Assembly (NCBI RefSeq): GCF_000305775.1
Contig: NC_018866.1
Coordinates: 2,685,001-2,749,000, forward strand
Direction of reading: 5' to 3'
DNA length: 64,000 nucleotides
Source: Dehalobacter sp. DCA
GTDB taxonomy: Bacteria; Bacillota; Desulfitobacteriia; Desulfitobacteriales; Syntrophobotulaceae
Each line of letters opens with the position of its first letter. Position 1 is the first letter of the stretch. This document shows positions 1 through 64,000 of this stretch, piece after piece. The notes beneath the pieces are model-generated. The model did no database searches. It saw only the letters and a program-made list of their open reading frames with translations, and was not told where the DNA came from. A program made the position numbers and the translations under genes.

Positions 1-10
1 TCTCACTATA

Positions 11-75
11 TGATACACTGTTTCATTTTGTACGCATAAAAATAAGTTTGTTTTATTCTTTGAAACACCGTTTCA
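11..75. promoter_or_regulatory. Pair of palindromic operator-like sites (IclR type)
   Basis: Two 15-bp palindromes lie exactly 50 bp apart: TGATACACTGTTTCA at 11-25 and TGAAACACCGTTTCA at 61-75. The second is a perfect inverted repeat around a 3-nt centre; the first has one mismatch. Boxes of the TGAAAC-n-GTTTCA kind are known for IclR-family regulators such as KdgR, and the neighbouring gene encodes an IclR protein. They probably control an operon starting beyond the left edge. The rest of 1-261 is AT-rich with no gene. Confidence 0.5.
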
Positions 76-261
76 TATTTGATCTAAACCTATTTCCATG
101 TCCATCTTTTCATTTTTTTTGCTCAAGCTTGATTCTGATCTTTTGGTTATTTTATGCAAACTAATACAGAAGGATTCTGAAATATTTGAAAATGTAGTAT
201 TAATATTATGTACTAGTTTTCTACTTCCGTCAAGCGTTTCTTTTGGCAGATTACTGTAATA

Positions 262-1029
262 TCAGCGGCCAGAATATCCTAATCTGAAGGATATATCCTG
301 ACCAACACGCTTGATTTCCTGACCGACCTTTTCAATCCCTTTCTCCATCAGCCTGTTAATTGGTCCGGAAATGCTGATCGCGCCAATAGTTCCGCCCGAA
401 TAATCATAAATGGGTGTTCCTATGTTAATGACCCCGACTTCAGTTTCTTCAGCGGCAACTGCAATACCTGTTCTTCTTATTTCCTTCAGCTGTTTGATCA
501 GTTTTTCCGGATCTGTAATCGTCTGCTGAGTAAAACGGGGCATACCCTTTTTCTGCAGAATAAGCCTTACTTCCTCTTCCGGCAAAGTGGAAAGGATTGC
601 TTTACCAACCGCCGTGCAATGCATGTAACCTCTGCTGCCTACCTTGGAGTGCATGCCGATCAACTGGGAACTTTCCTTATGATCGATAAACACCACTTCG
701 CCGTTGTCGGGCAGGACCAGATGAACTACTTCATCAAAGGTTTTAGCCAGGCTTTCCAGATAGCGCTCGGCAACCTTCCGGACTTCAAGCTGATTGAAAA
801 ATGCGTTGCCAACTTCGGCTATTGTTATCCCGAGACGGTACCGTTCCCTGTCTTTCTCTTTTTCGACATATCCCCGATAGCATAAAGTCTGAATAATCCG
901 ATGTACCGTGCTTTTATGCAGCCCTATCTTGCTGCCAATTTCAGTCACGCCGAATGATTCCCTAGAACTGGCCAGCACTTCCAATATATCCAGCGCTCTT
1001 TCCACAGTCTGAACATATCTTTCTGTCAC
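262..1029 (-). CDS. IclR family transcriptional regulator
   Basis: A 255-residue IclR-type regulator. The N-terminal winged helix-turn-helix contains the typical segment GLHKSTVHRIIQTL, and residues from about 80 onward form the GAF-like effector domain (HCTAVGKAILS, AAEETEVGVINIGTPI). Proteins of this family bind operator DNA as dimers and are released or tightened by a small carboxylic acid or sugar acid. I chose the GTG at 1029 because GGGAGG lies 7 nt before it; the longer in-frame ATG starts have no ribosome site. The gene stands alone, and two palindromes matching IclR-type operators lie past its 3' end, so it probably regulates the operon to the left of the window. The ligand cannot be told from sequence. 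Confidence 0.9.
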   Translation of the reverse strand: MTERYVQTVERALDILEVLASSRESFGVTEIGSKIGLHKSTVHRIIQTLCYRGYVEKEKDRERYRLGITIAEVGNAFFNQLEVRKVAERYLESLAKTFDEVVHLVLPDNGEVVFIDHKESSQLIGMHSKVGSRGYMHCTAVGKAILSTLPEEEVRLILQKKGMPRFTQQTITDPEKLIKQLKEIRRTGIAVAAEETEVGVINIGTPIYDYSGGTIGAISISGPINRLMEKGIEKVGQEIKRVGQDISFRLGYSGR

Positions 1030-1208
1030 AAACAGGCCTCCCATCTTCTTGCTGATTTCTATTATGGATGATTTTAATAAGAATAACAATAAAAAATTAA
1101 ATTGAATACTCCAAAGGATTTACAAATGATTTACAGATAATAAACCAAGAAATGGTATACTTGTTTCATGGTCCCCTAAAAGAGAATGCGATGGAAGGTG
1201 AATATCAT

Positions 1209-3281
1209 ATGGGAGAAATCAGGTCTAAATCATTGGTGATACTCTTATGTTTCCTCGTCAATTTCCTGACTATGCCTCAGATTTCTGCCGCCGCTTTGTC
1301 GGCTCCGACAAACTTATCCGCTTCTACGCTCAGTCCGAATGAAATTGCGTTAACCTGGACTATCGTAAACGGCGCGGACAAGTACAATATCTACCGGTCA
1401 ACTTCCCATTCCGGAACCTACTCTTTTACTAACTCGGTCACCACAAACCAATATACCGACACCGGTTTAACCTCCAGCCAAACCTATTACTATAAGGTCC
1501 AGACTGCCGACAACAACGAAACAAGCGCACTTTCTTCCTATGCTGGCGCCACGACCCTTGCATCTTTCTCAAGTCTTTCAGCGAAATCCTCCGGACCAGG
1601 GCAAATCTATCTTTCCTGGAATTCAATCAGTGGAATGACCTCTTACGCGGTCTACCGCTCGGCTTCGTATTCAGGGACCTATACAGAGATTTCCTCGACG
1701 GTATATACCAATTATACAGATGGCAGCCTGACATCAGGCAATACTTATTATTACAAGATCAAAGCTGTTGGGAGTTCCGGTATAGGCTATTTTTCCAATA
1801 TCGTTAACGCGACCGCTGGCAGTCCAGGATCATCTTTCATAACCTCAAATCGTTTGTCAGGCAGTGACAGATATGAGACATCTGCTTTGATTTCCCAGTA
1901 TGGCTGGAGTTCTTCCAGCTATGCCGTCATCGTCAACGGTGAAAATTATCCGGATGCCTTATGCAGCGCTCCGCTCGCCTCGAAGTATAATGCTCCTATT
2001 CTACTGACCTCAAGCGGATCATTAAGCGCCAAGACCAGGACCGAACTTTCCCGTCTGCACGTCTCACATGTCTTTCTTATTGGTGGGACTTCAGCCATCT
2101 CCACAAGCGTGGAGCGGGAGATCTATTATATGGGGATATCCATATCCAGGATTGCCGGTTCTGACCGCTATGACACCTCAGTCAGAATCGCCCAGACGCT
2201 GGGAAGCTATAGCCAGGCAATCATTGCCACGGGCGAAAACTTTGCGGATGCTTTGTCTGCTGCTCCTATCGCCGCGATCAAGGAAATTCCGATCCTGCTT
2301 ACGGCCAAAAACAGCTTGCCCGGTAACATCCAGCAAGCTCTGCAAAATGTCACCAGTACATATGTTGTTGGCGGTACCGGTGTCATCAGCATCAGTGTTT
2401 TAAATCTTCTTCCTGCGGGGAAAAGGTTGAGTGGTGCAGACCGCTATGAAACCAACCTTAAAATCATTAATGAATTTTCAGCTCAACTCAATCTGGCAGC
2501 CTGCTGTATCGCAACCGGGCAATCGTTTCCCGATGCGCTCGCAGGTTCGGCCCTGGCAGCACAGACAAATTCCCCGGTTATTTTGGTCAACACTCTGACC
2601 AACACTTCTGCCGGGAATTATATCAGTCAGAAAAGTGATCTGATCAGCAAATTGATTGTCTTCGGCGGTACAGCCGTAATACCGCAAAACGTCGTGAACA
2701 CCCTTTTGGACGATATTGCTTCTGTCCCGGCTGCTCCGGCGAATCTTACAGCGAAATCGCAAAGTATCCATCAAATTGCCTTATCCTGGCCAACAGTGAA
2801 CGGTGCCACTTCCTATGCTGTATACCGCGCTTCTTCCTACTCTGGATCTTTCTTCCAAATCGCAACATTATCCTCAACCTCGTATATCAACAACGGCTTA
2901 TCCGCCAACACAACATATTATTATAAGATAAAAGCTATGAACGGTACCGGATCGAGCGCCTTTTCACCTGTCGCAAGTGCTACGACTGCGCTCAGCGTCC
3001 CGTCTGCCCCGACAAATCTTACGGCAACATCGAAAAGTTCCAGTCAGATCACACTTTCCTGGTCCTCTGTCAGCGGGGCAGCATCCTATTCCATTTACAG
3101 GGCATCCTCTCCCGAGGGCACCTACAGTGCGATAGCGGAAAATGTGGCAGCACCTCCTTACACGGATACAGGCCTTGATCGGGAGACAACCTATTATTAT
3201 AAAATCATTGCACTAAACAGCAGCGGCCAGAGCGGTCTATCCGCGGAAGCATCCGCCACGACGCAGGCAGCTGTTCCGTGA
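1209..3281 (+). CDS. Secreted cell-wall protein with Fn3 and CWB2 repeats
   Basis: A 690-residue exported protein with a signal peptide (about 1-30). It has two fibronectin type III (Fn3) domains, then three cell-wall-binding type 2 repeats (CWB2, PF04122; recurring RLSGSDRYETS, NYPDALC and FLIGGTSAIS motifs, about residues 215-510), then two more Fn3 domains. CWB2 triplets hold proteins non-covalently to the wall in clostridia, so this is likely a surface adhesin or structural protein; no enzymatic domain is visible. The ATG at 1209 is preceded by AAGGTGA with 7-nt spacing. Earlier in-frame ATGs lack such a site. The architecture matches the larger protein at 29583-32231, so the two are paralogues 28 kb apart. 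Confidence 0.88.
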   Translation: MGEIRSKSLVILLCFLVNFLTMPQISAAALSAPTNLSASTLSPNEIALTWTIVNGADKYNIYRSTSHSGTYSFTNSVTTNQYTDTGLTSSQTYYYKVQTADNNETSALSSYAGATTLASFSSLSAKSSGPGQIYLSWNSISGMTSYAVYRSASYSGTYTEISSTVYTNYTDGSLTSGNTYYYKIKAVGSSGIGYFSNIVNATAGSPGSSFITSNRLSGSDRYETSALISQYGWSSSSYAVIVNGENYPDALCSAPLASKYNAPILLTSSGSLSAKTRTELSRLHVSHVFLIGGTSAISTSVEREIYYMGISISRIAGSDRYDTSVRIAQTLGSYSQAIIATGENFADALSAAPIAAIKEIPILLTAKNSLPGNIQQALQNVTSTYVVGGTGVISISVLNLLPAGKRLSGADRYETNLKIINEFSAQLNLAACCIATGQSFPDALAGSALAAQTNSPVILVNTLTNTSAGNYISQKSDLISKLIVFGGTAVIPQNVVNTLLDDIASVPAAPANLTAKSQSIHQIALSWPTVNGATSYAVYRASSYSGSFFQIATLSSTSYINNGLSANTTYYYKIKAMNGTGSSAFSPVASATTALSVPSAPTNLTATSKSSSQITLSWSSVSGAASYSIYRASSPEGTYSAIAENVAAPPYTDTGLDRETTYYYKIIALNSSGQSGLSAEASATTQAAVP

Positions 3282-3296
3282 AAATATAAATAAAAA

Positions 3297-3505
3297 CTTT
3301 ATCTTGCGATAAAGCTTAATCTTTTTATATGGGGTGAATGATGGGACTTGCTCCGCCGCTTCGCGGCTATCACGCCGGGGCGGGTAAATGCTTCCATAGG
3401 TCGCATTTCCTTTTTCCGCCCGTTCAAGTCCCATCATTCCTAATAATAAAGCTTTATCTTGCGATAAAGCTTAATCTTTTTATATGGGGTGAATGATGGG
3501 ACTTG
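3297..3505. repeat. 54-bp direct repeat duplicating tRNA-His 3' end and terminator
   Basis: The 54 bases at 3297-3350 recur at 3452-3505. The second copy holds the 3' end of tRNA-His (acceptor strand, CCA and part of the T arm) plus its downstream hairpin. Between the copies, 3336-3350 (GAATGATGGGACTTG) is repeated inverted at 3425-3439, enclosing a GC-rich core with further short inverted repeats. The first copy is only a tRNA fragment, not a gene. This resembles a scar of a duplication or insertion at the tRNA 3' end. Confidence 0.8.
3449..3473 (-). terminator. Intrinsic terminator of the tRNA cluster
   Basis: Read on the minus strand, after the CCA end of tRNA-His, AAGCTTTATC pairs with GATAAAGCTT around a GCAA loop and is followed by a U-rich run. 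A copy of most of this hairpin is present at 3297-3318 within the duplicated segment. Confidence 0.7.
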
Positions 3506-3560
3506 AACCCACGAGTGCCGGAGCCACAATCCGGTGCGTTAACCACTTCGCCACATCCAC
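3485..3560 (-). tRNA. tRNA-His (GTG)
   Basis: The minus strand folds into a cloverleaf with acceptor GTGGATG pairing CATTCAC, anticodon GTG in the loop of GGATTGTGGCTCC, T-arm GTTCAAGTC and an encoded CCA end. Discriminator C73 and a templated G at position -1 (3561) are the hallmarks of bacterial tRNA-His. It is the last gene of a tRNA-Pro, -Arg, -His cluster. Confidence 0.95.
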
Positions 3561-3605
3561 CATGAATAATTTTTTGTTTTTGAGAAATACACTTCAAATG
3601 AAAAA

Positions 3606-3682
3606 TGGCGCGCCTGGAGAGATTCGAACCCCCGACAACCTGCTTAGAAGGCAGATGCTCTATCCGGCTGAGCTACAGGCGC
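3606..3682 (-). tRNA. tRNA-Arg (TCT)
   Basis: Minus-strand cloverleaf with acceptor GCGCCTG/CAGGCGC, anticodon stem-loop CTGCCTTCTAAGCAG (anticodon TCT, reads AGA/AGG), T-arm loop GTTCGAATC and encoded CCA. It lies 45 bp upstream of tRNA-His. Confidence 0.95.
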
Positions 3683-3709
3683 ACGTTTTAATCACTGCAG
3701 CATTGATTA

Positions 3710-3786
3710 TGGTCGGGGCAGAGGGATTCGAACCCCCGGCCTCCTGCTCCCAAGGCAGGCGCGCTACCAAACTGCGCTATACCCCG
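3710..3786 (-). tRNA. tRNA-Pro (TGG)
   Basis: Minus-strand cloverleaf with acceptor CGGGGTA/TGCCCCG, anticodon stem-loop CTGCCTTGGGAGCAG (anticodon TGG), T-arm loop GTTCGAATC, discriminator A and encoded CCA. First gene of the three-tRNA cluster. Confidence 0.95.
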
Positions 3787-3915
3787 CCGCTTTTTGTGAC
3801 AATGAATAGTATATCCCAAGAGAAAAAACTAGTCAAGAAGCATTTTTATTTTATGCATTTCAAATTTCTATTAATTTTTTATACTTCAGATTGTCATTTA
3901 ACTATCAAATAACGA

Positions 3916-4515
3916 TCAAAGTGATTTCATTAACGCTGTCAGCAATGGAACTGCTTTTGCAAAAGCCCGGGCTCTGTGGCTGAGACAATTTTTTTCATCC
4001 AGACTAAGCTCTGCCATCGTTTTCTGGAGGTCAGGCAGGTAAAACACAGGGTCATAACCGAACCCACCGGTTCCAATCCTCTCGGTCAGTATTCTTCCTT
4101 CAACCGATCCCTCCGTCAAATATTCCTGGCCGTCAGGACAGATGATTGCCAGTGCACAGCGGAAGCGGGCAGTCCTGTTTTCCTCAGGTACGCCTTCCAG
4201 GTCTGTCAGAAGTTTTTCTATATTATGCTCATCATTTTTCGGTTCCCCGGCATAGCGTGCCGAAAGAACGCCGGGCGCTCCCGCCAGAGCATCCACTTCA
4301 AGCCCTGAATCGTCTGCCAGCGTAATCATTTTCCCCGTGGCACAGGCAGCCCGCGCCTTAATAAAAGCATTTTCGGCAAATGTACTGCCAGACTCTTCAA
4401 CCTCCTGGTAATCCGAAAGATCGCTTAACGACAGAATTTCAATTTTTCCGTCATTAAGCAATCCCTCCAGTTCCATTACTTTGCCCTTATTCATTGTCGC
4501 AAGCAAGACCTTCAT
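3916..4515 (-). CDS. rdgB: XTP/dITP diphosphatase (RdgB/HAM1 family)
   Basis: A 199-residue cytoplasmic nucleotide pyrophosphatase that hydrolyses non-canonical purine triphosphates (dITP, XTP, ITP) to monophosphates and pyrophosphate, keeping them out of DNA and RNA. The family N-terminus LLATMNKGKVMELEGLL, the metal-binding segment TLADDSGLEVDALAGAPGV with SARYAGE, and the C-terminal GFGYDPVFYLP and SHRARAFAK motifs are all present. Length is usual for the family. The ATG follows AGGAGG with 9-nt spacing. It starts 20 bp after rph, so the two are co-transcribed, an arrangement common in Firmicutes. Confidence 0.96.
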   Translation of the reverse strand: MKVLLATMNKGKVMELEGLLNDGKIEILSLSDLSDYQEVEESGSTFAENAFIKARAACATGKMITLADDSGLEVDALAGAPGVLSARYAGEPKNDEHNIEKLLTDLEGVPEENRTARFRCALAIICPDGQEYLTEGSVEGRILTERIGTGGFGYDPVFYLPDLQKTMAELSLDEKNCLSHRARAFAKAVPLLTALMKSL

Positions 4516-4535
4516 CCTTACAAACCTCCTTCGGA

Positions 4536-5270
4536 CTATGTTACCGGAAGCTCTTTGGCCAGCGCTTCCTCCTGCAAAGCGCTGAGTTTTTGAATACCTG
4601 ATTCACCGAGGTTTAAGAATGAATTCAGATCCTCTTTGTCAAACGGCTGACCTTCTGCAGTACCCTGAATCTCTACAAAACGCCCCGAACCGGTCATCAC
4701 AATATTCATATCGACTTCGGCTTTGGAATCCTCCTCATAGGCAAGATCGGCTACAGGTATCCCATCTACTTTGCCTACAGAAATGGCCGCAATACTGTCC
4801 GTTAAAGGGTCCTGCTTAATCAATTGATTTTTGAGCAGGTAGTTTACAGCATCAGCCAGGGCAACATAAGCACCCGTAATCGAAGCCGTCCTGGTCCCGC
4901 CATCTGCCTGAAGGACATCACAATCCAGCCAGATGGTCCTTTCTCCAAGTTTACTCAGGTCGACAATGGAACGCAGCGCCCTGCCGATCAGCCGCTGGAT
5001 CTCCATTGTCCTTCCGCCCAATTTCCCCTTGGAAGCCTCACGCTGATTGCGCACGGCCGTCGCCCTCGGAAGCATAGAGTATTCCGCTGTGACCCAGCCG
5101 CTGCCGGTCCCCTTTTTAAATGGCGGTACTTTATCTTCAACAGTAGCCGTGCAAATCACCCTGGTTTTCCCGACCTCAATCAGGACGGAGCCTTCGGGAA
5201 GGTCCGTAAACTTCCTGGTAATCTTCACAGGCCGGATTTCATCGGGCTGTCTTCCGTCAAATCTTAGCAT
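4536..5270 (-). CDS. rph: Ribonuclease PH
   Basis: A 244-residue phosphorolytic 3'-to-5' exoribonuclease that trims the 3' ends of tRNA precursors. It starts [15 protein letters not shown] as is typical and contains the RNase PH core with [30 protein letters not shown] and the phosphate-site region [19 protein letters not shown]. Full length, no disruption. GGGAG lies 9 nt before the ATG. It is the upstream partner of rdgB. In Bacillus subtilis a GerMN gene precedes this pair; here a GerMN gene lies 4 kb away. Confidence 0.97.
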
Positions 5271-5318
5271 ATTATCGAACTCCCTTTCTGTTTCAAGAAT
5301 TTATTATTAAATCAGTAC

Positions 5319-6014
5319 TTATACTTTCTGATAGACGAACCGGATTCTTGCAGCGACAAGAGCGAGGATCAGTACAGCAGAGCCAAAAAGAGCCAGAATT
5401 TTGACAATCAGATCAAAGAAAAACTGCTCCGGCACCATTTGGATCAGGATATCGGTCTCCGGATCAAGCAGCCAAAGGTCATTCGTAAAAATCAGATAGT
5501 GAAAGCTGTCCCAAAACACTTGAAAATCCCGCCAGACCGCAATCCCTACTGCCCCGAATATACAGAGAAATATGACTGCCGCGGCCAGAAAGCCGCCGGC
5601 CCAGGAACGGAAGTATTTCTTCCCGTTGCTTATCCTTAGTAAGATCAGAAACAGAAGCAGGACAATCAGACCTGCGTTGCGGACCATGCGGCTGCTCAGG
5701 TACAACCTTTGAACATCTGCCATATGGACGATTTCCCGCTGATTAAACACCTGTCTTTCCTGACCGTTAATCTCTGCACGGATTTCAAGGTTATCCTTGT
5801 CCCCCTGGATATAAGCCAGCAGTTCCGTGGTCGTCACCATCAGATCTTTTTCCGGCATCCCGGTCACAGATACCGTGTCCAGTTTGTTATATTCCGACCG
5901 GAAGAAATTGAGATCAAAGACGCATTGTTCAATCACCGTCAGCAACATGACAGCGATTAGAATCAATCCGCTGACAATTGCAAGAAACCCGTTCGCAGCC
6001 TTCTTACCTGACAT
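5319..6014 (-). CDS. DUF1461/TIGR01906 family integral membrane protein
   Basis: An approximately 231-residue protein with one N-terminal transmembrane helix, an extracytoplasmic stretch of about 85 residues (RSEYNKL, a MADVQRLY-like segment) and three or four C-terminal helices. This matches the TIGR01906/DUF1461 family, common in Clostridia and without known function. The second of two adjacent ATGs (6014) is better spaced from AGGAG than the first (6017). It lies 48 bp upstream of rph in the same orientation and may belong to that operon. I infer no activity. Confidence 0.75.
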   Translation of the reverse strand: MSGKKAANGFLAIVSGLILIAVMLLTVIEQCVFDLNFFRSEYNKLDTVSVTGMPEKDLMVTTTELLAYIQGDKDNLEIRAEINGQERQVFNQREIVHMADVQRLYLSSRMVRNAGLIVLLLFLILLRISNGKKYFRSWAGGFLAAAVIFLCIFGAVGIAVWRDFQVFWDSFHYLIFTNDLWLLDPETDILIQMVPEQFFFDLIVKILALFGSAVLILALVAARIRFVYQKV

Positions 6015-6110
6015 CATTTCTCCTCATATATCCTAATATCCTTACCAAATACATTAACCAAATATCCTAGTTAAATACGTTAATCCTCACTTCGTATCTT
6101 GCCCAAATTC

Positions 6111-6755
6111 CTACTTGTTCTTTCTGGCCAACGCAATGCCGTCTCCAAACGGAAGCACGCTTACCTCAAATCCCGGCAGACAGGCCAGACGCTGCAAGAA
6201 ATCCCTCATACAACCGACCATTCGATCATACTTTCGGTCAAAAACCGAACCAGGCACAACCCAGCCCCTGAATAGAACATTATCCGCCACCAGAACCCCG
6301 CCAGAGGAAATAAGCGGTGTGATAAGATTAAGGTAATCCAGGTACTCCCCTTTGGCTGCATCTACAAATATCAAATCGTAAGTTTCCGTCAGTTTCGACA
6401 GGCCGTGCAGTGCATTCTCACAGCTGAAGTCAACCAAATGGGTAAGCCCGGCCTTTTTCAGATATTCTTCTGCTCTGTTGAGCCTCCCTCTGTTCATATC
6501 CAGCGTATAAACCCTGCCTCCGGTTTCGGCTGCACCTCTGGCCAGATAAACGGTGGAATAACCGATCGCCGTACCGATCTCCAGAATACGCTTGGCATCC
6601 GTCATCTTGACCATTAGCTCAAGGAAGTGACCAACTGCCGGTGTAACCACAGGAATTGTTTCCTCCAAAGCAACGCTTTCCATCTCACGAAGCAGCCCAT
6701 CCCTGGCAGGAAGCAATTCTTCGAGGTACCTTTCCAGTTCAAAAGAATAGAACAA
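6111..6755 (-). CDS. Class I SAM-dependent O-methyltransferase (YrrM/TrmR-like)
   Basis: A 214-residue Rossmann-fold methyltransferase of the PF01596 family. Visible motifs are the SAM-binding loop ILEIGTAIGYSTVYLA, the acidic ribose-binding segment VYTLDMNRGRLNRAEEYL and the metal/active-site region FVDAAKGEYLDYL, then VLVADNVLFRG. Bacterial members include TrmR, which methylates tRNA wobble uridine derivatives, and catechol-type O-methyltransferases; the substrate here is open. I chose the TTG at 6755: GGGGTG is 5 nt upstream and the start falls 4 bp after the fumarase beta-subunit stop. An in-frame ATG at 6821 would overlap that gene by 62 bp. Confidence 0.82.
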   Translation of the reverse strand: MFYSFELERYLEELLPARDGLLREMESVALEETIPVVTPAVGHFLELMVKMTDAKRILEIGTAIGYSTVYLARGAAETGGRVYTLDMNRGRLNRAEEYLKKAGLTHLVDFSCENALHGLSKLTETYDLIFVDAAKGEYLDYLNLITPLISSGGVLVADNVLFRGWVVPGSVFDRKYDRMVGCMRDFLQRLACLPGFEVSVLPFGDGIALARKNK

Positions 6756-6759
6756 ACCA

Positions 6760-7335
6760 TCACCCCAATATTTGATATTCTTTCCTTCCTGTCTCGTAAA
6801 GATTCTGCCCGAGGCTGTCAATCAGGACAATGGCAGGAAAATCTTCAATAACAAGTCTCCGGACTGCCTCCGTTCCGAGTTCCGGATAGGCAATGATCTC
6901 AGCTTCCTTGATGCAGGAAGCCAGGAGTGCTCCGGCACCGCCGATCGCCCCAAAGTAGACTGCACCGTTTTCCCTGATGGCCTGTATGACCTCGGGAGAA
7001 CGAAGCCCTTTTCCGATCATCCCCTTTAAACCTTTGGCCAGCAGACTAGGAGAATAGGCATCCATTCTGCCACTGGTTGTCGGTCCGGCAGATCCGATAA
7101 CTTTACCTGGAGAAGCCGGGGCGGGTCCCACAAAATAGATCACCTGTCCCTTAATATCAAAGGGCAGCCCCTCTCCCCGAGCTAAGGCCTCAACCATTTT
7201 CTTATGAGCCGCATCTCTTCCGGTATAGATGACTCCGCTGATCAGCACCTTTTCACCGCATCTGAGAAAAGCAGCAGTCGTATCATCCAGCGGTGCTGAA
7301 ATTTTCCGGGTTTCAACCGTTTTATCATTACTCAC
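6760..7335 (-). CDS. Class I fumarate hydratase, beta subunit
   Basis: A 191-residue C-terminal half of the iron-sulfur (class I) fumarase/tartrate dehydratase, catalysing fumarate to malate with the alpha subunit encoded next to it. Family motifs are ISGVIYTGRDAAHKKM, FVGPAPASPGKVIGSAGPTT and AVYFGAIGGAGALL. The GTG at 7335 follows GGGAGGG and overlaps the alpha-subunit stop by 8 bp, giving translational coupling. The split alpha/beta form is typical of anaerobic Clostridia, where it serves a partial citrate cycle or fumarate use. A tartrate dehydratase role cannot be excluded. Confidence 0.93.
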   Translation of the reverse strand: MSNDKTVETRKISAPLDDTTAAFLRCGEKVLISGVIYTGRDAAHKKMVEALARGEGLPFDIKGQVIYFVGPAPASPGKVIGSAGPTTSGRMDAYSPSLLAKGLKGMIGKGLRSPEVIQAIRENGAVYFGAIGGAGALLASCIKEAEIIAYPELGTEAVRRLVIEDFPAIVLIDSLGQNLYETGRKEYQILG

Positions 7336-8194
7336 AGGAAGAAACCCTCCCTTCCAAAACCACCTGACGATGTCGGGTAACATGACAATTAATATTTACA
7401 GCTGCGGGCAGCCCTGCAATATGCGTCGGAAATACCTCAATATTTACGGCCAGTGCTGTCGTCCGACCGCCAAAACCCTGGGGGCCTATCCCTAAATGAT
7501 TAATTTTAGTCAGAAGCTCCTGTTCCAGCCGGGCATATTCCTCAACCGGATTGGATTCCCCGATCGGACGAAGCAGGGCCTTTTTAGCCAAATAGGTAGC
7601 CTTTTCCATCGTGCCGCCGAGTCCAACTCCGACCACGATGGGTGGACAGGGATTAGGCCCGGCTTTATCCACCGTTTCCACAATAAAATTCTTTACAGCA
7701 GGCAAACCATCCGAAGGCTTAAACATTTTCAAGGCACCCATGTTTTCGCTGCCAAACCCTTTCGGTGCAATCGTAATCCCAATCTTGTCCCCTGATACGA
7801 TTTCATAATAAATAACCGCAGGTGTATTATCTCCGGTATTGATCCTGTTAAAAGGATCTTTGACGATAGATTTACGCAAAAAACCCTTTTCATAGCCCCT
7901 GCGTACGCCCTCATTCAAGGCTCCCGTCAAATCTCCGCCGATAATATGCAGGTCCTGGCCAACTTCTACAAACAATACCGCCATCCCGGTATCCTGACAT
8001 ATCGGTATATTTTCTTTGCCTGCAATCTCCGCATTTTCCAAAAGCTGCTGAAGTACTTCTCTGCCCTGGGGGGATTCCTCAGTGCCAAGAGCCTTGTTCA
8101 AAGCATCAATAACATCCTGATTCAGAATACAGTTCGCCTCAATACACAGTCTCTCCACTGCGGAAATGACCTCGTTAACATGAATCTCTTTCAC
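7328..8194 (-). CDS. Class I fumarate hydratase, alpha subunit
   Basis: A 288-residue catalytic subunit of the oxygen-sensitive [4Fe-4S] fumarase. The three cluster cysteines are visible in ENIPICQDTG, GPNPCPP and NINCHVTRH. The loop GFGSENMGALKM and the glycine-rich GVGLGGTMEKA are characteristic. The start is GTG with GGAGG 6 nt upstream. It is first in a tight operon with the beta subunit and the O-methyltransferase. The labile cluster fits an anaerobic host. Confidence 0.94.
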   Translation of the reverse strand: MKEIHVNEVISAVERLCIEANCILNQDVIDALNKALGTEESPQGREVLQQLLENAEIAGKENIPICQDTGMAVLFVEVGQDLHIIGGDLTGALNEGVRRGYEKGFLRKSIVKDPFNRINTGDNTPAVIYYEIVSGDKIGITIAPKGFGSENMGALKMFKPSDGLPAVKNFIVETVDKAGPNPCPPIVVGVGLGGTMEKATYLAKKALLRPIGESNPVEEYARLEQELLTKINHLGIGPQGFGGRTTALAVNIEVFPTHIAGLPAAVNINCHVTRHRQVVLEGRVSSCE

Positions 8195-8356
8195 AATTTA
8201 CCTCCGCTTTTTGTCCGGAACACTTTTATTCAGTATAGCGCAAATACGGGATTCAAGAAATATAACTTTTAAAAAAGGTTTGCCGTCAAAAAAAAACATC
8301 TTTGCCAGAAAGATCTTACTTCGACAAAAATGTTCGATAAACGTTGTATTCGATTT

Positions 8357-8806
8357 TTATTCTTTTCTGGAAAGCCTCTCATATTTATCGGATAAAGTTT
8401 CCAGAATGCCGATAATACGCATCCGGTCTTCCTGTTCAAAAAATTCCAGAATACTTTCAAGCCTTTCGGTCCTTGTCTCAATTACCGATTTGACCAGTTT
8501 TTCTCCCTTGGGTAAAATATTAAGCCTTACGATCCTGCGGTCCCGTTTTTCCCTGATTCGCTCCACATAGCCGGCTCTTTCCAGCTTGTCAGCCAGATCC
8601 GTTGCCGTACTACAGGCTGAAGAAATTTCCTTGCAAAGCTCACCCATCGTAATCTGGCCCTTTTCAAAAATAATCGTTAAAACTTCAAACTGCTGACGGG
8701 AAATACTAAGCTTTTCTGCGAAATCACTCTTTTGCCTTTGGGTAGAAACGGTGAGCCTCTGAAGCAAATGGTCAAGATGACCTGCTAACTCTCTGTTCTC
8801 TAACAT
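8357..8806 (-). CDS. MarR family transcriptional regulator
   Basis: A 149-residue winged-helix repressor. The recognition region is ITMGELCKEISSACSTATDLADKLERAGYVER and the wing is REKRDRRIVRLNILPKGEKL, both typical of MarR. The helices at each end form the dimer interface. The ATG at 8806 is chosen for the GGTGGGGTG just upstream; the longer in-frame reading starts in AT-rich non-coding DNA. It stands alone upstream of the fumarase operon in the same orientation, 162 bp away, so it could regulate itself or neighbours. The ligand is unknown. Confidence 0.88.
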   Translation of the reverse strand: MLENRELAGHLDHLLQRLTVSTQRQKSDFAEKLSISRQQFEVLTIIFEKGQITMGELCKEISSACSTATDLADKLERAGYVERIREKRDRRIVRLNILPKGEKLVKSVIETRTERLESILEFFEQEDRMRIIGILETLSDKYERLSRKE

Positions 8807-9019
8807 GCGAACACCCCACCTCAAAAAATCAAATAGATAACCCCTATATATAAGTATATATTTGCACATATCATTTTTAAAGTATTTTACCATATTCCGG
8901 AAATTAACACTAGTAAAATTTTCATAATTCAAATATTATTGATGATTTTAACGATAGGTGTTATATAATTAATATCATAACGTATCTTGATCTTTTCAAC
9001 AAATGGTAAAATATTGAAG

Positions 9020-9676
9020 TTATTGTTCGAAAAGATTGATTCCGCTTGGGGATACTTTAGCAGTTACTTCATCATCCTGCACGGTTCCTGAGGCGTAGCC
9101 GATCAAATCATTACGGTACCTTAAGTTCTCCAGACCGATTCCGCGATAGGTTTTAATGTCCTGCCCCTCGACCCGGATCTTCACGATTTGGGCAGTTTGA
9201 AACTGAGTCAAGGTGTTGACTAAACCATAAAGAGCAGTTTCGGCCGCGACATTGCTGTAAGGCTCAAGGAATTCCTTGCTAAGATCTACTGTGGCAATGC
9301 CGTTTTTGATTCCAATGTCCAATAACACCGTCTGCGGGTTTACCATCGGATAAGCGCTTGATTTTCCGGCCGGCCCCAGCAGCCATTGGCTTACTGTTTC
9401 GCGAGCCAGGCTCAGTGTCTTGGGAATTGTTCGATTCTCTTCGATTAAGACTTTTCCGTCAGCATCTGCGAAATAAAGTTTTACAGTTTGTTCCGTCTGC
9501 TGAGATTGTGTAGTCACTTCAACCGTGTCTTCCTGAGCAGTCTTATCCAGAAGTTTGCTTAAAGGAGCATTACCTCCGCCTTCCTTGATCAGATCATTCA
9601 GGATATTGCAGCCGACCAGAAGTGTAATGACTGCGATCAGCAGAATGAAAGTCAGCAGCAGCCGTATTTTTCTCAT
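9020..9676 (-). CDS. GerMN-domain lipoprotein
   Basis: A 218-residue lipoprotein. The N-terminal hydrophobic segment ends in the lipobox LLVGC (Cys about 23), so it should be lipidated and anchored on the outer face of the membrane. Residues about 65-200 form a GerMN domain (VKLYFADADGKVLIEENRTI, ETVSQWLLGP, TVDLSKEFLEPY). GerM of Bacillus acts in sporulation and germination, and GerMN domains probably bind peptidoglycan. The Thr/Gln-rich linker at 45-65 is likely flexible. The ATG has AGGAG at 8 nt. It is a single gene divergent from the LytTR regulator. Confidence 0.85.
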   Translation of the reverse strand: MRKIRLLLTFILLIAVITLLVGCNILNDLIKEGGGNAPLSKLLDKTAQEDTVEVTTQSQQTEQTVKLYFADADGKVLIEENRTIPKTLSLARETVSQWLLGPAGKSSAYPMVNPQTVLLDIGIKNGIATVDLSKEFLEPYSNVAAETALYGLVNTLTQFQTAQIVKIRVEGQDIKTYRGIGLENLRYRNDLIGYASGTVQDDEVTAKVSPSGINLFEQ

Positions 9677-9785
9677 AGGAAGTTCTCCTTTCTAAAATAA
9701 TAATAAAAATGTCCGCTAAAAAGAAATTTCTAAAAAGATAATATGCTTTGTCCTAAAGAAATAGAATTCAGGGAGGTCAAAAAAT

Positions 9786-10544
9786 ATGAAAATAAGAGCC
9801 TTGTTGGTTGATGATGAATCCCCGGCCCGTAAAGAACTGCGTTATCTCTTGAAATCATTTGAAGACGTGCTAATTGTTGGGGAAGCAGAAAACGCGCTTG
9901 AAGCCATGGAACTAATTGACAGTGTCGACTATTCCGTTATTTTTCTCGATATCAATATGCCCGGCTTAAACGGCATTGAACTTGCCAGAAAGCTTTCCCA
10001 GAGCCCGAAACAACCGGCGGTAATTTTTACGACTGCCCATGAAGAATTTGCTTTTGATGCGTTCAGTGTTCATGCTTACGATTATCTTCTTAAGCCGATT
10101 CATCCGAAGCGGCTTGAAGAAGCCTTAAATACGGTAAGAAAGCGTAAAACGCCTGCTCCAGGTCAACCTAAAACTGAACCGGTCAAGGAGGATATCCCTG
10201 AATTCAAACCCCTGGAAGTGATTGCCGCTGAATATAACGGGAAAACCATCCTGATCCGGCCGGAAGAAATTATATATATTTCCACAGATAAGGACAATGT
10301 TTACGTCAAAACAGAAGCTGACTTCTACCTGACTCGTTATACGCTGCGGGATTTGGAATCCAGACTCGATCCAAAAACTTTTTTCAGAACCCACCGCTGC
10401 TATCTGGTCAATATAAAAAAAATGAGGGAGCTTGTCCCTTATTTTAATGGTACGTATACTGTGATCGTGCAGGACAAGGACAAAAGTGAAGTCCCAGTCA
10501 GCCGCACTCAGGCCCGCCGACTCAAAGAGATCCTTGGGATATAG
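9786..10544 (+). CDS. LytTR-type response regulator
   Basis: A 252-residue two-component regulator. The receiver domain (1-120) has the acidic pair in LLVDDESPARKE, the phosphoacceptor Asp in VIFLDINMPGLNG, the Thr switch in IFTTAH and the Lys in YDYLLKPIHPKR. A Pro-rich linker leads to a LytTR DNA-binding domain at about 145-252 (TDKDNVYVKT, FFRTHRCYLVNIKKM, VPVSRTQARRLKEIL). LytTR regulators often control envelope, autolysis or secretion genes. No sensor kinase is adjacent. SD GGGAGGTC lies 7 nt before the ATG. Its TAG stop is the first three bases of the inverted repeat at 10542-10641. Confidence 0.93.
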   Translation: MKIRALLVDDESPARKELRYLLKSFEDVLIVGEAENALEAMELIDSVDYSVIFLDINMPGLNGIELARKLSQSPKQPAVIFTTAHEEFAFDAFSVHAYDYLLKPIHPKRLEEALNTVRKRKTPAPGQPKTEPVKEDIPEFKPLEVIAAEYNGKTILIRPEEIIYISTDKDNVYVKTEADFYLTRYTLRDLESRLDPKTFFRTHRCYLVNIKKMRELVPYFNGTYTVIVQDKDKSEVPVSRTQARRLKEILGI

Positions 10545-10641
10545 TACCATGTTAACCCTAATCTTCATATATTGACGGCAACGCTTTATTGTGGAAAATT
10601 GCTTGCCACTATATGATCATTATACGGTTAATAAAGTACTA
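10542..10641. repeat. TAGTACC-arm palindromic element carrying both convergent stop codons
   Basis: The arms TAGTACCATGTTAACC (10542-10557) and GGTTAATAAAGTACTA (10626-10641) are inverted repeats. Nested inside is GGCAA...TTGCC. The outermost TAG of each arm is the stop codon of the converging genes (LytTR regulator on plus, spoIIR on minus). The left half resembles the right arm of the element at 20335-20498. It may also act as a bidirectional terminator. Confidence 0.65.
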
Positions 10642-11262
10642 GAAAAAACGCTCCAGATAAAAGCCGATTTCTTTCCCCTGATAGGTCGGCTTTTTTTGTT
10701 TGGCCGCTGTATTCAACGGCACAGCAGGCTTGCCGTCAACAGGAAGTGATGTGGATTCCTCAACATTAACAAAGCATAAAGGCGGGAACAAGACACACCA
10801 CCAATTAGCCCCTTCAGCATTTCCTATCTTGATCTCAACCGCTTCGTAGTCTCCCGCCGGGAGTACAATATTACCATAAGATTTTGTTGGGAAAGCAAAT
10901 ACACCATAATCAAGGGTCACCGGATAGGTTTTCCCCCACTCTTTGACTACGCTCCTGGAAATCTCCAGTAACTGGCCTTCCATGCTCAGAAGGATTTCTC
11001 TGGATTCGGCCAGAGATTGTGATTCAGCCAGGTTCGGGGAAGCAGCCTTCAAAACTTCATCCCTTACCGCATATTTCAGCAGCTGATCCTGTTCACTGTC
11101 CGAATTCGCGATAACATGAAAGCGAATGAGACTTGTACTGTCATACGCTTCGGTTTCCGCACTGTTTGCTGACTGGCCGCAGGGATTGATCACCAAGAAA
11201 CTAAAACACAAGATCAGGCAGACAATTAACTTTATTATGCTTTTATTCACAAATATTAACAT
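10639..11262 (-). CDS. spoIIR: Stage II sporulation protein R
   Basis: A 207-residue exported signalling protein made in the forespore that activates the SpoIIGA protease, which processes pro-sigma-E in the mother cell. A signal peptide spans about 9-30, then comes the family core LIRFHVIANSDSEQDQLLKYAVRDEVL, VTLDYGVFAFPTKSYGNIVLPAGDYEAVEIKIG and NWWCVLFPPLCFV. The start ATG has GAGGG at 7 nt. It stands alone, as usual. Its stop lies inside an inverted repeat shared with the converging LytTR gene. This is strong evidence for an endospore former. Confidence 0.95.
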   Translation of the reverse strand: MLIFVNKSIIKLIVCLILCFSFLVINPCGQSANSAETEAYDSTSLIRFHVIANSDSEQDQLLKYAVRDEVLKAASPNLAESQSLAESREILLSMEGQLLEISRSVVKEWGKTYPVTLDYGVFAFPTKSYGNIVLPAGDYEAVEIKIGNAEGANWWCVLFPPLCFVNVEESTSLPVDGKPAVPLNTAAKQKKPTYQGKEIGFYLERFF

Positions 11263-11464
11263 TTAATTTCCCTCTCTCAGTACCTTGAAATTCATATATA
11301 CAAAATACTTCTTTCTATGTCAATTATTTCCAACAAAGAAGTTTTCTATTCAGTGCGTCTCAGAAGTTTTTTAGGCAGTGCGAATATTTATTGAAGTCTG
11401 AAAATAAGATTCATAAGGCCCTGTCAAATTTGCTGACAATCTGCCGAAGGAATCGGGTGGAAAA

Positions 11465-12217
11465 ATGCTCCTGGACTTCCAGTCTCCACTGTATTTGTTG
11501 TACATTAGCACAATTGCCGGACTGGCCACAACAGCCGGCTGCCTGATTGTGCTTTTCCTGGGAGACCCTCCGGATTGGATTCTGGCCGTTCTACTGTCCG
11601 CAGCAGGGGGCGTCATGTTTGCTGTGGTGGCCTTTGATCTTTTGCCGCTGGCTGCATCCTTCAAACAGCCGGGACTGCTCCTGGGCGGGATTTTGTCCGG
11701 TATGATACTGATGTCTTCTGCCGACAGACTGCTCAAAGCAAGAAACCGTCAGCTTCCCAATCATAGATACAGCCGTTTGAAACGGATGGGCATCCTGATT
11801 GCCTCAGGCATAGCGCTTCATGATATACCTGAAGGAATGGCCATTGCTGCGGGGCACGAATCCGCCGGTCAATTGGGTACATTCATCGCCCTTGGTATTG
11901 CTCTGCATAACCTGCCTGAAGGAATGGCCACTGCTACACCTCTGGTAATGGCCGGGATCAGAAAACCGAAGATTCTGGCGCTGACTCTCCTGATTGCAAT
12001 ATTTACTCCGCTGGGTGCCTTGCTCGGCAGGGTGGCCATGGAGCTTGTCCATACCTCGCTCTGTTTTTTTGTGGCCCTGGCCGCTGGGGCGATGGTGTTT
12101 CTGGTTCTGGCCGAATTATGGCCGCTGTCCCGCGAAAACCACCCGGTCTGGGCCTTTCTTGGAGGACTGGGCGGATTTATTTTCTTCGGATTTATCTCCG
12201 TCTTCTTACCGCATTAA
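11465..12217 (+). CDS. ZIP family divalent metal transporter
   Basis: A 250-residue membrane protein with about eight transmembrane helices. The conserved ZIP metal-path motifs in the central helices are both present: ALHDIPEGMAIAAGHE and ALHNLPEGMATATPL, with paired His/Glu residues. ZIP proteins import Zn, Fe or Mn into the cytoplasm; specificity cannot be read here. GGGTGG is 4 nt before the ATG. It converges with the SGNH protein and shares the intergenic hairpin at 12351-12373. Length and motifs are normal for the ZupT/GufA branch. Confidence 0.9.
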   Translation: MLLDFQSPLYLLYISTIAGLATTAGCLIVLFLGDPPDWILAVLLSAAGGVMFAVVAFDLLPLAASFKQPGLLLGGILSGMILMSSADRLLKARNRQLPNHRYSRLKRMGILIASGIALHDIPEGMAIAAGHESAGQLGTFIALGIALHNLPEGMATATPLVMAGIRKPKILALTLLIAIFTPLGALLGRVAMELVHTSLCFFVALAAGAMVFLVLAELWPLSRENHPVWAFLGGLGGFIFFGFISVFLPH

Positions 12218-12350
12218 TACCGCCGCTCCTTGCCATCCATGGTATAAGTGGAGCTCCAACTCTATCCTACGCATGCACGGTATGAAGGTATAGACATAGC
12301 AATTCGCTATTCACAGGATCTTTGTTCGGCATTAGTCCATCCGCGACGTC

Positions 12351-12373
12351 AAAAAGACAGCCCGAAGGCTGTC
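12351..12373 (-). terminator. Intrinsic terminator of the SGNH gene
   Basis: A 7-bp stem GACAGCC/GGCTGTC with a CGAA loop is flanked by AAAAA, giving a U-run on the minus strand. It lies just after the SGNH gene in the convergent gap with the ZIP transporter. Confidence 0.8.
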
Positions 12374-12401
12374 TCTGACTCTTTGTTAATACGTTAAATT
12401 A

Positions 12402-13157
12402 TTACTGCAGGACTGTGGCGGCATAATCGCCCATGGCCTGATAGCCGTCCTTATTCGGATATCTCCCGTCATCGGAATATTTTCTGAGGATCTCGTCCCC
12501 ATCGCCAAACAGCACCCCTTTAAAATCAAGTGTTGTAATCTTTTGTTCCTGTGCATAAGCAGTTTCCCATTCCCTGTATTGTTTATAGAGCTCATCCGTG
12601 TCAGGGAAAGGAATCGGCAGCACCAGGACAGGCTTGATTTGATTGGCTATAGCTTTTTCGACTATGGCTTTGATATTGTTTTGGTATTCTTCCAGTGGTG
12701 TGCCGCGGATGGCATCTCCAACGCCGGCAAAAATAATAACTGTGCCCGGTTTCTCAGCAATTACATCCTCTTCAAAGCGATCCAGCAGGCTGGATGCATT
12801 CTGATAAGTCTGACCGGAATTTACCACTTCCACTTTCAGGACATCCGCAAGATGCTGCGGCCAGGAATTACTTGGTTCACCCGGGTAACCGTACGTAAAT
12901 GAATCACCCAGACACACCATTTTGGTATTGACAGTCGTACCGCTGCCATTCAAAACAGCATCACCGTCGGTATTGCCGGCTTCATTTTCTGCACCGCCCT
13001 CAGTGCTTGCTCCGCCGTTCTGGACTGTCGAGCTGCCGCTGGCGGACTGTTCCGGTGTTCCTCCGTTCCAAACATTTACATACCCAAAGACCAATACAAT
13101 AACAGCCATCAATACGGAAAGCTGAATAACCCTAATTTCCAAACGGTAAGTGCGCAA
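12402..13157 (-). CDS. SGNH/GDSL-like hydrolase fold protein, catalytic residues altered
   Basis: A 251-residue protein with one N-terminal membrane or signal segment (about 8-27), a low-complexity Gly/Ser/Asn linker to about residue 75, then an SGNH domain. Block I GDSFTYGYPGE has the nucleophile Ser and block II has VVNSGQ. However, block III reads FAGVGDA instead of GxND, and block V reads DDGRYPNKDGYQ where the family has DxxH, so the catalytic His is Tyr. It may be a non-catalytic relative or use another mechanism. The start is TTG with GGAGGA 8 nt upstream. It probably faces outward, bound by its N-terminal helix. Confidence 0.8.
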   Translation of the reverse strand: MRTYRLEIRVIQLSVLMAVIVLVFGYVNVWNGGTPEQSASGSSTVQNGGASTEGGAENEAGNTDGDAVLNGSGTTVNTKMVCLGDSFTYGYPGEPSNSWPQHLADVLKVEVVNSGQTYQNASSLLDRFEEDVIAEKPGTVIIFAGVGDAIRGTPLEEYQNNIKAIVEKAIANQIKPVLVLPIPFPDTDELYKQYREWETAYAQEQKITTLDFKGVLFGDGDEILRKYSDDGRYPNKDGYQAMGDYAATVLQ

Positions 13158-13326
13158 TGTTCATTCCTCCTCATCGCAATATTTTTCTACATATTTCCCT
13201 TAAATCCTTCCCGAATAAAACTTTTTTCGTTCTTCGTTTCCTATTGATTACAGTTTGTTTAGCATTTTAAGGCACTCCGGCATTTTAAACTGCATAACCT
13301 GATACATAAGGAGGTGCCTAATTCAT

Positions 13327-13833
13327 ATGGAATACATTGTTAAAGCACGCGAACTCGGCGAAGCGCTTCTGCAAACACCGGAAGTACAAAGGCTGAAAGA
13401 AGCAGAAGCCGAAATCCAAAACGACCCTGAAGCTGCCAAAGCTTTTGCGGCATATCAGGATAAAGAACGCCAAATCCTGACCGCTCAAATGTTCAGTAAA
13501 GTGGTATCCGAAAAGGATACCTTAGCGCTCATCGACTTAAAAATGCGCCTGATCAAACTATATCCTTCCATCCGAAGCTTCTTCTCCATCCAGCAGGATC
13601 TGGAGAAAATAATGGCAACTGTGAACCTGACGATCACAACCACAATTTACGGTATGCCCAGTGCCGAACAGCTGCCTTTCCCCAAAGAAATCCAAAATCT
13701 TGCCCAGCAGCTTCTGGATACGATCGGAGGCGACAAAAACGGCCCTGCCATGACGATCCCGGAAGGCTTTCGAATCCCTGAAGGGCTCAATGTCTCCGAA
13801 CTGCTAAGCCGGTTAAATCCCAAGAGCAAATAA
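13327..13833 (+). CDS. YlbF/YmcA family protein
   Basis: A 168-residue mostly alpha-helical cytoplasmic protein. Residues 1-115 match the YlbF/Com_YlbF family (ARELGEALLQTPEVQRLKEAEAEIQNDPEAA and a later SFFSIQQDLEKIM helix). In Bacillus, YlbF, YmcA and YaaT form a complex that promotes RNase Y processing and sporulation/biofilm onset. The C-terminal 50 residues are less conserved. AAGGAGGTG stands 10 nt before the ATG. The next two genes are uncharacterised paralogues on the same strand. Confidence 0.8.
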   Translation: MEYIVKARELGEALLQTPEVQRLKEAEAEIQNDPEAAKAFAAYQDKERQILTAQMFSKVVSEKDTLALIDLKMRLIKLYPSIRSFFSIQQDLEKIMATVNLTITTTIYGMPSAEQLPFPKEIQNLAQQLLDTIGGDKNGPAMTIPEGFRIPEGLNVSELLSRLNPKSK

Positions 13834-13891
13834 ACCACGTCTTATTCTGCCGTTTGTCTTTTCTTATTATAAGGGATAGGAGATTTTTTTA

Positions 13892-14506
13892 ATGACGTTT
13901 TTGAACAGCAACCAATATCTGAATAATCAATACTTTGGAAGTTCTTCCTCTGCAGAAATGTTCCCGCCCTTAACACCTATCCCTTTAACGTTGGCCCTTT
14001 TTCTGACTGACAGTTTGTTTCCGCAAAATAGCTACAGCCCCGCCGGAGCGTTGCTGATACCGCTGAAAATATTAAACATCCCCCTCAGTTACCTGACAGT
14101 TATTGCGCTTGGACTCGCAACTTCTCTGCTGGCAAAGTGGTCTTCTGCTTTCTCGGGTATTCCTGCTCTCAGTCAATATCAGCAGGCTTATCCGGATATC
14201 AGGCTATTCCTTAATGGCCTGCCCTTATCTCCCCAGTCAAATGATGCCGGAGCAGGTGGTAATGACACAGGAAATCAGCAGGAACCCGAAACTCCGTTGG
14301 AACCGAAAGGTTTGGCGTTTAATTTGGCTTTGATTACACCTTACTCCGGAGTGCCTCAAAGTACCGGCACCAAATTTGTATTAATTTATGGCATTGAAAT
14401 ATTTGAAATTAAGAAACTCCCGAAAACGATTATCCCCTTGCTTATCTTATTTATTTACTTCCTGTTCTACCCCAAATACAAAAATGATCCGGGCAATACT
14501 GAATAA
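13892..14506 (+). CDS. Uncharacterised protein, paralogue of the next gene
   Basis: A 204-residue protein I do not recognise. It has a hydrophobic stretch at about 28-80 (with SPAGALLIPLKI and ALGLATSLLAKWS), an acidic Asn/Gln/Pro-rich spacer at about 120-138, a short beta-like region, and a C-terminal hydrophobic segment TIIPLLILFIYFLFYP followed by charged residues. It aligns with the following gene at SP-G-L-IPL, LAT-L--KWS, PL-PKG and the C-terminal helix. No signal peptide cleavage site is evident, so it may be a membrane protein. AGGAG with 9-nt spacing precedes the ATG. Confidence 0.6.
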   Translation: MTFLNSNQYLNNQYFGSSSSAEMFPPLTPIPLTLALFLTDSLFPQNSYSPAGALLIPLKILNIPLSYLTVIALGLATSLLAKWSSAFSGIPALSQYQQAYPDIRLFLNGLPLSPQSNDAGAGGNDTGNQQEPETPLEPKGLAFNLALITPYSGVPQSTGTKFVLIYGIEIFEIKKLPKTIIPLLILFIYFLFYPKYKNDPGNTE

Positions 14507-14520
14507 TTAAAAGGGGGCCA

Positions 14521-15105
14521 ATGCAAAAAATGTCTGCCGTATTCCATCACCGCAGTCAAATTTATCAGAACACCTCTCCTGCCGAATCTTTGACTGGGGA
14601 AAAAATAATAGAGGCAGCGGTCCCTTTTTATATCTCCCTCCTGATCTCCAACGCACTCCATCCAAGTAACAACAGTCCAGTCGGCACCCTGATCATCCCG
14701 CTGACCAAAATCATGATTCCGCATGGGTATTTTATTATTATTGGTCTGGAACTTGCAACGGCCCTATTTTATAAATGGTCCGCTGTTCCGGTTTCAGCCC
14801 GAATATTCTTTCCGGGAGAATACGGTCAGTCCCTGCCGGACATCAGTGCTTTAAGGGAGGACAGAATACTTCGTCTCAAGATGACTCAGACTCCGCTGAT
14901 CCCGAAGGAAGGAATGACAATCAATGTTTCTTTTAGTGTCCCTTTTACGCCTGTGCAAAGCCGTGCTTCCACCTTATATGCTTTTAAACTCAAATCCATC
15001 GACAGTGTTCCGGGATACGTGGTACCGCTGGCTTGCCTTATTCTCTATGGCCTGCTGACCATTTTTGGCAGGACGGACACGGCGAATACGGCAAACGGTA
15101 ATTAA
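14521..15105 (+). CDS. Uncharacterised protein, paralogue of the preceding gene
   Basis: A 194-residue homologue of the previous protein with the same order: hydrophobic region at 25-85 (SPVGTLIIPLTKI, GLELATALFYKWS), a polar middle, PLIPKEGMTINVSFSVPFTP, and a C-terminal hydrophobic helix VVPLACLILYGLL. It begins 14 bp after the first paralogue with AGGGGG close to the ATG, so they are co-transcribed. They probably form a hetero-oligomer, by analogy with tandem paralogous membrane proteins. Function unknown; no catalytic motif seen. Confidence 0.6.
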   Translation: MQKMSAVFHHRSQIYQNTSPAESLTGEKIIEAAVPFYISLLISNALHPSNNSPVGTLIIPLTKIMIPHGYFIIIGLELATALFYKWSAVPVSARIFFPGEYGQSLPDISALREDRILRLKMTQTPLIPKEGMTINVSFSVPFTPVQSRASTLYAFKLKSIDSVPGYVVPLACLILYGLLTIFGRTDTANTANGN

Positions 15106-15112
15106 TCATTAA

Positions 15113-15150
15113 AACGCACCTGACCTTTACGGCCACGTGCGTCTTATCAG
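15113..15150 (-). terminator. Probable terminator of the Q/P/Y-rich protein gene
   Basis: On the minus strand ACGCAC pairs with GTGCGT around a roughly 17-nt loop and is followed by TTTTAAT. It sits in the 99-bp convergent gap between the second paralogue and the Q/P/Y-rich gene. Moderate stem strength. Confidence 0.45.
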
Positions 15151-15204
15151 GTATTATTAATATTTATTTTTTCGGACTCCGGCAAAGATGAACTTTGCTG
15201 CCCG

Positions 15205-16209
15205 TTATGATTCCTTCGGCTCGTCGGCCGATACTTGCTGTATCGTCTGATTCTTGGGTTGTTCTATGACTTGAGCAGCCGGCTGAAATTCCAGAGGTTG
15301 AACCGGCGCCGGAGACGCTGGAGTTTGCATCATCGGATTTTGCATAGCTGAAACTTGTGAAGCAGGATTCTGCCCATAAACCGGTCCCTGTTGATATCCG
15401 CCCTGAGGCATATACGGTCGGTCATATCTTTGCCTGTTTGGCTGCATCTGCGTTCCCCATTGTGGATAACCCTGCTGCGGATAAGTACGTTGCTGGGCGG
15501 CATACTGAGGATACTGCTGCTGTGAGTTCCGAAGATACTGAGGGCTCTGCGAATAATTGGGATACTGCTGATTTTGAGGCTGCTGTGAATATTGCGGAAT
15601 CTGGGACTGTTGGGGCTGCTGGGGATACTGCTGAACTGGCCGCTGGGCAGGGACCTGCCCGGAATTTTGCCCGGGAGCAGGCTGATTCTGGCTGATTTCA
15701 TCTTTGCTGCCAAACCTGCTGCCGACAAAGCCTCTCACCTTTCCCCACATATTGCTGCCGGCTTTCTTGACCGGTCCCAGCCCCGGGAAAAAGCCTTCCT
15801 TGACTTTCATGACAATAGGACCCTGCGGGGACTGCATGATGGACTGCGGGCTCTCCAGTGAAATGACAACTTTGTCATAATGTACGAGTGGCACAGGACT
15901 CCTAAAATTGGCCTGATACATTCCATTGCCGGTCGGTCTTAGCGTTCCTGCATAAAATCCGTTTTTTCCCTTGCCGTCAACCAGATAAGCCGCATAAACT
16001 GCCGGAGCATAAGGACTAAATGTATGGGCGGGCGGTAGGTGCGCAATGACCGAAAAATTGTTATCCATTCCGATCGTCGCCATTCCGTTTCCGCTGAAGC
16101 CTTCCGAAGCGACTAAATTGAGCTGTCTCGGCGTCATACCCATCGATTCTCCGGGCATACCCCCAATACCCTGGGGAAAGATTCCTAACCCTTTGTTATG
16201 TCCGAACAT
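15205..16209 (-). CDS. Protein with Q/P/Y-rich low-complexity C-terminal half
   Basis: A 334-residue protein of two parts. Residues 1-150 look like a compact beta-rich domain (SGNGMATIGMDNNFSVIAHL, YAAYLVDGKGKNGFYAGTL, YDKVVISLESPQSIM) that I do not recognise. Residues 180-310 are dominated by Gln, Pro, Tyr and Ser in irregular short repeats such as QYPQQPQQSQ, resembling spore-coat or prion-like sequences. No signal peptide. SD AGGAGG is 8 nt before the ATG. It converges with the YlbF/paralogue operon. A spore-coat or matrix role is conceivable but unproven. Confidence 0.6.
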   Translation of the reverse strand: MFGHNKGLGIFPQGIGGMPGESMGMTPRQLNLVASEGFSGNGMATIGMDNNFSVIAHLPPAHTFSPYAPAVYAAYLVDGKGKNGFYAGTLRPTGNGMYQANFRSPVPLVHYDKVVISLESPQSIMQSPQGPIVMKVKEGFFPGLGPVKKAGSNMWGKVRGFVGSRFGSKDEISQNQPAPGQNSGQVPAQRPVQQYPQQPQQSQIPQYSQQPQNQQYPNYSQSPQYLRNSQQQYPQYAAQQRTYPQQGYPQWGTQMQPNRQRYDRPYMPQGGYQQGPVYGQNPASQVSAMQNPMMQTPASPAPVQPLEFQPAAQVIEQPKNQTIQQVSADEPKES

Positions 16210-16349
16210 CTTTTAACCTCCTCGTATGTTTACAAATTGCGCTGTGTTGTGCTATGTCATAATATGAAAAGCAGGCTGCAGCTGTGACACCGTGAAGCTT
16301 ACTTAACTTTTTATATAAAACTATTTTGTTAAGCGTTCTTCACGACAGA

Positions 16350-16396
16350 AGGCAGCTGCAGACAAATCTTTTGATTCGTTTCAGCTGCCTTCCTTT
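16350..16396. repeat. Long inverted repeat after the SleB-like gene
   Basis: GAAGGCAGCTG is repeated inverted as CAGCTGCCTTC about 23 nt later in the 263-bp gap 16210-16473. It could be the terminator of the SleB-like gene, although the following run is not very U-rich. I see no gene in the rest of the gap. Confidence 0.5.
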
Positions 16397-16473
16397 GAGG
16401 AAAGAACCCTAAGTCTTATAGCTTTATAGCCATATACCCTTATTTGATCTTATTAACCATATATCTTCCTGTG

Positions 16474-17274
16474 TTAGACGCAGAAATTATGGTTTCCGAT
16501 GTTTCTTACCACACTGCGGGTTTTGATCCAACTGTCGGTCGCTGTCCGCGGATTGTAATAGAAGAGAGCGCCCTCGCTTGGATCCTGCCCCTCAAGCGCT
16601 TCCAGCGCAGCCTGATAGGCCTCATCTCCCGGTGTCAGTTCAATCTGCCTGTCAAGGACTGCAGAAAACTGTCCCGGCTGGTAAATGACCTCCCGGATCG
16701 TATCCGGGAACTTCGGGCTTTCCACCCTGTTCAGAACCACTGCCCCTACGGCAACCTGACCTTCAAAGCTTTCTCCACGGGCTTCCGCATAAATGATTTT
16801 TGCTAAAAGTATCACATCTTCCTGGTCATAAACAATTTGACTGCTGCGGGAAATATCCGAAGTAACCCTTTCAGGCTCCCGGGCTGAATCCACCGAATTA
16901 ATCAAATCTGCTGAATCAGTCGATTCGGCCAGTTTAGCCGTCTCAATCACCGTATCTGATTCTATGTTTGCGGTAACAACTTTATTTTCCAAAGGCAGCT
17001 GTTCGATCACAAAGGAAATCTGATTTTCCGGCTGTCCGGAGAATTTGTCCAAAAGAATCCGGAATATACGATTCTCATTTGCTTTCGTCAGAATAATGTC
17101 TCTGGCATCTGACATGACATTCTCAAGGACAGTCTGTTGGATTTCCAATACCCGGGAATAGAGCAATTCTCTTGATTTTTCAGGTACAGCATATACTGTC
17201 TGGGCAGTAGCAGTCAGGATAATCGCCGTGGTCAGCATCACTGCCAAACCTTTCCGGCATCGTCGGTCTTCCAA
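16474..17274 (-). CDS. SleB-type cell-wall hydrolase
   Basis: A 266-residue secreted enzyme with a signal peptide (about 5-32), a roughly 120-residue unique region, and a C-terminal Hydrolase_2 (SleB/CwlJ) domain at about 155-266. The domain starts LAKIIYAEARGESFEGQVAVGAVVLNRV with the catalytic Glu and continues QFSAVLD and LFYYNPRTATDSW. SleB enzymes are lytic transglycosylases that degrade spore-cortex muramic-lactam peptidoglycan in germination. No N-terminal peptidoglycan-binding domain of Bacillus SleB is visible, so a vegetative role is possible. The TTG at 17274 has AGAGGTGA upstream. Confidence 0.87.
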   Translation of the reverse strand: MEDRRCRKGLAVMLTTAIILTATAQTVYAVPEKSRELLYSRVLEIQQTVLENVMSDARDIILTKANENRIFRILLDKFSGQPENQISFVIEQLPLENKVVTANIESDTVIETAKLAESTDSADLINSVDSAREPERVTSDISRSSQIVYDQEDVILLAKIIYAEARGESFEGQVAVGAVVLNRVESPKFPDTIREVIYQPGQFSAVLDRQIELTPGDEAYQAALEALEGQDPSEGALFYYNPRTATDSWIKTRSVVRNIGNHNFCV

Positions 17275-17365
17275 AAAAATCACCTCTTGGGATTAATCTA
17301 TTTCTATTCTTTCCCATAAAAGGTGATTTTTATACGTTGTTTGTTATAAGAATCACAAAGAAAAG

Positions 17366-18991
17366 TTATTTCGCCGTTGTGGCTGACGCTACACCCCCGG
17401 TAATTGCCTGACCTTTAGCATCCTTGATTGTAGGATGTATCACCAGCCAATACCCAGTATTGGCTTGAAGTTTCATTTCCGGTTTCACAGTCATACGCTG
17501 CTGATCGACAAACACGTATGCGCACTTGACTCTTTCTCCTGTAGCAGTATTGATCAGTTCAATACTGTCTGCCGTTACGGAATTCCAATCCATTTCCCGG
17601 TTAAAGCTCACGTTGAACACCTTGCCGAGCGGGATATTTTTAAGATCTCCGGACTCTTCATATCCCGGGTAGTAGATCTGCCAGCGGTCCTGGAGAACCT
17701 CTTCAGGAAATGGCTCCCAACCGTTGGGGCCTCCGAGTTTAAGTGTTGTGGTTACATAAGCTGAATCCAGGATTTTCTTGCCAAGTACCCAATTTTCAGT
17801 TTGACGAAGCTCTTTTACCGAAAGCGGATAAAGATAAGGGCCCGCCTCCAGCTGGATATACCCTGATTTATCTTGTGATTTATCTTCAGACTTATAGTTT
17901 TTAAGCATCAAAACAGCCGTATTCAGCTCATTGACGCCGGTCAAATCCAGATGAGGCTTGATTCCAATCTCATCAATCGGGTTATAGTACGGAGAGAAAA
18001 ACCTGTAAACGGACATTTTCAAATAGTCTCCGTTGCTTAATGGGATCAAAGCCTTAACCCGGCCTGAACCGTAGGTCGTTTCCCCGATGACGGTCGCCTT
18101 GCCATAGTCCTTCAGCGCGGCCGATGTAATCTCAGAAGCGCTTGCCGTGTACCCATTGATCAACAAGACAATCGGCCCTTCCATCGTGAAAGCCTGCTTG
18201 ACGGCTGTATCGACAATACCCAGGTTTCCCCTTGCTTTCATGATATACGCGCTTTTATCCCCGATAAAATAACCCAACAGCTCCATTGCCGCTTTCGTAT
18301 ACCCTCCGGAGTTATTACGCAGGTCAATAATCCAGCAGTCTACGCCTTTTTCCTGCAGGGCCAGGGCCTGCTTGCCGAACTGGGTTGCAACATCCTCGCC
18401 AAAGGAATTAACTGCGATATAGCCAATATGCCCTTCCAGCACCCGGCCTTCAGCCAGCGGCATCACAATCTTCATCCGTACGACAGTGAAGCTCTGGATT
18501 TGAGCGTTTCTTTTGACTTTTACCTGAACCTTGGTTCCCTCCGTCCCCCGAAGTTTGCCAGCGCAATATTCCGAGGTCTTTCCCGCCAGGGAATAGCCAT
18601 CTGCTTCGAGGATAATGTCCCCTTGTTTGATTCCTGCCTTATCAGCCCCATAACCAGTAATGATCCGGGTAACCTTGACCCCCTGCTGTACCATTTCCAG
18701 TTCTATCCCGATTCCGGAAAAGGACATATTCAGTGAATTGATCATGTCATCATATTCGGCTGCGGTCAGATACTCGGTGTATTTATCACCCAACCCTTGA
18801 AGCATTTTTTCGACCGTCGGCGCGTTCAGTATCTCATCCGGAACAACATCGACATATTGCTCCTGCAAAATTGTTCTGACTTCATCCAGGGCATCGTTTT
18901 CCGCGCCATAAGCCTGCAGCGGAAGTCCCAAACCCAGACAGAATACCAGAAGCACTGTCATCAAAAACCTTAGACTTTTACCAAATTTCAC
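17366..18991 (-). CDS. S41 family C-terminal processing peptidase with PDZ domain, altered Lys/Gln
   Basis: A 541-residue exported S41 peptidase with a signal peptide (1-29), a PDZ domain at about 90-175 (SFSGIGIELEM, GADKAGIKQGDIILEADG), a protease core at 180-360 and a C-terminal Ig-like (Big_5) domain at about 430-535 (FNVSFNREMD). The nucleophile Ser is present in NGYTASASEITSAAL. The general-base Lys of the family motif GKGxVQ is missing: the protein has TYGSGRVKAL, so Lys is Ser and the Gln two residues past Val is Lys. CtpB-type enzymes cleave envelope proteins or sporulation regulators; this one may be inactive or use a shifted Lys. GTG start with AGGAGGG upstream. Confidence 0.87.
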   Translation of the reverse strand: MKFGKSLRFLMTVLLVFCLGLGLPLQAYGAENDALDEVRTILQEQYVDVVPDEILNAPTVEKMLQGLGDKYTEYLTAAEYDDMINSLNMSFSGIGIELEMVQQGVKVTRIITGYGADKAGIKQGDIILEADGYSLAGKTSEYCAGKLRGTEGTKVQVKVKRNAQIQSFTVVRMKIVMPLAEGRVLEGHIGYIAVNSFGEDVATQFGKQALALQEKGVDCWIIDLRNNSGGYTKAAMELLGYFIGDKSAYIMKARGNLGIVDTAVKQAFTMEGPIVLLINGYTASASEITSAALKDYGKATVIGETTYGSGRVKALIPLSNGDYLKMSVYRFFSPYYNPIDEIGIKPHLDLTGVNELNTAVLMLKNYKSEDKSQDKSGYIQLEAGPYLYPLSVKELRQTENWVLGKKILDSAYVTTTLKLGGPNGWEPFPEEVLQDRWQIYYPGYEESGDLKNIPLGKVFNVSFNREMDWNSVTADSIELINTATGERVKCAYVFVDQQRMTVKPEMKLQANTGYWLVIHPTIKDAKGQAITGGVASATTAK

Positions 18992-19257
18992 GTTCTTTTT
19001 TCCCTCCTGTATGATTTGCAGGTCCGGCCTAAATTCAATGATCTTGCATGTTCAGGCTTCGTTTAAGTTTCGTTCAAATTTTTTATCTGAGCAGTAATTC
19101 GACGAAAACGGGCATTCCCCTTTCCGTTTCAGGATTATTTGTCATGTGCTTCCCAGACTTTGATTGCATATTCAAGGCTTTTCCGATAATATTATCTAAA
19201 CAGGACTATTTTAAAAACATATTTTTCTGATCATCGCTGATAAGAAAGGTTCGGACA

Positions 19258-20322
19258 ATGTCAAATCTTCTTGATTACTCCAAAAAAGTATTTATCGCCG
19301 TATTAATCATTGTTGCAACCCTCGTCATTCCATATGGCCTTTATAAGATTCTTCCGCATTTTATGCCATTTGTCCTTGCTTACTTCACGGCCCTTTTTCT
19401 GGAACCTGCAGCAGCATGGTTGAGCAAGGTCTCCAGATTTAAAAGCAAGACACTCTCCGTGTCTGTGACCTACCTGTTTTTTCTTGCCAGTATTGTTATT
19501 TTCCTCTACTTGATCATCAGTAAGCTCTATGTTCAATTTTTGGACCTGCTTGACTTTATTCAATCGAACGGCCCGGCAATTCAGGTTTGGTTTTTGAACG
19601 TTACGGGGCGTATCCAGGAAACGATCGGATTGCTGCCTCCCGAAATAAACGATATGATCATGAAATGGATCAATGACCTGGCTAACATCAACCTGGTATC
19701 CGCGATCGGTTCCTCAACACTTAGTATCTCCACGGCGATACCGAACATGTTCTTCCTGTCGATTATCTACCTGGTATCCGTTTTCCTGTTCACATTCCAG
19801 TTAAGCAATATCCACCGTTTCTTCTACTCCTTCTTCAAAGATTCCTCCAAGCTGAAAGTCGCTTACGTCTTAAGTGATTTGCGCAATGCTACATTAGGGT
19901 TTTTTAAAGCGCAGGTCATTTTGAGCACAATCACCTATATTATTGCTTTTGCCGGTCTCGCTATCCTCCATGTAAAATACGTGGCAGTCATTTCATTGTT
20001 GATCGTAATCGTAGATATCCTGCCGATCCTCGGTACCGGATCCGTGCTAATGCCCTGGGCTGTTGTCTCGCTTTTCCAGGATCAGCTGTTCTTGGCCGCA
20101 GGTCTGGCCATTCTGTATATCATTATCATTGTCGTACGGAGAGTGATTGAACCCAAGATACTGGGCGAGCGCATCGGTTTAAGCGCTCTGACGACTCTGA
20201 TCAGTATCTGGATTGGTTTCAAAGTGATGGGGGTCCTCGGCGTATTCCTGTTCCCGCTGGCCTGTATTTTCTATAGAGCCCTTGTCAAGGTCGGCGTCAT
20301 CAAACTGAATTTCAAGATATAA
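19258..20322 (+). CDS. ytvI: AI-2E transporter superfamily protein, YtvI-like sporulation membrane protein
   Basis: A 354-residue protein with about eight transmembrane helices of the PF01594 (UPF0118) superfamily. N-terminal helices (VLIIVATLVIPYGLYKILP), a periplasm-facing amphipathic segment at 95-150 and the C-terminal motifs DILPILGTGSVLMPWA and RVIEPKILGERIGLSAL match the YtvI branch found in endospore formers. Molecular function is unknown; it is linked to sporulation. AAAGG precedes the ATG by 8 nt. It converges with the TetR gene across a long inverted repeat and a strong hairpin. Confidence 0.82.
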   Translation: MSNLLDYSKKVFIAVLIIVATLVIPYGLYKILPHFMPFVLAYFTALFLEPAAAWLSKVSRFKSKTLSVSVTYLFFLASIVIFLYLIISKLYVQFLDLLDFIQSNGPAIQVWFLNVTGRIQETIGLLPPEINDMIMKWINDLANINLVSAIGSSTLSISTAIPNMFFLSIIYLVSVFLFTFQLSNIHRFFYSFFKDSSKLKVAYVLSDLRNATLGFFKAQVILSTITYIIAFAGLAILHVKYVAVISLLIVIVDILPILGTGSVLMPWAVVSLFQDQLFLAAGLAILYIIIIVVRRVIEPKILGERIGLSALTTLISIWIGFKVMGVLGVFLFPLACIFYRALVKVGVIKLNFKI

Positions 20323-20334
20323 CTAAGCTATATT

Positions 20335-20498
20335 CTAGTACCTTGTAACCCCTAAAATTGTAATATAATGGTGAGCAGATTTCTTTTAAGACAAGGCGGA
20401 GGATTGAGCCATACCGAGTGTATGGCGATTGACGACAACGCAGTATGAAAAGAAATCCGCCGCCAGGATATACAAGATTTAGGGTTACATGGTACTAG
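20335..20498. repeat. 164-bp nested palindromic element, TAGTACC arms
   Basis: The outer arms CTAGTACCTTGTAACCCC (20335) and GGGTTACATGGTACTAG (ending 20498) are inverted repeats that continue inward for about 60 nt each with small differences. A middle pair is GCAGATTTCTTTT with AAAAGAAATCCGC. The centre is a perfect hairpin GCCATAC/GTATGGC at about 20408-20426. No ORF. The shared arm sequence links it to the element at 10542-10641. Confidence 0.75.
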
Positions 20499-20514
20499 TC
20501 AACATTCTATATAA

Positions 20515-20576
20515 TAAAAAACAGGTACGTCCCGCAGAGAGCACCTTCAGCCCATCGGAAACGTACCTGTTTTTTA
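20515..20576. terminator. Bidirectional terminator between ytvI and TetR gene
   Basis: A 10-bp stem ACAGGTACGT (20521-20530) with ACGTACCTGT (20561-20570) is flanked by A-run on the left and T-run on the right, so it can end transcription from both converging genes. Confidence 0.82.
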
Positions 20577-20598
20577 TTGATTCTTTATGATCTGCTCA

Positions 20599-21195
20599 CT
20601 ATCTTCTGTTATCATCCGGCTTTATTCCAATTCCCGACATCAGGATCTGAACGATTTTGTCATAGTCCGCTTCCTCAGGCATGGCCTCAGCAAATATCAC
20701 TTTTTTGCCGCAATACTGCATGATTATGCCCATGATTGCCGCCGAAGCAAATTCCGGATCGATATCAGCCCTGACTTCCCCTTGATCCATGGCCTGCACG
20801 ACTTGCTTTTTGATAATCTCTCCGACCCGGATATTTTGTTCAATAAAGACCGCTCCCATCTCCCTGACCATAATCTTGGAACAGGACATCATCCTGGCAA
20901 TCGGCATATGCTCCTTGACCAACTCTGCCTGATATTTTGCCAGAACTCTGATTTTTTCTTTGAAAGAGCCTCCTTTTTCCAAAATGTCCTGAATGTTGCG
21001 TCCATGCTCTTCGCAGTTATAAACGGCCATTTCCTCAAAGAGCTGTTGCTTGCTATCAAAATATTCATAGACGGTCCCTTTGCCGATCCCGGCTTCTTTG
21101 GCGACATCGTCCACTTTTGTTCCTTCAAAGCCTTTGATATAAAATACTTTGCCGGCTGCCTGGAGGATTTCAGTTTTTTTCCGTTCCTTGGTCAC
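20599..21195 (-). CDS. TetR/AcrR family repressor of the RND efflux genes
   Basis: A 198-residue TetR-type repressor. The helix-turn-helix is visible at about 8-50: EILQAAGKVFYIKGFEGTKVDDVAKEAGIGKGTVYEYFDSK. The remaining helices are the ligand and dimer domain. The GTG at 21195 is chosen because AAGGGGGG lies 7 nt upstream. It lies 99 bp downstream of the RND gene in the same orientation, so it may be the last gene of the efflux operon, with autoregulation. A TetR-type operator is found before the operon at 25930. Confidence 0.9.
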   Translation of the reverse strand: MTKERKKTEILQAAGKVFYIKGFEGTKVDDVAKEAGIGKGTVYEYFDSKQQLFEEMAVYNCEEHGRNIQDILEKGGSFKEKIRVLAKYQAELVKEHMPIARMMSCSKIMVREMGAVFIEQNIRVGEIIKKQVVQAMDQGEVRADIDPEFASAAIMGIIMQYCGKKVIFAEAMPEEADYDKIVQILMSGIGIKPDDNRR

Positions 21196-21294
21196 CGTTG
21201 TTCCCCCCTTTATCCGATCCGATGCCTGTAAAATCAAATTCTTCGTCTTTTAATTACAGCTTTTTTTGAGTAAAGCTTTTTCCCTTGTTACAAG

Positions 21295-24200
21295 TTAAAG
21301 GGTATGCTGATCCGTGTTTACTGCGATCACCGGTTTAGACTTTTTGTCTTTTCTGAATTTGCGTTTGAATTTGTTGGACAGATCATCCGTGAAAGAATAC
21401 ATGACCGGAATCAGCACCAGGGTAACCAGGGTTGAAAATAGGAGACCTGTGATAACGACAATGGCCATCGGCGCCTGAAACTCCGAGCCTTCCCCGATCC
21501 CGAGTGAAAGCGGCAGCATGGCTAGAACAGTCGTTAGCGTCGTCATGATGATCGGCCGCAAGCGGATCGGTCCTGCATTGATTATTGCCTCATGCACGTC
21601 CTCCTTGTACGTTCTTCGTCGTGTATTGATATAGTCGACCAGAACGATCGCATTGGAAACGACAATACCGGCCAGCATGATAATACCAATAATCCCCATA
21701 ACGCTTAATGGTTTACCGGTGATGAATAATCCTAAGAACGCTCCGGCAAATCCAAGCGGGATGGAAAACATGATGACAAACGGATAAACCAGCGACTCAA
21801 ATTGGGAAGCCATGACCATATAGACCAGAACCACGGCAAGTCCGAGCGCAAGGAACAGGTCACTGAATGCATCGACCATTTCCTGCTGCTGTCCGCCCAT
21901 TTCATAGGTATAATTATTCGGCATCCGGTAATCTGCCAGCGCCGTCTGAATATCTTTGGAGACACTGCCGACGTCCCTGCCGCTGATCTGACCGGAGACC
22001 GTCAGGGTCCTCGCCTGGTTGTCCCTGCTGATGCTGACAGGACCGCGGCTGACGGAAACATCCGCCACTTGGCCCAACGTAACGGTATAGCCGAGGCCCG
22101 TGGTAATGGGAATTTGCTCAAGGGCTTGGAGATTCCGGTTAAACGTTTCGTCCCCTTTGATCTTTACATCGATTTCGGTCCCATTGTATTTGAACTGTGT
22201 CGCGGTTGCCCCGCTGATCGATGCTTTTACCGCAGAGGCGATTGTTCCGGCACTCAGACCATACTGGCTGGCCGCCTTACGGTCCACGTTGATTTCAACT
22301 TCCGGTATTCCGTCTTCATAGCTGGATTTAACTTCGCGGGTTCCCGGGACTTTTTTAATCACGGTGACAAAATCGTCTCCGATCTTCTTCAGCTGATCCA
22401 GATTTTCACCTTTGATGGTGATGCTGATCGGATCACCGGCACTCATCACGGACTGGGTTGCTGCGACACTGGTTTTGGCCCCGGGTACGTCCTTAATCCG
22501 GTCCCGGATTTCATCGGAGATCTCCACGACGCCGCGTTTCCGATCCGTTAAAGGAAGCAGCTTCACGGTAAAGGTACCAACGTTGCCTTGTGCGCCTGTC
22601 AGGCTCATGGTTCCGGATGATCCGGCATCCAGGAAGATGGTATCGATCTCGGGAATATCTTCTATCTTCGTTTCAATTTCACGCATGACCGCCGAGGTAT
22701 CGCCGACCTTTGCCCCGTCAGGAAGCGTAACGCTGATCGAGAGCATGCCTTCATCCGTCGTCGGGAAGAATTCTGTCCCAACAGCGGCAACAGAGGCAAT
22801 GGAAACGACAAAGACAATGGTTGTAACGATAAAAACGCGTTTCCTGTGGCCCAGGGCCCATCTGAGCAGTTTCTTATACCCCTGGAGCAGCGCTTCATAG
22901 CCCTGGTCAAATTTATCGTGGGCTTTCGCCAGGAACGCAGGAGTACGGAAGAATCCCCTGCCATTTTCTTCATCTTCCGCTGCATCCGTTATGGCTACTT
23001 TCACTGTTTCGGATGTTTCGGATGTTTCGGATGCTTCAGCCGCTTCGGTCTGTGTATATGCTTTATCCGTTTCCCCTGTCTTACCAGCATCAGCAAAACC
23101 AGCAGTCTGATTCTTCCGCTCTACTTTCAGCAGCTTGGAAGCGAGCATCGGGACAACCGTCATCGAAACGACCAGCGATGCTCCGAGCGAAAACGCGATC
23201 GTCAAGGCAAACTGCCGGAATAGTGTGGAGGTTAATCCCTGGACAAAGACGATCGGTAAAAAGACTGCGACCGTCGTCAGCGTGGAAGCCATGACAGCGA
23301 TGATTACTTCCGAAGATCCTTTCACTGCCGCTTCGACCCTGGAATAGCCGTTCTGTCGGAAGCGGTAGATATTTTCGAGCACCACGACCGAATCGTCAAC
23401 CAGACGGCCAATACCAAGCATTAATCCGCCCAGCGTCATCAGATTCAGCGTAATGCCGGTAAAATATAATAGACAAAACGTCGCAATAATGGAAATCGGG
23501 ATAGCTGAAGCAATAATCAGGGTAGAACGGATATTTCGCAGGAAAATGTACAGGACCAGTACCGCCAGGAGAGCGCCGATAACCCCATGCTCCGCGACCG
23601 AATACAATGAAGCCTTGATATAGGCTGCATTATCCATGACCACCGTAATCTTGACATCTTTTAGTTCATCCTGGATTTTGTCGATCTCTACATAGGCTGC
23701 TTCCGCAACTTGGACTGTATTGGCGTCGGAACGTTTTTGGATCGAAATATTGACACCGGGATTGCCGTTCGCTTTGGAAATGGTTGTCTGCTGATCCGGC
23801 TTTAATTCGATATCGGCTAAATCTTTCAGCTGAACATTTCCGCCGGTAGGCAGCGGAATAAGCAGCTGCTCGATCTCAGCTACCGACATGAATTCCCCGG
23901 TCGTTTTGACAGTCAGCTCCTGGGTCCCTTTCTTGACCGTACCTCCGGGCAGGTTGACATTCTCCGAAGCCAGGATTCCCTGAAGGTAAGCGAGGCTAAT
24001 GCCATAACCGGCTAATTTCTCACTTTTTGTCCGGATTTCAATAATATCCTTGGTTCCGCCGGTCACGGACACGGAAGCAACCCCTTCCGCTCTTTCCAGT
24101 CTCGGTTGGATCGTATCTTCCGACAGGGTTTGCAGTTCGGAGAGACTCATCGTCGATGACGAAATAGAAAGCGTCAAGACCGGGGTTGAATTCATATTGA

Positions 24201-24591
24201 GTTTCAAGACCATTGGGCTGCTGACGCCGTCGGGGAAGTAATCTTTAATCAGGTCAATTTTTTCTCTGAGGTCGAGGGCAACCTGATCCATATCGACTCC
24301 ATAATTAAACTCCAGAATAACAAGCGAACTGCCTTCCGAAGTGATGGAGCTGATATTTTTGACATTCTGGGCTGTGGAAACAGCCTTTTCGATTGGCTGC
24401 GTGACCAGGTTTTCAATCTCCTGAGGGCCTGCTCCATTGTAGGATGTACTCACGATTGCATAAGGCAATTCCATTTCGGGCATCAAGTCCAGCGGAATAC
24501 GCGTGAAGGACACAAATCCGAGAATGATGATAATAAAAACAAGCATCAGGACTGTAACAGGGCGTTTTACCGACGTTTCAGATATTTTCAC
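21295..24591 (-). CDS. RND superfamily efflux transporter (HAE1/AcrB type)
   Basis: A 1098-residue inner-membrane antiporter. It has the duplicated RND plan: an N-terminal helix (VTVLMLVFIIIILGFVSFTR), a large outer loop, six helices, a second loop and five C-terminal helices. Proton-relay acidic residues appear as GRLVDDSVVVLENIYRF in TM4, and GIVVSNAIVLVDYINTRR marks the second half. A Thr/Glu/Ala-rich insertion lies at about 505-545 in the central cytoplasmic loop. It exports drugs or lipophilic compounds using the proton gradient. It begins with a GTG that overlaps the adaptor stop (GTGA). No TolC homologue is adjacent. Confidence 0.94.
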   Translation of the reverse strand: MKISETSVKRPVTVLMLVFIIIILGFVSFTRIPLDLMPEMELPYAIVSTSYNGAGPQEIENLVTQPIEKAVSTAQNVKNISSITSEGSSLVILEFNYGVDMDQVALDLREKIDLIKDYFPDGVSSPMVLKLNMNSTPVLTLSISSSTMSLSELQTLSEDTIQPRLERAEGVASVSVTGGTKDIIEIRTKSEKLAGYGISLAYLQGILASENVNLPGGTVKKGTQELTVKTTGEFMSVAEIEQLLIPLPTGGNVQLKDLADIELKPDQQTTISKANGNPGVNISIQKRSDANTVQVAEAAYVEIDKIQDELKDVKITVVMDNAAYIKASLYSVAEHGVIGALLAVLVLYIFLRNIRSTLIIASAIPISIIATFCLLYFTGITLNLMTLGGLMLGIGRLVDDSVVVLENIYRFRQNGYSRVEAAVKGSSEVIIAVMASTLTTVAVFLPIVFVQGLTSTLFRQFALTIAFSLGASLVVSMTVVPMLASKLLKVERKNQTAGFADAGKTGETDKAYTQTEAAEASETSETSETVKVAITDAAEDEENGRGFFRTPAFLAKAHDKFDQGYEALLQGYKKLLRWALGHRKRVFIVTTIVFVVSIASVAAVGTEFFPTTDEGMLSISVTLPDGAKVGDTSAVMREIETKIEDIPEIDTIFLDAGSSGTMSLTGAQGNVGTFTVKLLPLTDRKRGVVEISDEIRDRIKDVPGAKTSVAATQSVMSAGDPISITIKGENLDQLKKIGDDFVTVIKKVPGTREVKSSYEDGIPEVEINVDRKAASQYGLSAGTIASAVKASISGATATQFKYNGTEIDVKIKGDETFNRNLQALEQIPITTGLGYTVTLGQVADVSVSRGPVSISRDNQARTLTVSGQISGRDVGSVSKDIQTALADYRMPNNYTYEMGGQQQEMVDAFSDLFLALGLAVVLVYMVMASQFESLVYPFVIMFSIPLGFAGAFLGLFITGKPLSVMGIIGIIMLAGIVVSNAIVLVDYINTRRRTYKEDVHEAIINAGPIRLRPIIMTTLTTVLAMLPLSLGIGEGSEFQAPMAIVVITGLLFSTLVTLVLIPVMYSFTDDLSNKFKRKFRKDKKSKPVIAVNTDQHTL

Positions 24592-25853
24592 TTCTGAACG
24601 CCTCCCCCTGTTTGCGCCGAAGCTGCCGTATCCGTCGTTTCCTGAGCAACCTGCTTGCCGTCAACAGTTACGACTTTGATTTCCGTACCATCCTGTACAA
24701 AGTTCTGCCCTTTGATAATGACGATGTCCCCTTCCGTCAGTCCGCTGACGATCTCAGTCTCGGTGCCGCTCTCAAGTCCTGTCGTTACTTCCATCTCGGC
24801 TGCAGCATTATCTTTGGCAACATACACGACGTCTTTTCCGCCGTGAAAAATCACCGCATCGGTCGGCACAGCCAAGACATTATCTTTGCCGGCAATGTTT
24901 AAGGTCACATTGGCAAACATGCCGGGTTTGATCATGCTGTCTTTATTGTCAATGTAGGTTTTTAGCGTATATTTCCCCTGGGCATTGGCTGCGATACTTA
25001 CACTGTCAATAGCCCCTTTGACTTTCACTAAAGCTGCAGGCACTTCAATCTGGACAGACTGGCCGCTGTGCACACGGTTAATCTCCTGCTCGCTAATGCT
25101 GACCGTTACAAATACTTTGCTCAGGTCCACCACCCTGGCCGGAGAAACGGCGCTCGTTACCATCGACCCAATTTTCACATCGAGCGCCGTAAGGACACCG
25201 TCGATCGGCGCCTTAACATCCATATCATTCAGGGATTTTTGCGCCGCATCATAGGCAGCCTTGGCCTGGGCCAACTGGCCTTTATACGTTTCCAGAACCG
25301 CATCCGAAGCCACCACGGCAGCCTGATCAAGCTCGGACTTGCTGACCGCGCCGATTTCATACAGCTGTTTCATATTCTCATAATTCTTTTTGCTGTTTTC
25401 ATAATTGGCCATATTGGTTTCATAGCCGGCCTGCGCCAGTTGATAGGCCGCTGCGGCCTGGTTATAGCCGGACATCAAATCGGTTTTATCAAGGCTGAAA
25501 AGTACCTGGCCCTTGCTGACCCGGTCCCCAACTTTGGTATAGACCGCCGCCACTTTGGCCGGGGTGCCGACGACCACGGAAGCTTCTTTATCCGCTTCAA
25601 CTTTACCGCTTAAGGTAATCGCAGAGGAGATGCTCTGTTTATGTAAGGTCAAGGCTTCCACCGGGACATAATTCTGTCTGTTTTGTTCTGCCGCCTTCTT
25701 TTCCGCTGCGGATTGCGCTGCCCCGTAGATTCTTACCCCGATCAGAAGGACAAGCAGGATTACGATCACGGTAATGATCATTTTCTTCTTCCCGGTCGGT
25801 TTTTTTAAGTCCGGGCTGCCACCCTGCTCAGACCGTTTCATTTTGAATTTCAT
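24588..25853 (-). CDS. RND efflux periplasmic adaptor (membrane fusion protein)
   Basis: A 421-residue HlyD/AcrA-type adaptor. A transmembrane anchor is at about 26-46, then a barrel-sandwich (lipoyl-like) half, GDRVSKGQVLFSLDKTDL, a coiled-coil hairpin at about 115-195 rich in Ala, Gln and Asn, the second half MDVKAPIDGVLTALDVKIG, then beta-barrel and membrane-proximal domains. It has no lipobox. It couples the RND pump to an outer duct in diderms; in a monoderm it presumably acts at the outer face of the membrane. First gene of the adaptor-pump-TetR set, with GGGGGAG 7 nt before the ATG. Confidence 0.92.
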   Translation of the reverse strand: MKFKMKRSEQGGSPDLKKPTGKKKMIITVIVILLVLLIGVRIYGAAQSAAEKKAAEQNRQNYVPVEALTLHKQSISSAITLSGKVEADKEASVVVGTPAKVAAVYTKVGDRVSKGQVLFSLDKTDLMSGYNQAAAAYQLAQAGYETNMANYENSKKNYENMKQLYEIGAVSKSELDQAAVVASDAVLETYKGQLAQAKAAYDAAQKSLNDMDVKAPIDGVLTALDVKIGSMVTSAVSPARVVDLSKVFVTVSISEQEINRVHSGQSVQIEVPAALVKVKGAIDSVSIAANAQGKYTLKTYIDNKDSMIKPGMFANVTLNIAGKDNVLAVPTDAVIFHGGKDVVYVAKDNAAAEMEVTTGLESGTETEIVSGLTEGDIVIIKGQNFVQDGTEIKVVTVDGKQVAQETTDTAASAQTGGGVQK

Positions 25854-25929
25854 TTTTCTACTCCCCCGTAAATCAATATCTTTCTAAGTGTATTCTTTTT
25901 AGGACATATTCATGAATGTGATAGTCGTT

Positions 25930-25951
25930 AAAAACCGACTGGTCGGTCGGC
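25930..25951. promoter_or_regulatory. TetR-type operator upstream of the RND operon
   Basis: ACCGACTGGTCGGT is a 14-bp palindrome (ACCGAC-TG-GTCGGT) about 80 bp before the adaptor start codon. Many TetR-family repressors bind GACCGAC-GTCGGTC type sites, and a TetR gene ends the same operon. The promoter itself was not resolved. Confidence 0.65.
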
Positions 25952-26142
25952 ACACCACCTCTCTTATCTTATCTTCCTTTGTGCCTTGGGTCAATGGGTT
26001 TAAGTTAGATATTACCAAATATTTTCTTCCCATAAATGGCAACATTATTTTGTAAATTTTTGGTATTTTATGGGTGTTTTTTTCTTTTTTATATTGCATA
26101 ATATCTGTTAAAGGATCCATTTTGTTTTGGAGGGAAGCCGCT

Positions 26143-26236
26143 ATGTCCAATGATGAGTTTCAGACTATCGTGCTTCGTGAAATCATTTTGATATTAAAAA
26201 TCCCACGGATTCAAAACCCGTGGGATTTATTTATTA
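26143..26236 (+). other. Start region with strong SD running into a terminator; probable gene remnant or leader peptide
   Basis: GGAGGG sits 8 nt before an ATG at 26143 encoding MSNDEFQTIVLREIILILKI. At codon 19 it enters an 11-bp hairpin AAATCCCACGG/CCGTGGGATTT followed by a T-rich run (26198-26236). The frame stays open into the DUF3102 gene, but 26230-26380 looks non-coding. The first residues resemble short coiled-coil phage-like proteins, so this is most likely a gene 5' remnant; a leader peptide before an attenuator is the alternative. Nothing else is seen in 25952-26388. Confidence 0.45.
26198..26236 (+). terminator. Intrinsic terminator upstream of the DUF3102 gene
   Basis: Eleven-base stem AAATCCCACGG with CCGTGGGATTT around a 9-nt loop, followed by ATTTATTTATT. 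It lies about 150 bp before the DUF3102 start and could end upstream transcription or attenuate the gene. Confidence 0.75.
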
Positions 26237-26388
26237 TTGCGCTGCGTTTATTGTCTATAGCTATTCCTGCTATCTTTAGCTATCTTTTGCCATTGCCATT
26301 ACTTTTGTCTGTTACGTCACAAAACCAAGCCCTCACCATCCGAAGCCTATCTACATATGCTGTAATTAGACTCATAATGAAAGGACGG

Positions 26389-27264
26389 ATGGGCGGTATG
26401 GATAATCCGGCTACCGAACGCACACCGCTTGTCATTGCGGCTGAAATAAATATGATAACCTACCAAACTAAGAAAATATTGCTTACCAGCGCCATTGAAA
26501 TCGGCCGTCATTTGCAGGAAGCCAAGGCCATGCTCAAACACGGGGAATGGATTAAGTGGCTGGAAGAGTCTGTGAACTATTCTCGCCGAACTGCCTCCAG
26601 GCTGATAAAGCTCTACGAAGAGTACGAGCCTAGCTTCCCTGAAGAAGCCGACAGCTCAAATGGGACACCAGTGTCCCATTTGACTTACACCCAGGCTCTC
26701 CTCTTACTGGGTTTACCGGAAGAGGAGCGGGAGGAATTTATCGCGCGCAATAACGTCGGCAATATGACGAAACAGGAGCTGCAGCAGGCTCTTAAGGACA
26801 GAGATCAGGCCAATCAGGCAAAAGAGCAGGCGCTTCAGGAGAATCAAGTACTTAAAAAAGGACTGGAGACGATCGACAGCACCATCTCCGAATTAAAAAA
26901 TGAGCAGGCTAAGGCTGCGTCAATGCCAACGAATCCTGAGAATGTCAAAGCAGAAGTCCAATCTGCCAACAATGCCTCCTCTGCCGGTGATGCCCCCTCT
27001 GCAACGACAGCCCCTTTTACCCACAACCTTAAAACCGAACATGACCCCGACGCTCACATCAAGTATGTAGAAAAATGCGACGCTTACTGCAAAACGATCG
27101 CCGATACCTTCTTCGATCTGACGACAGCGCTCACCAATCTGGCGCATATCGATCCGAACCTGAAAGAAGAAAAAAGAAAAGGGGCCAACCAGCTGATTGA
27201 ATATATGGCAGAGACAATTAAGATGTGGCCGCCCCCTAAGAAGCCGCTTAGAGTTAATTCCTGA
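26389..27264 (+). CDS. DUF3102 domain protein
   Basis: About 291 residues. Residues 10-95 match DUF3102 (LVIAAEINMITYQTKKILLTSAIEIGRHLQEAK, HGEWIKWLEESVNYSRRTASRLIKLYEEY), which includes a ParB-like or KorB-like DNA-binding helix pair and is common in phages and mobile elements. A coiled coil follows (about 130-175), then an Asn/Ala/Ser-rich linker and a C-terminal helical region. The start is uncertain: ATGs at 26389 and 26398 are both near AAAGGA, and a well-placed start at 26143 would add 82 residues through a terminator hairpin. The plus-strand set with DUF1659/DUF2922 genes suggests an old insertion. Confidence 0.7.
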   Translation: MGGMDNPATERTPLVIAAEINMITYQTKKILLTSAIEIGRHLQEAKAMLKHGEWIKWLEESVNYSRRTASRLIKLYEEYEPSFPEEADSSNGTPVSHLTYTQALLLLGLPEEEREEFIARNNVGNMTKQELQQALKDRDQANQAKEQALQENQVLKKGLETIDSTISELKNEQAKAASMPTNPENVKAEVQSANNASSAGDAPSATTAPFTHNLKTEHDPDAHIKYVEKCDAYCKTIADTFFDLTTALTNLAHIDPNLKEEKRKGANQLIEYMAETIKMWPPPKKPLRVNS

Positions 27265-27352
27265 TTTTTTTTGGGAACCTTTGGACAAGCCAAGCATAAT
27301 ATGTACAAGACAGCCGTAAGCTGTCCAATAAAAGAGAAAGGAGATGATTGGA

Positions 27353-27580
27353 ATGGCCGTTGTTTCAGCACCATCCGGCGCGGCTCTGGTATTGGTTTAT
27401 CAAACCGGAGTCAGCCCCGCCGGCGCTCCGATAACCAAACAGCGAACCCTTAACAATATTGTTTACAATGCTTCGGATCAAGCTGTCTATGAGACGGCTC
27501 ACGCCATCTTCGGTCTGTCGGAATATACGCTGCTTGACGTTTACTTCAGAAGAACGGATGAATTAACAAACGAAGCGTAA
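27353..27580 (+). CDS. DUF1659 small protein
   Basis: A 75-residue protein matching DUF1659 (PF07872). The typical order is a hydrophobic N-terminal strand (GAALVLVYQTG), GAPITKQRTLNNIVYNASDQAVYETA, and a final strand. Function unknown; the gene nearly always pairs with a DUF2922 gene in Firmicutes, as here. AGGAG is 9 nt before the ATG at 27353; the ATG at 27344 touches the SD and is unlikely. Confidence 0.8.
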   Translation: MAVVSAPSGAALVLVYQTGVSPAGAPITKQRTLNNIVYNASDQAVYETAHAIFGLSEYTLLDVYFRRTDELTNEA

Positions 27581-27618
27581 AGCAGAGGGCAACTTCAGGC
27601 ATCAAGGAGGTGATTCAA

Positions 27619-27834
27619 TTGGCTGTGACCACCAACCGAACAGCAAGATTAACCTTCGCAACTGCCGGAGGGAACACGTTTTCCCTAACGGTTCCCCAAC
27701 CGCGAGAGGATATTCAGCTGACTGAAGCCATGGACGTTATGAACTCGCTTATAGCAGGCGGGATATTCCTTACGGCAAACGGTTCCCTTACAGGAGTAAA
27801 GGATATAAAGGTCATCGAAACAACAACCTCTTAG
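27619..27834 (+). CDS. DUF2922 small protein
   Basis: A 71-residue protein of the DUF2922 family (PF11148): TARLTFATAGGNTFSLTVPQPREDIQLTEAMDVMN and a C-terminal strand around GVKDIKVIETT. The TTG at 27619 is favoured because AAGGAGGTGA lies 8 nt upstream and overlaps the alternative GTG at 27610. It is 38 bp after the DUF1659 gene. The pair is of unknown function. A YvrJ-type small gene often follows in other genomes; none is intact here. Confidence 0.78.
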   Translation: MAVTTNRTARLTFATAGGNTFSLTVPQPREDIQLTEAMDVMNSLIAGGIFLTANGSLTGVKDIKVIETTTS

Positions 27835-27950
27835 CTAAGTTTGAACTATAAAAAATTCAAAAAAATAGTACATGTCATTTCCTAACCCTTCTGTTTTGAT
27901 TGATAGCTTATTTCAAAAGACGCGTTCTTCTCCTTGTAAACCACAAAAAC

Positions 27951-27993
27951 AGACAGCCCTGGCACTTTATCTGCCTGATAGCTGTCTATTTCT
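27951..27993 (+). terminator. Terminator after the DUF1659/DUF2922 genes
   Basis: AGACAGC (27951) pairs with GCTGTCT (27981), with an inner GGCA/TGCC hairpin, followed by ATTTCTTCT. Beyond it, AAGGAGG stands 6 nt before ATGTGA at about 28010, a start codon followed at once by a stop, possibly a gene remnant. Confidence 0.6.
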
Positions 27994-28050
27994 TCTAAGG
28001 AGGTATTTAATGTGATTTGAATGATTCTCAGTTATCGAAAATATAAAATC

Positions 28051-29289
28051 CTATCTTTTTCCTTGCCCTTTACCGTTATGTCCGTTATTTGAAGAGGTAT
28101 TTATGACCGTGTTCTGAACGGCCTGTGCATCGACTGTTGTTTCATCCGAAGTAGACTGGCCATCGGCTGTGGCATTCTGATCGTCTGCAACTGTTGCATC
28201 CTGTTCGTCCCCTGCTTCCAGGCTCTCTTCCTCGCCGCTTACGGCCTGATCTTTATTGGCTTTCTTGTAGTCCTTTATGTTCTGAGCTTGCTCTTTCAGG
28301 ACTTCTTTGGTTTCTTTCATCGTCTCAACTTTGATTTTCTGAACATCTTTTCTGAGGTCCTGCATGTCATTTTTATATGCTTGAGCCTGTTCTACTTTTC
28401 CCAGAGCGGCTGCGATGGCAGCCTCATCACCTGAAGCACGGGCTTGTCCCAATTCCGCCTTGGCTGCTGCAAATTCTTGCACAGCTTCAGCATAGGCTAC
28501 TTTCGCAGCTACATAGGCTTTAATGGCAATGGTATTCTGGACTTCGGCTTGGATGATATTCTGCATGATCTCAGCCTGTTCTTCCGTCAGATTGCCGCTG
28601 ATTTTCAGGACAATTTTGTCGGCATCACTTTGGACAAGTTCAATGCTGGCAAGTAGATTGCTGATGACGGTATTTTCTTCTGTGTCAACTGCCACCGTTT
28701 CATCCATGGCTGTTTCATCCGTAGTTGTTTCTTCAGTGGTAGCTGCGGTGGTTTCTTCCTCGGCAGTGGTGGCATCTGTACCCGTAGTATCCGTTCCGTC
28801 AACTGCTTCGGTATCCTCAATGATCTGTTGAACCTGGAAATTGGCTTTCTTTATCGTATCTGAATAGACTTTCAAAACCTGTTCCATCAAATCCAACTGG
28901 TTTTGCTCGGACATGATTTCCGCTTCAGCCAGTCTTTCATTCGCAAACTCGACCAGCAGTTCTGCTTTTCCTTCCGCAGAGAAGGTCACGGCCACCTGAA
29001 CACTTTCAATCATTTGTTCGAGTGAGTACAGCCAGCTGTCCGGCGTTACACCAGCTTCATCGGCAATTTCTTCATCGACTGTATCAGCTGTAGTATCATT
29101 TGTAGCATCATTCGTAGTTTCGTTAGCAGTATCGTCTGTTGTATTCGTAGCATCCTCGCCAGTTGTTATGGTCTCGGATTCAGTTGTTGTAGTGTCACCC
29201 GTCACTGTTTCAGCAAAAACATAAGTTGGAGCAACAGCAAAAGTAAAAAGCAAACACAGAACCGATACCAAAATCCTTTTTTTGAACAT
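28051..29289 (-). CDS. Secreted DUF5667-like protein under c-di-GMP riboswitch control
   Basis: A 412-residue exported protein with a signal peptide (1-26) and a Thr/Asp/Glu-rich linker (27-75). A helical domain follows (TPDSWLYSLEQMIESVQVAVTFSAEGKAELLVEFANERLAEAEIM), which resembles DUF5667. Then come another acidic Thr-rich linker (about 135-195), a long Ala/Glu/Gln-rich coiled coil (215-340) and a low-complexity acidic tail ending in a basic GKGQGKR. The two disordered acidic linkers suggest a surface protein spanning the wall. AAAGGAG precedes the ATG. A c-di-GMP-I riboswitch and terminator lie in its leader, so expression follows c-di-GMP. Confidence 0.78.
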   Translation of the reverse strand: MFKKRILVSVLCLLFTFAVAPTYVFAETVTGDTTTTESETITTGEDATNTTDDTANETTNDATNDTTADTVDEEIADEAGVTPDSWLYSLEQMIESVQVAVTFSAEGKAELLVEFANERLAEAEIMSEQNQLDLMEQVLKVYSDTIKKANFQVQQIIEDTEAVDGTDTTGTDATTAEEETTAATTEETTTDETAMDETVAVDTEENTVISNLLASIELVQSDADKIVLKISGNLTEEQAEIMQNIIQAEVQNTIAIKAYVAAKVAYAEAVQEFAAAKAELGQARASGDEAAIAAALGKVEQAQAYKNDMQDLRKDVQKIKVETMKETKEVLKEQAQNIKDYKKANKDQAVSGEEESLEAGDEQDATVADDQNATADGQSTSDETTVDAQAVQNTVINTSSNNGHNGKGQGKR

Positions 29290-29338
29290 TTTTCTACTCC
29301 TTTCAAAACCTTAATTTGTTGTTCTTGCCGCCTGGGGA

Positions 29339-29376
29339 GAAAAAAATACCTGCTCCAAGTTCTGGAACAGGTACCC
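29339..29376 (-). terminator. Riboswitch expression-platform terminator
   Basis: On the minus strand TACCTGTTCCA pairs with TTGGAGCAGGTA around a short GAAC loop and is followed by seven U. It lies between the c-di-GMP aptamer and the DUF5667-like gene, so ligand binding most likely decides between termination and read-through. Confidence 0.85.
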
Positions 29377-29403
29377 TAATTAAGTGTTAATTCAGTTACC
29401 CAT

Positions 29404-29487
29404 TCGGCAACCCGGCTGCCATAACCTTTCGGCTTTAGACCCGTGGCTTTGCGTCTCCGCCTTTCGACGGATTTGCCCTTATCGTGT
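29404..29487 (-). ncRNA. c-di-GMP-I (GEMM) riboswitch aptamer
   Basis: The minus strand carries the class I aptamer consensus in order: AAGGGCAAATCC, the GAAA tetraloop, GACGCAAAGCCACGGG, TCTAAAG (tetraloop receptor), a GAAA-capped second hairpin, and GCAGCCGGGTTGCC. This matches GEMM-I closely. It lies 115-200 nt before the DUF5667-like gene with an intrinsic terminator between. Known family members bind c-di-GMP and control motility, adhesion and surface genes. Confidence 0.93.
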
Positions 29488-29497
29488 TAATATGGTT

Positions 29498-29526
29498 ATT
29501 ATAATTCACCAAAAAACTTAATACAA
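29498..29526 (-). promoter_or_regulatory. Promoter of the riboswitch transcript
   Basis: On the minus strand TTGTAT (29521-29526) and TATAAT (29498-29503) are separated by exactly 17 bp, placing the start a few bases before the riboswitch. It lies 57 bp after the stop of the upstream Fn3/CWB2 gene. Confidence 0.72.
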
Positions 29527-29582
29527 CTGTTGACAGGCATTTTGATACCAACGGAGCACAGAGAATAGGACTTTGGTCATAT

Positions 29583-32231
29583 CTATTCGGTCGTTGCCTC
29601 AGCCACTGAGGAATAATCACTTAGACTGCTGCCATTATAGGCCTTGATGTTGTAATAGTATGTTTTTCCTGAAGTGAGCCCAGTATTTGTATATTCAAGA
29701 GCGGTTACGGTTGCAATCTTGGTATACGTTCCGGTCTCGGAGGTTGCCCTGTAAATATAATAGGACTCGGCATCACTGACGGTCTCCCAGGTCAATTTGA
29801 TCTGGCTGGAACTCAATGCTGTAGCTGTCAACGTAGCAGGTACGCTTACTGCGTCTGTCTTGTCATACTTCACAGATGAAAAGGCGCTCAACCCATCGCT
29901 TCCGTATGCCTGTATCTTGTAATAATAAGTTTCCTCCGCTGTGAGCCCTGTATCGGTATACGAATTGGTCGAAACAGTTTTGATTTTGGTGTAAGTACCT
30001 GAGGATGAGGTTGACCTGTAGATATAGTAATAACTGGCACCATCAACTTCATCCCAACTCAGGTAAATTTCTTTTGAATTCAAGGCAGTTGCCTCAAGGT
30101 TTGAAGGGGTATCCAACGCATAGTCTGCATCTGTTGTGTCATACGCCCTTGTGGAATAGTCGCTCTCTCCATAGCTGTTATAGGCTTTAACTTTATAATA
30201 GTAAGTTTTTCCAGCTGTGAGACCATCATCCGTGTAAGAGCTCGTTTGGACGGTATCAATTTTTGTATAGGTCCCGGTAGATGATGTCGCTCTATAAACA
30301 TAGTAGCCTGTCGCATCGGTTACCGCATCCCAGTCCAGATCAATCTCGATCGGGCTTGAGGCAATAGCAGTCAGATCATCCGGTATGGCAGGTATCTTGC
30401 TGCTTGTTCCCGACACTGATGCGACCATACTGTTTAAGACAGATGATGACAGGACATTGGAACTTCCAAATGCGGTAAATGACGATATATTTTGATCCTT
30501 AATATAGTTTAAAAGAGAAAGGCTCACCGAACTGCTGACCAGAAAGACTGGCGCATTATTTTTAGCTGCAAGTGCCGAGCCGGTTAATGCATCCGGGTAG
30601 TTTTCACCGGTTGCAGCGTAACAGTTTTTAAAATCAAAGCTACTCGCAAAATATTTGATAATACTGAGGTTCGTTGTGTACCGGCTATCACCGTTCAGTC
30701 TCACAGGGGAAGGCAGCTTGTTATAAATGCTGTCGCTAATTGCACCGGTACCTCCGACCACAATCGTAGTCGTGACTTTACTTTTTAAGTAAGAAAGAAT
30801 ATCAGACTGGATCGAATACTTGTCCGTTAGCAGAATCGGATACCCTTTAATCCCGGCTATCGAAGCAATAGACAATGCATCAGGGAAATTGCTCCCGGTA
30901 GCAACCACTGCCTGGTCAAAAGTTCCTATCTTTTCCGCTACCAGCAAGGATGTATTATAGCGGTCCGTACCGGCAATTCTGGTAACGCTGATACCAAGGT
31001 TTTTAATTGCCTGTTCGACCGAGGACGATATTATTCCAGTTCCTCCGATAATAAATACTTGCTTTACCCCAAGGCTGGCCAATTCACTTTTTGCCTGCGC
31101 ATTCAGTTCATACCTCGATGTCAGTAAGATCGGCGCATCGTATTTAGCCGCCAGTGGTGATCCGCATAAAGCATCCGAGAAACCTTCTCCGCTGGCAATT
31201 ACTGCATAATAGGAAGAGTCCCAACCATCTTCTGCAATTTTGGCAGCAGTAGCATAACGGTCTGTACCGGCCAGTCGATAGGCATTCGAGGTGTCTCCAG
31301 TACTGCTTGCAGATTTAGTTGTCGCATAGGCATATGAAGAATAATCGCTTGTTCCATAGCTATTGTAAGATCTAATTTTATAATAATAGGTCGTATTCGC
31401 AGAAAGTCCCGTATTATTGTAACTTTCATCCGTAACTGTTGCTATTTTGGAGTACGTCCCGGAAGAACTGGTGGCTCGGTAAACATAATATGATGTTGCT
31501 GCAGACACCGAACTCCAGGTCAGATTAATCTGGCTGGAACTCACTGAAGTTGCAGCCAGATTATCCGGCATATCAGGCACTGCCGTTTCCGTCGTGGCAT
31601 AGGCGTAAGATGATTTACTGCTGGTCCCAAAACCGCTGTTATACGCCTGAACCTTGAAATAATACCGTTTGCCTGCAGTCAGCCCAGTGCTGGTATACGT
31701 GGTCGTCTTCACTGTGGCGATTTTTGTAGTAAAAGAGCCTGAAGACGAAGTATCTCTAAAGAGATAATAAGATTCTGCATCTGTTGACGGATCCCAGACA
31801 AGCTCAATCTGACTCGAACTAAGCGTTGTTGCCTCCAGACCGGTTGGGGTTAACGGTTCCCCAGTGGGAGCAGAGGTCTTTGCGGATACGGCTGATGTAT
31901 AAGTGCTTGTCCCGCTGCTATTATAAGCTCTTATTTTGTAATAGTATGTTGTGTTCGCGCATAAGCCTGTATTGGTATAAGATACATCCGTGACCGTTGC
32001 AATCTTCAGAAAGTTTGTTGTTGAAGACTGCGACCGATAAACCCAGTATGAGGTAGCCCCATCGACAGTATCCCAGGTCAAGTCAATTGAGCTGGAGCTT
32101 GCAGCAGCCGCAGTTAAGTTGGTCGGTACTGTAGGTGCCGTTGCTGCTTGAATACTTGCTGGCAATGCTGTTGCTACCAGTAAGAAACAAAGGATAATCG
32201 CAGCTGAAAAAAAGAATCTGTTTTTTTTCAT
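29583..32231 (-). CDS. Secreted cell-wall protein with six Fn3 and three CWB2 repeats
   Basis: An 882-residue exported protein with a signal peptide (1-29). Three Fn3 domains (about 32-120, 125-213, 217-305) are followed by three CWB2 repeats (about 313-590; RLAGTDRYATA, FPDALSIAS, VFIIGGTGIISS) and three more Fn3 domains (about 605-882). The Fn3 units are near-identical, with recurring ATSYYVYRATSSSGTY and TGLTAGKTYYYKI stretches, so recombination between repeats is likely. The CWB2 triplet should bind it to wall polysaccharide, with Fn3 arms projecting. AGGAGG is 8 nt before the ATG. Paralogue of 1209-3281. Confidence 0.9.
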   Translation of the reverse strand: MKKNRFFFSAAIILCFLLVATALPASIQAATAPTVPTNLTAAAASSSSIDLTWDTVDGATSYWVYRSQSSTTNFLKIATVTDVSYTNTGLCANTTYYYKIRAYNSSGTSTYTSAVSAKTSAPTGEPLTPTGLEATTLSSSQIELVWDPSTDAESYYLFRDTSSSGSFTTKIATVKTTTYTSTGLTAGKRYYFKVQAYNSGFGTSSKSSYAYATTETAVPDMPDNLAATSVSSSQINLTWSSVSAATSYYVYRATSSSGTYSKIATVTDESYNNTGLSANTTYYYKIRSYNSYGTSDYSSYAYATTKSASSTGDTSNAYRLAGTDRYATAAKIAEDGWDSSYYAVIASGEGFSDALCGSPLAAKYDAPILLTSRYELNAQAKSELASLGVKQVFIIGGTGIISSSVEQAIKNLGISVTRIAGTDRYNTSLLVAEKIGTFDQAVVATGSNFPDALSIASIAGIKGYPILLTDKYSIQSDILSYLKSKVTTTIVVGGTGAISDSIYNKLPSPVRLNGDSRYTTNLSIIKYFASSFDFKNCYAATGENYPDALTGSALAAKNNAPVFLVSSSVSLSLLNYIKDQNISSFTAFGSSNVLSSSVLNSMVASVSGTSSKIPAIPDDLTAIASSPIEIDLDWDAVTDATGYYVYRATSSTGTYTKIDTVQTSSYTDDGLTAGKTYYYKVKAYNSYGESDYSTRAYDTTDADYALDTPSNLEATALNSKEIYLSWDEVDGASYYYIYRSTSSSGTYTKIKTVSTNSYTDTGLTAEETYYYKIQAYGSDGLSAFSSVKYDKTDAVSVPATLTATALSSSQIKLTWETVSDAESYYIYRATSETGTYTKIATVTALEYTNTGLTSGKTYYYNIKAYNGSSLSDYSSVAEATTE

Positions 32232-32325
32232 GTTGATGGCCTCCTGAATGTGATCTTGACCTCTATTGACTGTACTATACGAGATTTATTTTTAGAACTA
32301 TTGTAAAATACTCATTTTCTTACAT

Positions 32326-32334
32326 ATTATACCA
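32326..32334 (-). promoter_or_regulatory. Extended -10 promoter of the Fn3/CWB2 gene
   Basis: TGGTATAAT on the minus strand is a perfect extended -10 box about 95 bp before the start codon; the -35 region is poor. The same TATGGTATAATATG block is found at 35624-35637 before the S8/S53-like peptidase. The remainder of the 383-bp gap 32232-32614 holds the hairpin at 32496-32547. Confidence 0.5.
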
Positions 32335-32495
32335 TAATAATATCCAATTTTTTAATATATATTGTAAGAGATTCAATTTTATACTTTTCCATTATTACTG
32401 TGTAATCGGTAAATATAGGATATTGTTAACGTTGCAAACCTGTAAAAGAGGCTTTCTTGGTTACCTCCAAATAGACGGTAAAAAGAATGATTAAA

Positions 32496-32547
32496 TGACG
32501 CTAAACCCCGGCACGAAAGAACATCGTTCCGGGGTTCACCTTCGTCA
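32496..32547. repeat. CCCCGG hairpin repeat, copy 1
   Basis: AACCCCGG (32504-32511) pairs with CCGGGGTT (32529-32536) around CACGAAAGAACATCGTT; an outer TGACG/CGTCA pair encloses it. It lies 3' of the S8/S53-like peptidase gene. Copies at 35692-35725 and 40927-40977 share arms and the ACATCGT loop segment. Likely terminator-like. Confidence 0.75.
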
Positions 32548-32614
32548 AGGCACTTTTAATTGATCCCTACAAATTTTCCATTTTCTAGAGTGAGATCATA
32601 AATTAAGAATTCAT

Positions 32615-35446
32615 CTATAGATCTGGAACGCAAGTTACGATGTCTGTATACCCGGAAAAGTTTCCAGCACTATCCTTGGCCTTTAGCTGAAACTGATAGG
32701 TTCTTCCATTGTACAAACTTCCGATTGTTGTACTCGTCACTGTACTCGCAAATGTTTTGATGGTCCAATAGGCCGCCCCTTCTGCTTTATACTCCAGTTG
32801 GTATCCGGCTATATCACTCTCCGCATTTGCCGTCCAGCTTATTATCGCACTTTTATCGCTCGGTGCTGCAGCTAGACCCACTGGACTAGTCGGAGCGACT
32901 TGATCCTTGGCTATCGCATATACGACAGTTGAATAGTTCGACCAGTTCCCTTTCAAATCTTTGGCTCTAACTTTAAAGTAATATCGTGTATTATGCGTCA
33001 AGTTTTCTACTGTTTTACTTAGTGTTTCTTTCCCTACGACTTCACTCTGCCAAATGGTTGTTCCATACTTCTGCCATACTATTTCATATCCGTCCAGATC
33101 CGTCTCCGTATTAGCTGTCCAGCTAATTTGTATCGTCTTATCCGTCCCCACTAATGTTGTCAGTCCCGTAGGTACTGCAGGTGGTGTTTTATCCTGGGGC
33201 ATTGCTTCAATTTCCGAACTGTATGCCGACCAATTCCCTGTACTATCCCTAGATTGTATTTTTAGTTTGTAGTTTATATCGTTTTCCAGTCCCGTCATTG
33301 TATACGTTACAATTTTCGCTATTGTTCCTATTTCGGTCCATTCTGTATCTCCGGCTTTTTGATAAGCGATTCGGTATCCCGATAGATCCGTCGCTGTCGG
33401 CGCTGTCCACGCCAGCACTATCCTGCCGTCATTAACCGATGTCATCCTAAAGTTTGTTGGAACGCCCGGTGCTACATTATCCACTGGCATACAAGTTACG
33501 ATATCTGTATATCCTGAGAAGTTTCCGGCACTATCCTTGGCCTTTAGTCGGAACTGATAGGTTCCTCCATTGCTCAAACTGCCTACGGTCGTACTTGTTA
33601 CTGTACCTGCGAGTGTTTTGACGGTCCAGTTGGTCGCCGCTGTTGTCTTATACTCCAGTTGATATCCGGCTATATCACTCTCCGCATTTGCCGTCCAGCT
33701 TATTATCGCACTTTTATCGCTCGGCGCTGCAGCTAGATTCTCAGGTATACAGGGAGAAGCCGCTAAAATCATATTTAACATACCATATCCGTATACCGTG
33801 TCATAACCAGCAGTCCCAAGGTCTATACCGCCCTTAGTTATCATTGTTCTAATTTCACTGGCACTTTTTGAAGGATTCTGCGCCCAGAGCAAGCCTGCTA
33901 TGGCAGCAACATCTGGTGCTGCAGCACTCGTACCATAAAATGGATTAGAGAAGCTACCCGCCCCCGTAACACTGACGCCGTCTATTCCGATAATGTCAGG
34001 TTTATTTCTTTTGACTGCTGATGGATAGGAAATAGTTACTGGTCCTTGTGATGAATAGTATGCAATTTTGTTAGGAGAATCTGCGTTTGCAGCACCTACG
34101 GCAATTACTTTAGGTACTGCCGCATGCCCAAATATTGAATCAGAGGATGTATAATACCCATCTGCAATATAGCCCCCGTAAACATATAGTTCAAGGGTTT
34201 TGGCTACACCTGCATATTTAGGAACTACGATCTGGTAATAACCTGAGGCATTGGTATTCGTCCAATACACAAATTCTAACGGGTAGCCATCACCATTTTG
34301 TTCCTCGATTGAAGATACAAAGGAGGTTCCATCTAGATCGGCTAAAATTAAATCGTAATCATTACTTGAAGCTCCCCATCGATCGTTCCATTCCAAGACT
34401 ACTCTTACTGTTTCCCCATATGGAATATATACAAGTAAAGGAGAATAACCTGCTGAAGAAGGATCAAAATCGTGGAAGTAGTATCCGGTATTATCAGCCC
34501 GATAAATTCCCTGATAATGGTTTTGTGCTTCATTCCCAGCTGATGAAACATAAACAATATTATTGCTGTCAATTACACTGCTGATATGACTGGCTATAAT
34601 GCCATCCTCAAAGAACGGCTGAGTGATCCAGCCAATATCATCACAAATTACTTGGCAACCCGCATTGACCAATGCATCAACCGCATCATTAAATGCTAAT
34701 TCATTGTCACCACAATCATGAAAATATAGTTGTGCACCAGGAGCTAAATCATGAACGATTTCTAACATGGCTGTTCCCTCATCGCCGCCGACAGTGTTAC
34801 TGAGTGTGATAACATCTCCCGGCAAGTCACCGGTCACTTGAGCACTTGCGAGATTATCCACCCCATCAGAGATAATTCCAATTTTTACACCTGTCCCATC
34901 TATACCCGAAAGATTTCGAAAACTATCTACATTTTGAAGAGCGTCCCCTTGGCTTGTCACAGACCCCACATTGACTTGAGGAGGAAGAACAGTATTAACA
35001 GATCTTACTCCTTCTAAAGAGGCAATAACGTTGATTTTATTTACTTCCACCCATGCTGTAATAACATGATTTTTCTCGTCTCTATTCTTCACTTTATTGG
35101 CGTAGTTATCAATAATATGGGTAGATTCATTATCATTAACACGAATATAAACGTAAACTAAGTCATCATTCGATTTATTCAGTCCATATGAAGACGAATC
35201 TTCGGCTTTAATCAGCGCTTTCATATTTTTTATGGCTGACTTTACTTGCTCTTTCGTTTCTTTATTTGTCCGATATTGCTCATCAATCAATTTTAAGAGA
35301 TCGGAACTAATTTTTTTATGGCTTTCTTGCAAATAGTATCTTTTGCTATATGTAACCTTATTCACTTGCTCCACAGCATTTGTCGGTAAAGAATTGCCTA
35401 TTAGCAATATTACTAAAGAAAGTGCAATTAGAATTCTTTTCCTCAT
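32615..35446 (-). CDS. Secreted S8/S53-like serine peptidase with four Fn3 domains
   Basis: A 943-residue exported peptidase with a signal peptide (1-24), a propeptide-like region to about 165, a subtilisin-fold catalytic domain (about 180-565), then four Fn3 domains. Asp lies in GIISDGVD (D194) and the nucleophile in YGTSAAAPDVAA. At the His position of subtilisins the sequence is DEGTAMLEIVHDLAPGA, i.e. Glu223, as in the S53-like branch. An inserted beta domain (about 330-430) splits the core. It has no CWB2 repeats, so it may be released or held by its Fn3 arms. Fn3 units 1 and 4 are nearly identical. GGGAGG is 7 nt before the ATG. Confidence 0.87.
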   Translation of the reverse strand: MRKRILIALSLVILLIGNSLPTNAVEQVNKVTYSKRYYLQESHKKISSDLLKLIDEQYRTNKETKEQVKSAIKNMKALIKAEDSSSYGLNKSNDDLVYVYIRVNDNESTHIIDNYANKVKNRDEKNHVITAWVEVNKINVIASLEGVRSVNTVLPPQVNVGSVTSQGDALQNVDSFRNLSGIDGTGVKIGIISDGVDNLASAQVTGDLPGDVITLSNTVGGDEGTAMLEIVHDLAPGAQLYFHDCGDNELAFNDAVDALVNAGCQVICDDIGWITQPFFEDGIIASHISSVIDSNNIVYVSSAGNEAQNHYQGIYRADNTGYYFHDFDPSSAGYSPLLVYIPYGETVRVVLEWNDRWGASSNDYDLILADLDGTSFVSSIEEQNGDGYPLEFVYWTNTNASGYYQIVVPKYAGVAKTLELYVYGGYIADGYYTSSDSIFGHAAVPKVIAVGAANADSPNKIAYYSSQGPVTISYPSAVKRNKPDIIGIDGVSVTGAGSFSNPFYGTSAAAPDVAAIAGLLWAQNPSKSASEIRTMITKGGIDLGTAGYDTVYGYGMLNMILAASPCIPENLAAAPSDKSAIISWTANAESDIAGYQLEYKTTAATNWTVKTLAGTVTSTTVGSLSNGGTYQFRLKAKDSAGNFSGYTDIVTCMPVDNVAPGVPTNFRMTSVNDGRIVLAWTAPTATDLSGYRIAYQKAGDTEWTEIGTIAKIVTYTMTGLENDINYKLKIQSRDSTGNWSAYSSEIEAMPQDKTPPAVPTGLTTLVGTDKTIQISWTANTETDLDGYEIVWQKYGTTIWQSEVVGKETLSKTVENLTHNTRYYFKVRAKDLKGNWSNYSTVVYAIAKDQVAPTSPVGLAAAPSDKSAIISWTANAESDIAGYQLEYKAEGAAYWTIKTFASTVTSTTIGSLYNGRTYQFQLKAKDSAGNFSGYTDIVTCVPDL

Positions 35447-35625
35447 TACTCTGCCTCCCGTTGTTTAAACAAATACCCCTTAGATAATATCGTCAGCTAT
35501 TACATAAATAGTACCAGACAGAAGAAAATCTGATTCTAGACTTTTTTAAATAAATACTTTTAGAATGACTTTCTTTTCTATCCCTATTTGATACTACGAA
35601 TACTTCATCTATACAATATATGCAT

Positions 35626-35634
35626 ATTATACCA
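35626..35634 (-). promoter_or_regulatory. Extended -10 promoter of the S8/S53-like peptidase gene
   Basis: TGGTATAAT on the minus strand, about 180 bp before the start codon and with the same flanks as the box at 32326-32334. The transcript would have a leader of about 170 nt without an obvious structured element. No gene is seen in the 325-bp gap 35447-35771. Confidence 0.45.
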
Positions 35635-35691
35635 TATCTACATTACGAATTGTCCGCCATAATTAGCCATTTATACAACAAATTGCAAATA

Positions 35692-35725
35692 TACCCCGGC
35701 GCAATAATACATCGTACCGGGGTTA
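35692..35725. repeat. CCCCGG hairpin repeat, copy 2
   Basis: TACCCCGG pairs with CCGGGGTT around a loop containing ACATCGTA, matching the copies at 32496 and 40927. It lies 46 bp beyond the stop of the ABC permease gene and may end that operon. Confidence 0.7.
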
Positions 35726-35771
35726 CTTCAGCGACTTCATTTGAAGTTCTATACAATCTATATTTTAAAAT

Positions 35772-37106
35772 CTACTCATACCTTAACGCCTCGATCGGAT
35801 CAAGCTTCGCTGCCTTATTGGCCGGGTAATAACCAAAGAATACGCCGATAGCCATCGAGAATAGGAAGCTGATAATCGTCACCAACAGAGAAATCGTTAC
35901 AGGAGCATTGAGCGTAACCGAAACGATGGCTCCGACTGTCGTGCCGATGATGATTCCAATGAGACCGCCTATGCCGGAAATAATCACTGCCTCCGTCACA
36001 AACTGAAGTCGGATATGGAAGTTTTTCGCGCCAAGAGCTTTCCGCGTCCCAATTTCTCTTGTCCTTTCCGTTACGGATACCAGCATGATATTCATGACGC
36101 CAATCCCACCGACAAGCAAGGATATGCCTGCTATAAACGCAATCGCCGTCTTAATCGTATTCAAAGTACTCGTTATTGATTCCAGTGCAGATTCCATGCT
36201 ATTCACCTTGGCACCCCAGACAGTATTGGTGCGATAGACATTATCAAGGTAAGTTTGTAAGTCATCTGAAAATGTCAGTACGTCCGTACCACTGCTCGCA
36301 ATGACTGTAATACTCTGGTAATTTTTTTGATCTGAATCCAATTTAGCGATAGGGAACGGAATATATAAACTAGTTGATACGTCTTCTTCAGACGAGGTAC
36401 TCTGCTGACCCATCGTTGATTCATCATATTTATACACGCCGATGATGGTATATAGCTCGATTTTGCTGTCTGTGTAGACCTTGACTACCTTGGACAACGG
36501 ATCCGTTCCATCCGGAAACATGTTTTTGACGAATTTATCTGAGACAACGGCAACATTGCGATAGTTCTCTATATCTTTGTCTGAAATATATCGCCCTTCA
36601 AGAATTTCTAAGTCATTTGCCAGTTGATAATCCGTATTAGTCCCTGTGATCATCACATTGGCATCGAGGTCTCCGTCTTTTGCTGTCGCACTCCCGACTG
36701 ATTCTGACAGAGAAACTCCTGCTATTTCCGTTGGAAAGGTTTGTTCCATTTTTGTGATCATTTCTTCCGAAATTAAATCCGAATCCTGAGGTTCGGACGT
36801 ATTGCCGCTTCCGCGCATTCCTTTTCCTCCGCTCCCGGGAGGAGCTCCACCGCCTCCGCCTGTCATCATCATCATGCCTCCGGGCATCGTCCGCTGTTTC
36901 TCCGATTTTTCCCGAACCATGACGGTAATATTATTCGTGCCAAAAGATGACATATTGGAACTCACGGAGGCTGTCATAGCATTTCCAATGGTCACGATCG
37001 CGATAACAGAGGTGATCCCGATGATAATGCCAAGCATTGTTAACAATGCCCGCATTTTATTGGCTCTTAAGGAGGCCAAGGCCAAAACGATATTCTCCCA
37101 GATCAT
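35772..37106 (-). CDS. MacB-type ABC transporter permease
   Basis: A 444-residue FtsX/MacB permease. The first helix is in NKMRALLTMLGIIIGITSVIAIVTIG, an outer domain covers about 45-310, and three C-terminal helices follow (FIAGISLLVGGIGVMNIMLVSVTERTREIGTRKALGA is the hallmark MacB segment). The outer domain contains an unusual Met/Gly-rich insertion at about residues 73-100 with a run of four Met. MacB proteins drive export of peptides, drugs or substrates by moving an adaptor rather than carrying substrate through the membrane. ATG overlaps the ATPase stop (ATGA). Last gene of a four-gene operon. Confidence 0.93.
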   Translation of the reverse strand: MIWENIVLALASLRANKMRALLTMLGIIIGITSVIAIVTIGNAMTASVSSNMSSFGTNNITVMVREKSEKQRTMPGGMMMMTGGGGGAPPGSGGKGMRGSGNTSEPQDSDLISEEMITKMEQTFPTEIAGVSLSESVGSATAKDGDLDANVMITGTNTDYQLANDLEILEGRYISDKDIENYRNVAVVSDKFVKNMFPDGTDPLSKVVKVYTDSKIELYTIIGVYKYDESTMGQQSTSSEEDVSTSLYIPFPIAKLDSDQKNYQSITVIASSGTDVLTFSDDLQTYLDNVYRTNTVWGAKVNSMESALESITSTLNTIKTAIAFIAGISLLVGGIGVMNIMLVSVTERTREIGTRKALGAKNFHIRLQFVTEAVIISGIGGLIGIIIGTTVGAIVSVTLNAPVTISLLVTIISFLFSMAIGVFFGYYPANKAAKLDPIEALRYE

Positions 37107-37828
37107 GCCTTCACCCCCATTGCTTCACACTTTAGGCGGGAAATATCGCTGTTATAGAAATCTCCGGTAATCATACCATCACTCAGCGTAATCTGCCGTT
37201 CTGCCTCTTCGGCCAATTCAGGGTTATGGGTAATCAAAATAATTGTTTTATGTTCCTCACGGTGGATTTTCAAAAAAATATCCATCACCATTTTCCCCGT
37301 CTGGGTATCTAGGGCACCTGTCGGTTCATCTGCTAAAATGATTGCCGGATCGTTAGCTAAAGCTCTGGCAATGGCAACCCTTTGCTTTTGCCCCCCCGAA
37401 AGCTCATTGGGCATATGTGTCATCCGGTCTCCCATTCCTACAAGTTCTAGTAACTCCACGGCTTTTTTTCTTCTTTCTTCTTTATGGATCCCCAGATAAA
37501 ACAGTGGCAATTCAACATTGCTTAAAGCCGTAGATCTGGGAATCAAATTAAACGTCTGAAAAACAAAGCCTATTTTCTTATTGCGAATTTCTGACAATTC
37601 ATTTTGGCTCATATCCTCAATGGATATCCCGTCAAGGGTATAGGTTCCTGAGGTTGGACGGTCCAAAGCTCCGATAATATTCATCAGGGTACTTTTGCCG
37701 GAACCAGAAGCCCCTACGATGGAGACAAATTCACCTTCCTTGATATTCAAATTGATATTTTTCAAAATAGTCAGTTCATTTGGCATTCCAACATAGTATT
37801 TTTTGATCGCATTATTAATTTCAATCAT
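37103..37828 (-). CDS. MacB/LolD-type ABC transporter ATPase
   Basis: A 241-residue nucleotide-binding subunit. Walker A is GASGSGKST (about 36-44), the signature is LSGGQKQRVAIARAL, Walker B is IILADEPTGALD, and the switch His is in ITHNPEL. It powers the permease encoded immediately after it (4-bp overlap). The family drives tripartite export machines and lipoprotein or antibiotic-peptide transport. Confidence 0.95.
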   Translation of the reverse strand: MIEINNAIKKYYVGMPNELTILKNINLNIKEGEFVSIVGASGSGKSTLMNIIGALDRPTSGTYTLDGISIEDMSQNELSEIRNKKIGFVFQTFNLIPRSTALSNVELPLFYLGIHKEERRKKAVELLELVGMGDRMTHMPNELSGGQKQRVAIARALANDPAIILADEPTGALDTQTGKMVMDIFLKIHREEHKTIILITHNPELAEEAERQITLSDGMITGDFYNSDISRLKCEAMGVKA

Positions 37829-37877
37829 GAACTCATCAACCCTATCCCTATAGATTCACTGATCATTTTGTTATAGT

Positions 37878-39122
37878 TCATTGCGCAGTTACGCCTTTTG
37901 AAGCAGTTCCGTCCGTTGATGATTGCCCAGAAGCCGTACCCCCTGCTGCTCCGCTTGGAGCTGTTCCGGATGGTGCCGTTCCATTTCGATCTTTTCCTAC
38001 CGCCGCCCTATTTGAGTTCGCTGACAGGTCAACCGTCTGCCCAACCGTCACACTTGTAGGATTGGTAACAACAATCAAGCCATCTTCCAAGCCAGCTCCT
38101 GAGATCTCAACATTTGTGGAGTTTTCGAGACCGGTTTCGACAGGGATTTGAACAATGGTATTATTTTTCACTGTATCAATGAAATTTGTACCGTCTTTTG
38201 CAGTAACAACTGCATCGAAAGGAACAGAATAAACGTTCTCCTTTGATGTGAGGATGATTTCGAGGAAAGCATTCATGCCAATCTTAATCAGTGGATCAGG
38301 CTTCAGAATTTTCACCCTAACCTCGAATTCAACATCAGTTGAGCCAGACTCACTAACGGCTTTAGGAGAAATATAGGATAATGTTCCTTGATAAATTGTA
38401 TTCCCAGTGACGTTGGTCGTCACTTGGACATCCTGGCCAACCTTAATGCTCGCAATATTATACTCACTGACATTAGCCGTTACATATAAATCATTGATAT
38501 TCTCGACCACAAACAGGATATCATCGGTCGGCGGCTGCAGTCCGACCTCCGCGTTCGATTCTGTCACGGTACCATCTATTGGCGCCGTAATATTGCCTTC
38601 ATTGAGGTCTTTACTCAAAGTATTATAACTTGTTTGCGCATTTTCGTAGCTTTCTTTGGCACTTTCAAGCGCTGATTCGGCAGATTTAAGTTCTTCCGCT
38701 GTCACACCATCATACTCGTATAGCGCTTTATCTGTTTCATATGTAGTGGTTTTCGCATCCAAGTCTCTTTTTGCTGCATTTAAAGTTGCTTTGGCCTTTT
38801 CGCAATTATTGTATACTTCTTCCATATCTAGCGTTGCTAAAAGCTGTCCTGCCTTGACTTTGTCTCCAACCTTAACATAGATCTTGTCAATCGGAGCACT
38901 TACACTTGAACAGACATTTTCTACTTTCGAACTGTAGATCGTTCCTGAGGATGAGATGCTGTCTATGAGCGTTCCTTTGCTTAATGTCGCTGTCTGCATC
39001 GGTACCACTGTGCTCATAGTCTCATTTTTAGCAGACACAAAGGTTTTTACTGCAATGCCCGCGACTATTAAGATAATAAGTACAACAATCAGGATCACCC
39101 ATTTTTTCTTTGGTCTTTTCAT
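37878..39122 (-). CDS. MacA-type adaptor (membrane fusion protein) of the ABC exporter
   Basis: A 414-residue adaptor with an N-terminal membrane helix (WVILIVVLIILIVAGIAV), lipoyl-like half VKVGDKVKAGQLLATLDME, a coiled-coil hairpin at about 105-170 (KATLNAAKRDLDAKTTTYETDK), second half NITAPIDGTVTESNAEVG, barrel domains, and a Gly/Thr/Ala/Ser-rich tail. The ATG at 39122 has GGAGGAG 5 nt upstream. It starts 28 bp after the TolC-like gene. The coiled coil would dock on a TolC-like helical tip, and such a protein is encoded next door. Confidence 0.92.
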   Translation of the reverse strand: MKRPKKKWVILIVVLIILIVAGIAVKTFVSAKNETMSTVVPMQTATLSKGTLIDSISSSGTIYSSKVENVCSSVSAPIDKIYVKVGDKVKAGQLLATLDMEEVYNNCEKAKATLNAAKRDLDAKTTTYETDKALYEYDGVTAEELKSAESALESAKESYENAQTSYNTLSKDLNEGNITAPIDGTVTESNAEVGLQPPTDDILFVVENINDLYVTANVSEYNIASIKVGQDVQVTTNVTGNTIYQGTLSYISPKAVSESGSTDVEFEVRVKILKPDPLIKIGMNAFLEIILTSKENVYSVPFDAVVTAKDGTNFIDTVKNNTIVQIPVETGLENSTNVEISGAGLEDGLIVVTNPTSVTVGQTVDLSANSNRAAVGKDRNGTAPSGTAPSGAAGGTASGQSSTDGTASKGVTAQ

Positions 39123-39150
39123 TCCTGCTCCTCCGCTTTTCACATCTTAA

Positions 39151-40098
39151 CTAGTTCACAATTAAGCCTTTTTTGGCCCATTCATATTTGACATAGGCTT
39201 TATATAAATCATTTTTGTCTTGATCGTTGCTAATCTGGGCATTAATATAATTATATTCCTCAGTTAAATATTCTTGTTTTGTTATTGAGCCATACTTATA
39301 TTTTATCTCTGCCAGTTTAAAGGTTTTTTGATCGATTGTTGCATAGTGATCATTGTATTCTACTTTTTCAACAGCCGTTTTTAGATTGCCATAGGCAGTT
39401 TGAAAAGAGCTTTTAAACTCAATTACTGTTTTAGATAGTTTGGTGCTATCCCCTGACCAGTCTGCAAGACCGATATCATAACTATTTCCCATTGCATTCG
39501 GTAAATCTTGATCATATTCTATATTGGCAAAATCAATGTTCTCGTATGGTACACTGTCGACGATGATTTTTACATCACTTTTTAATGCAAGCTGATATCT
39601 TACCTGTTTGAGGATATCGTCCATTTCTTTTTGATAGGACGTCAAGTTATTCTTCAGATCAGTCAAACTTTTTTCAGCTGTAAGAACGTCCTGCTCAGTA
39701 GCCACTCCATAGGACGCCTTTATTTTAGTCAAATTATATTGATTTTCTAGTATTGGTAACTGGGCATGGCCACTGTTTAGCTGTTTTTGAAGTCCATTGT
39801 ATTGGAAAAAGTAGCTCTGAACCTCCCATACAACACTATAGTTTGCCTTATCGCGCGTGTACTGGGCTTGCAGTCCGGTATCACTGTCGAGAAAGGTTTC
39901 CATATTATCAGCCACATCTGGACTCTTTTCAAGAACTTCTTGTTGAATCTTATCAAATAACAGGGTATAAGTAGTTATCATATTTGCCGCATTTGTCGAA
40001 TCGGTTTCCGTCCCCATGACTTGTATAGGTACTAAGATGAACGATATAAATAAGATAGCTGCCACTGAGACTGCTCTTTTTCGATACTGTTTTCGCAT
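39151..40098 (-). CDS. TolC-like (outer-membrane efflux family) protein, short form
   Basis: A 315-residue exported, almost wholly helical protein with a signal peptide (about 8-30). Two long coiled-coil hairpins carry the family signature: YSVVWEVQSYFFQYNGLQKQL, LTKIKASYGVATEQDVLTAEKSLTDLKNNL and, in the repeat, FKLAEIKYKYGSITKQEYLTEEYNYINAQ. This is the OEP (PF02321) duplication. It is about 120 residues shorter than true TolC and I see no beta-barrel strands, so it may form only the helical duct or a wall-spanning rod. It heads the adaptor-ATPase-permease operon. The start at 40098 has AGGAG at 7 nt. Confidence 0.8.
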   Translation of the reverse strand: MRKQYRKRAVSVAAILFISFILVPIQVMGTETDSTNAANMITTYTLLFDKIQQEVLEKSPDVADNMETFLDSDTGLQAQYTRDKANYSVVWEVQSYFFQYNGLQKQLNSGHAQLPILENQYNLTKIKASYGVATEQDVLTAEKSLTDLKNNLTSYQKEMDDILKQVRYQLALKSDVKIIVDSVPYENIDFANIEYDQDLPNAMGNSYDIGLADWSGDSTKLSKTVIEFKSSFQTAYGNLKTAVEKVEYNDHYATIDQKTFKLAEIKYKYGSITKQEYLTEEYNYINAQISNDQDKNDLYKAYVKYEWAKKGLIVN

Positions 40099-40423
40099 TT
40101 TCATTCTCCTTTTTTATTACTTCTCTCTGTATATTGTACCTTTTCGTGTATCAATGCTTGTATGTGTGTTTTATTCCTGTTTCCATTTTTCCAAGGGAAT
40201 TCTTCCCTCTATCATTTTAGATAATGTTTGTGAACGTTTGGTGAACGATTCCGTAAGGTTGTGTGAATAATTTCTTCAAAAATGCCTTTATATATCGCTG
40301 AATAATTCGCTATCAAAGATATTGTCATCGGCCTTAGAAAAATTTAAGAGACATCCATAATTGTTAAATCTAGCTGTCTCCTTTTGCTTTGGGCAAAAAT
40401 AATCCCAATTTATCCCGTTTAAA

Positions 40424-40641
40424 TCAAATTATAGCTGTTGATATTTCTTCAACAATATCCGAATAGCCCGACCAGCTGCTGGGGCTGTCTTTGGTTTTGA
40501 TTCTAACCCCGTAGCTCGTTCCATTAACCAGGCCCGTTTTGGTATAAGTTACTGTTTCCGCGCTCAGGCTGCTGCTGATAATGCTCCAGATACTTGCACT
40601 TGCCAGTTTGTATTCCAGCTGGTACTCACAACATTCCTGGA
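40424..40641 (-). pseudogene. Truncated Fn3 domain, remnant of a surface protein gene
   Basis: The minus strand encodes an Fn3-like C-terminus (YQLEYKLASASIWSI, TYTKTGLVNGTSYGVRIKTKD, WSGYSDIVEEIS) similar to the last Fn3 domain of the S8/S53-like peptidase. Its 5' side ends abruptly at about 40641 where an IS66 transposase fragment begins on the other strand; the open frame through that fragment is accidental. The rest of the parent gene is gone. Confidence 0.75.
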
Positions 40642-40642
40642 A

Positions 40643-40863
40643 AACGGTCAAATTGAATTGTCTAATAACCGGGCTGAAAATGCGATCCGTCCATTTGTAA
40701 TAGGCAGAAAGAGCTGGTATATTAACAAAGGGAACCCAGGCTAGTGCTGTGATTTCCAGCACTGTAGAAACAGCCAAAAAAACGGACTTAATAGTTTACA
40801 TACCTGGTACATATCTTTAGCAAGATGCCGAGTATTGACTTCAAAACAGACCCTTCAAAATAA
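40643..40863 (+). mobile_element. IS66 transposase C-terminal remnant, frameshifted
   Basis: Three plus-strand pieces in different frames line up with the IS66 transposase C-terminus: QIELSNNRAENAIRPFVIGR with KSWYINKGNPG (from 40643), ASAVISSTVETAKKTDLIVY (from about 40740) and FSKMPSIDFKTDPSK then stop (40816-40863). The NNRAE-n-RPFVIGRK-W motif is diagnostic. At least two frameshifts make it dead. It truncates an Fn3 gene. 40864-41192 has only a hairpin repeat and AT-rich DNA. Confidence 0.85.
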
Positions 40864-40926
40864 AAGATTTTATGCCTTAGTCCCCAATACTTCCGGCCTA
40901 CTGCCGGAATATGGAAGAATGATAAA

Positions 40927-40977
40927 TGACGTTGAACCCCGGTAACGAAAGTACATCGTACCGGGGTTTAGTATTGT
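40927..40977. repeat. CCCCGG hairpin repeat, copy 3
   Basis: AACCCCGGTA (40935-40944) pairs perfectly with TACCGGGGTT (40959-40968); an outer TGAC/GTCA encloses it. The preceding AGAATGATAAATGACG also matches copy 1, so the conserved unit is about 80 bp. It lies about 215 bp beyond the second TolC-like gene's stop. Confidence 0.75.
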
Positions 40978-41192
40978 CAAGGTACCCTAATATTAATTAA
41001 TCGCTTACGCTGAACAAAAACAAGGTCATTGATTAAATCAACGACCTTTGAAGGCTATTTATCCTCTTTTGTAGTATCTTTTCCACTGTCCACTTTAAGG
41101 GGAGTATATCATTTAAGTAGCTTAAGCTCTTATTTCAGCTAACTGTTGCTCTCCAAGATATTTCACTCGTAGTAATTTGATTACAGATTCAT

Positions 41193-42143
41193 CTAGTATG
41201 ATGCTGAAGACGAAGAAGATACAATTAGACCTTCCTGAGCCCATTCATAGTTCCGATAGGCTAGGAATAACATATTCTGAGCACTAATAAGTGCAAGTTT
41301 CTGGCCTTCATAACTTAATTTTTGGGATTGGAGCTGAATCGGCGAAAGCATTCCTAGATCCGCCTTTAATTGGGCACACTTCAATTCGTTTCCAGCCACA
41401 GTCATTTTTTGCTGCTCAAGCAATAAGGCTTTTTGTTTATCTAAAAGCGTCTGATAAGTCTGATAAAAACTGTCTTTAAATTTTCTCTCTTCATCGGATT
41501 GGATATTGTAATCATTAGCAGCTCGTTCCTTATAACTATTGTTTTTAATGCTTTCATAGTCCTTGTTAGCATCAATTTCTTTAATCCATTTGTCCTGTAC
41601 TAGAGGAACCGGACCTAATTCCAGTTGAATATCAGCATCCTGCCCAATGGCAAGGTTGAATTGCTTGATAATATTTTTTTGCGAGTCTTGTAAATCTCTC
41701 ATCTGAGTTGTAAGGCTCTTTACATCATTTTCTGCTTTTGACAAGGCATTTTTTGAAATCATGCCAAGTTCATATTGTTTACAAGACACCTGGTAGCTTT
41801 TTTCTGCTAAAATCAGCTGTTGTGCGGTAACTTCAACCTGCTGAACCTGGGTATTATACTGAATATACTGAGCTTCCTTAGCGTAAGCAAGCGTTAAATT
41901 CTGAATCTGAGCATTGAGTGCTGAATCATAAACACTTATACCCGTTCCAGCCATACTATCAAGCATCTCTGTATTATATCTGATTGTAGGATTACGACTC
42001 ATCAGCAATGTTCTGATATCATTAAACTCAATCTTATGGATAGTATTAGGAAATTGATCCCAATAATCCAGTGCAAGCGCCGGCGCCGGTATCATTAAAC
42101 AAAACGTAAATAGAAGCAGTATATATAAGGGTTTCATTTTCAT
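41193..42143 (-). CDS. Second TolC-like protein, short form
   Basis: A 316-residue exported helical protein homologous to 39151-40098. Signal peptide 1-24 (PALALDYWDQ). Two coiled-coil hairpins have OEP features: NAQIQNLTLAYAKEAQYIQYNT, CKQYELGMISKNALSKAENDV, and LKADLGMLSPIQLQSQKLSYE. Both proteins finish with a matching YEWA--GLIV segment. No barrel strands are evident. It is separate from the ABC operon, split off by the IS66 scar region. It may serve the same exporter, the RND pump, or replace the first copy. AGGAGG is 6 nt before the ATG. Confidence 0.78.
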   Translation of the reverse strand: MKMKPLYILLLFTFCLMIPAPALALDYWDQFPNTIHKIEFNDIRTLLMSRNPTIRYNTEMLDSMAGTGISVYDSALNAQIQNLTLAYAKEAQYIQYNTQVQQVEVTAQQLILAEKSYQVSCKQYELGMISKNALSKAENDVKSLTTQMRDLQDSQKNIIKQFNLAIGQDADIQLELGPVPLVQDKWIKEIDANKDYESIKNNSYKERAANDYNIQSDEERKFKDSFYQTYQTLLDKQKALLLEQQKMTVAGNELKCAQLKADLGMLSPIQLQSQKLSYEGQKLALISAQNMLFLAYRNYEWAQEGLIVSSSSSASY

Positions 42144-42334
42144 TTTTATCCTCCTAAAGTGTTGATAAATTGCTCACTACTGCTTTACTATCTTTATTAT
42201 AACTCCTTATTTATCAGTAATAAAGAAGTAAAGATGAAAAATATTCTTCTTCCAAGCAGAATCACCTATTTAGGTATTAAATGCTAAGCGAGATGCCTTT
42301 GGAATCCTCTAATGACAAAAGTAAAAAATGATTC

Positions 42335-42400
42335 CATTGATGCAACTGCCATCCCCATAGCGGACTTTCACCGTCTAGTTACGCGCCATGCGTAGCGCGC
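42335..42400 (-). other. Possible group II intron fragment
   Basis: The minus strand reads AACTAGACGGTGAAAGTCCG then CTATGGGGATGGCAGTTGCA, resembling the domain I stem and following segment of bacterial group II introns. No intron reverse-transcriptase gene and no domain V was found nearby, so only a short relic is proposed. Remaining parts of 42144-42519 contain the terminators described separately. Confidence 0.3.
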
Positions 42401-42403
42401 CTA

Positions 42404-42439
42404 AAGAAATGACCCCATGATTTTTTAATCATGGGGTCA
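42404..42439 (-). terminator. Terminator of the S-layer-like gene
   Basis: TGACCCCATGATT and AATCATGGGGTCA form a 13-bp perfect stem with a T/A loop, followed on the minus strand by TTTCTTT. A second hairpin, GAAGGAATCG/CGATTCCTTC at 42451-42478, lies between it and the gene, and ATTACCT/AGGTAAT lies closer still. Such stacked hairpins suit a highly transcribed gene. Confidence 0.82.
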
Positions 42440-42519
42440 GTCAGTAACCTGAAGGAATCGCCCTTAAGCGATTCCTTCTTCATTACCTCATTTTAATAAG
42501 GTAATTTGTTTTATAAAAT

Positions 42520-45192
42520 TTATTTAATTGTTACTACGATAGTCTTGAATGGCGTAGGAGCTCCCCATTTAGTGACACCGATGGAGATTTTGCCAGTTGT
42601 GCCAGCATCCCAGGTAATATCACCAGCTGCCAGAGCCACACCGCTAAGGGTTCCAGTACCATATTTCTTAACTTCAACTTTACCAATCGGTACATCGCCA
42701 ACATCATAGGTATCATCTTCGCCGTCACCAGCAACATTTACATCATAGAAGATATAACCAGTAGCATCGTCGATCTTGATTTTACCATAACCAGCGGAAC
42801 CGTTGGTTGCAATATTCTTAACTTGCAGAACTTCGGAAATCGGCAGGCTGGTGTCTGTTACTGTGCCTACAGATTCAAAAGTTACATCTGTAATTGCAGG
42901 AGCAGTGTTTTTAACCGTAATCGTCCTGTTGGCAACAGCTATACCAGATGTTGTTGTGACCTTAACCTGGGAAGTTCCAGTAAATCCAGGAATAAGGCTT
43001 CCAGTTACTGTAACAAGGCCACCAAGAGCCGGAGCAGCATCTGCGGTTATCATACCAGGGAAGCTAGAAGGACATACTTCTGTGATTCCAGCAATCTCAG
43101 CAGCTTCTGCAGGAGCTACCGCATATCCGCCCGAAGTGTATCCCATAATATAGAGACCTACATTTACATTTTTGTCTTTTGCAGCAGCTTCTGGGTTAAG
43201 GTCGATTGTGTAATCGGCAGAATCCCCATTAGCAGCTTCAATAACATATTTAGCAACAGCAGATTGGGCGGAAACAGCGACTGGTAAGCTTAACACTGAG
43301 GAACCAACTAAACCATCAGCGTTAACTTTTTTAATAAAGAGGGAACCGGATCCTGTTGTAGCTGCAGCATTGTCAACCACTGCAATGTTTATTTTTCCTT
43401 TAGTATCAGGGTCTCCACCAGCACAATCAGCAATTATCTCGCTGTCTGCATTATAGACGTTAGCATCAATAGCGTAACTATATGCATCATCTTCATCACC
43501 AACGAATGGATCGCCGTACTGGTCTAAAACAGTCAATTGAAGAAATGCTGTACCGGTAGTAGCAACTTTTAGAGAAGAAGAGCTAGCTGTAACTTTGCTC
43601 GCTTTACGTACTCCGGAAGCACCTACTACATTGATGGTAAATGTTTTTGTTACCGAACCCGATTCGATTGTAATCGTTGCAGATCCAGGCATTTCTGCAC
43701 GCATAACCGTAGGAGTAGTGTCAGAGATAGATACAACATACGGATTCGAAGAACTTAGTACAACATCTTCTAAGATGTCAACGTTTTTGCTGCCATTGAC
43801 AGTATCTGCCTTAACTTCGGTAACGGCAGCATACTCGCCCTTAACCAATGTGTTGCTGCTGAGTTTGTCAATAAGGGTAGTGGTTGCATCAGCATCATCA
43901 ACTTTAGCCAGTTTGTAGGAGGTGATTGCGCTAGCAGCAGCGTAGTCACCATCAATAACTCTTACTGTTACAGGATCTGACTCGGCGACAATAAGCCCAT
44001 CTTTCTTAACTACGATGGTATAGTCAAAATCAAAGAAACTGTCAACCAGAAGGCCATCGAGATCATCCTTGAATAATTCGCCCGTAAGGCTGACATCCGT
44101 ACCGAAGAAAACATTGTCAGTTGCAGTAAACTCAATATCATAACCAAGGTTTTCTAAAGCGTTCAGGCTAATTGTGCGTCCACCATTTACGGTGAAAGCC
44201 AAGAACTGTCCGGCGTTAGTAGAATAATATACTTTGCCGTCAACACCAGCTACAGAGGTGATTTCTTTGATCGGTGCAGCTGTAACGCTGTTTTTTACTG
44301 CATCAGAAACGGCATTAGTTCCGCCTAGAGCAATAACTGTCTCTACTTTATCTTTTACAACGCTTGCAGCAGGAACGCTGGAACCGTTGGAAAGAAGAAT
44401 AGGAGCAGTGTATTTACCAGCCAGTGAAGAAGCTGCAAGAGCATCAACAAGGCTTAAGCCATTGGCAATATAAACTTTGCCCAGGTTGAAGCCGAGGGTG
44501 GATACAACTGCAGTATTGGTTGCAAAACGGTCAGCGCCAGAAAGACGGGTAGCACCTGCATAATCCTTGACAACTGTGGTTCCGCCTACCAGGTAGGTGG
44601 TGGATCCAACAATTTTGGAGGAATCTACAGTTCCGTCAGCTTTGGTCAGTACGATAGCGAAGTCTTTAGCTGCAGCATAGGAAGCTACAGAAAGAGCATC
44701 TGCCAGCGAATTGTAACCAACAACGAAAGTACCAGCAGGGCTGGTCAGTTTAGCGTTGATTGCATTAGCAGTAGCCCAGCGATCAGCACCAGCAAGCTTC
44801 GTAGCAGTAACACCGGAAATCGCATTGACTTCGGCAACAACTGCATCGGAAATAGCACCGATAACATAAACTTTGGTAGCACCCAGGGCAGCGATTTTAG
44901 CTTTTACGCTAGCATCAAGGGCTGTTTTGCCTGTTAAAAGGATCGGGGCGTTTTCCTGGCCGGCTAAAGGTGCGGCAGCCAGAGCGTCAACGAGGTTGGC
45001 TTGATCGGCAGGAACAAGGATTACTGTACTAGCAGTAGTCCAGCCTGCGCCAGCAATTTCTAGAGATGTTCCAATTCGGTCTGTACCTGCAAGTCTGGTG
45101 CTGTCAGCTGTTGCAGCAAACATAGCAGCAGGCATCAAGGTCAGAACCATAGCAATGATAGCTAATACGGCTATCTTCTTCGTTCTACTCAT
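42520..45192 (-). CDS. S-layer-like protein with three N-terminal CWB2 repeats
   Basis: An 890-residue exported protein with a clean signal peptide (MPAAMFAATA, cut about residue 27). Three CWB2 repeats fill about 30-310 (RLAGTDRIGTS, KLAGADRWATA, RLSGADRFATN). Residues 315-890 are a long beta-rich region, Ala/Val/Thr/Asp-rich, probably several Ig-like (Big_2-type) modules (SSNPYVVSISDTTPTVMRAE, ITIESGSVTKTFTINV). The low-Cys, Thr/Ala/Asp-rich composition fits an S-layer subunit. A long structured leader (45193-45490) and stacked terminators suggest high, regulated expression. AGGAG is 10 nt from the ATG. A large non-crystalline adhesin is the alternative. Confidence 0.85.
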   Translation of the reverse strand: MSRTKKIAVLAIIAMVLTLMPAAMFAATADSTRLAGTDRIGTSLEIAGAGWTTASTVILVPADQANLVDALAAAPLAGQENAPILLTGKTALDASVKAKIAALGATKVYVIGAISDAVVAEVNAISGVTATKLAGADRWATANAINAKLTSPAGTFVVGYNSLADALSVASYAAAKDFAIVLTKADGTVDSSKIVGSTTYLVGGTTVVKDYAGATRLSGADRFATNTAVVSTLGFNLGKVYIANGLSLVDALAASSLAGKYTAPILLSNGSSVPAASVVKDKVETVIALGGTNAVSDAVKNSVTAAPIKEITSVAGVDGKVYYSTNAGQFLAFTVNGGRTISLNALENLGYDIEFTATDNVFFGTDVSLTGELFKDDLDGLLVDSFFDFDYTIVVKKDGLIVAESDPVTVRVIDGDYAAASAITSYKLAKVDDADATTTLIDKLSSNTLVKGEYAAVTEVKADTVNGSKNVDILEDVVLSSSNPYVVSISDTTPTVMRAEMPGSATITIESGSVTKTFTINVVGASGVRKASKVTASSSSLKVATTGTAFLQLTVLDQYGDPFVGDEDDAYSYAIDANVYNADSEIIADCAGGDPDTKGKINIAVVDNAAATTGSGSLFIKKVNADGLVGSSVLSLPVAVSAQSAVAKYVIEAANGDSADYTIDLNPEAAAKDKNVNVGLYIMGYTSGGYAVAPAEAAEIAGITEVCPSSFPGMITADAAPALGGLVTVTGSLIPGFTGTSQVKVTTTSGIAVANRTITVKNTAPAITDVTFESVGTVTDTSLPISEVLQVKNIATNGSAGYGKIKIDDATGYIFYDVNVAGDGEDDTYDVGDVPIGKVEVKKYGTGTLSGVALAAGDITWDAGTTGKISIGVTKWGAPTPFKTIVVTIK

Positions 45193-45339
45193 TTAGTCAA
45201 ATCTCCTCTCTTTCTTTAAAAAGGGTTTTTTTGTCTTCGGGCAAACCTGATTCAATTTAATTTCTGTCTTTGAATCAGTCTCCCTTACTCGATGCGGAAT
45301 CTTCTTCTTCACCCCCCTTTACAGTGTCGCAAAGATTAT

Positions 45340-45431
45340 CCTTAGACATTGCGCAATATCTAAAGGCACCACCCAACCCGGGGGCGTCCCCCCTCTGAGC
45401 CTCGTTCCTCAGGGGCGGTTATCCCTTTAGA
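45340..45431 (-). ncRNA. Structured 5' leader RNA of the S-layer-like gene (uncharacterised)
   Basis: On the minus strand TCTAAAGG pairs with CCTTTAGA to close a junction. Inside are ACCGCCC/GGGTGGT, CTGAG/CTCAG and GGGGG-GACG-CCCCC hairpins. The 3' strand CCTTTAGA can instead form AGATATTGCGCAATGTCT, extended by CCTT/AAGG, with the next bases. The two folds exclude each other, as in riboswitches. It starts about 240 nt before the ATG. I could not match it to a known class. A further hairpin AGAAGCT/AGCTTCT lies at 45453-45475. Confidence 0.55.
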
Positions 45432-45714
45432 CGTTCTATGGGTAAAGAGAAGCTTATGTAATGAGCTTCTCATACCTCCATATATTATTCTTTAAAGAAC
45501 TCAATATTCCTGCTAAAGCACACAACTTTTTTCACAGGAAACATTGGTATTCCTTAAGAAATTGACATAATCACCCAAATTAATCGCGCTATGTTATTCT
45601 ACAATATTCGCGCAAAAATTTCCACTGTTTTTTTAGTGACATTCTGTTCACAGTCCCTCTATAAGACGGCTTTTGGGGCATTTACCTGACGCAGGAGACA
45701 AATTGCTTCTTATT

Positions 45715-48474
45715 TTACAGTAATCCGAGCTGCCGTATCTCCGTCAAGACACTACTCGGCAATGCTTTTGCCCCGCCGATCGCTATCACCGTTTTGCCTT
45801 TGTAGGATGACAGCAAAACTTTTTGACCGGCAGACAGACCACTTTGGGAAACGAGCAAAATATTGGATGAGCCTGTCGCTGCCAATATTCCTCCGGTCAG
45901 TGCATCGGGAAAATTCATTCCTGTAGCTATATATAGTACCTGTCCTGTAGTTTTATGTTCTTGGAGAACGCCTGCAGACGTTGCATAACGATCCGCACCG
46001 CCGATTCTGACCGGGGAAGGCAGCTCTGACAGTACATTTCCTGAGACCGCTCCGTTCCCGCCGATCACTTCCGTAGTAATAATGGAACTTTTCTTCAGAG
46101 CAATCAGCGTCTCGCTGTTTAAGATCCCGGAAGACGTCAACAAAATTGGTTTGCCCTCTACTGCCGCGAAAGAAGCCGCTGCAATTGCATCCGGAAAGTT
46201 GGCCCCGCTGACCACGACTGCCTGCCCTTTTGTGCCAAGCATGTCGGCGACAGCCGCCGCAGTGTCATATCGGTTGTTTCCGGCCAGCCGCTTTACAGCG
46301 GCAATATTGGCGAGCTTTGCTTCGACGGCAGCTGAAACAGCCCCCGTGCCGCCGAGAATAATAATTTCATTTGGGTTCAAATCCTGAACTGCCTGATAAA
46401 CTTCCTGCGGCAGCTCGTTAGAGTATGTCAGCAGGACAGGTGCGTGGTATTTGTAAGCAAGCGGTGCTCCGGCCAGCGCATCGGGAAAATCATCAGCGCG
46501 GGCAATCACAACGGTATCTGCACCGGTCGGAAACACTTCCCTTGCAATGGCTAAGGCTGTCATGATCCGGTCCGATCCGGCGATCCTGTCCGTATTAGAA
46601 TTCGGACTCCAGCCAACCCAATAAGTACCGGGCTCATAGATGGAGACTTCCACCTCTGCAGCGTTCGTAGAGAATCCACCGCCAATCCTAATCCATCTCG
46701 ATCCGCTCCACCGATATAAATAGGCAAGATAGTCTGATTCTGATCCGTACGCGTATGAGGCAGGCAACTCTGCTTTGACCGTCAGGTTAAGGACTTTTTC
46801 AGGCAGTACTTCTCCCCAGCTGACTGCATACACCCCACTGCCGGAAATGATCCCTTCAGGAAAACTGCCCGGAGATTTTGCTTCAGATATGGAAATGTTA
46901 ATCTTTTTTTCCGTTCCGGCGCTGTCGACCTGCAACGCAAAGGCTCCGGTCGGGACGGTCAGCTCGACAGCCGGTTCCTCTCCGGCACTACCCGCAGCTA
47001 CGGTGCCGCCTTCCCAGCCCAGAACGGTTGGGGATGCATATCTCTGCAAAGTTCCAAACGTCTTCAGCGCACAGTAGATATCCAATCTGCCGTACCCGTA
47101 GTCATCATCCCTGCCCTCCTGCCCGAGATCATAGGCGGATTCTATCAGGGCCTGCTTGATTTGATCGGCCATCAATCCTGGATATTTGCTCCAGAGCAGG
47201 GCTGCGGCGCCCGTAACAAACGGTGCCGCGATCGAGGTCCCCGTCATATAGGCACAGCCCGTCTCTGTACTGGACCAGTAATCGGTAAGGATCCTTTTGC
47301 CCGGAGCGGAGAGCAGCACCTCCGGTCCTGTCAGGGAAAAATCCGTAATCACATCAGAGGAATCCAAAGCCGAGACAGCCAAAACGTTTGGATTCGCCGC
47401 AGGATAAGACACCTCGCTGGTTCCCGCAACAGTCTGGTGGCTGTAGACCTGGGAAGTGCTTCCGGAAACATTACCCGAAGCTCCAATCAGCAGGCACCCT
47501 TTATCAGCGGCATACTGCAGCGCGTCGTCAAGGATTTTGGTTTCTTCATCAGAACCCAGGCTCATATTGATAATCTTAGCACCGTTATCGACGGCCCAGA
47601 TAATACCGTCCGCGATGACGGCATCCTCTCCTTCACCGTTTCTGTCCATGGCCTTGATCGGCATGATTTTCGCATTATAGGCGACTCCGATAATGCCTTT
47701 ATTATTATTCCGGGCGGCGATCAGTCCGGCCACAGAAGTGCCGTGTCCGTTGTCGTCCTGTACAGCTAAGGTCGCAGTACTTCGCGTAATCGCGTTATAC
47801 CCTTTCACAAGATTGCTGCCGTTTGCATCCGCCAGATCCGGATGATCGAGGTCTACGCCGGTGTCAATCACGGCAATCACGACTCCTTGGCCGGTTACAC
47901 CTTCTTGCCAGACCTGGTCGGCCCTTACCCTTTGCAGCCCCCACTGGTAACTGTATTCGGGATCACTGACAGCTGTAGTGAAAACTTTCGTATCTGCAAC
48001 GCCTTCCGTCTGATATTTTTTACTCCAGGACGCATTTAGAACTCCCGGGACTTGAAGTGTTTTTTGCAGGATATCCGCTGCTTCATTTGTATCTTTGGTT
48101 CCTTCGAACTGCAGTGTGCAATAATCAAGCGGCCCGGTCCTTACCAGCTCGCCTCCGACAGCTTCAGCCAGTGTATCGAGATCGGTGTTCTGAGTTTTCT
48201 CAACGACCAAACGTACGGCTGCCGGATCATATTTTTCCGTTATAAACAGCTGCTCGCTGTTTTCGCTTGGCGTTTGCTCAGATTGGGCCGGCAGTGTTGA
48301 AGAATCAGATATCTCTATAGCAGCTGTGGCCTCCCCCAGGCCGTCTGGTATGCCTTGAAATACCAGAATAAAACAAAGCAAAAGTGCTGAAAAACTTTTT
48401 ACGTTTAGAAAGAAATTTATTTTCAATCCGATCGTTTTTTGTTTTAGCGGATTCCTGGTGCTTATAGGCAGCAT
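45715..48474 (-). CDS. Cell-wall-bound subtilisin-like protease (S8 plus three CWB2 repeats)
   Basis: A 919-residue exported protease with a signal segment (about 20-50), an I9-like propeptide (to about 170), and an S8 domain at about 180-470. The full triad is visible: IAVIDTGVDLDHPDL, DNGHGTSVAGLIAAR and TGTSIAAPFVTGAAALLW. A beta-rich region follows (about 490-640), then three CWB2 repeats (about 645-919; DRIAGSDRIMTA, RLAGNNRYDTA, RIGGADRYATS). It likely matures or sheds surface proteins, like Cwp84-type enzymes in role though not in fold. The ATG at 48474 has GAGG 8 nt upstream, better than the GTG at 48540. Divergent from the CWB2-GH18 gene. Confidence 0.9.
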   Translation of the reverse strand: MLPISTRNPLKQKTIGLKINFFLNVKSFSALLLCFILVFQGIPDGLGEATAAIEISDSSTLPAQSEQTPSENSEQLFITEKYDPAAVRLVVEKTQNTDLDTLAEAVGGELVRTGPLDYCTLQFEGTKDTNEAADILQKTLQVPGVLNASWSKKYQTEGVADTKVFTTAVSDPEYSYQWGLQRVRADQVWQEGVTGQGVVIAVIDTGVDLDHPDLADANGSNLVKGYNAITRSTATLAVQDDNGHGTSVAGLIAARNNNKGIIGVAYNAKIMPIKAMDRNGEGEDAVIADGIIWAVDNGAKIINMSLGSDEETKILDDALQYAADKGCLLIGASGNVSGSTSQVYSHQTVAGTSEVSYPAANPNVLAVSALDSSDVITDFSLTGPEVLLSAPGKRILTDYWSSTETGCAYMTGTSIAAPFVTGAAALLWSKYPGLMADQIKQALIESAYDLGQEGRDDDYGYGRLDIYCALKTFGTLQRYASPTVLGWEGGTVAAGSAGEEPAVELTVPTGAFALQVDSAGTEKKINISISEAKSPGSFPEGIISGSGVYAVSWGEVLPEKVLNLTVKAELPASYAYGSESDYLAYLYRWSGSRWIRIGGGFSTNAAEVEVSIYEPGTYWVGWSPNSNTDRIAGSDRIMTALAIAREVFPTGADTVVIARADDFPDALAGAPLAYKYHAPVLLTYSNELPQEVYQAVQDLNPNEIIILGGTGAVSAAVEAKLANIAAVKRLAGNNRYDTAAAVADMLGTKGQAVVVSGANFPDAIAAASFAAVEGKPILLTSSGILNSETLIALKKSSIITTEVIGGNGAVSGNVLSELPSPVRIGGADRYATSAGVLQEHKTTGQVLYIATGMNFPDALTGGILAATGSSNILLVSQSGLSAGQKVLLSSYKGKTVIAIGGAKALPSSVLTEIRQLGLL

Positions 48475-48654
48475 TTTTTTGTCCTCACATTTTTGTGTTT
48501 TGTATTTGTATTTAGATTTGTGTTTTTGTATGTTTTTCACAAATTCGGCAAGATCTTATATTTTCCTGCATTTTGAACAGGACTTTCGAGTCTGATGGCG
48601 AAATAAAGAGATATCCAGTTTTTTGCCAGACAGAATATATGGAGGAGAATCTTT

Positions 48655-50727
48655 ATGTTCAAGTTAAAAATGAATCGTCATCAAAAAAAGCAAGCGACAA
48701 GCCTGGTTAGAAAAGGAATAGCAACTCTGACCCTGGCTTCTTTCTTTACGTGCAGCCTGTTTATGGGGACAGGAGAAACGCCTAAATCTGCCTATGCTGC
48801 AGACAGCAGTACCACTTCCTTTACCCGTTTTGCCGGAGAAACCAGATATGAGACCGCAGTCGAAATATCTTCAAATAACTGGACCAATGCCAGCAGCGTC
48901 GTCCTGACCCGCGGAGATGCGTTTCCTGACGCCCTGGCCGGAGCTGTTCTGGCCAACAGTGCCGTAGTAGGCGGCGGGCCGCTGCTGCTGACCGAATCCA
49001 ACCGGCTGCGCCCGGAAGTCCTTGCGGAAATCCAGCGGCTAAATGCTTCCTCGGTCTTTATTCTTGGCGGGACGGGAGCGATATCGGCAAGCGTGGAAAA
49101 TGCGTTGAAAGCAAATGGCTTAACGACCTACCGGATTCAAGGAAATGATCGTTATGAAACAGCTGCTAATATTTCAACCACTTCTGTGGAAAGCAACACC
49201 CGGGCCTTTCTGGCTTCCGGCAAAGTCTTTGCTGACGCGCTCAGCATTTCTTCGTACGCAGCAGCCAATGGAATTCCACTCCTTCTGACCGATACGCAGA
49301 AAGTCCCCATGGCAACCCTGAATGCACTGCAGAAGCTCGGTGTCACGGAGATCACCTTGATCGGCGGTGAAAGCGCAATTAGCGCTTCGGCTGCAAATCA
49401 GCTCAAAACAGCCGGGTATACTGTCAGCAGGCTGAGTGATCTGGACCGCTACAAGACCAATGTGGCCATTCTGAAAGGCCTTCCTTTCAATATGGATAAG
49501 ATGATCGTCGCGACAGGCAGCTCCTTTCCGGATGCGCTGGCAGGCTCTGTACTCGCTGCCAGGAATAATAATCCGATCCTGCTGGTTCCCAAAGACGAAG
49601 GTGCCTTGCAAAATACTCCGACGACCGTTTATCTTGGAACCAACAGAGCTAATGTGAGTAATTTCTTTTTTCTGGGCGGATTTGACGTGATTAGTACCGA
49701 AGTCCAGAACATTGTCCAGATTGGAAGCGTTAATTCAAAAATCTCGCTGCAGTTCTGGGACGGCTATGCTAATAAGACAACGTATGAGAACCAGCTGTCT
49801 TATGTTCCGGGTGATCTGTCGGACTATATCGATATTCTGGTTCCAAACCTTGCAGGAGCCGTTCAGGCCGACGGCAGCTTTGCCTACAGATTCAGCAGTG
49901 CCGAAACACCCAAGTATCTCGTTACTCTTGGCCACAGCAAAGGCGCCCAGGTTGTGCCGATGGTCATGAGCAGCGGCAGTACGGCTGATTCCGTGCTGCA
50001 GAACGCGACCAAACGCAGTACTTTTGTGAACAGTTCCCTCAAACTGATTGCGGAAACCAATGCCGACGGCATTCTGGTCGATATGGAAGCACTCTCCGAA
50101 AGCTCTGAAGAAGGCCTGACTGCCCTGATGCAGGATCTGTACACGCGGCTTCATCCGCAGGGGAAGCTGGTCATGGTCTCTGTCATGTCCAAAACCTCCG
50201 AGACCGCTCAACCCTGGTACGACGAGTACGATTACAGCGACCTTGCGCAGTATGTCGATTATGTCCAAATCATGTCCTATGACAAACATTATTCGACCTC
50301 CGCTCCCGGCCCGATCGCGCCATTGGATTGGGTCAGAGAAGTTATCGCTTATGCCGTGACTGAAATTCCTTCGGAGAAGATCCTGATGGGCGTCCCTTAC
50401 TACGGAAGGGCCTGGAGAACGGAAGGAAGCGGGTGGGTATCCAAAGTTTTTGGCTGGGCAGTCGCTACGCAGACCGCAGACCAGTTCTGCGCAACCATCT
50501 CCAGAGAGACCACCCTGACGGACCCGATCGGCGTGCCAACCTTTAAATACGTTGATGAAAGCGGCTACAGCAGAACAGCCTATTTCGATGACCGGCTCAG
50601 CTGGGGAGAAAAATTGGATATCATGGACGAATACAATCTCGGTGGCATCGGCGGCTGGTCCATGGGCTGGATCAACGAAGTCAGTACTCCGGAGCTGTAC
50701 CCGCTGCTGAAAGAGCGGATCAAATAA
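48655..50727 (+). CDS. CWB2-anchored GH18 family glycosidase
   Basis: A 690-residue exported protein with a signal peptide (about 15-48), three CWB2 repeats (about 57-340; RFAGETRYETA, RIQGNDRYETA, RLSDLDRYKTN) and a glycoside hydrolase family 18 domain (about 360-690). The GH18 DxxDxE-type motif is ADGILVDMEAL with the catalytic Glu. QIMSYDKHYSTSAPGPIAPL, GVPYYGRAW and GIGGWSMGW are further family signatures, closest in style to YaaH/SleL-type N-acetylglucosaminidases. It probably trims peptidoglycan or wall glycans at the surface. GGAGGAG precedes the ATG by 7 nt. Confidence 0.9.
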   Translation: MFKLKMNRHQKKQATSLVRKGIATLTLASFFTCSLFMGTGETPKSAYAADSSTTSFTRFAGETRYETAVEISSNNWTNASSVVLTRGDAFPDALAGAVLANSAVVGGGPLLLTESNRLRPEVLAEIQRLNASSVFILGGTGAISASVENALKANGLTTYRIQGNDRYETAANISTTSVESNTRAFLASGKVFADALSISSYAAANGIPLLLTDTQKVPMATLNALQKLGVTEITLIGGESAISASAANQLKTAGYTVSRLSDLDRYKTNVAILKGLPFNMDKMIVATGSSFPDALAGSVLAARNNNPILLVPKDEGALQNTPTTVYLGTNRANVSNFFFLGGFDVISTEVQNIVQIGSVNSKISLQFWDGYANKTTYENQLSYVPGDLSDYIDILVPNLAGAVQADGSFAYRFSSAETPKYLVTLGHSKGAQVVPMVMSSGSTADSVLQNATKRSTFVNSSLKLIAETNADGILVDMEALSESSEEGLTALMQDLYTRLHPQGKLVMVSVMSKTSETAQPWYDEYDYSDLAQYVDYVQIMSYDKHYSTSAPGPIAPLDWVREVIAYAVTEIPSEKILMGVPYYGRAWRTEGSGWVSKVFGWAVATQTADQFCATISRETTLTDPIGVPTFKYVDESGYSRTAYFDDRLSWGEKLDIMDEYNLGGIGGWSMGWINEVSTPELYPLLKERIK

Positions 50728-50747
50728 TTACAAAATATTTCTGGTGT

Positions 50748-50850
50748 ACGTCATGGACTCTAACCGCTCTTCGGCTGTTGTGCCCTCCATGGCACAAACA
50801 GCCGCGCTTCGCGTCGTGCTCCGCTTAGGCGCGGATAGACTCCATGACGT
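50748..50850. repeat. Nested-palindrome repeat A
   Basis: Outer arms GTCATGGACTCTAACCGC and GCGGATAGACTCCATGAC enclose a hairpin CGGCTGTTGTGCC/GGCACAAACAGCCG (50772-50804), then CGCGCTTCGCG and GTGCTCCGCTT. It lies between the GH18 gene stop and its terminator. The core is shared with copies at 55487, 55802 (inverted) and 62717; the outer arms differ yet stay self-complementary. Confidence 0.82.
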
Positions 50851-50877
50851 TGATCTTATGAATATTAAGTCATGCTA

Positions 50878-50903
50878 GAGGGTGTTCACGCACCCTCTTT
50901 TTT
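50878..50903 (+). terminator. Terminator after the CWB2-GH18 gene
   Basis: GAGGGTG pairs with CACCCTC and is followed by six T. It lies 50 bp before the separate GH18 gene, ending transcription from the anchored enzyme. Confidence 0.85.
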
Positions 50904-50955
50904 CTTACTGAATATTCATATCAGAAGATAAGAAACTAAGAAGTGGGGTTTCAAG

Positions 50956-51936
50956 ATGATAACTAACCTTCAGTTCTGGGATGGATACGGCAGTAAGGCA
51001 GCTTACGAGAAACAATTGGCCTGCGTTTCCGGCAATCTTCTGAAATCAATTGATATCTTAGTCCCGAATTTTGCAGGGCTGCTGCAGGCGGATGGCAGCT
51101 TTGGCTGTGTCTTCACCGATCCTGAAATACCGAAGTACCTGGTCGCTCTCGGACAGCGCAGCGGCACCAAAGTGGTTCCGATGGTCCTGGGCAGCGGTAA
51201 GTCTGCCGGGAATATGCTGCGTGATCCTCTGAAACGCAGTATTTTCAAGGAAAGCTGTCTGAAGCTCATCCGGGATACCGGAGCGGACGGAATTCTGGTC
51301 GATCTTGAAGCGCTCCCGACCGATACGGGTCCAGGACTTACCGCTTTAATGAAAGACCTCTATACGCAACTATCGGCCTTAGAAAAGCTCACGCTCGTCT
51401 CTGTGATGTCCCGGACTTCCGACACAACGGAGCCCTGGTGCGTTCAGTATAACTACGCCGAGCTAGCCGGATATGCCGACTACGTACAGATCATGTCCTA
51501 CGACCTGCATTATGCAACCTCTGCGCCGGGTCCAATCGCACCGCTGGGCTGGGTGCGCAAGGTCATGGCTTATGCCGTTACGCGGATTCCTCCCTCAAAG
51601 ATCCTGATGGGTATACCGTTTTACGGTAGAACCTGGCGGCAGGACGGTAGGCGCTGGTTATCCAAAGCGCTAGGTCTTTCCGCTGCCACGCGAACTGCTG
51701 AACACTTCCGTGCAGTAAGCACGAGAAAGGCCTCTTCCTCCGATCCCATCGGTACACCAACTTTTTGCTATACAGATGAACACGGTCATCGCTGGACCAT
51801 GTACTACGATGATAGCCGGAGCTGGGCAGCTAAGCTCTGCCTGCTTAAAGAATTCAGCCTCGGAGGGATAGGCTGCTGGTCCCTGGCCTGGCACGACCAG
51901 ACAAGCGCCGGGCAATTTGCGGCACTGCTGGAATAG
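50956..51936 (+). CDS. Stand-alone GH18 domain protein, no export signal
   Basis: A 326-residue protein that is a close copy of the GH18 domain of the preceding gene (shared LQFWDGY, IDILVPNFAGLLQADGSF, ADGILVDLEAL, YVQIMSYDLHYATSAPGPIAPL). The catalytic Glu is kept. It begins right at the domain border: no signal peptide and no CWB2 repeats. It also has more Cys residues than the anchored copy. GTGGGG is 7 nt before the ATG and a terminator isolates it from the upstream gene. Possible homes are the mother cell or spore coat, as with SleL-type enzymes, or it is a decaying duplicate. Confidence 0.88.
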   Translation: MITNLQFWDGYGSKAAYEKQLACVSGNLLKSIDILVPNFAGLLQADGSFGCVFTDPEIPKYLVALGQRSGTKVVPMVLGSGKSAGNMLRDPLKRSIFKESCLKLIRDTGADGILVDLEALPTDTGPGLTALMKDLYTQLSALEKLTLVSVMSRTSDTTEPWCVQYNYAELAGYADYVQIMSYDLHYATSAPGPIAPLGWVRKVMAYAVTRIPPSKILMGIPFYGRTWRQDGRRWLSKALGLSAATRTAEHFRAVSTRKASSSDPIGTPTFCYTDEHGHRWTMYYDDSRSWAAKLCLLKEFSLGGIGCWSLAWHDQTSAGQFAALLE

Positions 51937-52064
51937 GAAAGGAACGAAATCAGCAATACCCCCAAAAAAGAAGAGACACCTGAAGCGCCTCACGGGAAAA
52001 GTTTCTTTTATCATACATGAAGAGTACGTAAGTCATTATAGAAACGTGCTGAACCATTCCAATA

Positions 52065-52676
52065 TTAGTACGCGCCCTTGCCCTTTAAAACAATAAAAAG
52101 GGTCTTCCAAAGTATCTTCAGATCAAGGCCGAAACGCCAGTTTTGGACGTATTCCACGTCATAATTCAGGGTTTCCGTGAGTGTCAGCTCACTGCGGCCA
52201 TTGACCTGGGCTAGACCGGTCACTCCTGGCGGCATGTCCAGCCGATGACGCTGTTCAGGCGTATACTGGTCCACAATTTCCGGGACTTCCGGCCTCGGAC
52301 CGACGATGCTCATCGTACCGTTGATAATATTCAAAAGCTGGGGCAGCTCATCCAGGCTGCTTTTCCTTAAGAATCTGCCGCTCTTCGTAATCCGCGGATC
52401 ATCCTTATCCTGAAAGATGAAGTTGTCCGGATCAAACTTGCCTTCTTTTTTCAGCAGCTCGATTTTTTCCTTCATCACAGCATCAGCATTCGGAACCATG
52501 GTCCGGAATTTATAGATTGTGAAGAGCGCTCCGTTCCGTCCGACTCTTTCTTGCCTGAAGACTGCAGGACCTTCGGAATCGGCTTTGATCCAAAGGACAA
52601 TCATCAGCCACAATGGGGATAAAATAATGAGCAGCGGGATGGAAATCAACAGGTCTAAAACCCTTTTCGCAAACAA
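52065..52676 (-). CDS. Undecaprenyl-phosphate sugar phosphotransferase
   Basis: A 203-residue monotopic phosphoglycosyl transferase (PF02397, PglC-sized). An N-terminal re-entrant helix (RVLDLLISIPLLIILSPLWL) is followed by AVFRQERVGRNGALFTIYKFRTM, SLDELPQLLNIINGTMSIVGPRPE and the Pro-rich GVTGLAQVNGR. It starts repeat-unit assembly by moving sugar-1-phosphate to undecaprenyl phosphate at the inner membrane face. TTG start with AAGGAG at 7 nt. With a DegT aminotransferase next to it, the first sugar could be an amino-dideoxy sugar, but no dehydratase or acetyltransferase is in the window. Confidence 0.93.
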   Translation of the reverse strand: MFAKRVLDLLISIPLLIILSPLWLMIVLWIKADSEGPAVFRQERVGRNGALFTIYKFRTMVPNADAVMKEKIELLKKEGKFDPDNFIFQDKDDPRITKSGRFLRKSSLDELPQLLNIINGTMSIVGPRPEVPEIVDQYTPEQRHRLDMPPGVTGLAQVNGRSELTLTETLNYDVEYVQNWRFGLDLKILWKTLFIVLKGKGAY

Positions 52677-52791
52677 ATTACCACTCCTTGGGATTTTACT
52701 CCTTTAAAATATTCTTACTATCTTTCGTAGATGATTTCGAACAATTTCCTAAATTCTATAAGAAACGGAGGAGAAAGTCTGTTCTTCCTTC

Positions 52792-53961
52792 TTATAACCT
52801 GATCTTTTCAATAACACGCTGTACGGCTTCAATAACATCCTGAACATCGGCGTCACTCATTCTAGGATAAAGCGGCAGAGAAATAATTCTTTCGTAAAGC
52901 GCTTCCGTCTTTGGAAAATCTCCGGGTTTGTAGCCATAGGTATCCCGGTAATATGGATGATATGGAAGCGGAATATAGTGAACGCTGGTGCCGATATTTT
53001 CTTCCTTAAGCAGCTCGATGACTTCTGCACGATTTACCGTAAGCTTAGCAAGATTCAGCCTGATCATATACAGATGGCGGGCATGGCGGGCATAGTCAAA
53101 ATCGGCCGGAACTTCAAGCTCTGGAAGTTTGCTGAAAGCTTCGTTATAACGCTGCCAGATGACTTCTCTTCTGGCCTGCATGGATTCCAGTTTAGCCAGC
53201 TGGGTCATCCCCATCGCAGCCTGAATATCCGTCATATTGTATTTATATCCCGGGTATTCAATCTCATAATACCAGGAGCCTTTTTCAGAAAACCTGTTCC
53301 AGGCATTCCGGCTCATGCCGTGGAGGCTCAAAACCCTCATCTTGTTGGCAAGCTCATCATCGTTGGTCGTCACCATGCCGCCTTCTCCGGTTGCCAGATT
53401 CTTCGTCGCATAGAACGAAAAGGCTGCCGCATCACCGATCGTGCCGACCATTCTGTCTTTATACTTCGTATACGTGCCGTGGGCCGCATCTTCCAATACA
53501 AAAAGGTTGTATTCTTTCGCAATCTGCATAATTTTATCCATCTCGCACGGAAGCCCAGCAAGATGAACCGGGATAATTGCCTTGGTCTTAGATGTTATCT
53601 TCTCTTCGATTTTTGCCGGATCGATATTCATGGTTTGCGGGTCAATATCCACCAGAACAGGAGTTGCCCCGCAGTGAATGATCACATTTGATGAGGCTGC
53701 AAACGTCATCGCCGTGGTGATTACCTCATCGCCCGCTCCTACTCCGGCAGCAAGCAGTGCTATGTGCAGTCCTGCAGTACAGGAATTCAGCGCAATGGCA
53801 TGTTTAACGCCGATATATTCAGCAAAACGCTTTTCAAATTTTCCGGTCTTTGGACCCTTGGAAATCCAATTTGATTTTAGGCTGTCGACAACAGCTTCAA
53901 TATCATCATCTTCAATAAGCGGTAGCGCATAGGGAAGGAACTGTTCTCGTCGTGGACTCAT
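52792..53961 (-). CDS. DegT/DnrJ/EryC1/StrS family sugar aminotransferase (first)
   Basis: A 389-residue PLP enzyme that makes 4-amino (or 3-amino) sugars from nucleotide keto-sugars. Visible are the N-terminal LPLIEDDDIEAVVDSLKSNWIS, HAIALNSCTAGLHIAL, the PLP contacts LEDAAHGTYTKY, and the Schiff-base Lys in FSFYATKNLATGEGGM. The C-terminal domain includes VHYIPLPYHPYY. It resembles PseC/PglE-type transaminases. It precedes the phosphoglycosyl transferase by about 115 bp on the same strand. The nucleotide sugar substrate is not known. Confidence 0.92.
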   Translation of the reverse strand: MSPRREQFLPYALPLIEDDDIEAVVDSLKSNWISKGPKTGKFEKRFAEYIGVKHAIALNSCTAGLHIALLAAGVGAGDEVITTAMTFAASSNVIIHCGATPVLVDIDPQTMNIDPAKIEEKITSKTKAIIPVHLAGLPCEMDKIMQIAKEYNLFVLEDAAHGTYTKYKDRMVGTIGDAAAFSFYATKNLATGEGGMVTTNDDELANKMRVLSLHGMSRNAWNRFSEKGSWYYEIEYPGYKYNMTDIQAAMGMTQLAKLESMQARREVIWQRYNEAFSKLPELEVPADFDYARHARHLYMIRLNLAKLTVNRAEVIELLKEENIGTSVHYIPLPYHPYYRDTYGYKPGDFPKTEALYERIISLPLYPRMSDADVQDVIEAVQRVIEKIRL

Positions 53962-54152
53962 AAACTTACGCCTCTTTCTTAGTTTCAGTATCTGCTATCA
54001 TGTTATTATGTTGTTTTATTGTTCTATTTGATTTTTGTTTTTTTAATTTATCCATTGATTGTTTTTATACTTCGTTTATTCTTAAATTTTTATTTCCTTA
54101 TTCATTATTTATTGACTACTTTATTTTACTACGCTTTGGCCAAAAAACAACG
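53962..54152. other. AT-rich intergenic spacer
   Basis: A very AT-rich 190-bp gap between the GT4 gene and the aminotransferase, both on the minus strand. No hairpin or conserved motif stands out. It could hold the promoter for the aminotransferase and phosphoglycosyl transferase pair. Confidence 0.3.
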
Positions 54153-55379
54153 TTAGGCTTTCTTCAAATGAAGCTGCTCAAGCCAGTTTCTGACGATACT
54201 GTCCCAGGAATAGTGCCTGATGACATATTCCCGGCCCTTTTCGGAGAGTACCCTGCAGGTTTCCGGATCTGCCTTTAGGCGCAAGACCGTCTCGGCAAGG
54301 ATCTTGGGATTTTCGGGTTCGAGCACCACTCCGCCGCCGCTTTCTTTGACAATCTCTGCGCCTTCACCCTCTCCGACATAGATCAGCGGCTGACCGCTGG
54401 CCATCGCCGGAAATACTTTGGAAGGCCTTACCCCTTCCGAGAGCTTATAGCGTCTGAGGGTCGAAAGACTGATACTGCTCAGCGAATAATAACGTGGAAT
54501 CTCTTCGAGCGGCTGGAAATCGATGAAGCGGACATTGGGCAGATCCTTTTCCCGGGCGATCTGTTCGAGCCGCGGTCTTTCGGACCCGTCGCCGACAAAC
54601 AGAAAAAATATTTCCGGCTCGGCACGCATCAGATCGGCGGCCTCAAGCGCTGTCTCAATCCCATGAGCGTACCCCATCGTCCCAGCATACAGGATCACAT
54701 ATTTCCCCTCAAGTTCGAGTTGCTGTTCCAATACCACGTCTTTGGGCCTTGGTGTAAATAGTTCGGTATCCACGCCGTTAGGCAGGAATAAGATATCTTC
54801 AGCTTTGACCCCTTTCTTTTTCAACCCTTCCACAATCCCCTGAGTCTGCGCCGAAAGCTTAAATGCCTTGCGGTAAAAACAGCGTTCCAGCCACTCACAC
54901 ATGCCGATAAGCTGTTTATTCGTGACAAGTCCGAGCTGCACTGCGGATTCCGGCCACAGATCGGAGACATTGAAGATATAGGGTGCTCTTTTGAAGAAAG
55001 AAGTAATGACAGCTGTAAAACCGATAAAAAGCGGCGGAGATTCCACAACGATCAGGTCTTGAGGACCACTGCGGCAGATCCCTAAAAAAGCGGAAAACAC
55101 AAAAGAAAAATAGTTCAGCAAACGCAGCCAGAATCTGCCCCGCTTCACTGGATAGATGCAGGTTCTCAGAACAACGATCCCTTCCATATCCTCACGCGCA
55201 AACACTTTCCCCCGGTATTCATCTGGGATGATCCCGGTGGGATGGTTCGGAAAGGCTGTCACGACCGTAACCGTATTCCCCTGGTTCCGCAGGCCTTTGG
55301 CCAGCTCCCAGAGCCTTACCTGAGCTGCCCCCTTCTCCGGCGGAAAATACTGCGTCAAAAGCAAAATACGCATATTCAT
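54153..55379 (-). CDS. GT4 family glycosyltransferase (WbuB-like)
   Basis: A 408-residue GT-B enzyme. It starts LLTQYFPPEKGAAQVRLWELAKGLRNQGN and has ALTAFPNHPTG-like (VTAFPNHPTG) and donor-site motifs PSKVFPAMASGQPLIYVGEGEG with the EX7E-type acidic region. It resembles WbuB, which adds amino sugars such as N-acetyl-L-fucosamine. It acts on the cytosolic side on lipid-linked intermediates. AGGAGTAAAG adjoins the ATG. It lies among repeat copies B and C, which occupy the 614-bp gap upstream. Confidence 0.9.
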   Translation of the reverse strand: MNMRILLLTQYFPPEKGAAQVRLWELAKGLRNQGNTVTVVTAFPNHPTGIIPDEYRGKVFAREDMEGIVVLRTCIYPVKRGRFWLRLLNYFSFVFSAFLGICRSGPQDLIVVESPPLFIGFTAVITSFFKRAPYIFNVSDLWPESAVQLGLVTNKQLIGMCEWLERCFYRKAFKLSAQTQGIVEGLKKKGVKAEDILFLPNGVDTELFTPRPKDVVLEQQLELEGKYVILYAGTMGYAHGIETALEAADLMRAEPEIFFLFVGDGSERPRLEQIAREKDLPNVRFIDFQPLEEIPRYYSLSSISLSTLRRYKLSEGVRPSKVFPAMASGQPLIYVGEGEGAEIVKESGGGVVLEPENPKILAETVLRLKADPETCRVLSEKGREYVIRHYSWDSIVRNWLEQLHLKKA

Positions 55380-55486
55380 CTTTACTCCTGGTTCATACTA
55401 CTTTACTAAACTTATTTTGGCTTCTTCTAGTACAACGTTCCTGAAATAAATACTCAAATATATGATTGCGTTAAACTCCCGAGTTG

Positions 55487-55592
55487 GCCTGTGCGCCACA
55501 ATTCCGCTTTCGGCTGTTGCGCCGTCCGTGGCGCAAACAGCCGCGCTCCGCCTCCATGCTCCGCTTAACGCTGGAATTGTGACCCCCAGACC
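55487..55592. repeat. Nested-palindrome repeat B
   Basis: Outer arm CACAATTCCGC with GCTGGAATTGTG; inner hairpin CGGCTGTTGCGCC/GGCGCAAACAGCCG (55511-55542) then CTCCATGCTCCGCTT. Relative to copies A and D, the T-A pair in GTGCC/GGCAC is C-G (GCGCC/GGCGC), a compensatory change. Confidence 0.82.
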
Positions 55593-55659
55593 TAATTTAG
55601 GGTGATCAAGCTTGTATGAATTATTTGAGCAGGGAATTTGAGAACGTTGTGCTAGTAAT

Positions 55660-55775
55660 AAAAAGATGTGCTAAGCGCGTCCAGCTGGACTGCTGATGCG
55701 GAACGCATCGACGGCCATGGATAGCTTAATACCGTGATACCATGAACGCAAGCCATGGATGGTCTAATACATGCA
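55660..55775. repeat. Cluster of short palindromes and a 19-bp imperfect direct repeat
   Basis: GTCCAGCTGGAC is a perfect palindrome, GATGCG/CGCATC forms a hairpin, and GCCATGGATAGCTTAATAC recurs 31 bp on as GCCATGGATGGTCTAATAC. GCCATGGATGG also appears in the core of the nested-palindrome repeats, so this may be a degraded copy. No ORF or promoter recognised in 55593-55801. Confidence 0.5.
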
Positions 55776-55801
55776 GACTTACATAAACGACCTTATAATC
55801 A

Positions 55802-55945
55802 GTCTGTGGGCCACAGTTCCGCGACAAGCGGAGCATGGAGTGCGTAGCGCGGCATTTGCGCCATGGATGGCGCAATTCGCCGAAAAGCGGTATTGTGGCC
55901 CACAGACAAGCCCTAAAAATGCAATCAATCTGTGGCCCACAGACA
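55802..55945. repeat. Nested-palindrome repeat C (inverted) plus a solo arm palindrome
   Basis: Outer arms GTCTGTGGGCCACAGTTCCGC and GCGGTATTGTGGCCCACAGAC (55802-55907) enclose the family core on the minus strand, with inner hairpin at about 55855-55885. Twenty bases later TCTGTGGCCCACAGA (55930-55944) repeats the arm joined to itself without a core, like an unoccupied site. Confidence 0.8.
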
Positions 55946-55993
55946 GGCCCAGAAAATTGGACTAATCTGAGCCAACGAACTATCTCTAACAAA

Positions 55994-57328
55994 TTAGTCA
56001 AGCTCCAGCCGGTACTTCCGCGAAAGCTTCAATACAACTAGCATCCCGCAGCTGAGCCAGAATATCGGATCCTCAAAGAAGCGTCCCTCAGCTTGAGAGC
56101 TGATAAATACGGTTGCAGCCCACAGCACATAGCCCGTGCCTGCAAAGTATTGGTTTTGCTCCTGAAACATACCAAGGTAATCATGTCCGAGGCTGAACAA
56201 TTTGGCCAGCCTGTACAGGATCGCTGCCCAGATCGCTGTGAGTACGGCCAACCCCACGGCCCCCAGTTCCGAAGCAATCGTCAGAATGGTGGTGTGGGAG
56301 CGTATCGCTCCGCCGGGGATATTCATAAACTCAAAATAACTCTGTTTAAACACAGTCTCGAAAGTGCCAAGTCCGGTCCCAATCAGCGGATGGTCCTTGA
56401 ATATTGCTATTGCAGCCTTCCAGAGGTATAAACGCTGCTCGCTCGAATATGCGAAACCCTTCGTTATCGTCAGCATCCTCTCCCAGATCTCCGGGCGCAG
56501 GAAGATCACAATCGCCCCGCAAAGGGCACCTAAACCAAGAACCCAGAGAACAGCCTTTTTGTTCGGCAAAAAGATCAAAGTAGCAATCAGAATTGCCAGA
56601 AGCGTCAGGAATCCACCGCGGGAACCGGTTAGTACTAATTCTGCCAGCAGGACGGCCAGACACGCCATATAAATCAGTCTATGGCTTCTTTCCCGGGTAT
56701 AAATCTGCAGAACAAAATTCGACGCAATCCCGAGGATGATGTAACGTGCAAAAATATTGGGGTCGACAAAGGTAGCATTGACACGCAGCGTCTGCTCAAT
56801 CAGCAATTTGTCTCCCTGCCAGATCAGGTTCCCCGTAATTCCTTCATAGAAACTGACCAGCGCAAGCAGGAGTGCCATGATATGTACGGCTTTGAAAGGC
56901 AGCAGGGCGCGTTCTTTATCCATCAAAAGTGCGGCAGAGATAAACACAGCAAATAAAATCAGCAGCCGGATGGTTTCAGTAACAGTGTTGCCAAAGTTGG
57001 CGGAGTATACAACACTTATCCCACCAAGAATGATAAAAGCCAATAAAACAAGCGTCAGTGGATCTTTTAGAACCGCTCTAAGCTTTTTGCGCATCTCCTC
57101 CGAAAAAAACACGCGGGAAAATGCCGCCAGGATCAGAACAATACTGGTAAGCCTGGTCAGGGAGACTTCTCCCAAAATTTTTTCCAAAAAGCCAAGGTTA
57201 GGATACCAGCTAATCGATATTTCCAGCGCGACTGCCACTGCCAGAGACGGCACGAGCCATAGCGGCTTTTTGACAGCCAGGTAACCAAGAAGTATGATGG
57301 TCAACACGAATACCGGCCACTGAAGCAT
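55994..57328 (-). CDS. O-antigen ligase/polymerase-like membrane protein (Wzy/WaaL family)
   Basis: A 444-residue protein with about eleven transmembrane helices. A large outer loop carries the PF04932 segment around PLIGTGLGTFETVF and GAIRSHTTILTIASELG. Proteins of this family join lipid-linked oligosaccharide repeat units into polymer or ligate polymer to an acceptor. GGGAGG is 8 nt before the ATG at 57328; the longer frame from 57382 overlaps the flippase end and has no better site. It follows the flippase by 19 bp in the same direction. A second relative is at 61304. Confidence 0.87.
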   Translation of the reverse strand: MLQWPVFVLTIILLGYLAVKKPLWLVPSLAVAVALEISISWYPNLGFLEKILGEVSLTRLTSIVLILAAFSRVFFSEEMRKKLRAVLKDPLTLVLLAFIILGGISVVYSANFGNTVTETIRLLILFAVFISAALLMDKERALLPFKAVHIMALLLALVSFYEGITGNLIWQGDKLLIEQTLRVNATFVDPNIFARYIILGIASNFVLQIYTRERSHRLIYMACLAVLLAELVLTGSRGGFLTLLAILIATLIFLPNKKAVLWVLGLGALCGAIVIFLRPEIWERMLTITKGFAYSSEQRLYLWKAAIAIFKDHPLIGTGLGTFETVFKQSYFEFMNIPGGAIRSHTTILTIASELGAVGLAVLTAIWAAILYRLAKLFSLGHDYLGMFQEQNQYFAGTGYVLWAATVFISSQAEGRFFEDPIFWLSCGMLVVLKLSRKYRLELD

Positions 57329-57347
57329 GTTCGATTCCTCCCAGTTT

Positions 57348-58763
57348 TTATTTTCGAAGACCCTTTTGAATAACAAATCCACCGATCTTCCGGAAATCCC
57401 TGTCCAATATCACGAGCGCCAGGCAATAAATGATTCCAGCCATTACAGCAGATATCAGCGGATGAAAGCTGTTTGTCAACCAGGCGGTCCCTGCCATCAG
57501 TAAGGAAGCAAGCATGATTGATGGCAGCTGGCGCCAGATCCGAATCTTATAAACCCCTTTTCGGACCAACAGGTAGTATCCGCAAAAGATAAAGATCTCG
57601 ACAATGATCAGCGCATACGCTGTACCGCTGATCCCGAACAGCGGATTCAGGACCATAATCAGAATAAACATCAGTACAAGCGCAGAACCCTGCACGATGG
57701 TTCTTTGCCACTGGTGGTTGGTTGTTGTCAGGACATCGCCGAGGGAAAAGCTCATGCATTCCAGTGCAAAGAACCAGGACACGATCATCAGGATCGGAAT
57801 CGATTCATCGAATTTTCCGGCATACAGCCATGTTGTCAGCGGTCCTGCTAAAACAAAAATCAGAATGCTACCTGGGATCCCAATCCCGGAAAGCAACTTG
57901 AAGACCTTTTCAGTCGTATTACGATGACCGTCCTTATCCGTTTCCCCGAGCTGATACAGCACAGGATAAAGCGCGCTGGTCATTAGACTCGGCAGGAAGA
58001 TCAGCATCAGGACAAGCTTGTACGCCGCGGAATAAATCCCTACCTCGACATTGCTGGCCGTCAGTGACAAAACCAGAATGCTGAGCTGAAAAAAGACGTT
58101 ATAAAATATCCGGTGAATCCCAAACGGCAATCCGTTCCTGACCATCAGCATCAGGCTGCTCCGTTCAACGCGCGGCCTGATTTCCCTTCTGAGGGCAAAA
58201 AACAGGAGCACACTAATCAGTATATACGTAAACAAATGTGTAAACGTAATTGCGACGACCCCCATACCGGTAAAGATCACCGCAATGGTCAGTCCTCCGA
58301 TCAGAAATGTGGTCAAAAACTGGAACGCTGCAGCCAGGTAGAGCTTCTGAACGGCTTGATAATAGTTATAGACCGACTGATTCAGCGCATTGAAAGATAC
58401 AGCCACGCCCAAAACGACAACCATTTCTTTGGTCGACGTATTGTATCCGGCCGGGAACATAAAGATAACCATTAATAGAAAACACACAATGGAGATTACG
58501 GTCTTGACAAACAGCGTGTTGCCGAAATACCGCGGCAATTCGGCCAGGTTCCTCGAACAATCCTGCACCATGAGCTGGCTGATTCCAAGCTCCGCAAACA
58601 GAATAAACGTTCCGACGAACGCGTACGCTGTGGAGTAATCTCCAAATGGTCCTGGGCCAAGGTAGCGGGTAACAAATATACCCACCACGGCGGCAATGGC
58701 CTTGGCAAGTACTCCTGATATTCCCAGGGCCGCAGCATTTTTAGCGATCAGGCGGGTATCCAA
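57348..58763 (-). CDS. Polysaccharide flippase (Wzx-type, MOP superfamily)
   Basis: A 471-residue protein with about fourteen hydrophobic helices, beginning LIAKNAAALGISGVLAKAIAAVVGIFVTRYLGPGPFGDY, typical of Wzx/PST flippases. It moves undecaprenyl-linked repeat units to the outer membrane face for polymerisation. GLLFSIH-type substrate motifs cannot be assigned. The start is TTG with only a moderate SD (GAAGTGA). It forms a probable unit with the Wzy-like gene downstream and with glycosyltransferases upstream. Confidence 0.92.
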   Translation of the reverse strand: MDTRLIAKNAAALGISGVLAKAIAAVVGIFVTRYLGPGPFGDYSTAYAFVGTFILFAELGISQLMVQDCSRNLAELPRYFGNTLFVKTVISIVCFLLMVIFMFPAGYNTSTKEMVVVLGVAVSFNALNQSVYNYYQAVQKLYLAAAFQFLTTFLIGGLTIAVIFTGMGVVAITFTHLFTYILISVLLFFALRREIRPRVERSSLMLMVRNGLPFGIHRIFYNVFFQLSILVLSLTASNVEVGIYSAAYKLVLMLIFLPSLMTSALYPVLYQLGETDKDGHRNTTEKVFKLLSGIGIPGSILIFVLAGPLTTWLYAGKFDESIPILMIVSWFFALECMSFSLGDVLTTTNHQWQRTIVQGSALVLMFILIMVLNPLFGISGTAYALIIVEIFIFCGYYLLVRKGVYKIRIWRQLPSIMLASLLMAGTAWLTNSFHPLISAVMAGIIYCLALVILDRDFRKIGGFVIQKGLRK

Positions 58764-58859
58764 ACTCTATCACTTCTTCTTTAGCTTTTCTTTATTAGAC
58801 TTTAAGGCTTCTCTTGGAGGCTTCTATCTATTTCCATCTTTTCAGTATGTTCTTAAGCC

Positions 58860-60002
58860 TTAATTCTCAAATCTGCTGTAAATCTTAAGCAGTTTTTCCT
58901 CCATCTTGCCCCAGTTGTATTCTTGTCTGACAGCCTTGATGCCGTTATCACCCATTTCTTTGCAGAGTCGGGGATCAGCCAGCAGGATGCCGAGACCCTT
59001 GGCAATATCCTCAGGTCTGGTCGGATCAACAATGATCCCACTGTTGTAGCTGGTCAAAAAATGCTGGATCGGAGGAAGATTGCTGCCGACAACAGGGATG
59101 CCGCAGCTCATGTATTCAAACTGTTTAATCGGTATGTTCTTAAAATATTTGGGCAGCGGCAGCAGCGTAACAACGCCAACCCTGGACTTTCGGATATACT
59201 CCTGGACCTCGACATGGGGCACCCGTCCTGTGAAAAGGATATTTTTGCTCAGATCATTTTCTTCTATGTATTGGGTGACAAGTTCTTTGCCTTCAGCGTC
59301 GTTAAAAGGACCGACAAAAACCATCCGGATGTCCGGATACTTCTCCTTCAGCAGCTTGATAGCCTGGACGGTCATATATACGCCGCGCTCAAGGGTAATA
59401 TCCCCCTGGTAAATGGCATCGTATTCCTTTTCCGGGAGCTCCGTTTCTTTTGACGAAGCGTCAGCTTCCGGCGGTATAAATTCCGTAAAATTATAGATCA
59501 CATCAACTCTGGGATTCCTGCCCGCAAACCGGTCTTTGACCGCACCGTCAGCCGTGATGATCTGATCAAATTTTTTAGCATAATACAGTTCACTTTTATC
59601 GACCAAAAAAGTAGCCAAGGGCCTCAACATCCGCGGGATCTTCCTGGACATGCGCATCATGTCCGGGTAATGCTCGTGGACATCGTAAATTAGCTTGCAC
59701 GCAGGCAGTGCTTTTTTAATCTTTAACACTTTGTAGATCAGTTCAAAGTCGTGGAAATGGCAGATATCCGGTTGAAGTTCGATCGCTTTGGCAACAACGG
59801 TATCCCCGAGCTTAAAGCGGCCGTAAAGAGACCCCGCTCTTGGCACGCCAATGATCCGGATTCCCTGTTCCAGATATTCAGTTCTCTCATCAGGAACGAT
59901 CAGGGTAATGTCATTATATTTTTTCTTAAGAGACAAAGCTTGCTTGTAAAATATTCGGTTATCGAGAGCTGGATGGCCTGTTGTAAGAATGCATATTTTC
60001 AA
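58860..60002 (-). CDS. GT4 family glycosyltransferase (second)
   Basis: A 380-residue GT-B glycosyltransferase. Acceptor-side HFHDFELIYKVL and IYDVHEHYPDMM are followed by the donor site AIYQGDITLERGVYMTVQAI and KQFEYMSCGIPVVGSNLPP. TTG start overlapping the preceding stop (TTGA), with AGGAGG upstream, so it is translationally coupled to the next enzyme. Acts in lipid-linked oligosaccharide assembly; sugar specificity unknown. Confidence 0.92.
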   Translation of the reverse strand: MKICILTTGHPALDNRIFYKQALSLKKKYNDITLIVPDERTEYLEQGIRIIGVPRAGSLYGRFKLGDTVVAKAIELQPDICHFHDFELIYKVLKIKKALPACKLIYDVHEHYPDMMRMSRKIPRMLRPLATFLVDKSELYYAKKFDQIITADGAVKDRFAGRNPRVDVIYNFTEFIPPEADASSKETELPEKEYDAIYQGDITLERGVYMTVQAIKLLKEKYPDIRMVFVGPFNDAEGKELVTQYIEENDLSKNILFTGRVPHVEVQEYIRKSRVGVVTLLPLPKYFKNIPIKQFEYMSCGIPVVGSNLPPIQHFLTSYNSGIIVDPTRPEDIAKGLGILLADPRLCKEMGDNGIKAVRQEYNWGKMEEKLLKIYSRFEN

Positions 60003-61291
60003 ACTTTCCTGCCTCCTATTAAACCTTGATAGACTCCGGCTGTTCGGGCCGCATTATTCGACCAGGTAAACCGGTCAAGCACCGTTTGCCTGCCTGCCTT
60101 ACCGAGCCTTCGGCAATAAACAGGATCTCTGAGCAGTGAATCAAGTGCTCCGGTGAGATCTTCGACATTCCGGGGAGCGACAAGCAGACCGTTTTGGCCA
60201 TGGATCAATGCATCTTCGATCCCTTCGCCGCGGACACCGATAACCGGTAACCCCTGGGCCATCGCTTCAATATAGACGACGCCAAAGCCTTCCTGCCAGC
60301 TTGGCAGACAGAAAATATCGGCCCCAGCCATCTCTTTCATCACTTCAGGGTGAGCAAGTTTCCCTAGGAAGACAACCTTATCCTTGAGTTTTAGACTTTC
60401 AGTCAGATCCTCCAGGGCTTTTCTCTCTTCCCCGTCCCCTGCAATAAAATATTTGAGTAAAGGATATTTTCCGGCCAGAGATGAAACCACCCGGAGATTC
60501 AGATCAATGCCCTTGGTTTTCTTCAGATTTGAAACACTCAGGATCCTGATTTCTTTTCGGGTATTACCGGAAATGCCGCTGCTATCAGTACTTAGAATAT
60601 TTTCGCTACGATCTGTGCTGAGAATATCAGCGGAAAAACCGTGCCTATCTGAATGATGGCCGGGAAAAATATCCGGCGGCGGTACACAGTCATTCAGGTC
60701 GATACCATTATTGATAACCTCTGTCTTCGAGAAAAAAGCTTGGTCCCTAATGATGTTCTTCAGTTTGGAGCTGACTGTAATGATCCTATCCGTACCTTCC
60801 AGTACCTCAAACAGTCTCCGGCGGCATTTTTCATTTTTAGACATTGTCGACTGGAAATCCTGCCCGTGGATGGTAACCACAAGCGGCACACCATCGTCTT
60901 TCTTTAACAAGAATGCCGCATGGCCGTCAGGAAGGGCCACATGGGCATGAATCAGCTCAAATGGAAAATCCCTGCGAATCTGCGCGACCTGCCTGCGGAT
61001 TCCCCGGTACATGAAATAGCCCGACTGCTCCAGGAAATATGAGCGCGGAAACTCGAGATAACGCGGATAGTATACTTCAACTCCGTCCACTACTTCGTGA
61101 TCAGGTATCGAGGCATAGGCCCGCCATTTCGGCTGGAGTGTCGGCAGAGGCCAGGGCGCATAAGGCACAGGCGATACAACTTTAATCTTGCAGCCTTGAT
61201 CCTGCAGCGCTTTAACCTGCTTATGAATGAAAATGCCGTAAGCCGGATTCTGAGATGAAGGATACATATGAGAGATCACTAATATCTTCAC
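59999..61291 (-). CDS. GT4 family glycosyltransferase (third)
   Basis: A 430-residue GT-B glycosyltransferase. N-terminal ISHMYPSSQNPAYGIFIHKQ, HAHVALPDGHAAF and the donor motif FCLPSWQEGFGVVYIEAMAQGLPVIG with the E-x7-E pair. An Asp/Ser/His-rich insertion with a duplicated ILSTD-ENILSTDS stretch lies at about 210-245 between the two Rossmann halves. GTG start. Co-transcribed with the adjacent glycosyltransferase (4-bp overlap) and 12 bp after the second Wzy-like gene. Confidence 0.92.
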   Translation of the reverse strand: MKILVISHMYPSSQNPAYGIFIHKQVKALQDQGCKIKVVSPVPYAPWPLPTLQPKWRAYASIPDHEVVDGVEVYYPRYLEFPRSYFLEQSGYFMYRGIRRQVAQIRRDFPFELIHAHVALPDGHAAFLLKKDDGVPLVVTIHGQDFQSTMSKNEKCRRRLFEVLEGTDRIITVSSKLKNIIRDQAFFSKTEVINNGIDLNDCVPPPDIFPGHHSDRHGFSADILSTDRSENILSTDSSGISGNTRKEIRILSVSNLKKTKGIDLNLRVVSSLAGKYPLLKYFIAGDGEERKALEDLTESLKLKDKVVFLGKLAHPEVMKEMAGADIFCLPSWQEGFGVVYIEAMAQGLPVIGVRGEGIEDALIHGQNGLLVAPRNVEDLTGALDSLLRDPVYCRRLGKAGRQTVLDRFTWSNNAARTAGVYQGLIGGRKV

Positions 61292-61303
61292 CGTTAAACC
61301 ACC

Positions 61304-62680
61304 TTACTTGAGGGAACTGAGGGATCTTAAGGATGTATCGTTTATCCCCCTTTGCTCCGCAAACGAATTATAAGCCAGACCCATACAAATTGCAAAGAAA
61401 GTCATCAACTGAAGATTATAGAATATACCTGCCATGATGTTAAACACAAAGATGGACGGCAGCACTGCGGCATACGCAGCCATGAACTGCATCGGCTGGC
61501 TGAATACGAGCCCCCGTCCTGAGGCAGCAATCTTAGCGCGAAGGTTTCTGATACCAAGAATAAACGGGAGCAAAAAGAAGCTCAGATAGATCGCCAGTCC
61601 GAAAAAACCATACCTTCTGGCATACAACGCATACTCATTGTCTACCAGTGTTGTCATCACGTATTTCTGCGTACCCCAGCCAAAGACCGGAGAATCCCAA
61701 ATGCTGCCGATTGCCTTTCCCCAGCGGTCGAGGTGGCCCTGGAAAGAAGTACTGTTGGAAAAGTCGAGTCCTTCCTGCAGCCTGTAGAAGAAATCACCTG
61801 AGGCTGTCAGGAAAAGAACTGCCGTCAACACAAACAGCGCCGCTATTTTAACCAGTACTTTTTTATTATGCCGGTGATAACTAAACGCCCAGATGCTTAA
61901 AATAAGGAAAAGCAACCCAATACAGACCAGGGCTGTCCGCGATATCGTCAGGAATTCCAGTTTGATCACAAAGCCGATCAAAATAAACAGCAGAACCGGA
62001 AATTTTTCGTGATCTTCACCGAAATAATAGCGAACGGTCAGATAAGCTAGCGTCATCACAGTAAATATCCCGAAGAAATTCGGGTTGTCAAAGGTACCCT
62101 GCACCCTGGCCGGATTGCCGACCAAAAGCAGCTGCCAATGCTGCTGGTCAAAATAGGGCGACAGCCAGGTATTCATATTCAGCACGTTGAAATGCTGTCC
62201 CCAGCCGAAAATAATCAGAAAAGCTAGGCCTCCGAGGAAAGCCTTGCCCAGGAAGTCAAATTCCTCTGTACGCAGATTGATGGATAAGGCCAGCGTTACG
62301 GCCAGATAATATTTGCAGAATGTCACCAGTTCCATGACATCCCGGAGACCGTAATAACCTGCTCCTTTGATGATCACGCCATAGATGTTGGAAATGGCGT
62401 AGGAGAATACGAGTAAAACAAAAATCAGCAGAATCCACTTATGTTCTTGTTTGCGTTTTAACAACTGCTGTTTTTCTTCGGGACTGAAGCGGAATCCTTT
62501 CGCTGCAAACAGCAGGATGTTCAGGCCAAAGACACCGAAGAGCAGCAGCTCGTCCAATCGAATATTTGGAAGAGAAGGATGAATAGGAAATGAAGGCAGG
62601 ATCATTGCTGAAAGCATGGCCATTGCTAAAATAAAAAGCCTGGTTTCATTCCTTCTCGTAATGCCGTTATTCCAAAACAT
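61304..62680 (-). CDS. O-antigen ligase/polymerase-like membrane protein (second)
   Basis: A 458-residue protein with about eleven transmembrane helices and a large loop containing SPVFGWGTQKYVMTTLVDNEYALYARRYGFFG, the Wzy/WaaL (PF04932) signature. Two such proteins in a cluster may mean one polymerase and one ligase, or two polymers. AGGAGG is 4-5 nt before the ATG at 62680. The longer open frame to 62800 only arises because repeat D is open in that frame; it should not be counted as protein. Confidence 0.87.
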   Translation of the reverse strand: MFWNNGITRRNETRLFILAMAMLSAMILPSFPIHPSLPNIRLDELLLFGVFGLNILLFAAKGFRFSPEEKQQLLKRKQEHKWILLIFVLLVFSYAISNIYGVIIKGAGYYGLRDVMELVTFCKYYLAVTLALSINLRTEEFDFLGKAFLGGLAFLIIFGWGQHFNVLNMNTWLSPYFDQQHWQLLLVGNPARVQGTFDNPNFFGIFTVMTLAYLTVRYYFGEDHEKFPVLLFILIGFVIKLEFLTISRTALVCIGLLFLILSIWAFSYHRHNKKVLVKIAALFVLTAVLFLTASGDFFYRLQEGLDFSNSTSFQGHLDRWGKAIGSIWDSPVFGWGTQKYVMTTLVDNEYALYARRYGFFGLAIYLSFFLLPFILGIRNLRAKIAASGRGLVFSQPMQFMAAYAAVLPSIFVFNIMAGIFYNLQLMTFFAICMGLAYNSFAEQRGINDTSLRSLSSLK

Positions 62681-62716
62681 TGTGCCTCCTGTTAAATTGT
62701 ACTCTTTTTGGGGCTG

Positions 62717-62822
62717 GTCTGTAAGCCACAATACCGCTTTTCGGCTGTTGTGCCATCCATGGCACAAACAGCCGCGCTGCGCACTCCATGCTCCGCTCAC
62801 AGCGGAACTGTGGCTTACAGAC
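62717..62822. repeat. Nested-palindrome repeat D
   Basis: Outer arms GTCTGTAAGCCACAATACCGC and GCGGAACTGTGGCTTACAGAC are fully self-complementary apart from small bulges. Inner hairpin CGGCTGTTGTGCCAT/ATGGCACAAACAGCCG (62742-62774), then CTCCATGCTCCGCT. Relative to C, GGG/CCC in the arm is GTAAG/CTTAC on both sides, so the two arms changed together. Confidence 0.83.
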
Positions 62823-62860
62823 TGATTATAAGTTTATTACGCTAAGTCTGCATGCCAGTT

Positions 62861-63979
62861 TTAGCTAGGTATTAAACAATCGTTGATAACATGTACGATT
62901 TCTTCCTGCTGCTGCGAGGTCAGTTCGGGATAACACGGGATCGCCAGTGCATGTTCGCTGGCCTTTTCGGCCTCAGGGAAATCACCGGCCTTATAGCCCA
63001 AATACGCGAAAGCTTTCTGCAGATGGAGCGGAAGCGGATAATAGACCGCTGAAGCAATGCCTGCTTCCTTCAATTTCTCCATGACTTTTTCTCTCTGCTG
63101 GACTCTCATGACATACAGATGGAACACCTGATAGGCTTCCGGGTCTCTGCCGGGAAGGATCAGTTTCTCCTGATCTGCCAACGGTTTAAGCAGGCTGTCG
63201 TAGAGTTCGGCTTTTTGCCTGCGGGCTTTGTTCCATTTATCCAGATACTGAAACTTGACGCGGAGAATAGCAGCCTGGATCTCGTCCAGCCTGCTGTTAT
63301 AGCCAATCTCTTCATGGAAATATTTTGTCTTGGAACCATGGAAACGGAACAGTCTGACCTTTTCCGCAATTTCATCGCAGTTGGTCACCACCATGCCGCC
63401 ATCACCATAGCCGCCGAGGTTCTTGGTCGGGAAAAAGCTAAACGTTCCAGCTGTTCCGCAAGCTCCGGCTCTTTTGCCCTTAAATTCGGCACCAATCGCC
63501 TGGGCTGCATCCTCTATAATCTTAAGCTCATATTTTTGGGCCAGGTCCATGACCTTATCCATATTGACCATCTGGCCAAAAATATGAACAGGAATAATCG
63601 CCTTTGTCCTGGAGGTAATTTTACTTTCCAATTGGTCAATATCCATATTCAGCGTGACCGGATCAATATCTACGAATACAGGTGTTGCCCCGAGACTCGC
63701 AACTGCCTCTGCCGAAGCAAAAAAAGTAAACGGCGTCGTGATGACTTCATCACCCTGTGCAATGCCGCAGGCTTTGAGAGCCAGTACAAGTGCATCCGTA
63801 CCATTGGCAACAGCAACAGCGTGCTTTGTCCCGCAGTACGCTGCTGTTTTTTCCTCCATTGCTTTCACATTCGGTCCGAGAATGAAATGACAGGAGTCCA
63901 GAACCCCGAGTACCGCCTGATCAATCTCTTCTTTTATCGATAAGTACTGCGCCTTTAAATCCAAAAGTGGAATTGACAC
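62861..63979 (-). CDS. DegT/DnrJ/EryC1/StrS family sugar aminotransferase (second)
   Basis: A 372-residue PLP transaminase for nucleotide-keto-sugars. N-terminal IPLLDLKAQYLSIKEEIDQAV, HAVAVANGTDALVLAL, PLP-site IEDAAQAIGAEFKG and Schiff-base Lys in FSFFPTKNLGGYGDGGM. It resembles FdtB/DesV-type (3-amino) rather than the PglE-like first copy, so two amino sugars may be made. I chose the GTG at 63979: GGGAGG is 6-8 nt upstream. The ATG at 63985 is too close to it. Head gene of the minus-strand run seen in the window. Confidence 0.9.
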   Translation of the reverse strand: MSIPLLDLKAQYLSIKEEIDQAVLGVLDSCHFILGPNVKAMEEKTAAYCGTKHAVAVANGTDALVLALKACGIAQGDEVITTPFTFFASAEAVASLGATPVFVDIDPVTLNMDIDQLESKITSRTKAIIPVHIFGQMVNMDKVMDLAQKYELKIIEDAAQAIGAEFKGKRAGACGTAGTFSFFPTKNLGGYGDGGMVVTNCDEIAEKVRLFRFHGSKTKYFHEEIGYNSRLDEIQAAILRVKFQYLDKWNKARRQKAELYDSLLKPLADQEKLILPGRDPEAYQVFHLYVMRVQQREKVMEKLKEAGIASAVYYPLPLHLQKAFAYLGYKAGDFPEAEKASEHALAIPCYPELTSQQQEEIVHVINDCLIPS

Positions 63980-64000
63980 ATGCATCCTCCCTTTCTGACG

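Follow-up and report, generated by a model that had tools for sequence, protein, structure and literature searches.

A conserved structured leader RNA with a start-less Shine-Dalgarno-like box precedes CWB2 S-layer-type genes in one bacterial order

The leader of an S-layer-type gene of Dehalobacter sp. DCA contains an RNA element of ~130 nt, and our data support the view that it is a real, conserved, cis-acting RNA of that gene. The leader RNA probably sets the amount of coat protein made. The reading that we favor, with a probability of roughly 45%, is that of a previously undescribed cis-regulatory leader of the main CWB2 S-layer gene, in which two states would gate a STAB-SD-like site and set mRNA stability or translation. 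The window, that is, the whole stretch of DNA analyzed, covers 64,000 nt (NC_018866.1, positions 2,685,001-2,749,000 of the forward strand), and the features of the leader are collected in Table 1.

The 298-nt leader (45193-45490, minus strand) folded with an energy of -92.1 kcal/mol, when compared with -72.5 ± 4.6 kcal/mol in shuffled sequences (z = -4.3), and none of the 200 shuffles was as stable. A chance fold was excluded by the shuffles together with the covariation described below. The original prediction had placed a closed multi-branch junction with a GGGGG-GACG-CCCCC hairpin at 45340-45431. The junction and the hairpin were recovered in the minus-strand sequence, but these bounds are too short, and ~45437-45305, extending 3′ to an SD-like box, describe the element better. 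The hairpin expected 5′ of the junction corresponds to P0, and the long gap before the ribosome site amounts to ~130 nt from the switch region. Every statement of that prediction about the sequence held, and the evolutionary evidence is much stronger than the fold energy. It had reported the 5′ hairpin, but had missed the sigma-H-type promoter motif and the start-less SD-like box.

Table 1. Features of the leader and of the gene that it precedes, in 5′-to-3′ order of the transcript.
Feature	Positions	Strand	Remarks
Sigma-H-type promoter motif	45485..45513	-	-35 GCAGGAATA 45513-45505, 11-nt spacer, -10 AAAGAATAA 45493-45485
P0 hairpin	45436..45481	-	putative transcript 5′ end; predicted in the window and most main copies, with differing stem sequences
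P1, 5′ strand GTCTAAAGG	45432-45424	-	pairs with 45366-45358; four P1 pairs changed on both sides among homologues
P2, 5′ strand ACCGCCC	45413..45419	-	partner 45374-45368; double changes in 6/6 modelled pairs
P3 hairpin CTGAG-GAACGAGG-CTCAG	45395..45412	-	variable in sequence and length; in most independent homologue folds
P4 hairpin GGGGG-GACG-CCCCC	45393-45380	-	cells 99.4% paired; loop almost invariant
P2, 3′ strand GGGTGGT	45368..45374	-	partner of ACCGCCC
P1, 3′ strand CCTTTAGAT	45366-45358	-	common to P1 and P5
P5 palindromic hairpin CTTTAGATATT-GCGC-AATGTCTAAGG	45340..45365	-	CTTTAGATATT 45365-45355 with AATGTCTAAGG 45350-45340, loop GCGC
P6, possible anti-P5 hairpin	45328..45353	-	putative; CGCAA 45353-45349 with TTGCG 45332-45328, or overlapping alternative
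Start-less Shine-Dalgarno-like box AAAGGGGGGTGA (STAB-SD-like)	45309..45320	-	conserved among homologues
Real ribosome-binding site GAAAGAGAGGAG	45203..45214	-	conserved before ATG in homologues
Controlled gene, 890-aa secreted CWB2 protein, S-layer type	42520..45192	-	Pfam PF04122, three stretches, E 2e-41

P1 closes a three-way junction of P2, P3 and P4. Because a MAFFT alignment with RNAalifold, given no structural model, placed P2 wrongly and recovered only P4 and P5, covariance-model alignments were used; these are fitted to the structure and hence biased towards it. In the alignments of 60 and 67 distinct sequences, 94.5 and 95.1% of the P1/P2/P4 cells were paired, and 13 and 12 of the 20 pairs, respectively, had changed on both sides. 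None of 500 shuffles matched the real alignment on any of five measures, and P1/P2/P4 pairing fell to ~62% when the partners were slid by one column. P3 was left out of the covariation table. Compensating changes in P1 (e.g., TCTAAAAA/TTTTTAGA) were found in Desulfosporosinus second copies, and P4 showed G-C, G-U and A-U variants at several pairs among homologues. Single-sequence folds, which are independent of the alignment bias, gave the three-way junction in most copies. The junction helices P1, P2 and P4 are supported by covariation in homologous leaders, the check that the original prediction had proposed. A diverged second copy (L047, genome G026) has a different hairpin where P4 with its GACG loop would lie; P1, the start-less SD and the palindrome (U-A instead of U-G) are retained.

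By DNA search, the leader was found in 43 of 61 genomes, the window's own genome included. Of 83 genomes of the class, 53 carried the element according to the covariance model, some with as many as three copies; all 53 belong to three families of one order, which we infer to be Desulfitobacteriales. Another family of the class, represented by nine genomes, gave no hit to the model, nor did these genomes match the first 155 residues of the controlled protein. Among 398 genomes of the phylum, strong hits were obtained in the same order only, the others lying near noise (≤28 bits), and the viral contigs searched contained no copy. A scan of 84,980 species for the palindrome pattern returned 44 stretches, from Desulfosporosinus, Desulfitobacteriaceae or Peptococcaceae-type, and Gracilibacteraceae or related bacteria, a few of the stretches being assigned no further than to Bacillota. 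On the basis of these searches, the element apparently does not extend beyond Desulfitobacteriales. In 19 genomes of the order, CWB2 matches were found and no RNA hit; many of these assemblies are incomplete.

Wherever it could be read, the downstream gene encoded a secreted CWB2/S-layer-like protein that begins like MKKTKK-LA-LAI--M--- and carries CWB2-type repeats. In the window's genome, the first 155 residues of the protein have 17 matches, against one RNA copy; the RNA is thus particular to the main S-layer-type gene. The type of protein suggests that the controlled gene makes the actual S-layer and is highly expressed. Two neighbours also have CWB2 domains, a subtilase (45715-48540, minus strand) and a glycosyl hydrolase 18 protein (48655-50727, plus strand), and both are without the leader RNA.

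The sigma-H consensus is RnAGGAwWW-N11/12-RnnGAATww, and GCAGGAATA-N11-AAAGAATAA in the window is, as a motif, a strict match to it. Since this motif lies just upstream of the 5′ hairpin P0, transcription probably starts there, putatively at ~45480-45477. A relaxed form of the motif was present in 42 of 73 unique upstream regions, when compared with an expectation of 0.0004 per region (~0.03 in total). It is conserved upstream of most main copies and absent mainly from second copies; the motif before P0 was the sole relaxed match in the window. In several Desulfosporosinus copies P0 itself is weak. Another strict sigma-H-like motif (GCAGGAAAATATAAGATCTTGCCGAATTT) was noted at 48541-48569 (minus strand), at the 5′ end of the subtilase-CWB2 gene.

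Downstream of P5 and upstream of the real ribosome site lies an SD-like box, AAGGGGGTGAG. When pairing with the 3′ tail of 16S rRNA was calculated, the early box outscored the real SD in 63 of 65 leaders (medians of -16.1 vs. -13.0 kcal/mol), a small number of start sites being miscalled in this comparison. A start codon was within reach of the box in a single leader, the other 64 being start-less, and a small leader peptide was rejected on this ground. The start-less box suggests control of mRNA stability or of 30S loading. In one copy (L138) the early box is missing and the real SD directly follows the palindrome, which offers a natural test of what the early box does. Four Desulfosporosinus copies (L024, L028, L048 and L049) have an extra small hairpin of the GGGACG...CGTCC type directly 3′ of the box, with apparent compensating changes noted by eye.

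The 3′ strand of P1 doubles as the 5′ strand of P5; this helix is the alternative pairing of the P1 closing strand, through a self-complementary segment, that had been read from the sequence originally. P5 cells are 95-98% paired across homologues and nearly invariant, with no covariation signal, and covariation cannot test P5 because it hardly varies. The C-rich strand of P4 can pair with the SD-like box (P7) in 97% of cells, and neither P5 nor P7 showed covariation clearly beyond shuffles. The P1 and P5 forms are 0.6 kcal/mol apart in the window (ensemble energies, region ending at the early SD box), and in most homologues the gap is a few kcal/mol at most. Several clades favor P1 over P5 by 4-8 kcal/mol, so toggling there would need help. 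P6 can be formed only when P5 is absent. The segment downstream beat its shuffles (p < 0.05) in 30% of 53 unique leaders and P6 is absent from the others; as a universal anti-P5 helix it was rejected, being present in part of the family only. A diverged copy (L133) keeps the P5 3′ strand although P5 pairing is damaged, and this strand may therefore be conserved for another reason. In another (L032) P1 is damaged and P5 is intact; L032 and L138 may be decaying copies.

No terminator-type U-run followed P5 in the leaders read, which makes a transcription attenuator unlikely, and with the real SD ~130 nt further on a standard riboswitch output is not visible. The mutually exclusive stems of the original prediction can both be formed in nearly all homologues, with near-equal energy in many, but P5 is without covariation. 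Its proposal of a riboswitch or another control element stands as a conserved cis-acting RNA. Two-state switching of the leader is only partly supported.

Searches of Rfam 15 at the gathering cut-off gave no match in the leader, in six homologous loci or in L031. At a relaxed threshold, the leader's sole match was a human lncRNA model, hit on the opposite strand with 19.3 bits vs. 38 needed. A known RNA family was rejected at both thresholds, in agreement with the early view that the element fits no known class. A c-di-GMP-I riboswitch (RF01051, 88.6 bits) was detected at 29403-29487 (minus strand), before the gene of a 412-aa secreted Thr/Glu-rich protein (28051-29289, minus strand); it is a separate element of the same window, with no match in the S-layer leader. 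Long structured S-layer mRNA leaders, linked to mRNA stability or feedback, precede Lactobacillus slpA and Thermus slpA, and the likeness to the present leader, as a long structured leader of an S-layer gene, is one of description only. No earlier description of the element was found in the open-access literature (subscription papers being outside this scope).

Among published elements, the SLH motif comes nearest; this riboswitch candidate of Synergistaceae, Clostridia and Negativicutes precedes SLH-domain genes in ~60% of cases (Stav et al., 2019; PMC6429828). The motif is, like the leader element, an orphan structured RNA before surface-layer genes, with a proposed cell-wall signal. It is set apart by distribution and target gene only, because the leader element occurs in Desulfitobacteriales-type genomes only and before CWB2 genes. 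Unlike the range of the SLH motif, the palindrome scan of 84,980 species included no Synergistaceae or Negativicutes hit. Strong start-less SDs and blocked 5′ ends stabilise Gram-positive mRNAs (PMC3997798), and STAB-SD leaders have been described for cryIIIA of Bacillus thuringiensis and others (Agaisse and Lereclus, 1996, cited in PMC3997798). These leaders share with the element a strong SD that no start codon follows, set in a long leader, theirs belonging to a very highly expressed gene. The box of the element, in contrast, follows a conserved covarying junction and a competing palindrome, and stabilisation here is putative. Since there was no Rfam match and the SLH motif differs in distribution and target, we file the element not as a riboswitch but as a new lineage-specific family of structured leader RNAs whose possible output is unusual.

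In the favored two-state reading, the parts would be ordered 5′ to 3′ as sigma-H-type promoter, P0, P1-P4 junction, P5, start-less SD-like box and real ribosome site. In state 1, P1 would hold the junction, the P5 3′ strand would be kept away where P6 exists, and the box would be open to the 30S subunit. A docked 30S subunit would block 5′-to-3′ decay (the STAB-SD principle) or supply ribosomes to the start, leading to high S-layer output. In state 2, P5 would displace P1, and the freed C-rich strand of P4 would cover the box (P7), with less stability or translation. A small molecule, a protein or ribosome occupancy are candidate triggers of the balance.

This two-state reading is favored because (i) P1, P2 and P4 covary, the P1 and P5 forms are near-equal in energy, and P5 and P7 are formable in nearly all copies; and (ii) the start-less early box beats the real SD, all readable targets are CWB2/S-layer-like, and no Rfam family matches. 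It is weakened by P5 and P7 being without covariation, by the frequent absence of P6, by the copies L133, L032 and L138, and by the clades with a much better P1. That the leader might represent a new class of ligand- or protein-sensing switch, with access to a start-less ribosome-docking site as the output that sets S-layer mRNA life, is a bolder suggestion that we consider doubtful.

Switching might be dispensed with altogether if P0, the junction and the start-less SD formed a rigid 5′ shield that constitutively keeps the S-layer mRNA long-lived, the P5 palindrome then being a processing or protein site, or kept for its sequence alone. Protective leaders are known in long-lived Gram-positive mRNAs (PMC3997798), and the conserved start-less SD, the clearly better P1 fold in many clades and the absence of covariation in P5 are consistent with such a stabiliser. 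We regard it as unlikely, given that it leaves unexplained both the 95-98% pairing of P5 alongside P1 and the near-invariance of GCGCAATGTCTAA. The palindrome could also be read in DNA, as an operator bound by a dimeric regulator, instead of in RNA as a hairpin, and its 26-nt dyad is nearly perfect. The flanking RNA helices covary, however, and a T-G mismatch is kept in 64 of 67 dyads, which suits U-G pairing in RNA and not symmetry in DNA; an operator is very improbable.

Two further readings would give the junction a specific partner. With a ligand, it would serve as aptamer for some cell-envelope-linked small molecule, with P1/P5 as expression platform, as suggested by near-invariant parts of the junction (the P4 GACG loop and P1), by the use of the P1 3′ strand in the competing helix, and by the single type of target gene. 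Such a riboswitch is improbable: metabolite riboswitches often control several genes of a pathway, whereas the element is limited to one order and one gene type; there is no terminator-like U-run 3′ of P5; the real SD is without a conserved cover; and P2 and J12 are variable. Alternatively, a protein, possibly the S-layer precursor itself, would bind the junction or the palindrome and regulate synthesis or decay by feedback. The presence of one element per main S-layer gene and the conserved sequences of the P4 loop and the palindrome would suit protein sensing, but the controlled protein is exported and the binder is purely hypothetical, with no candidate named, and we find this reading quite improbable.

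Few proteins are as abundant in their cells as those of S-layers, and little is understood of how S-layer synthesis is adjusted to growth. A conserved RNA of this size before a single gene type is a defined, testable handle on this question, in an order with dechlorinating and sulfate-reducing members. Should the start-less SD be the output, the element would tie a structured RNA to the control of mRNA stability, which has rarely been described for such elements.
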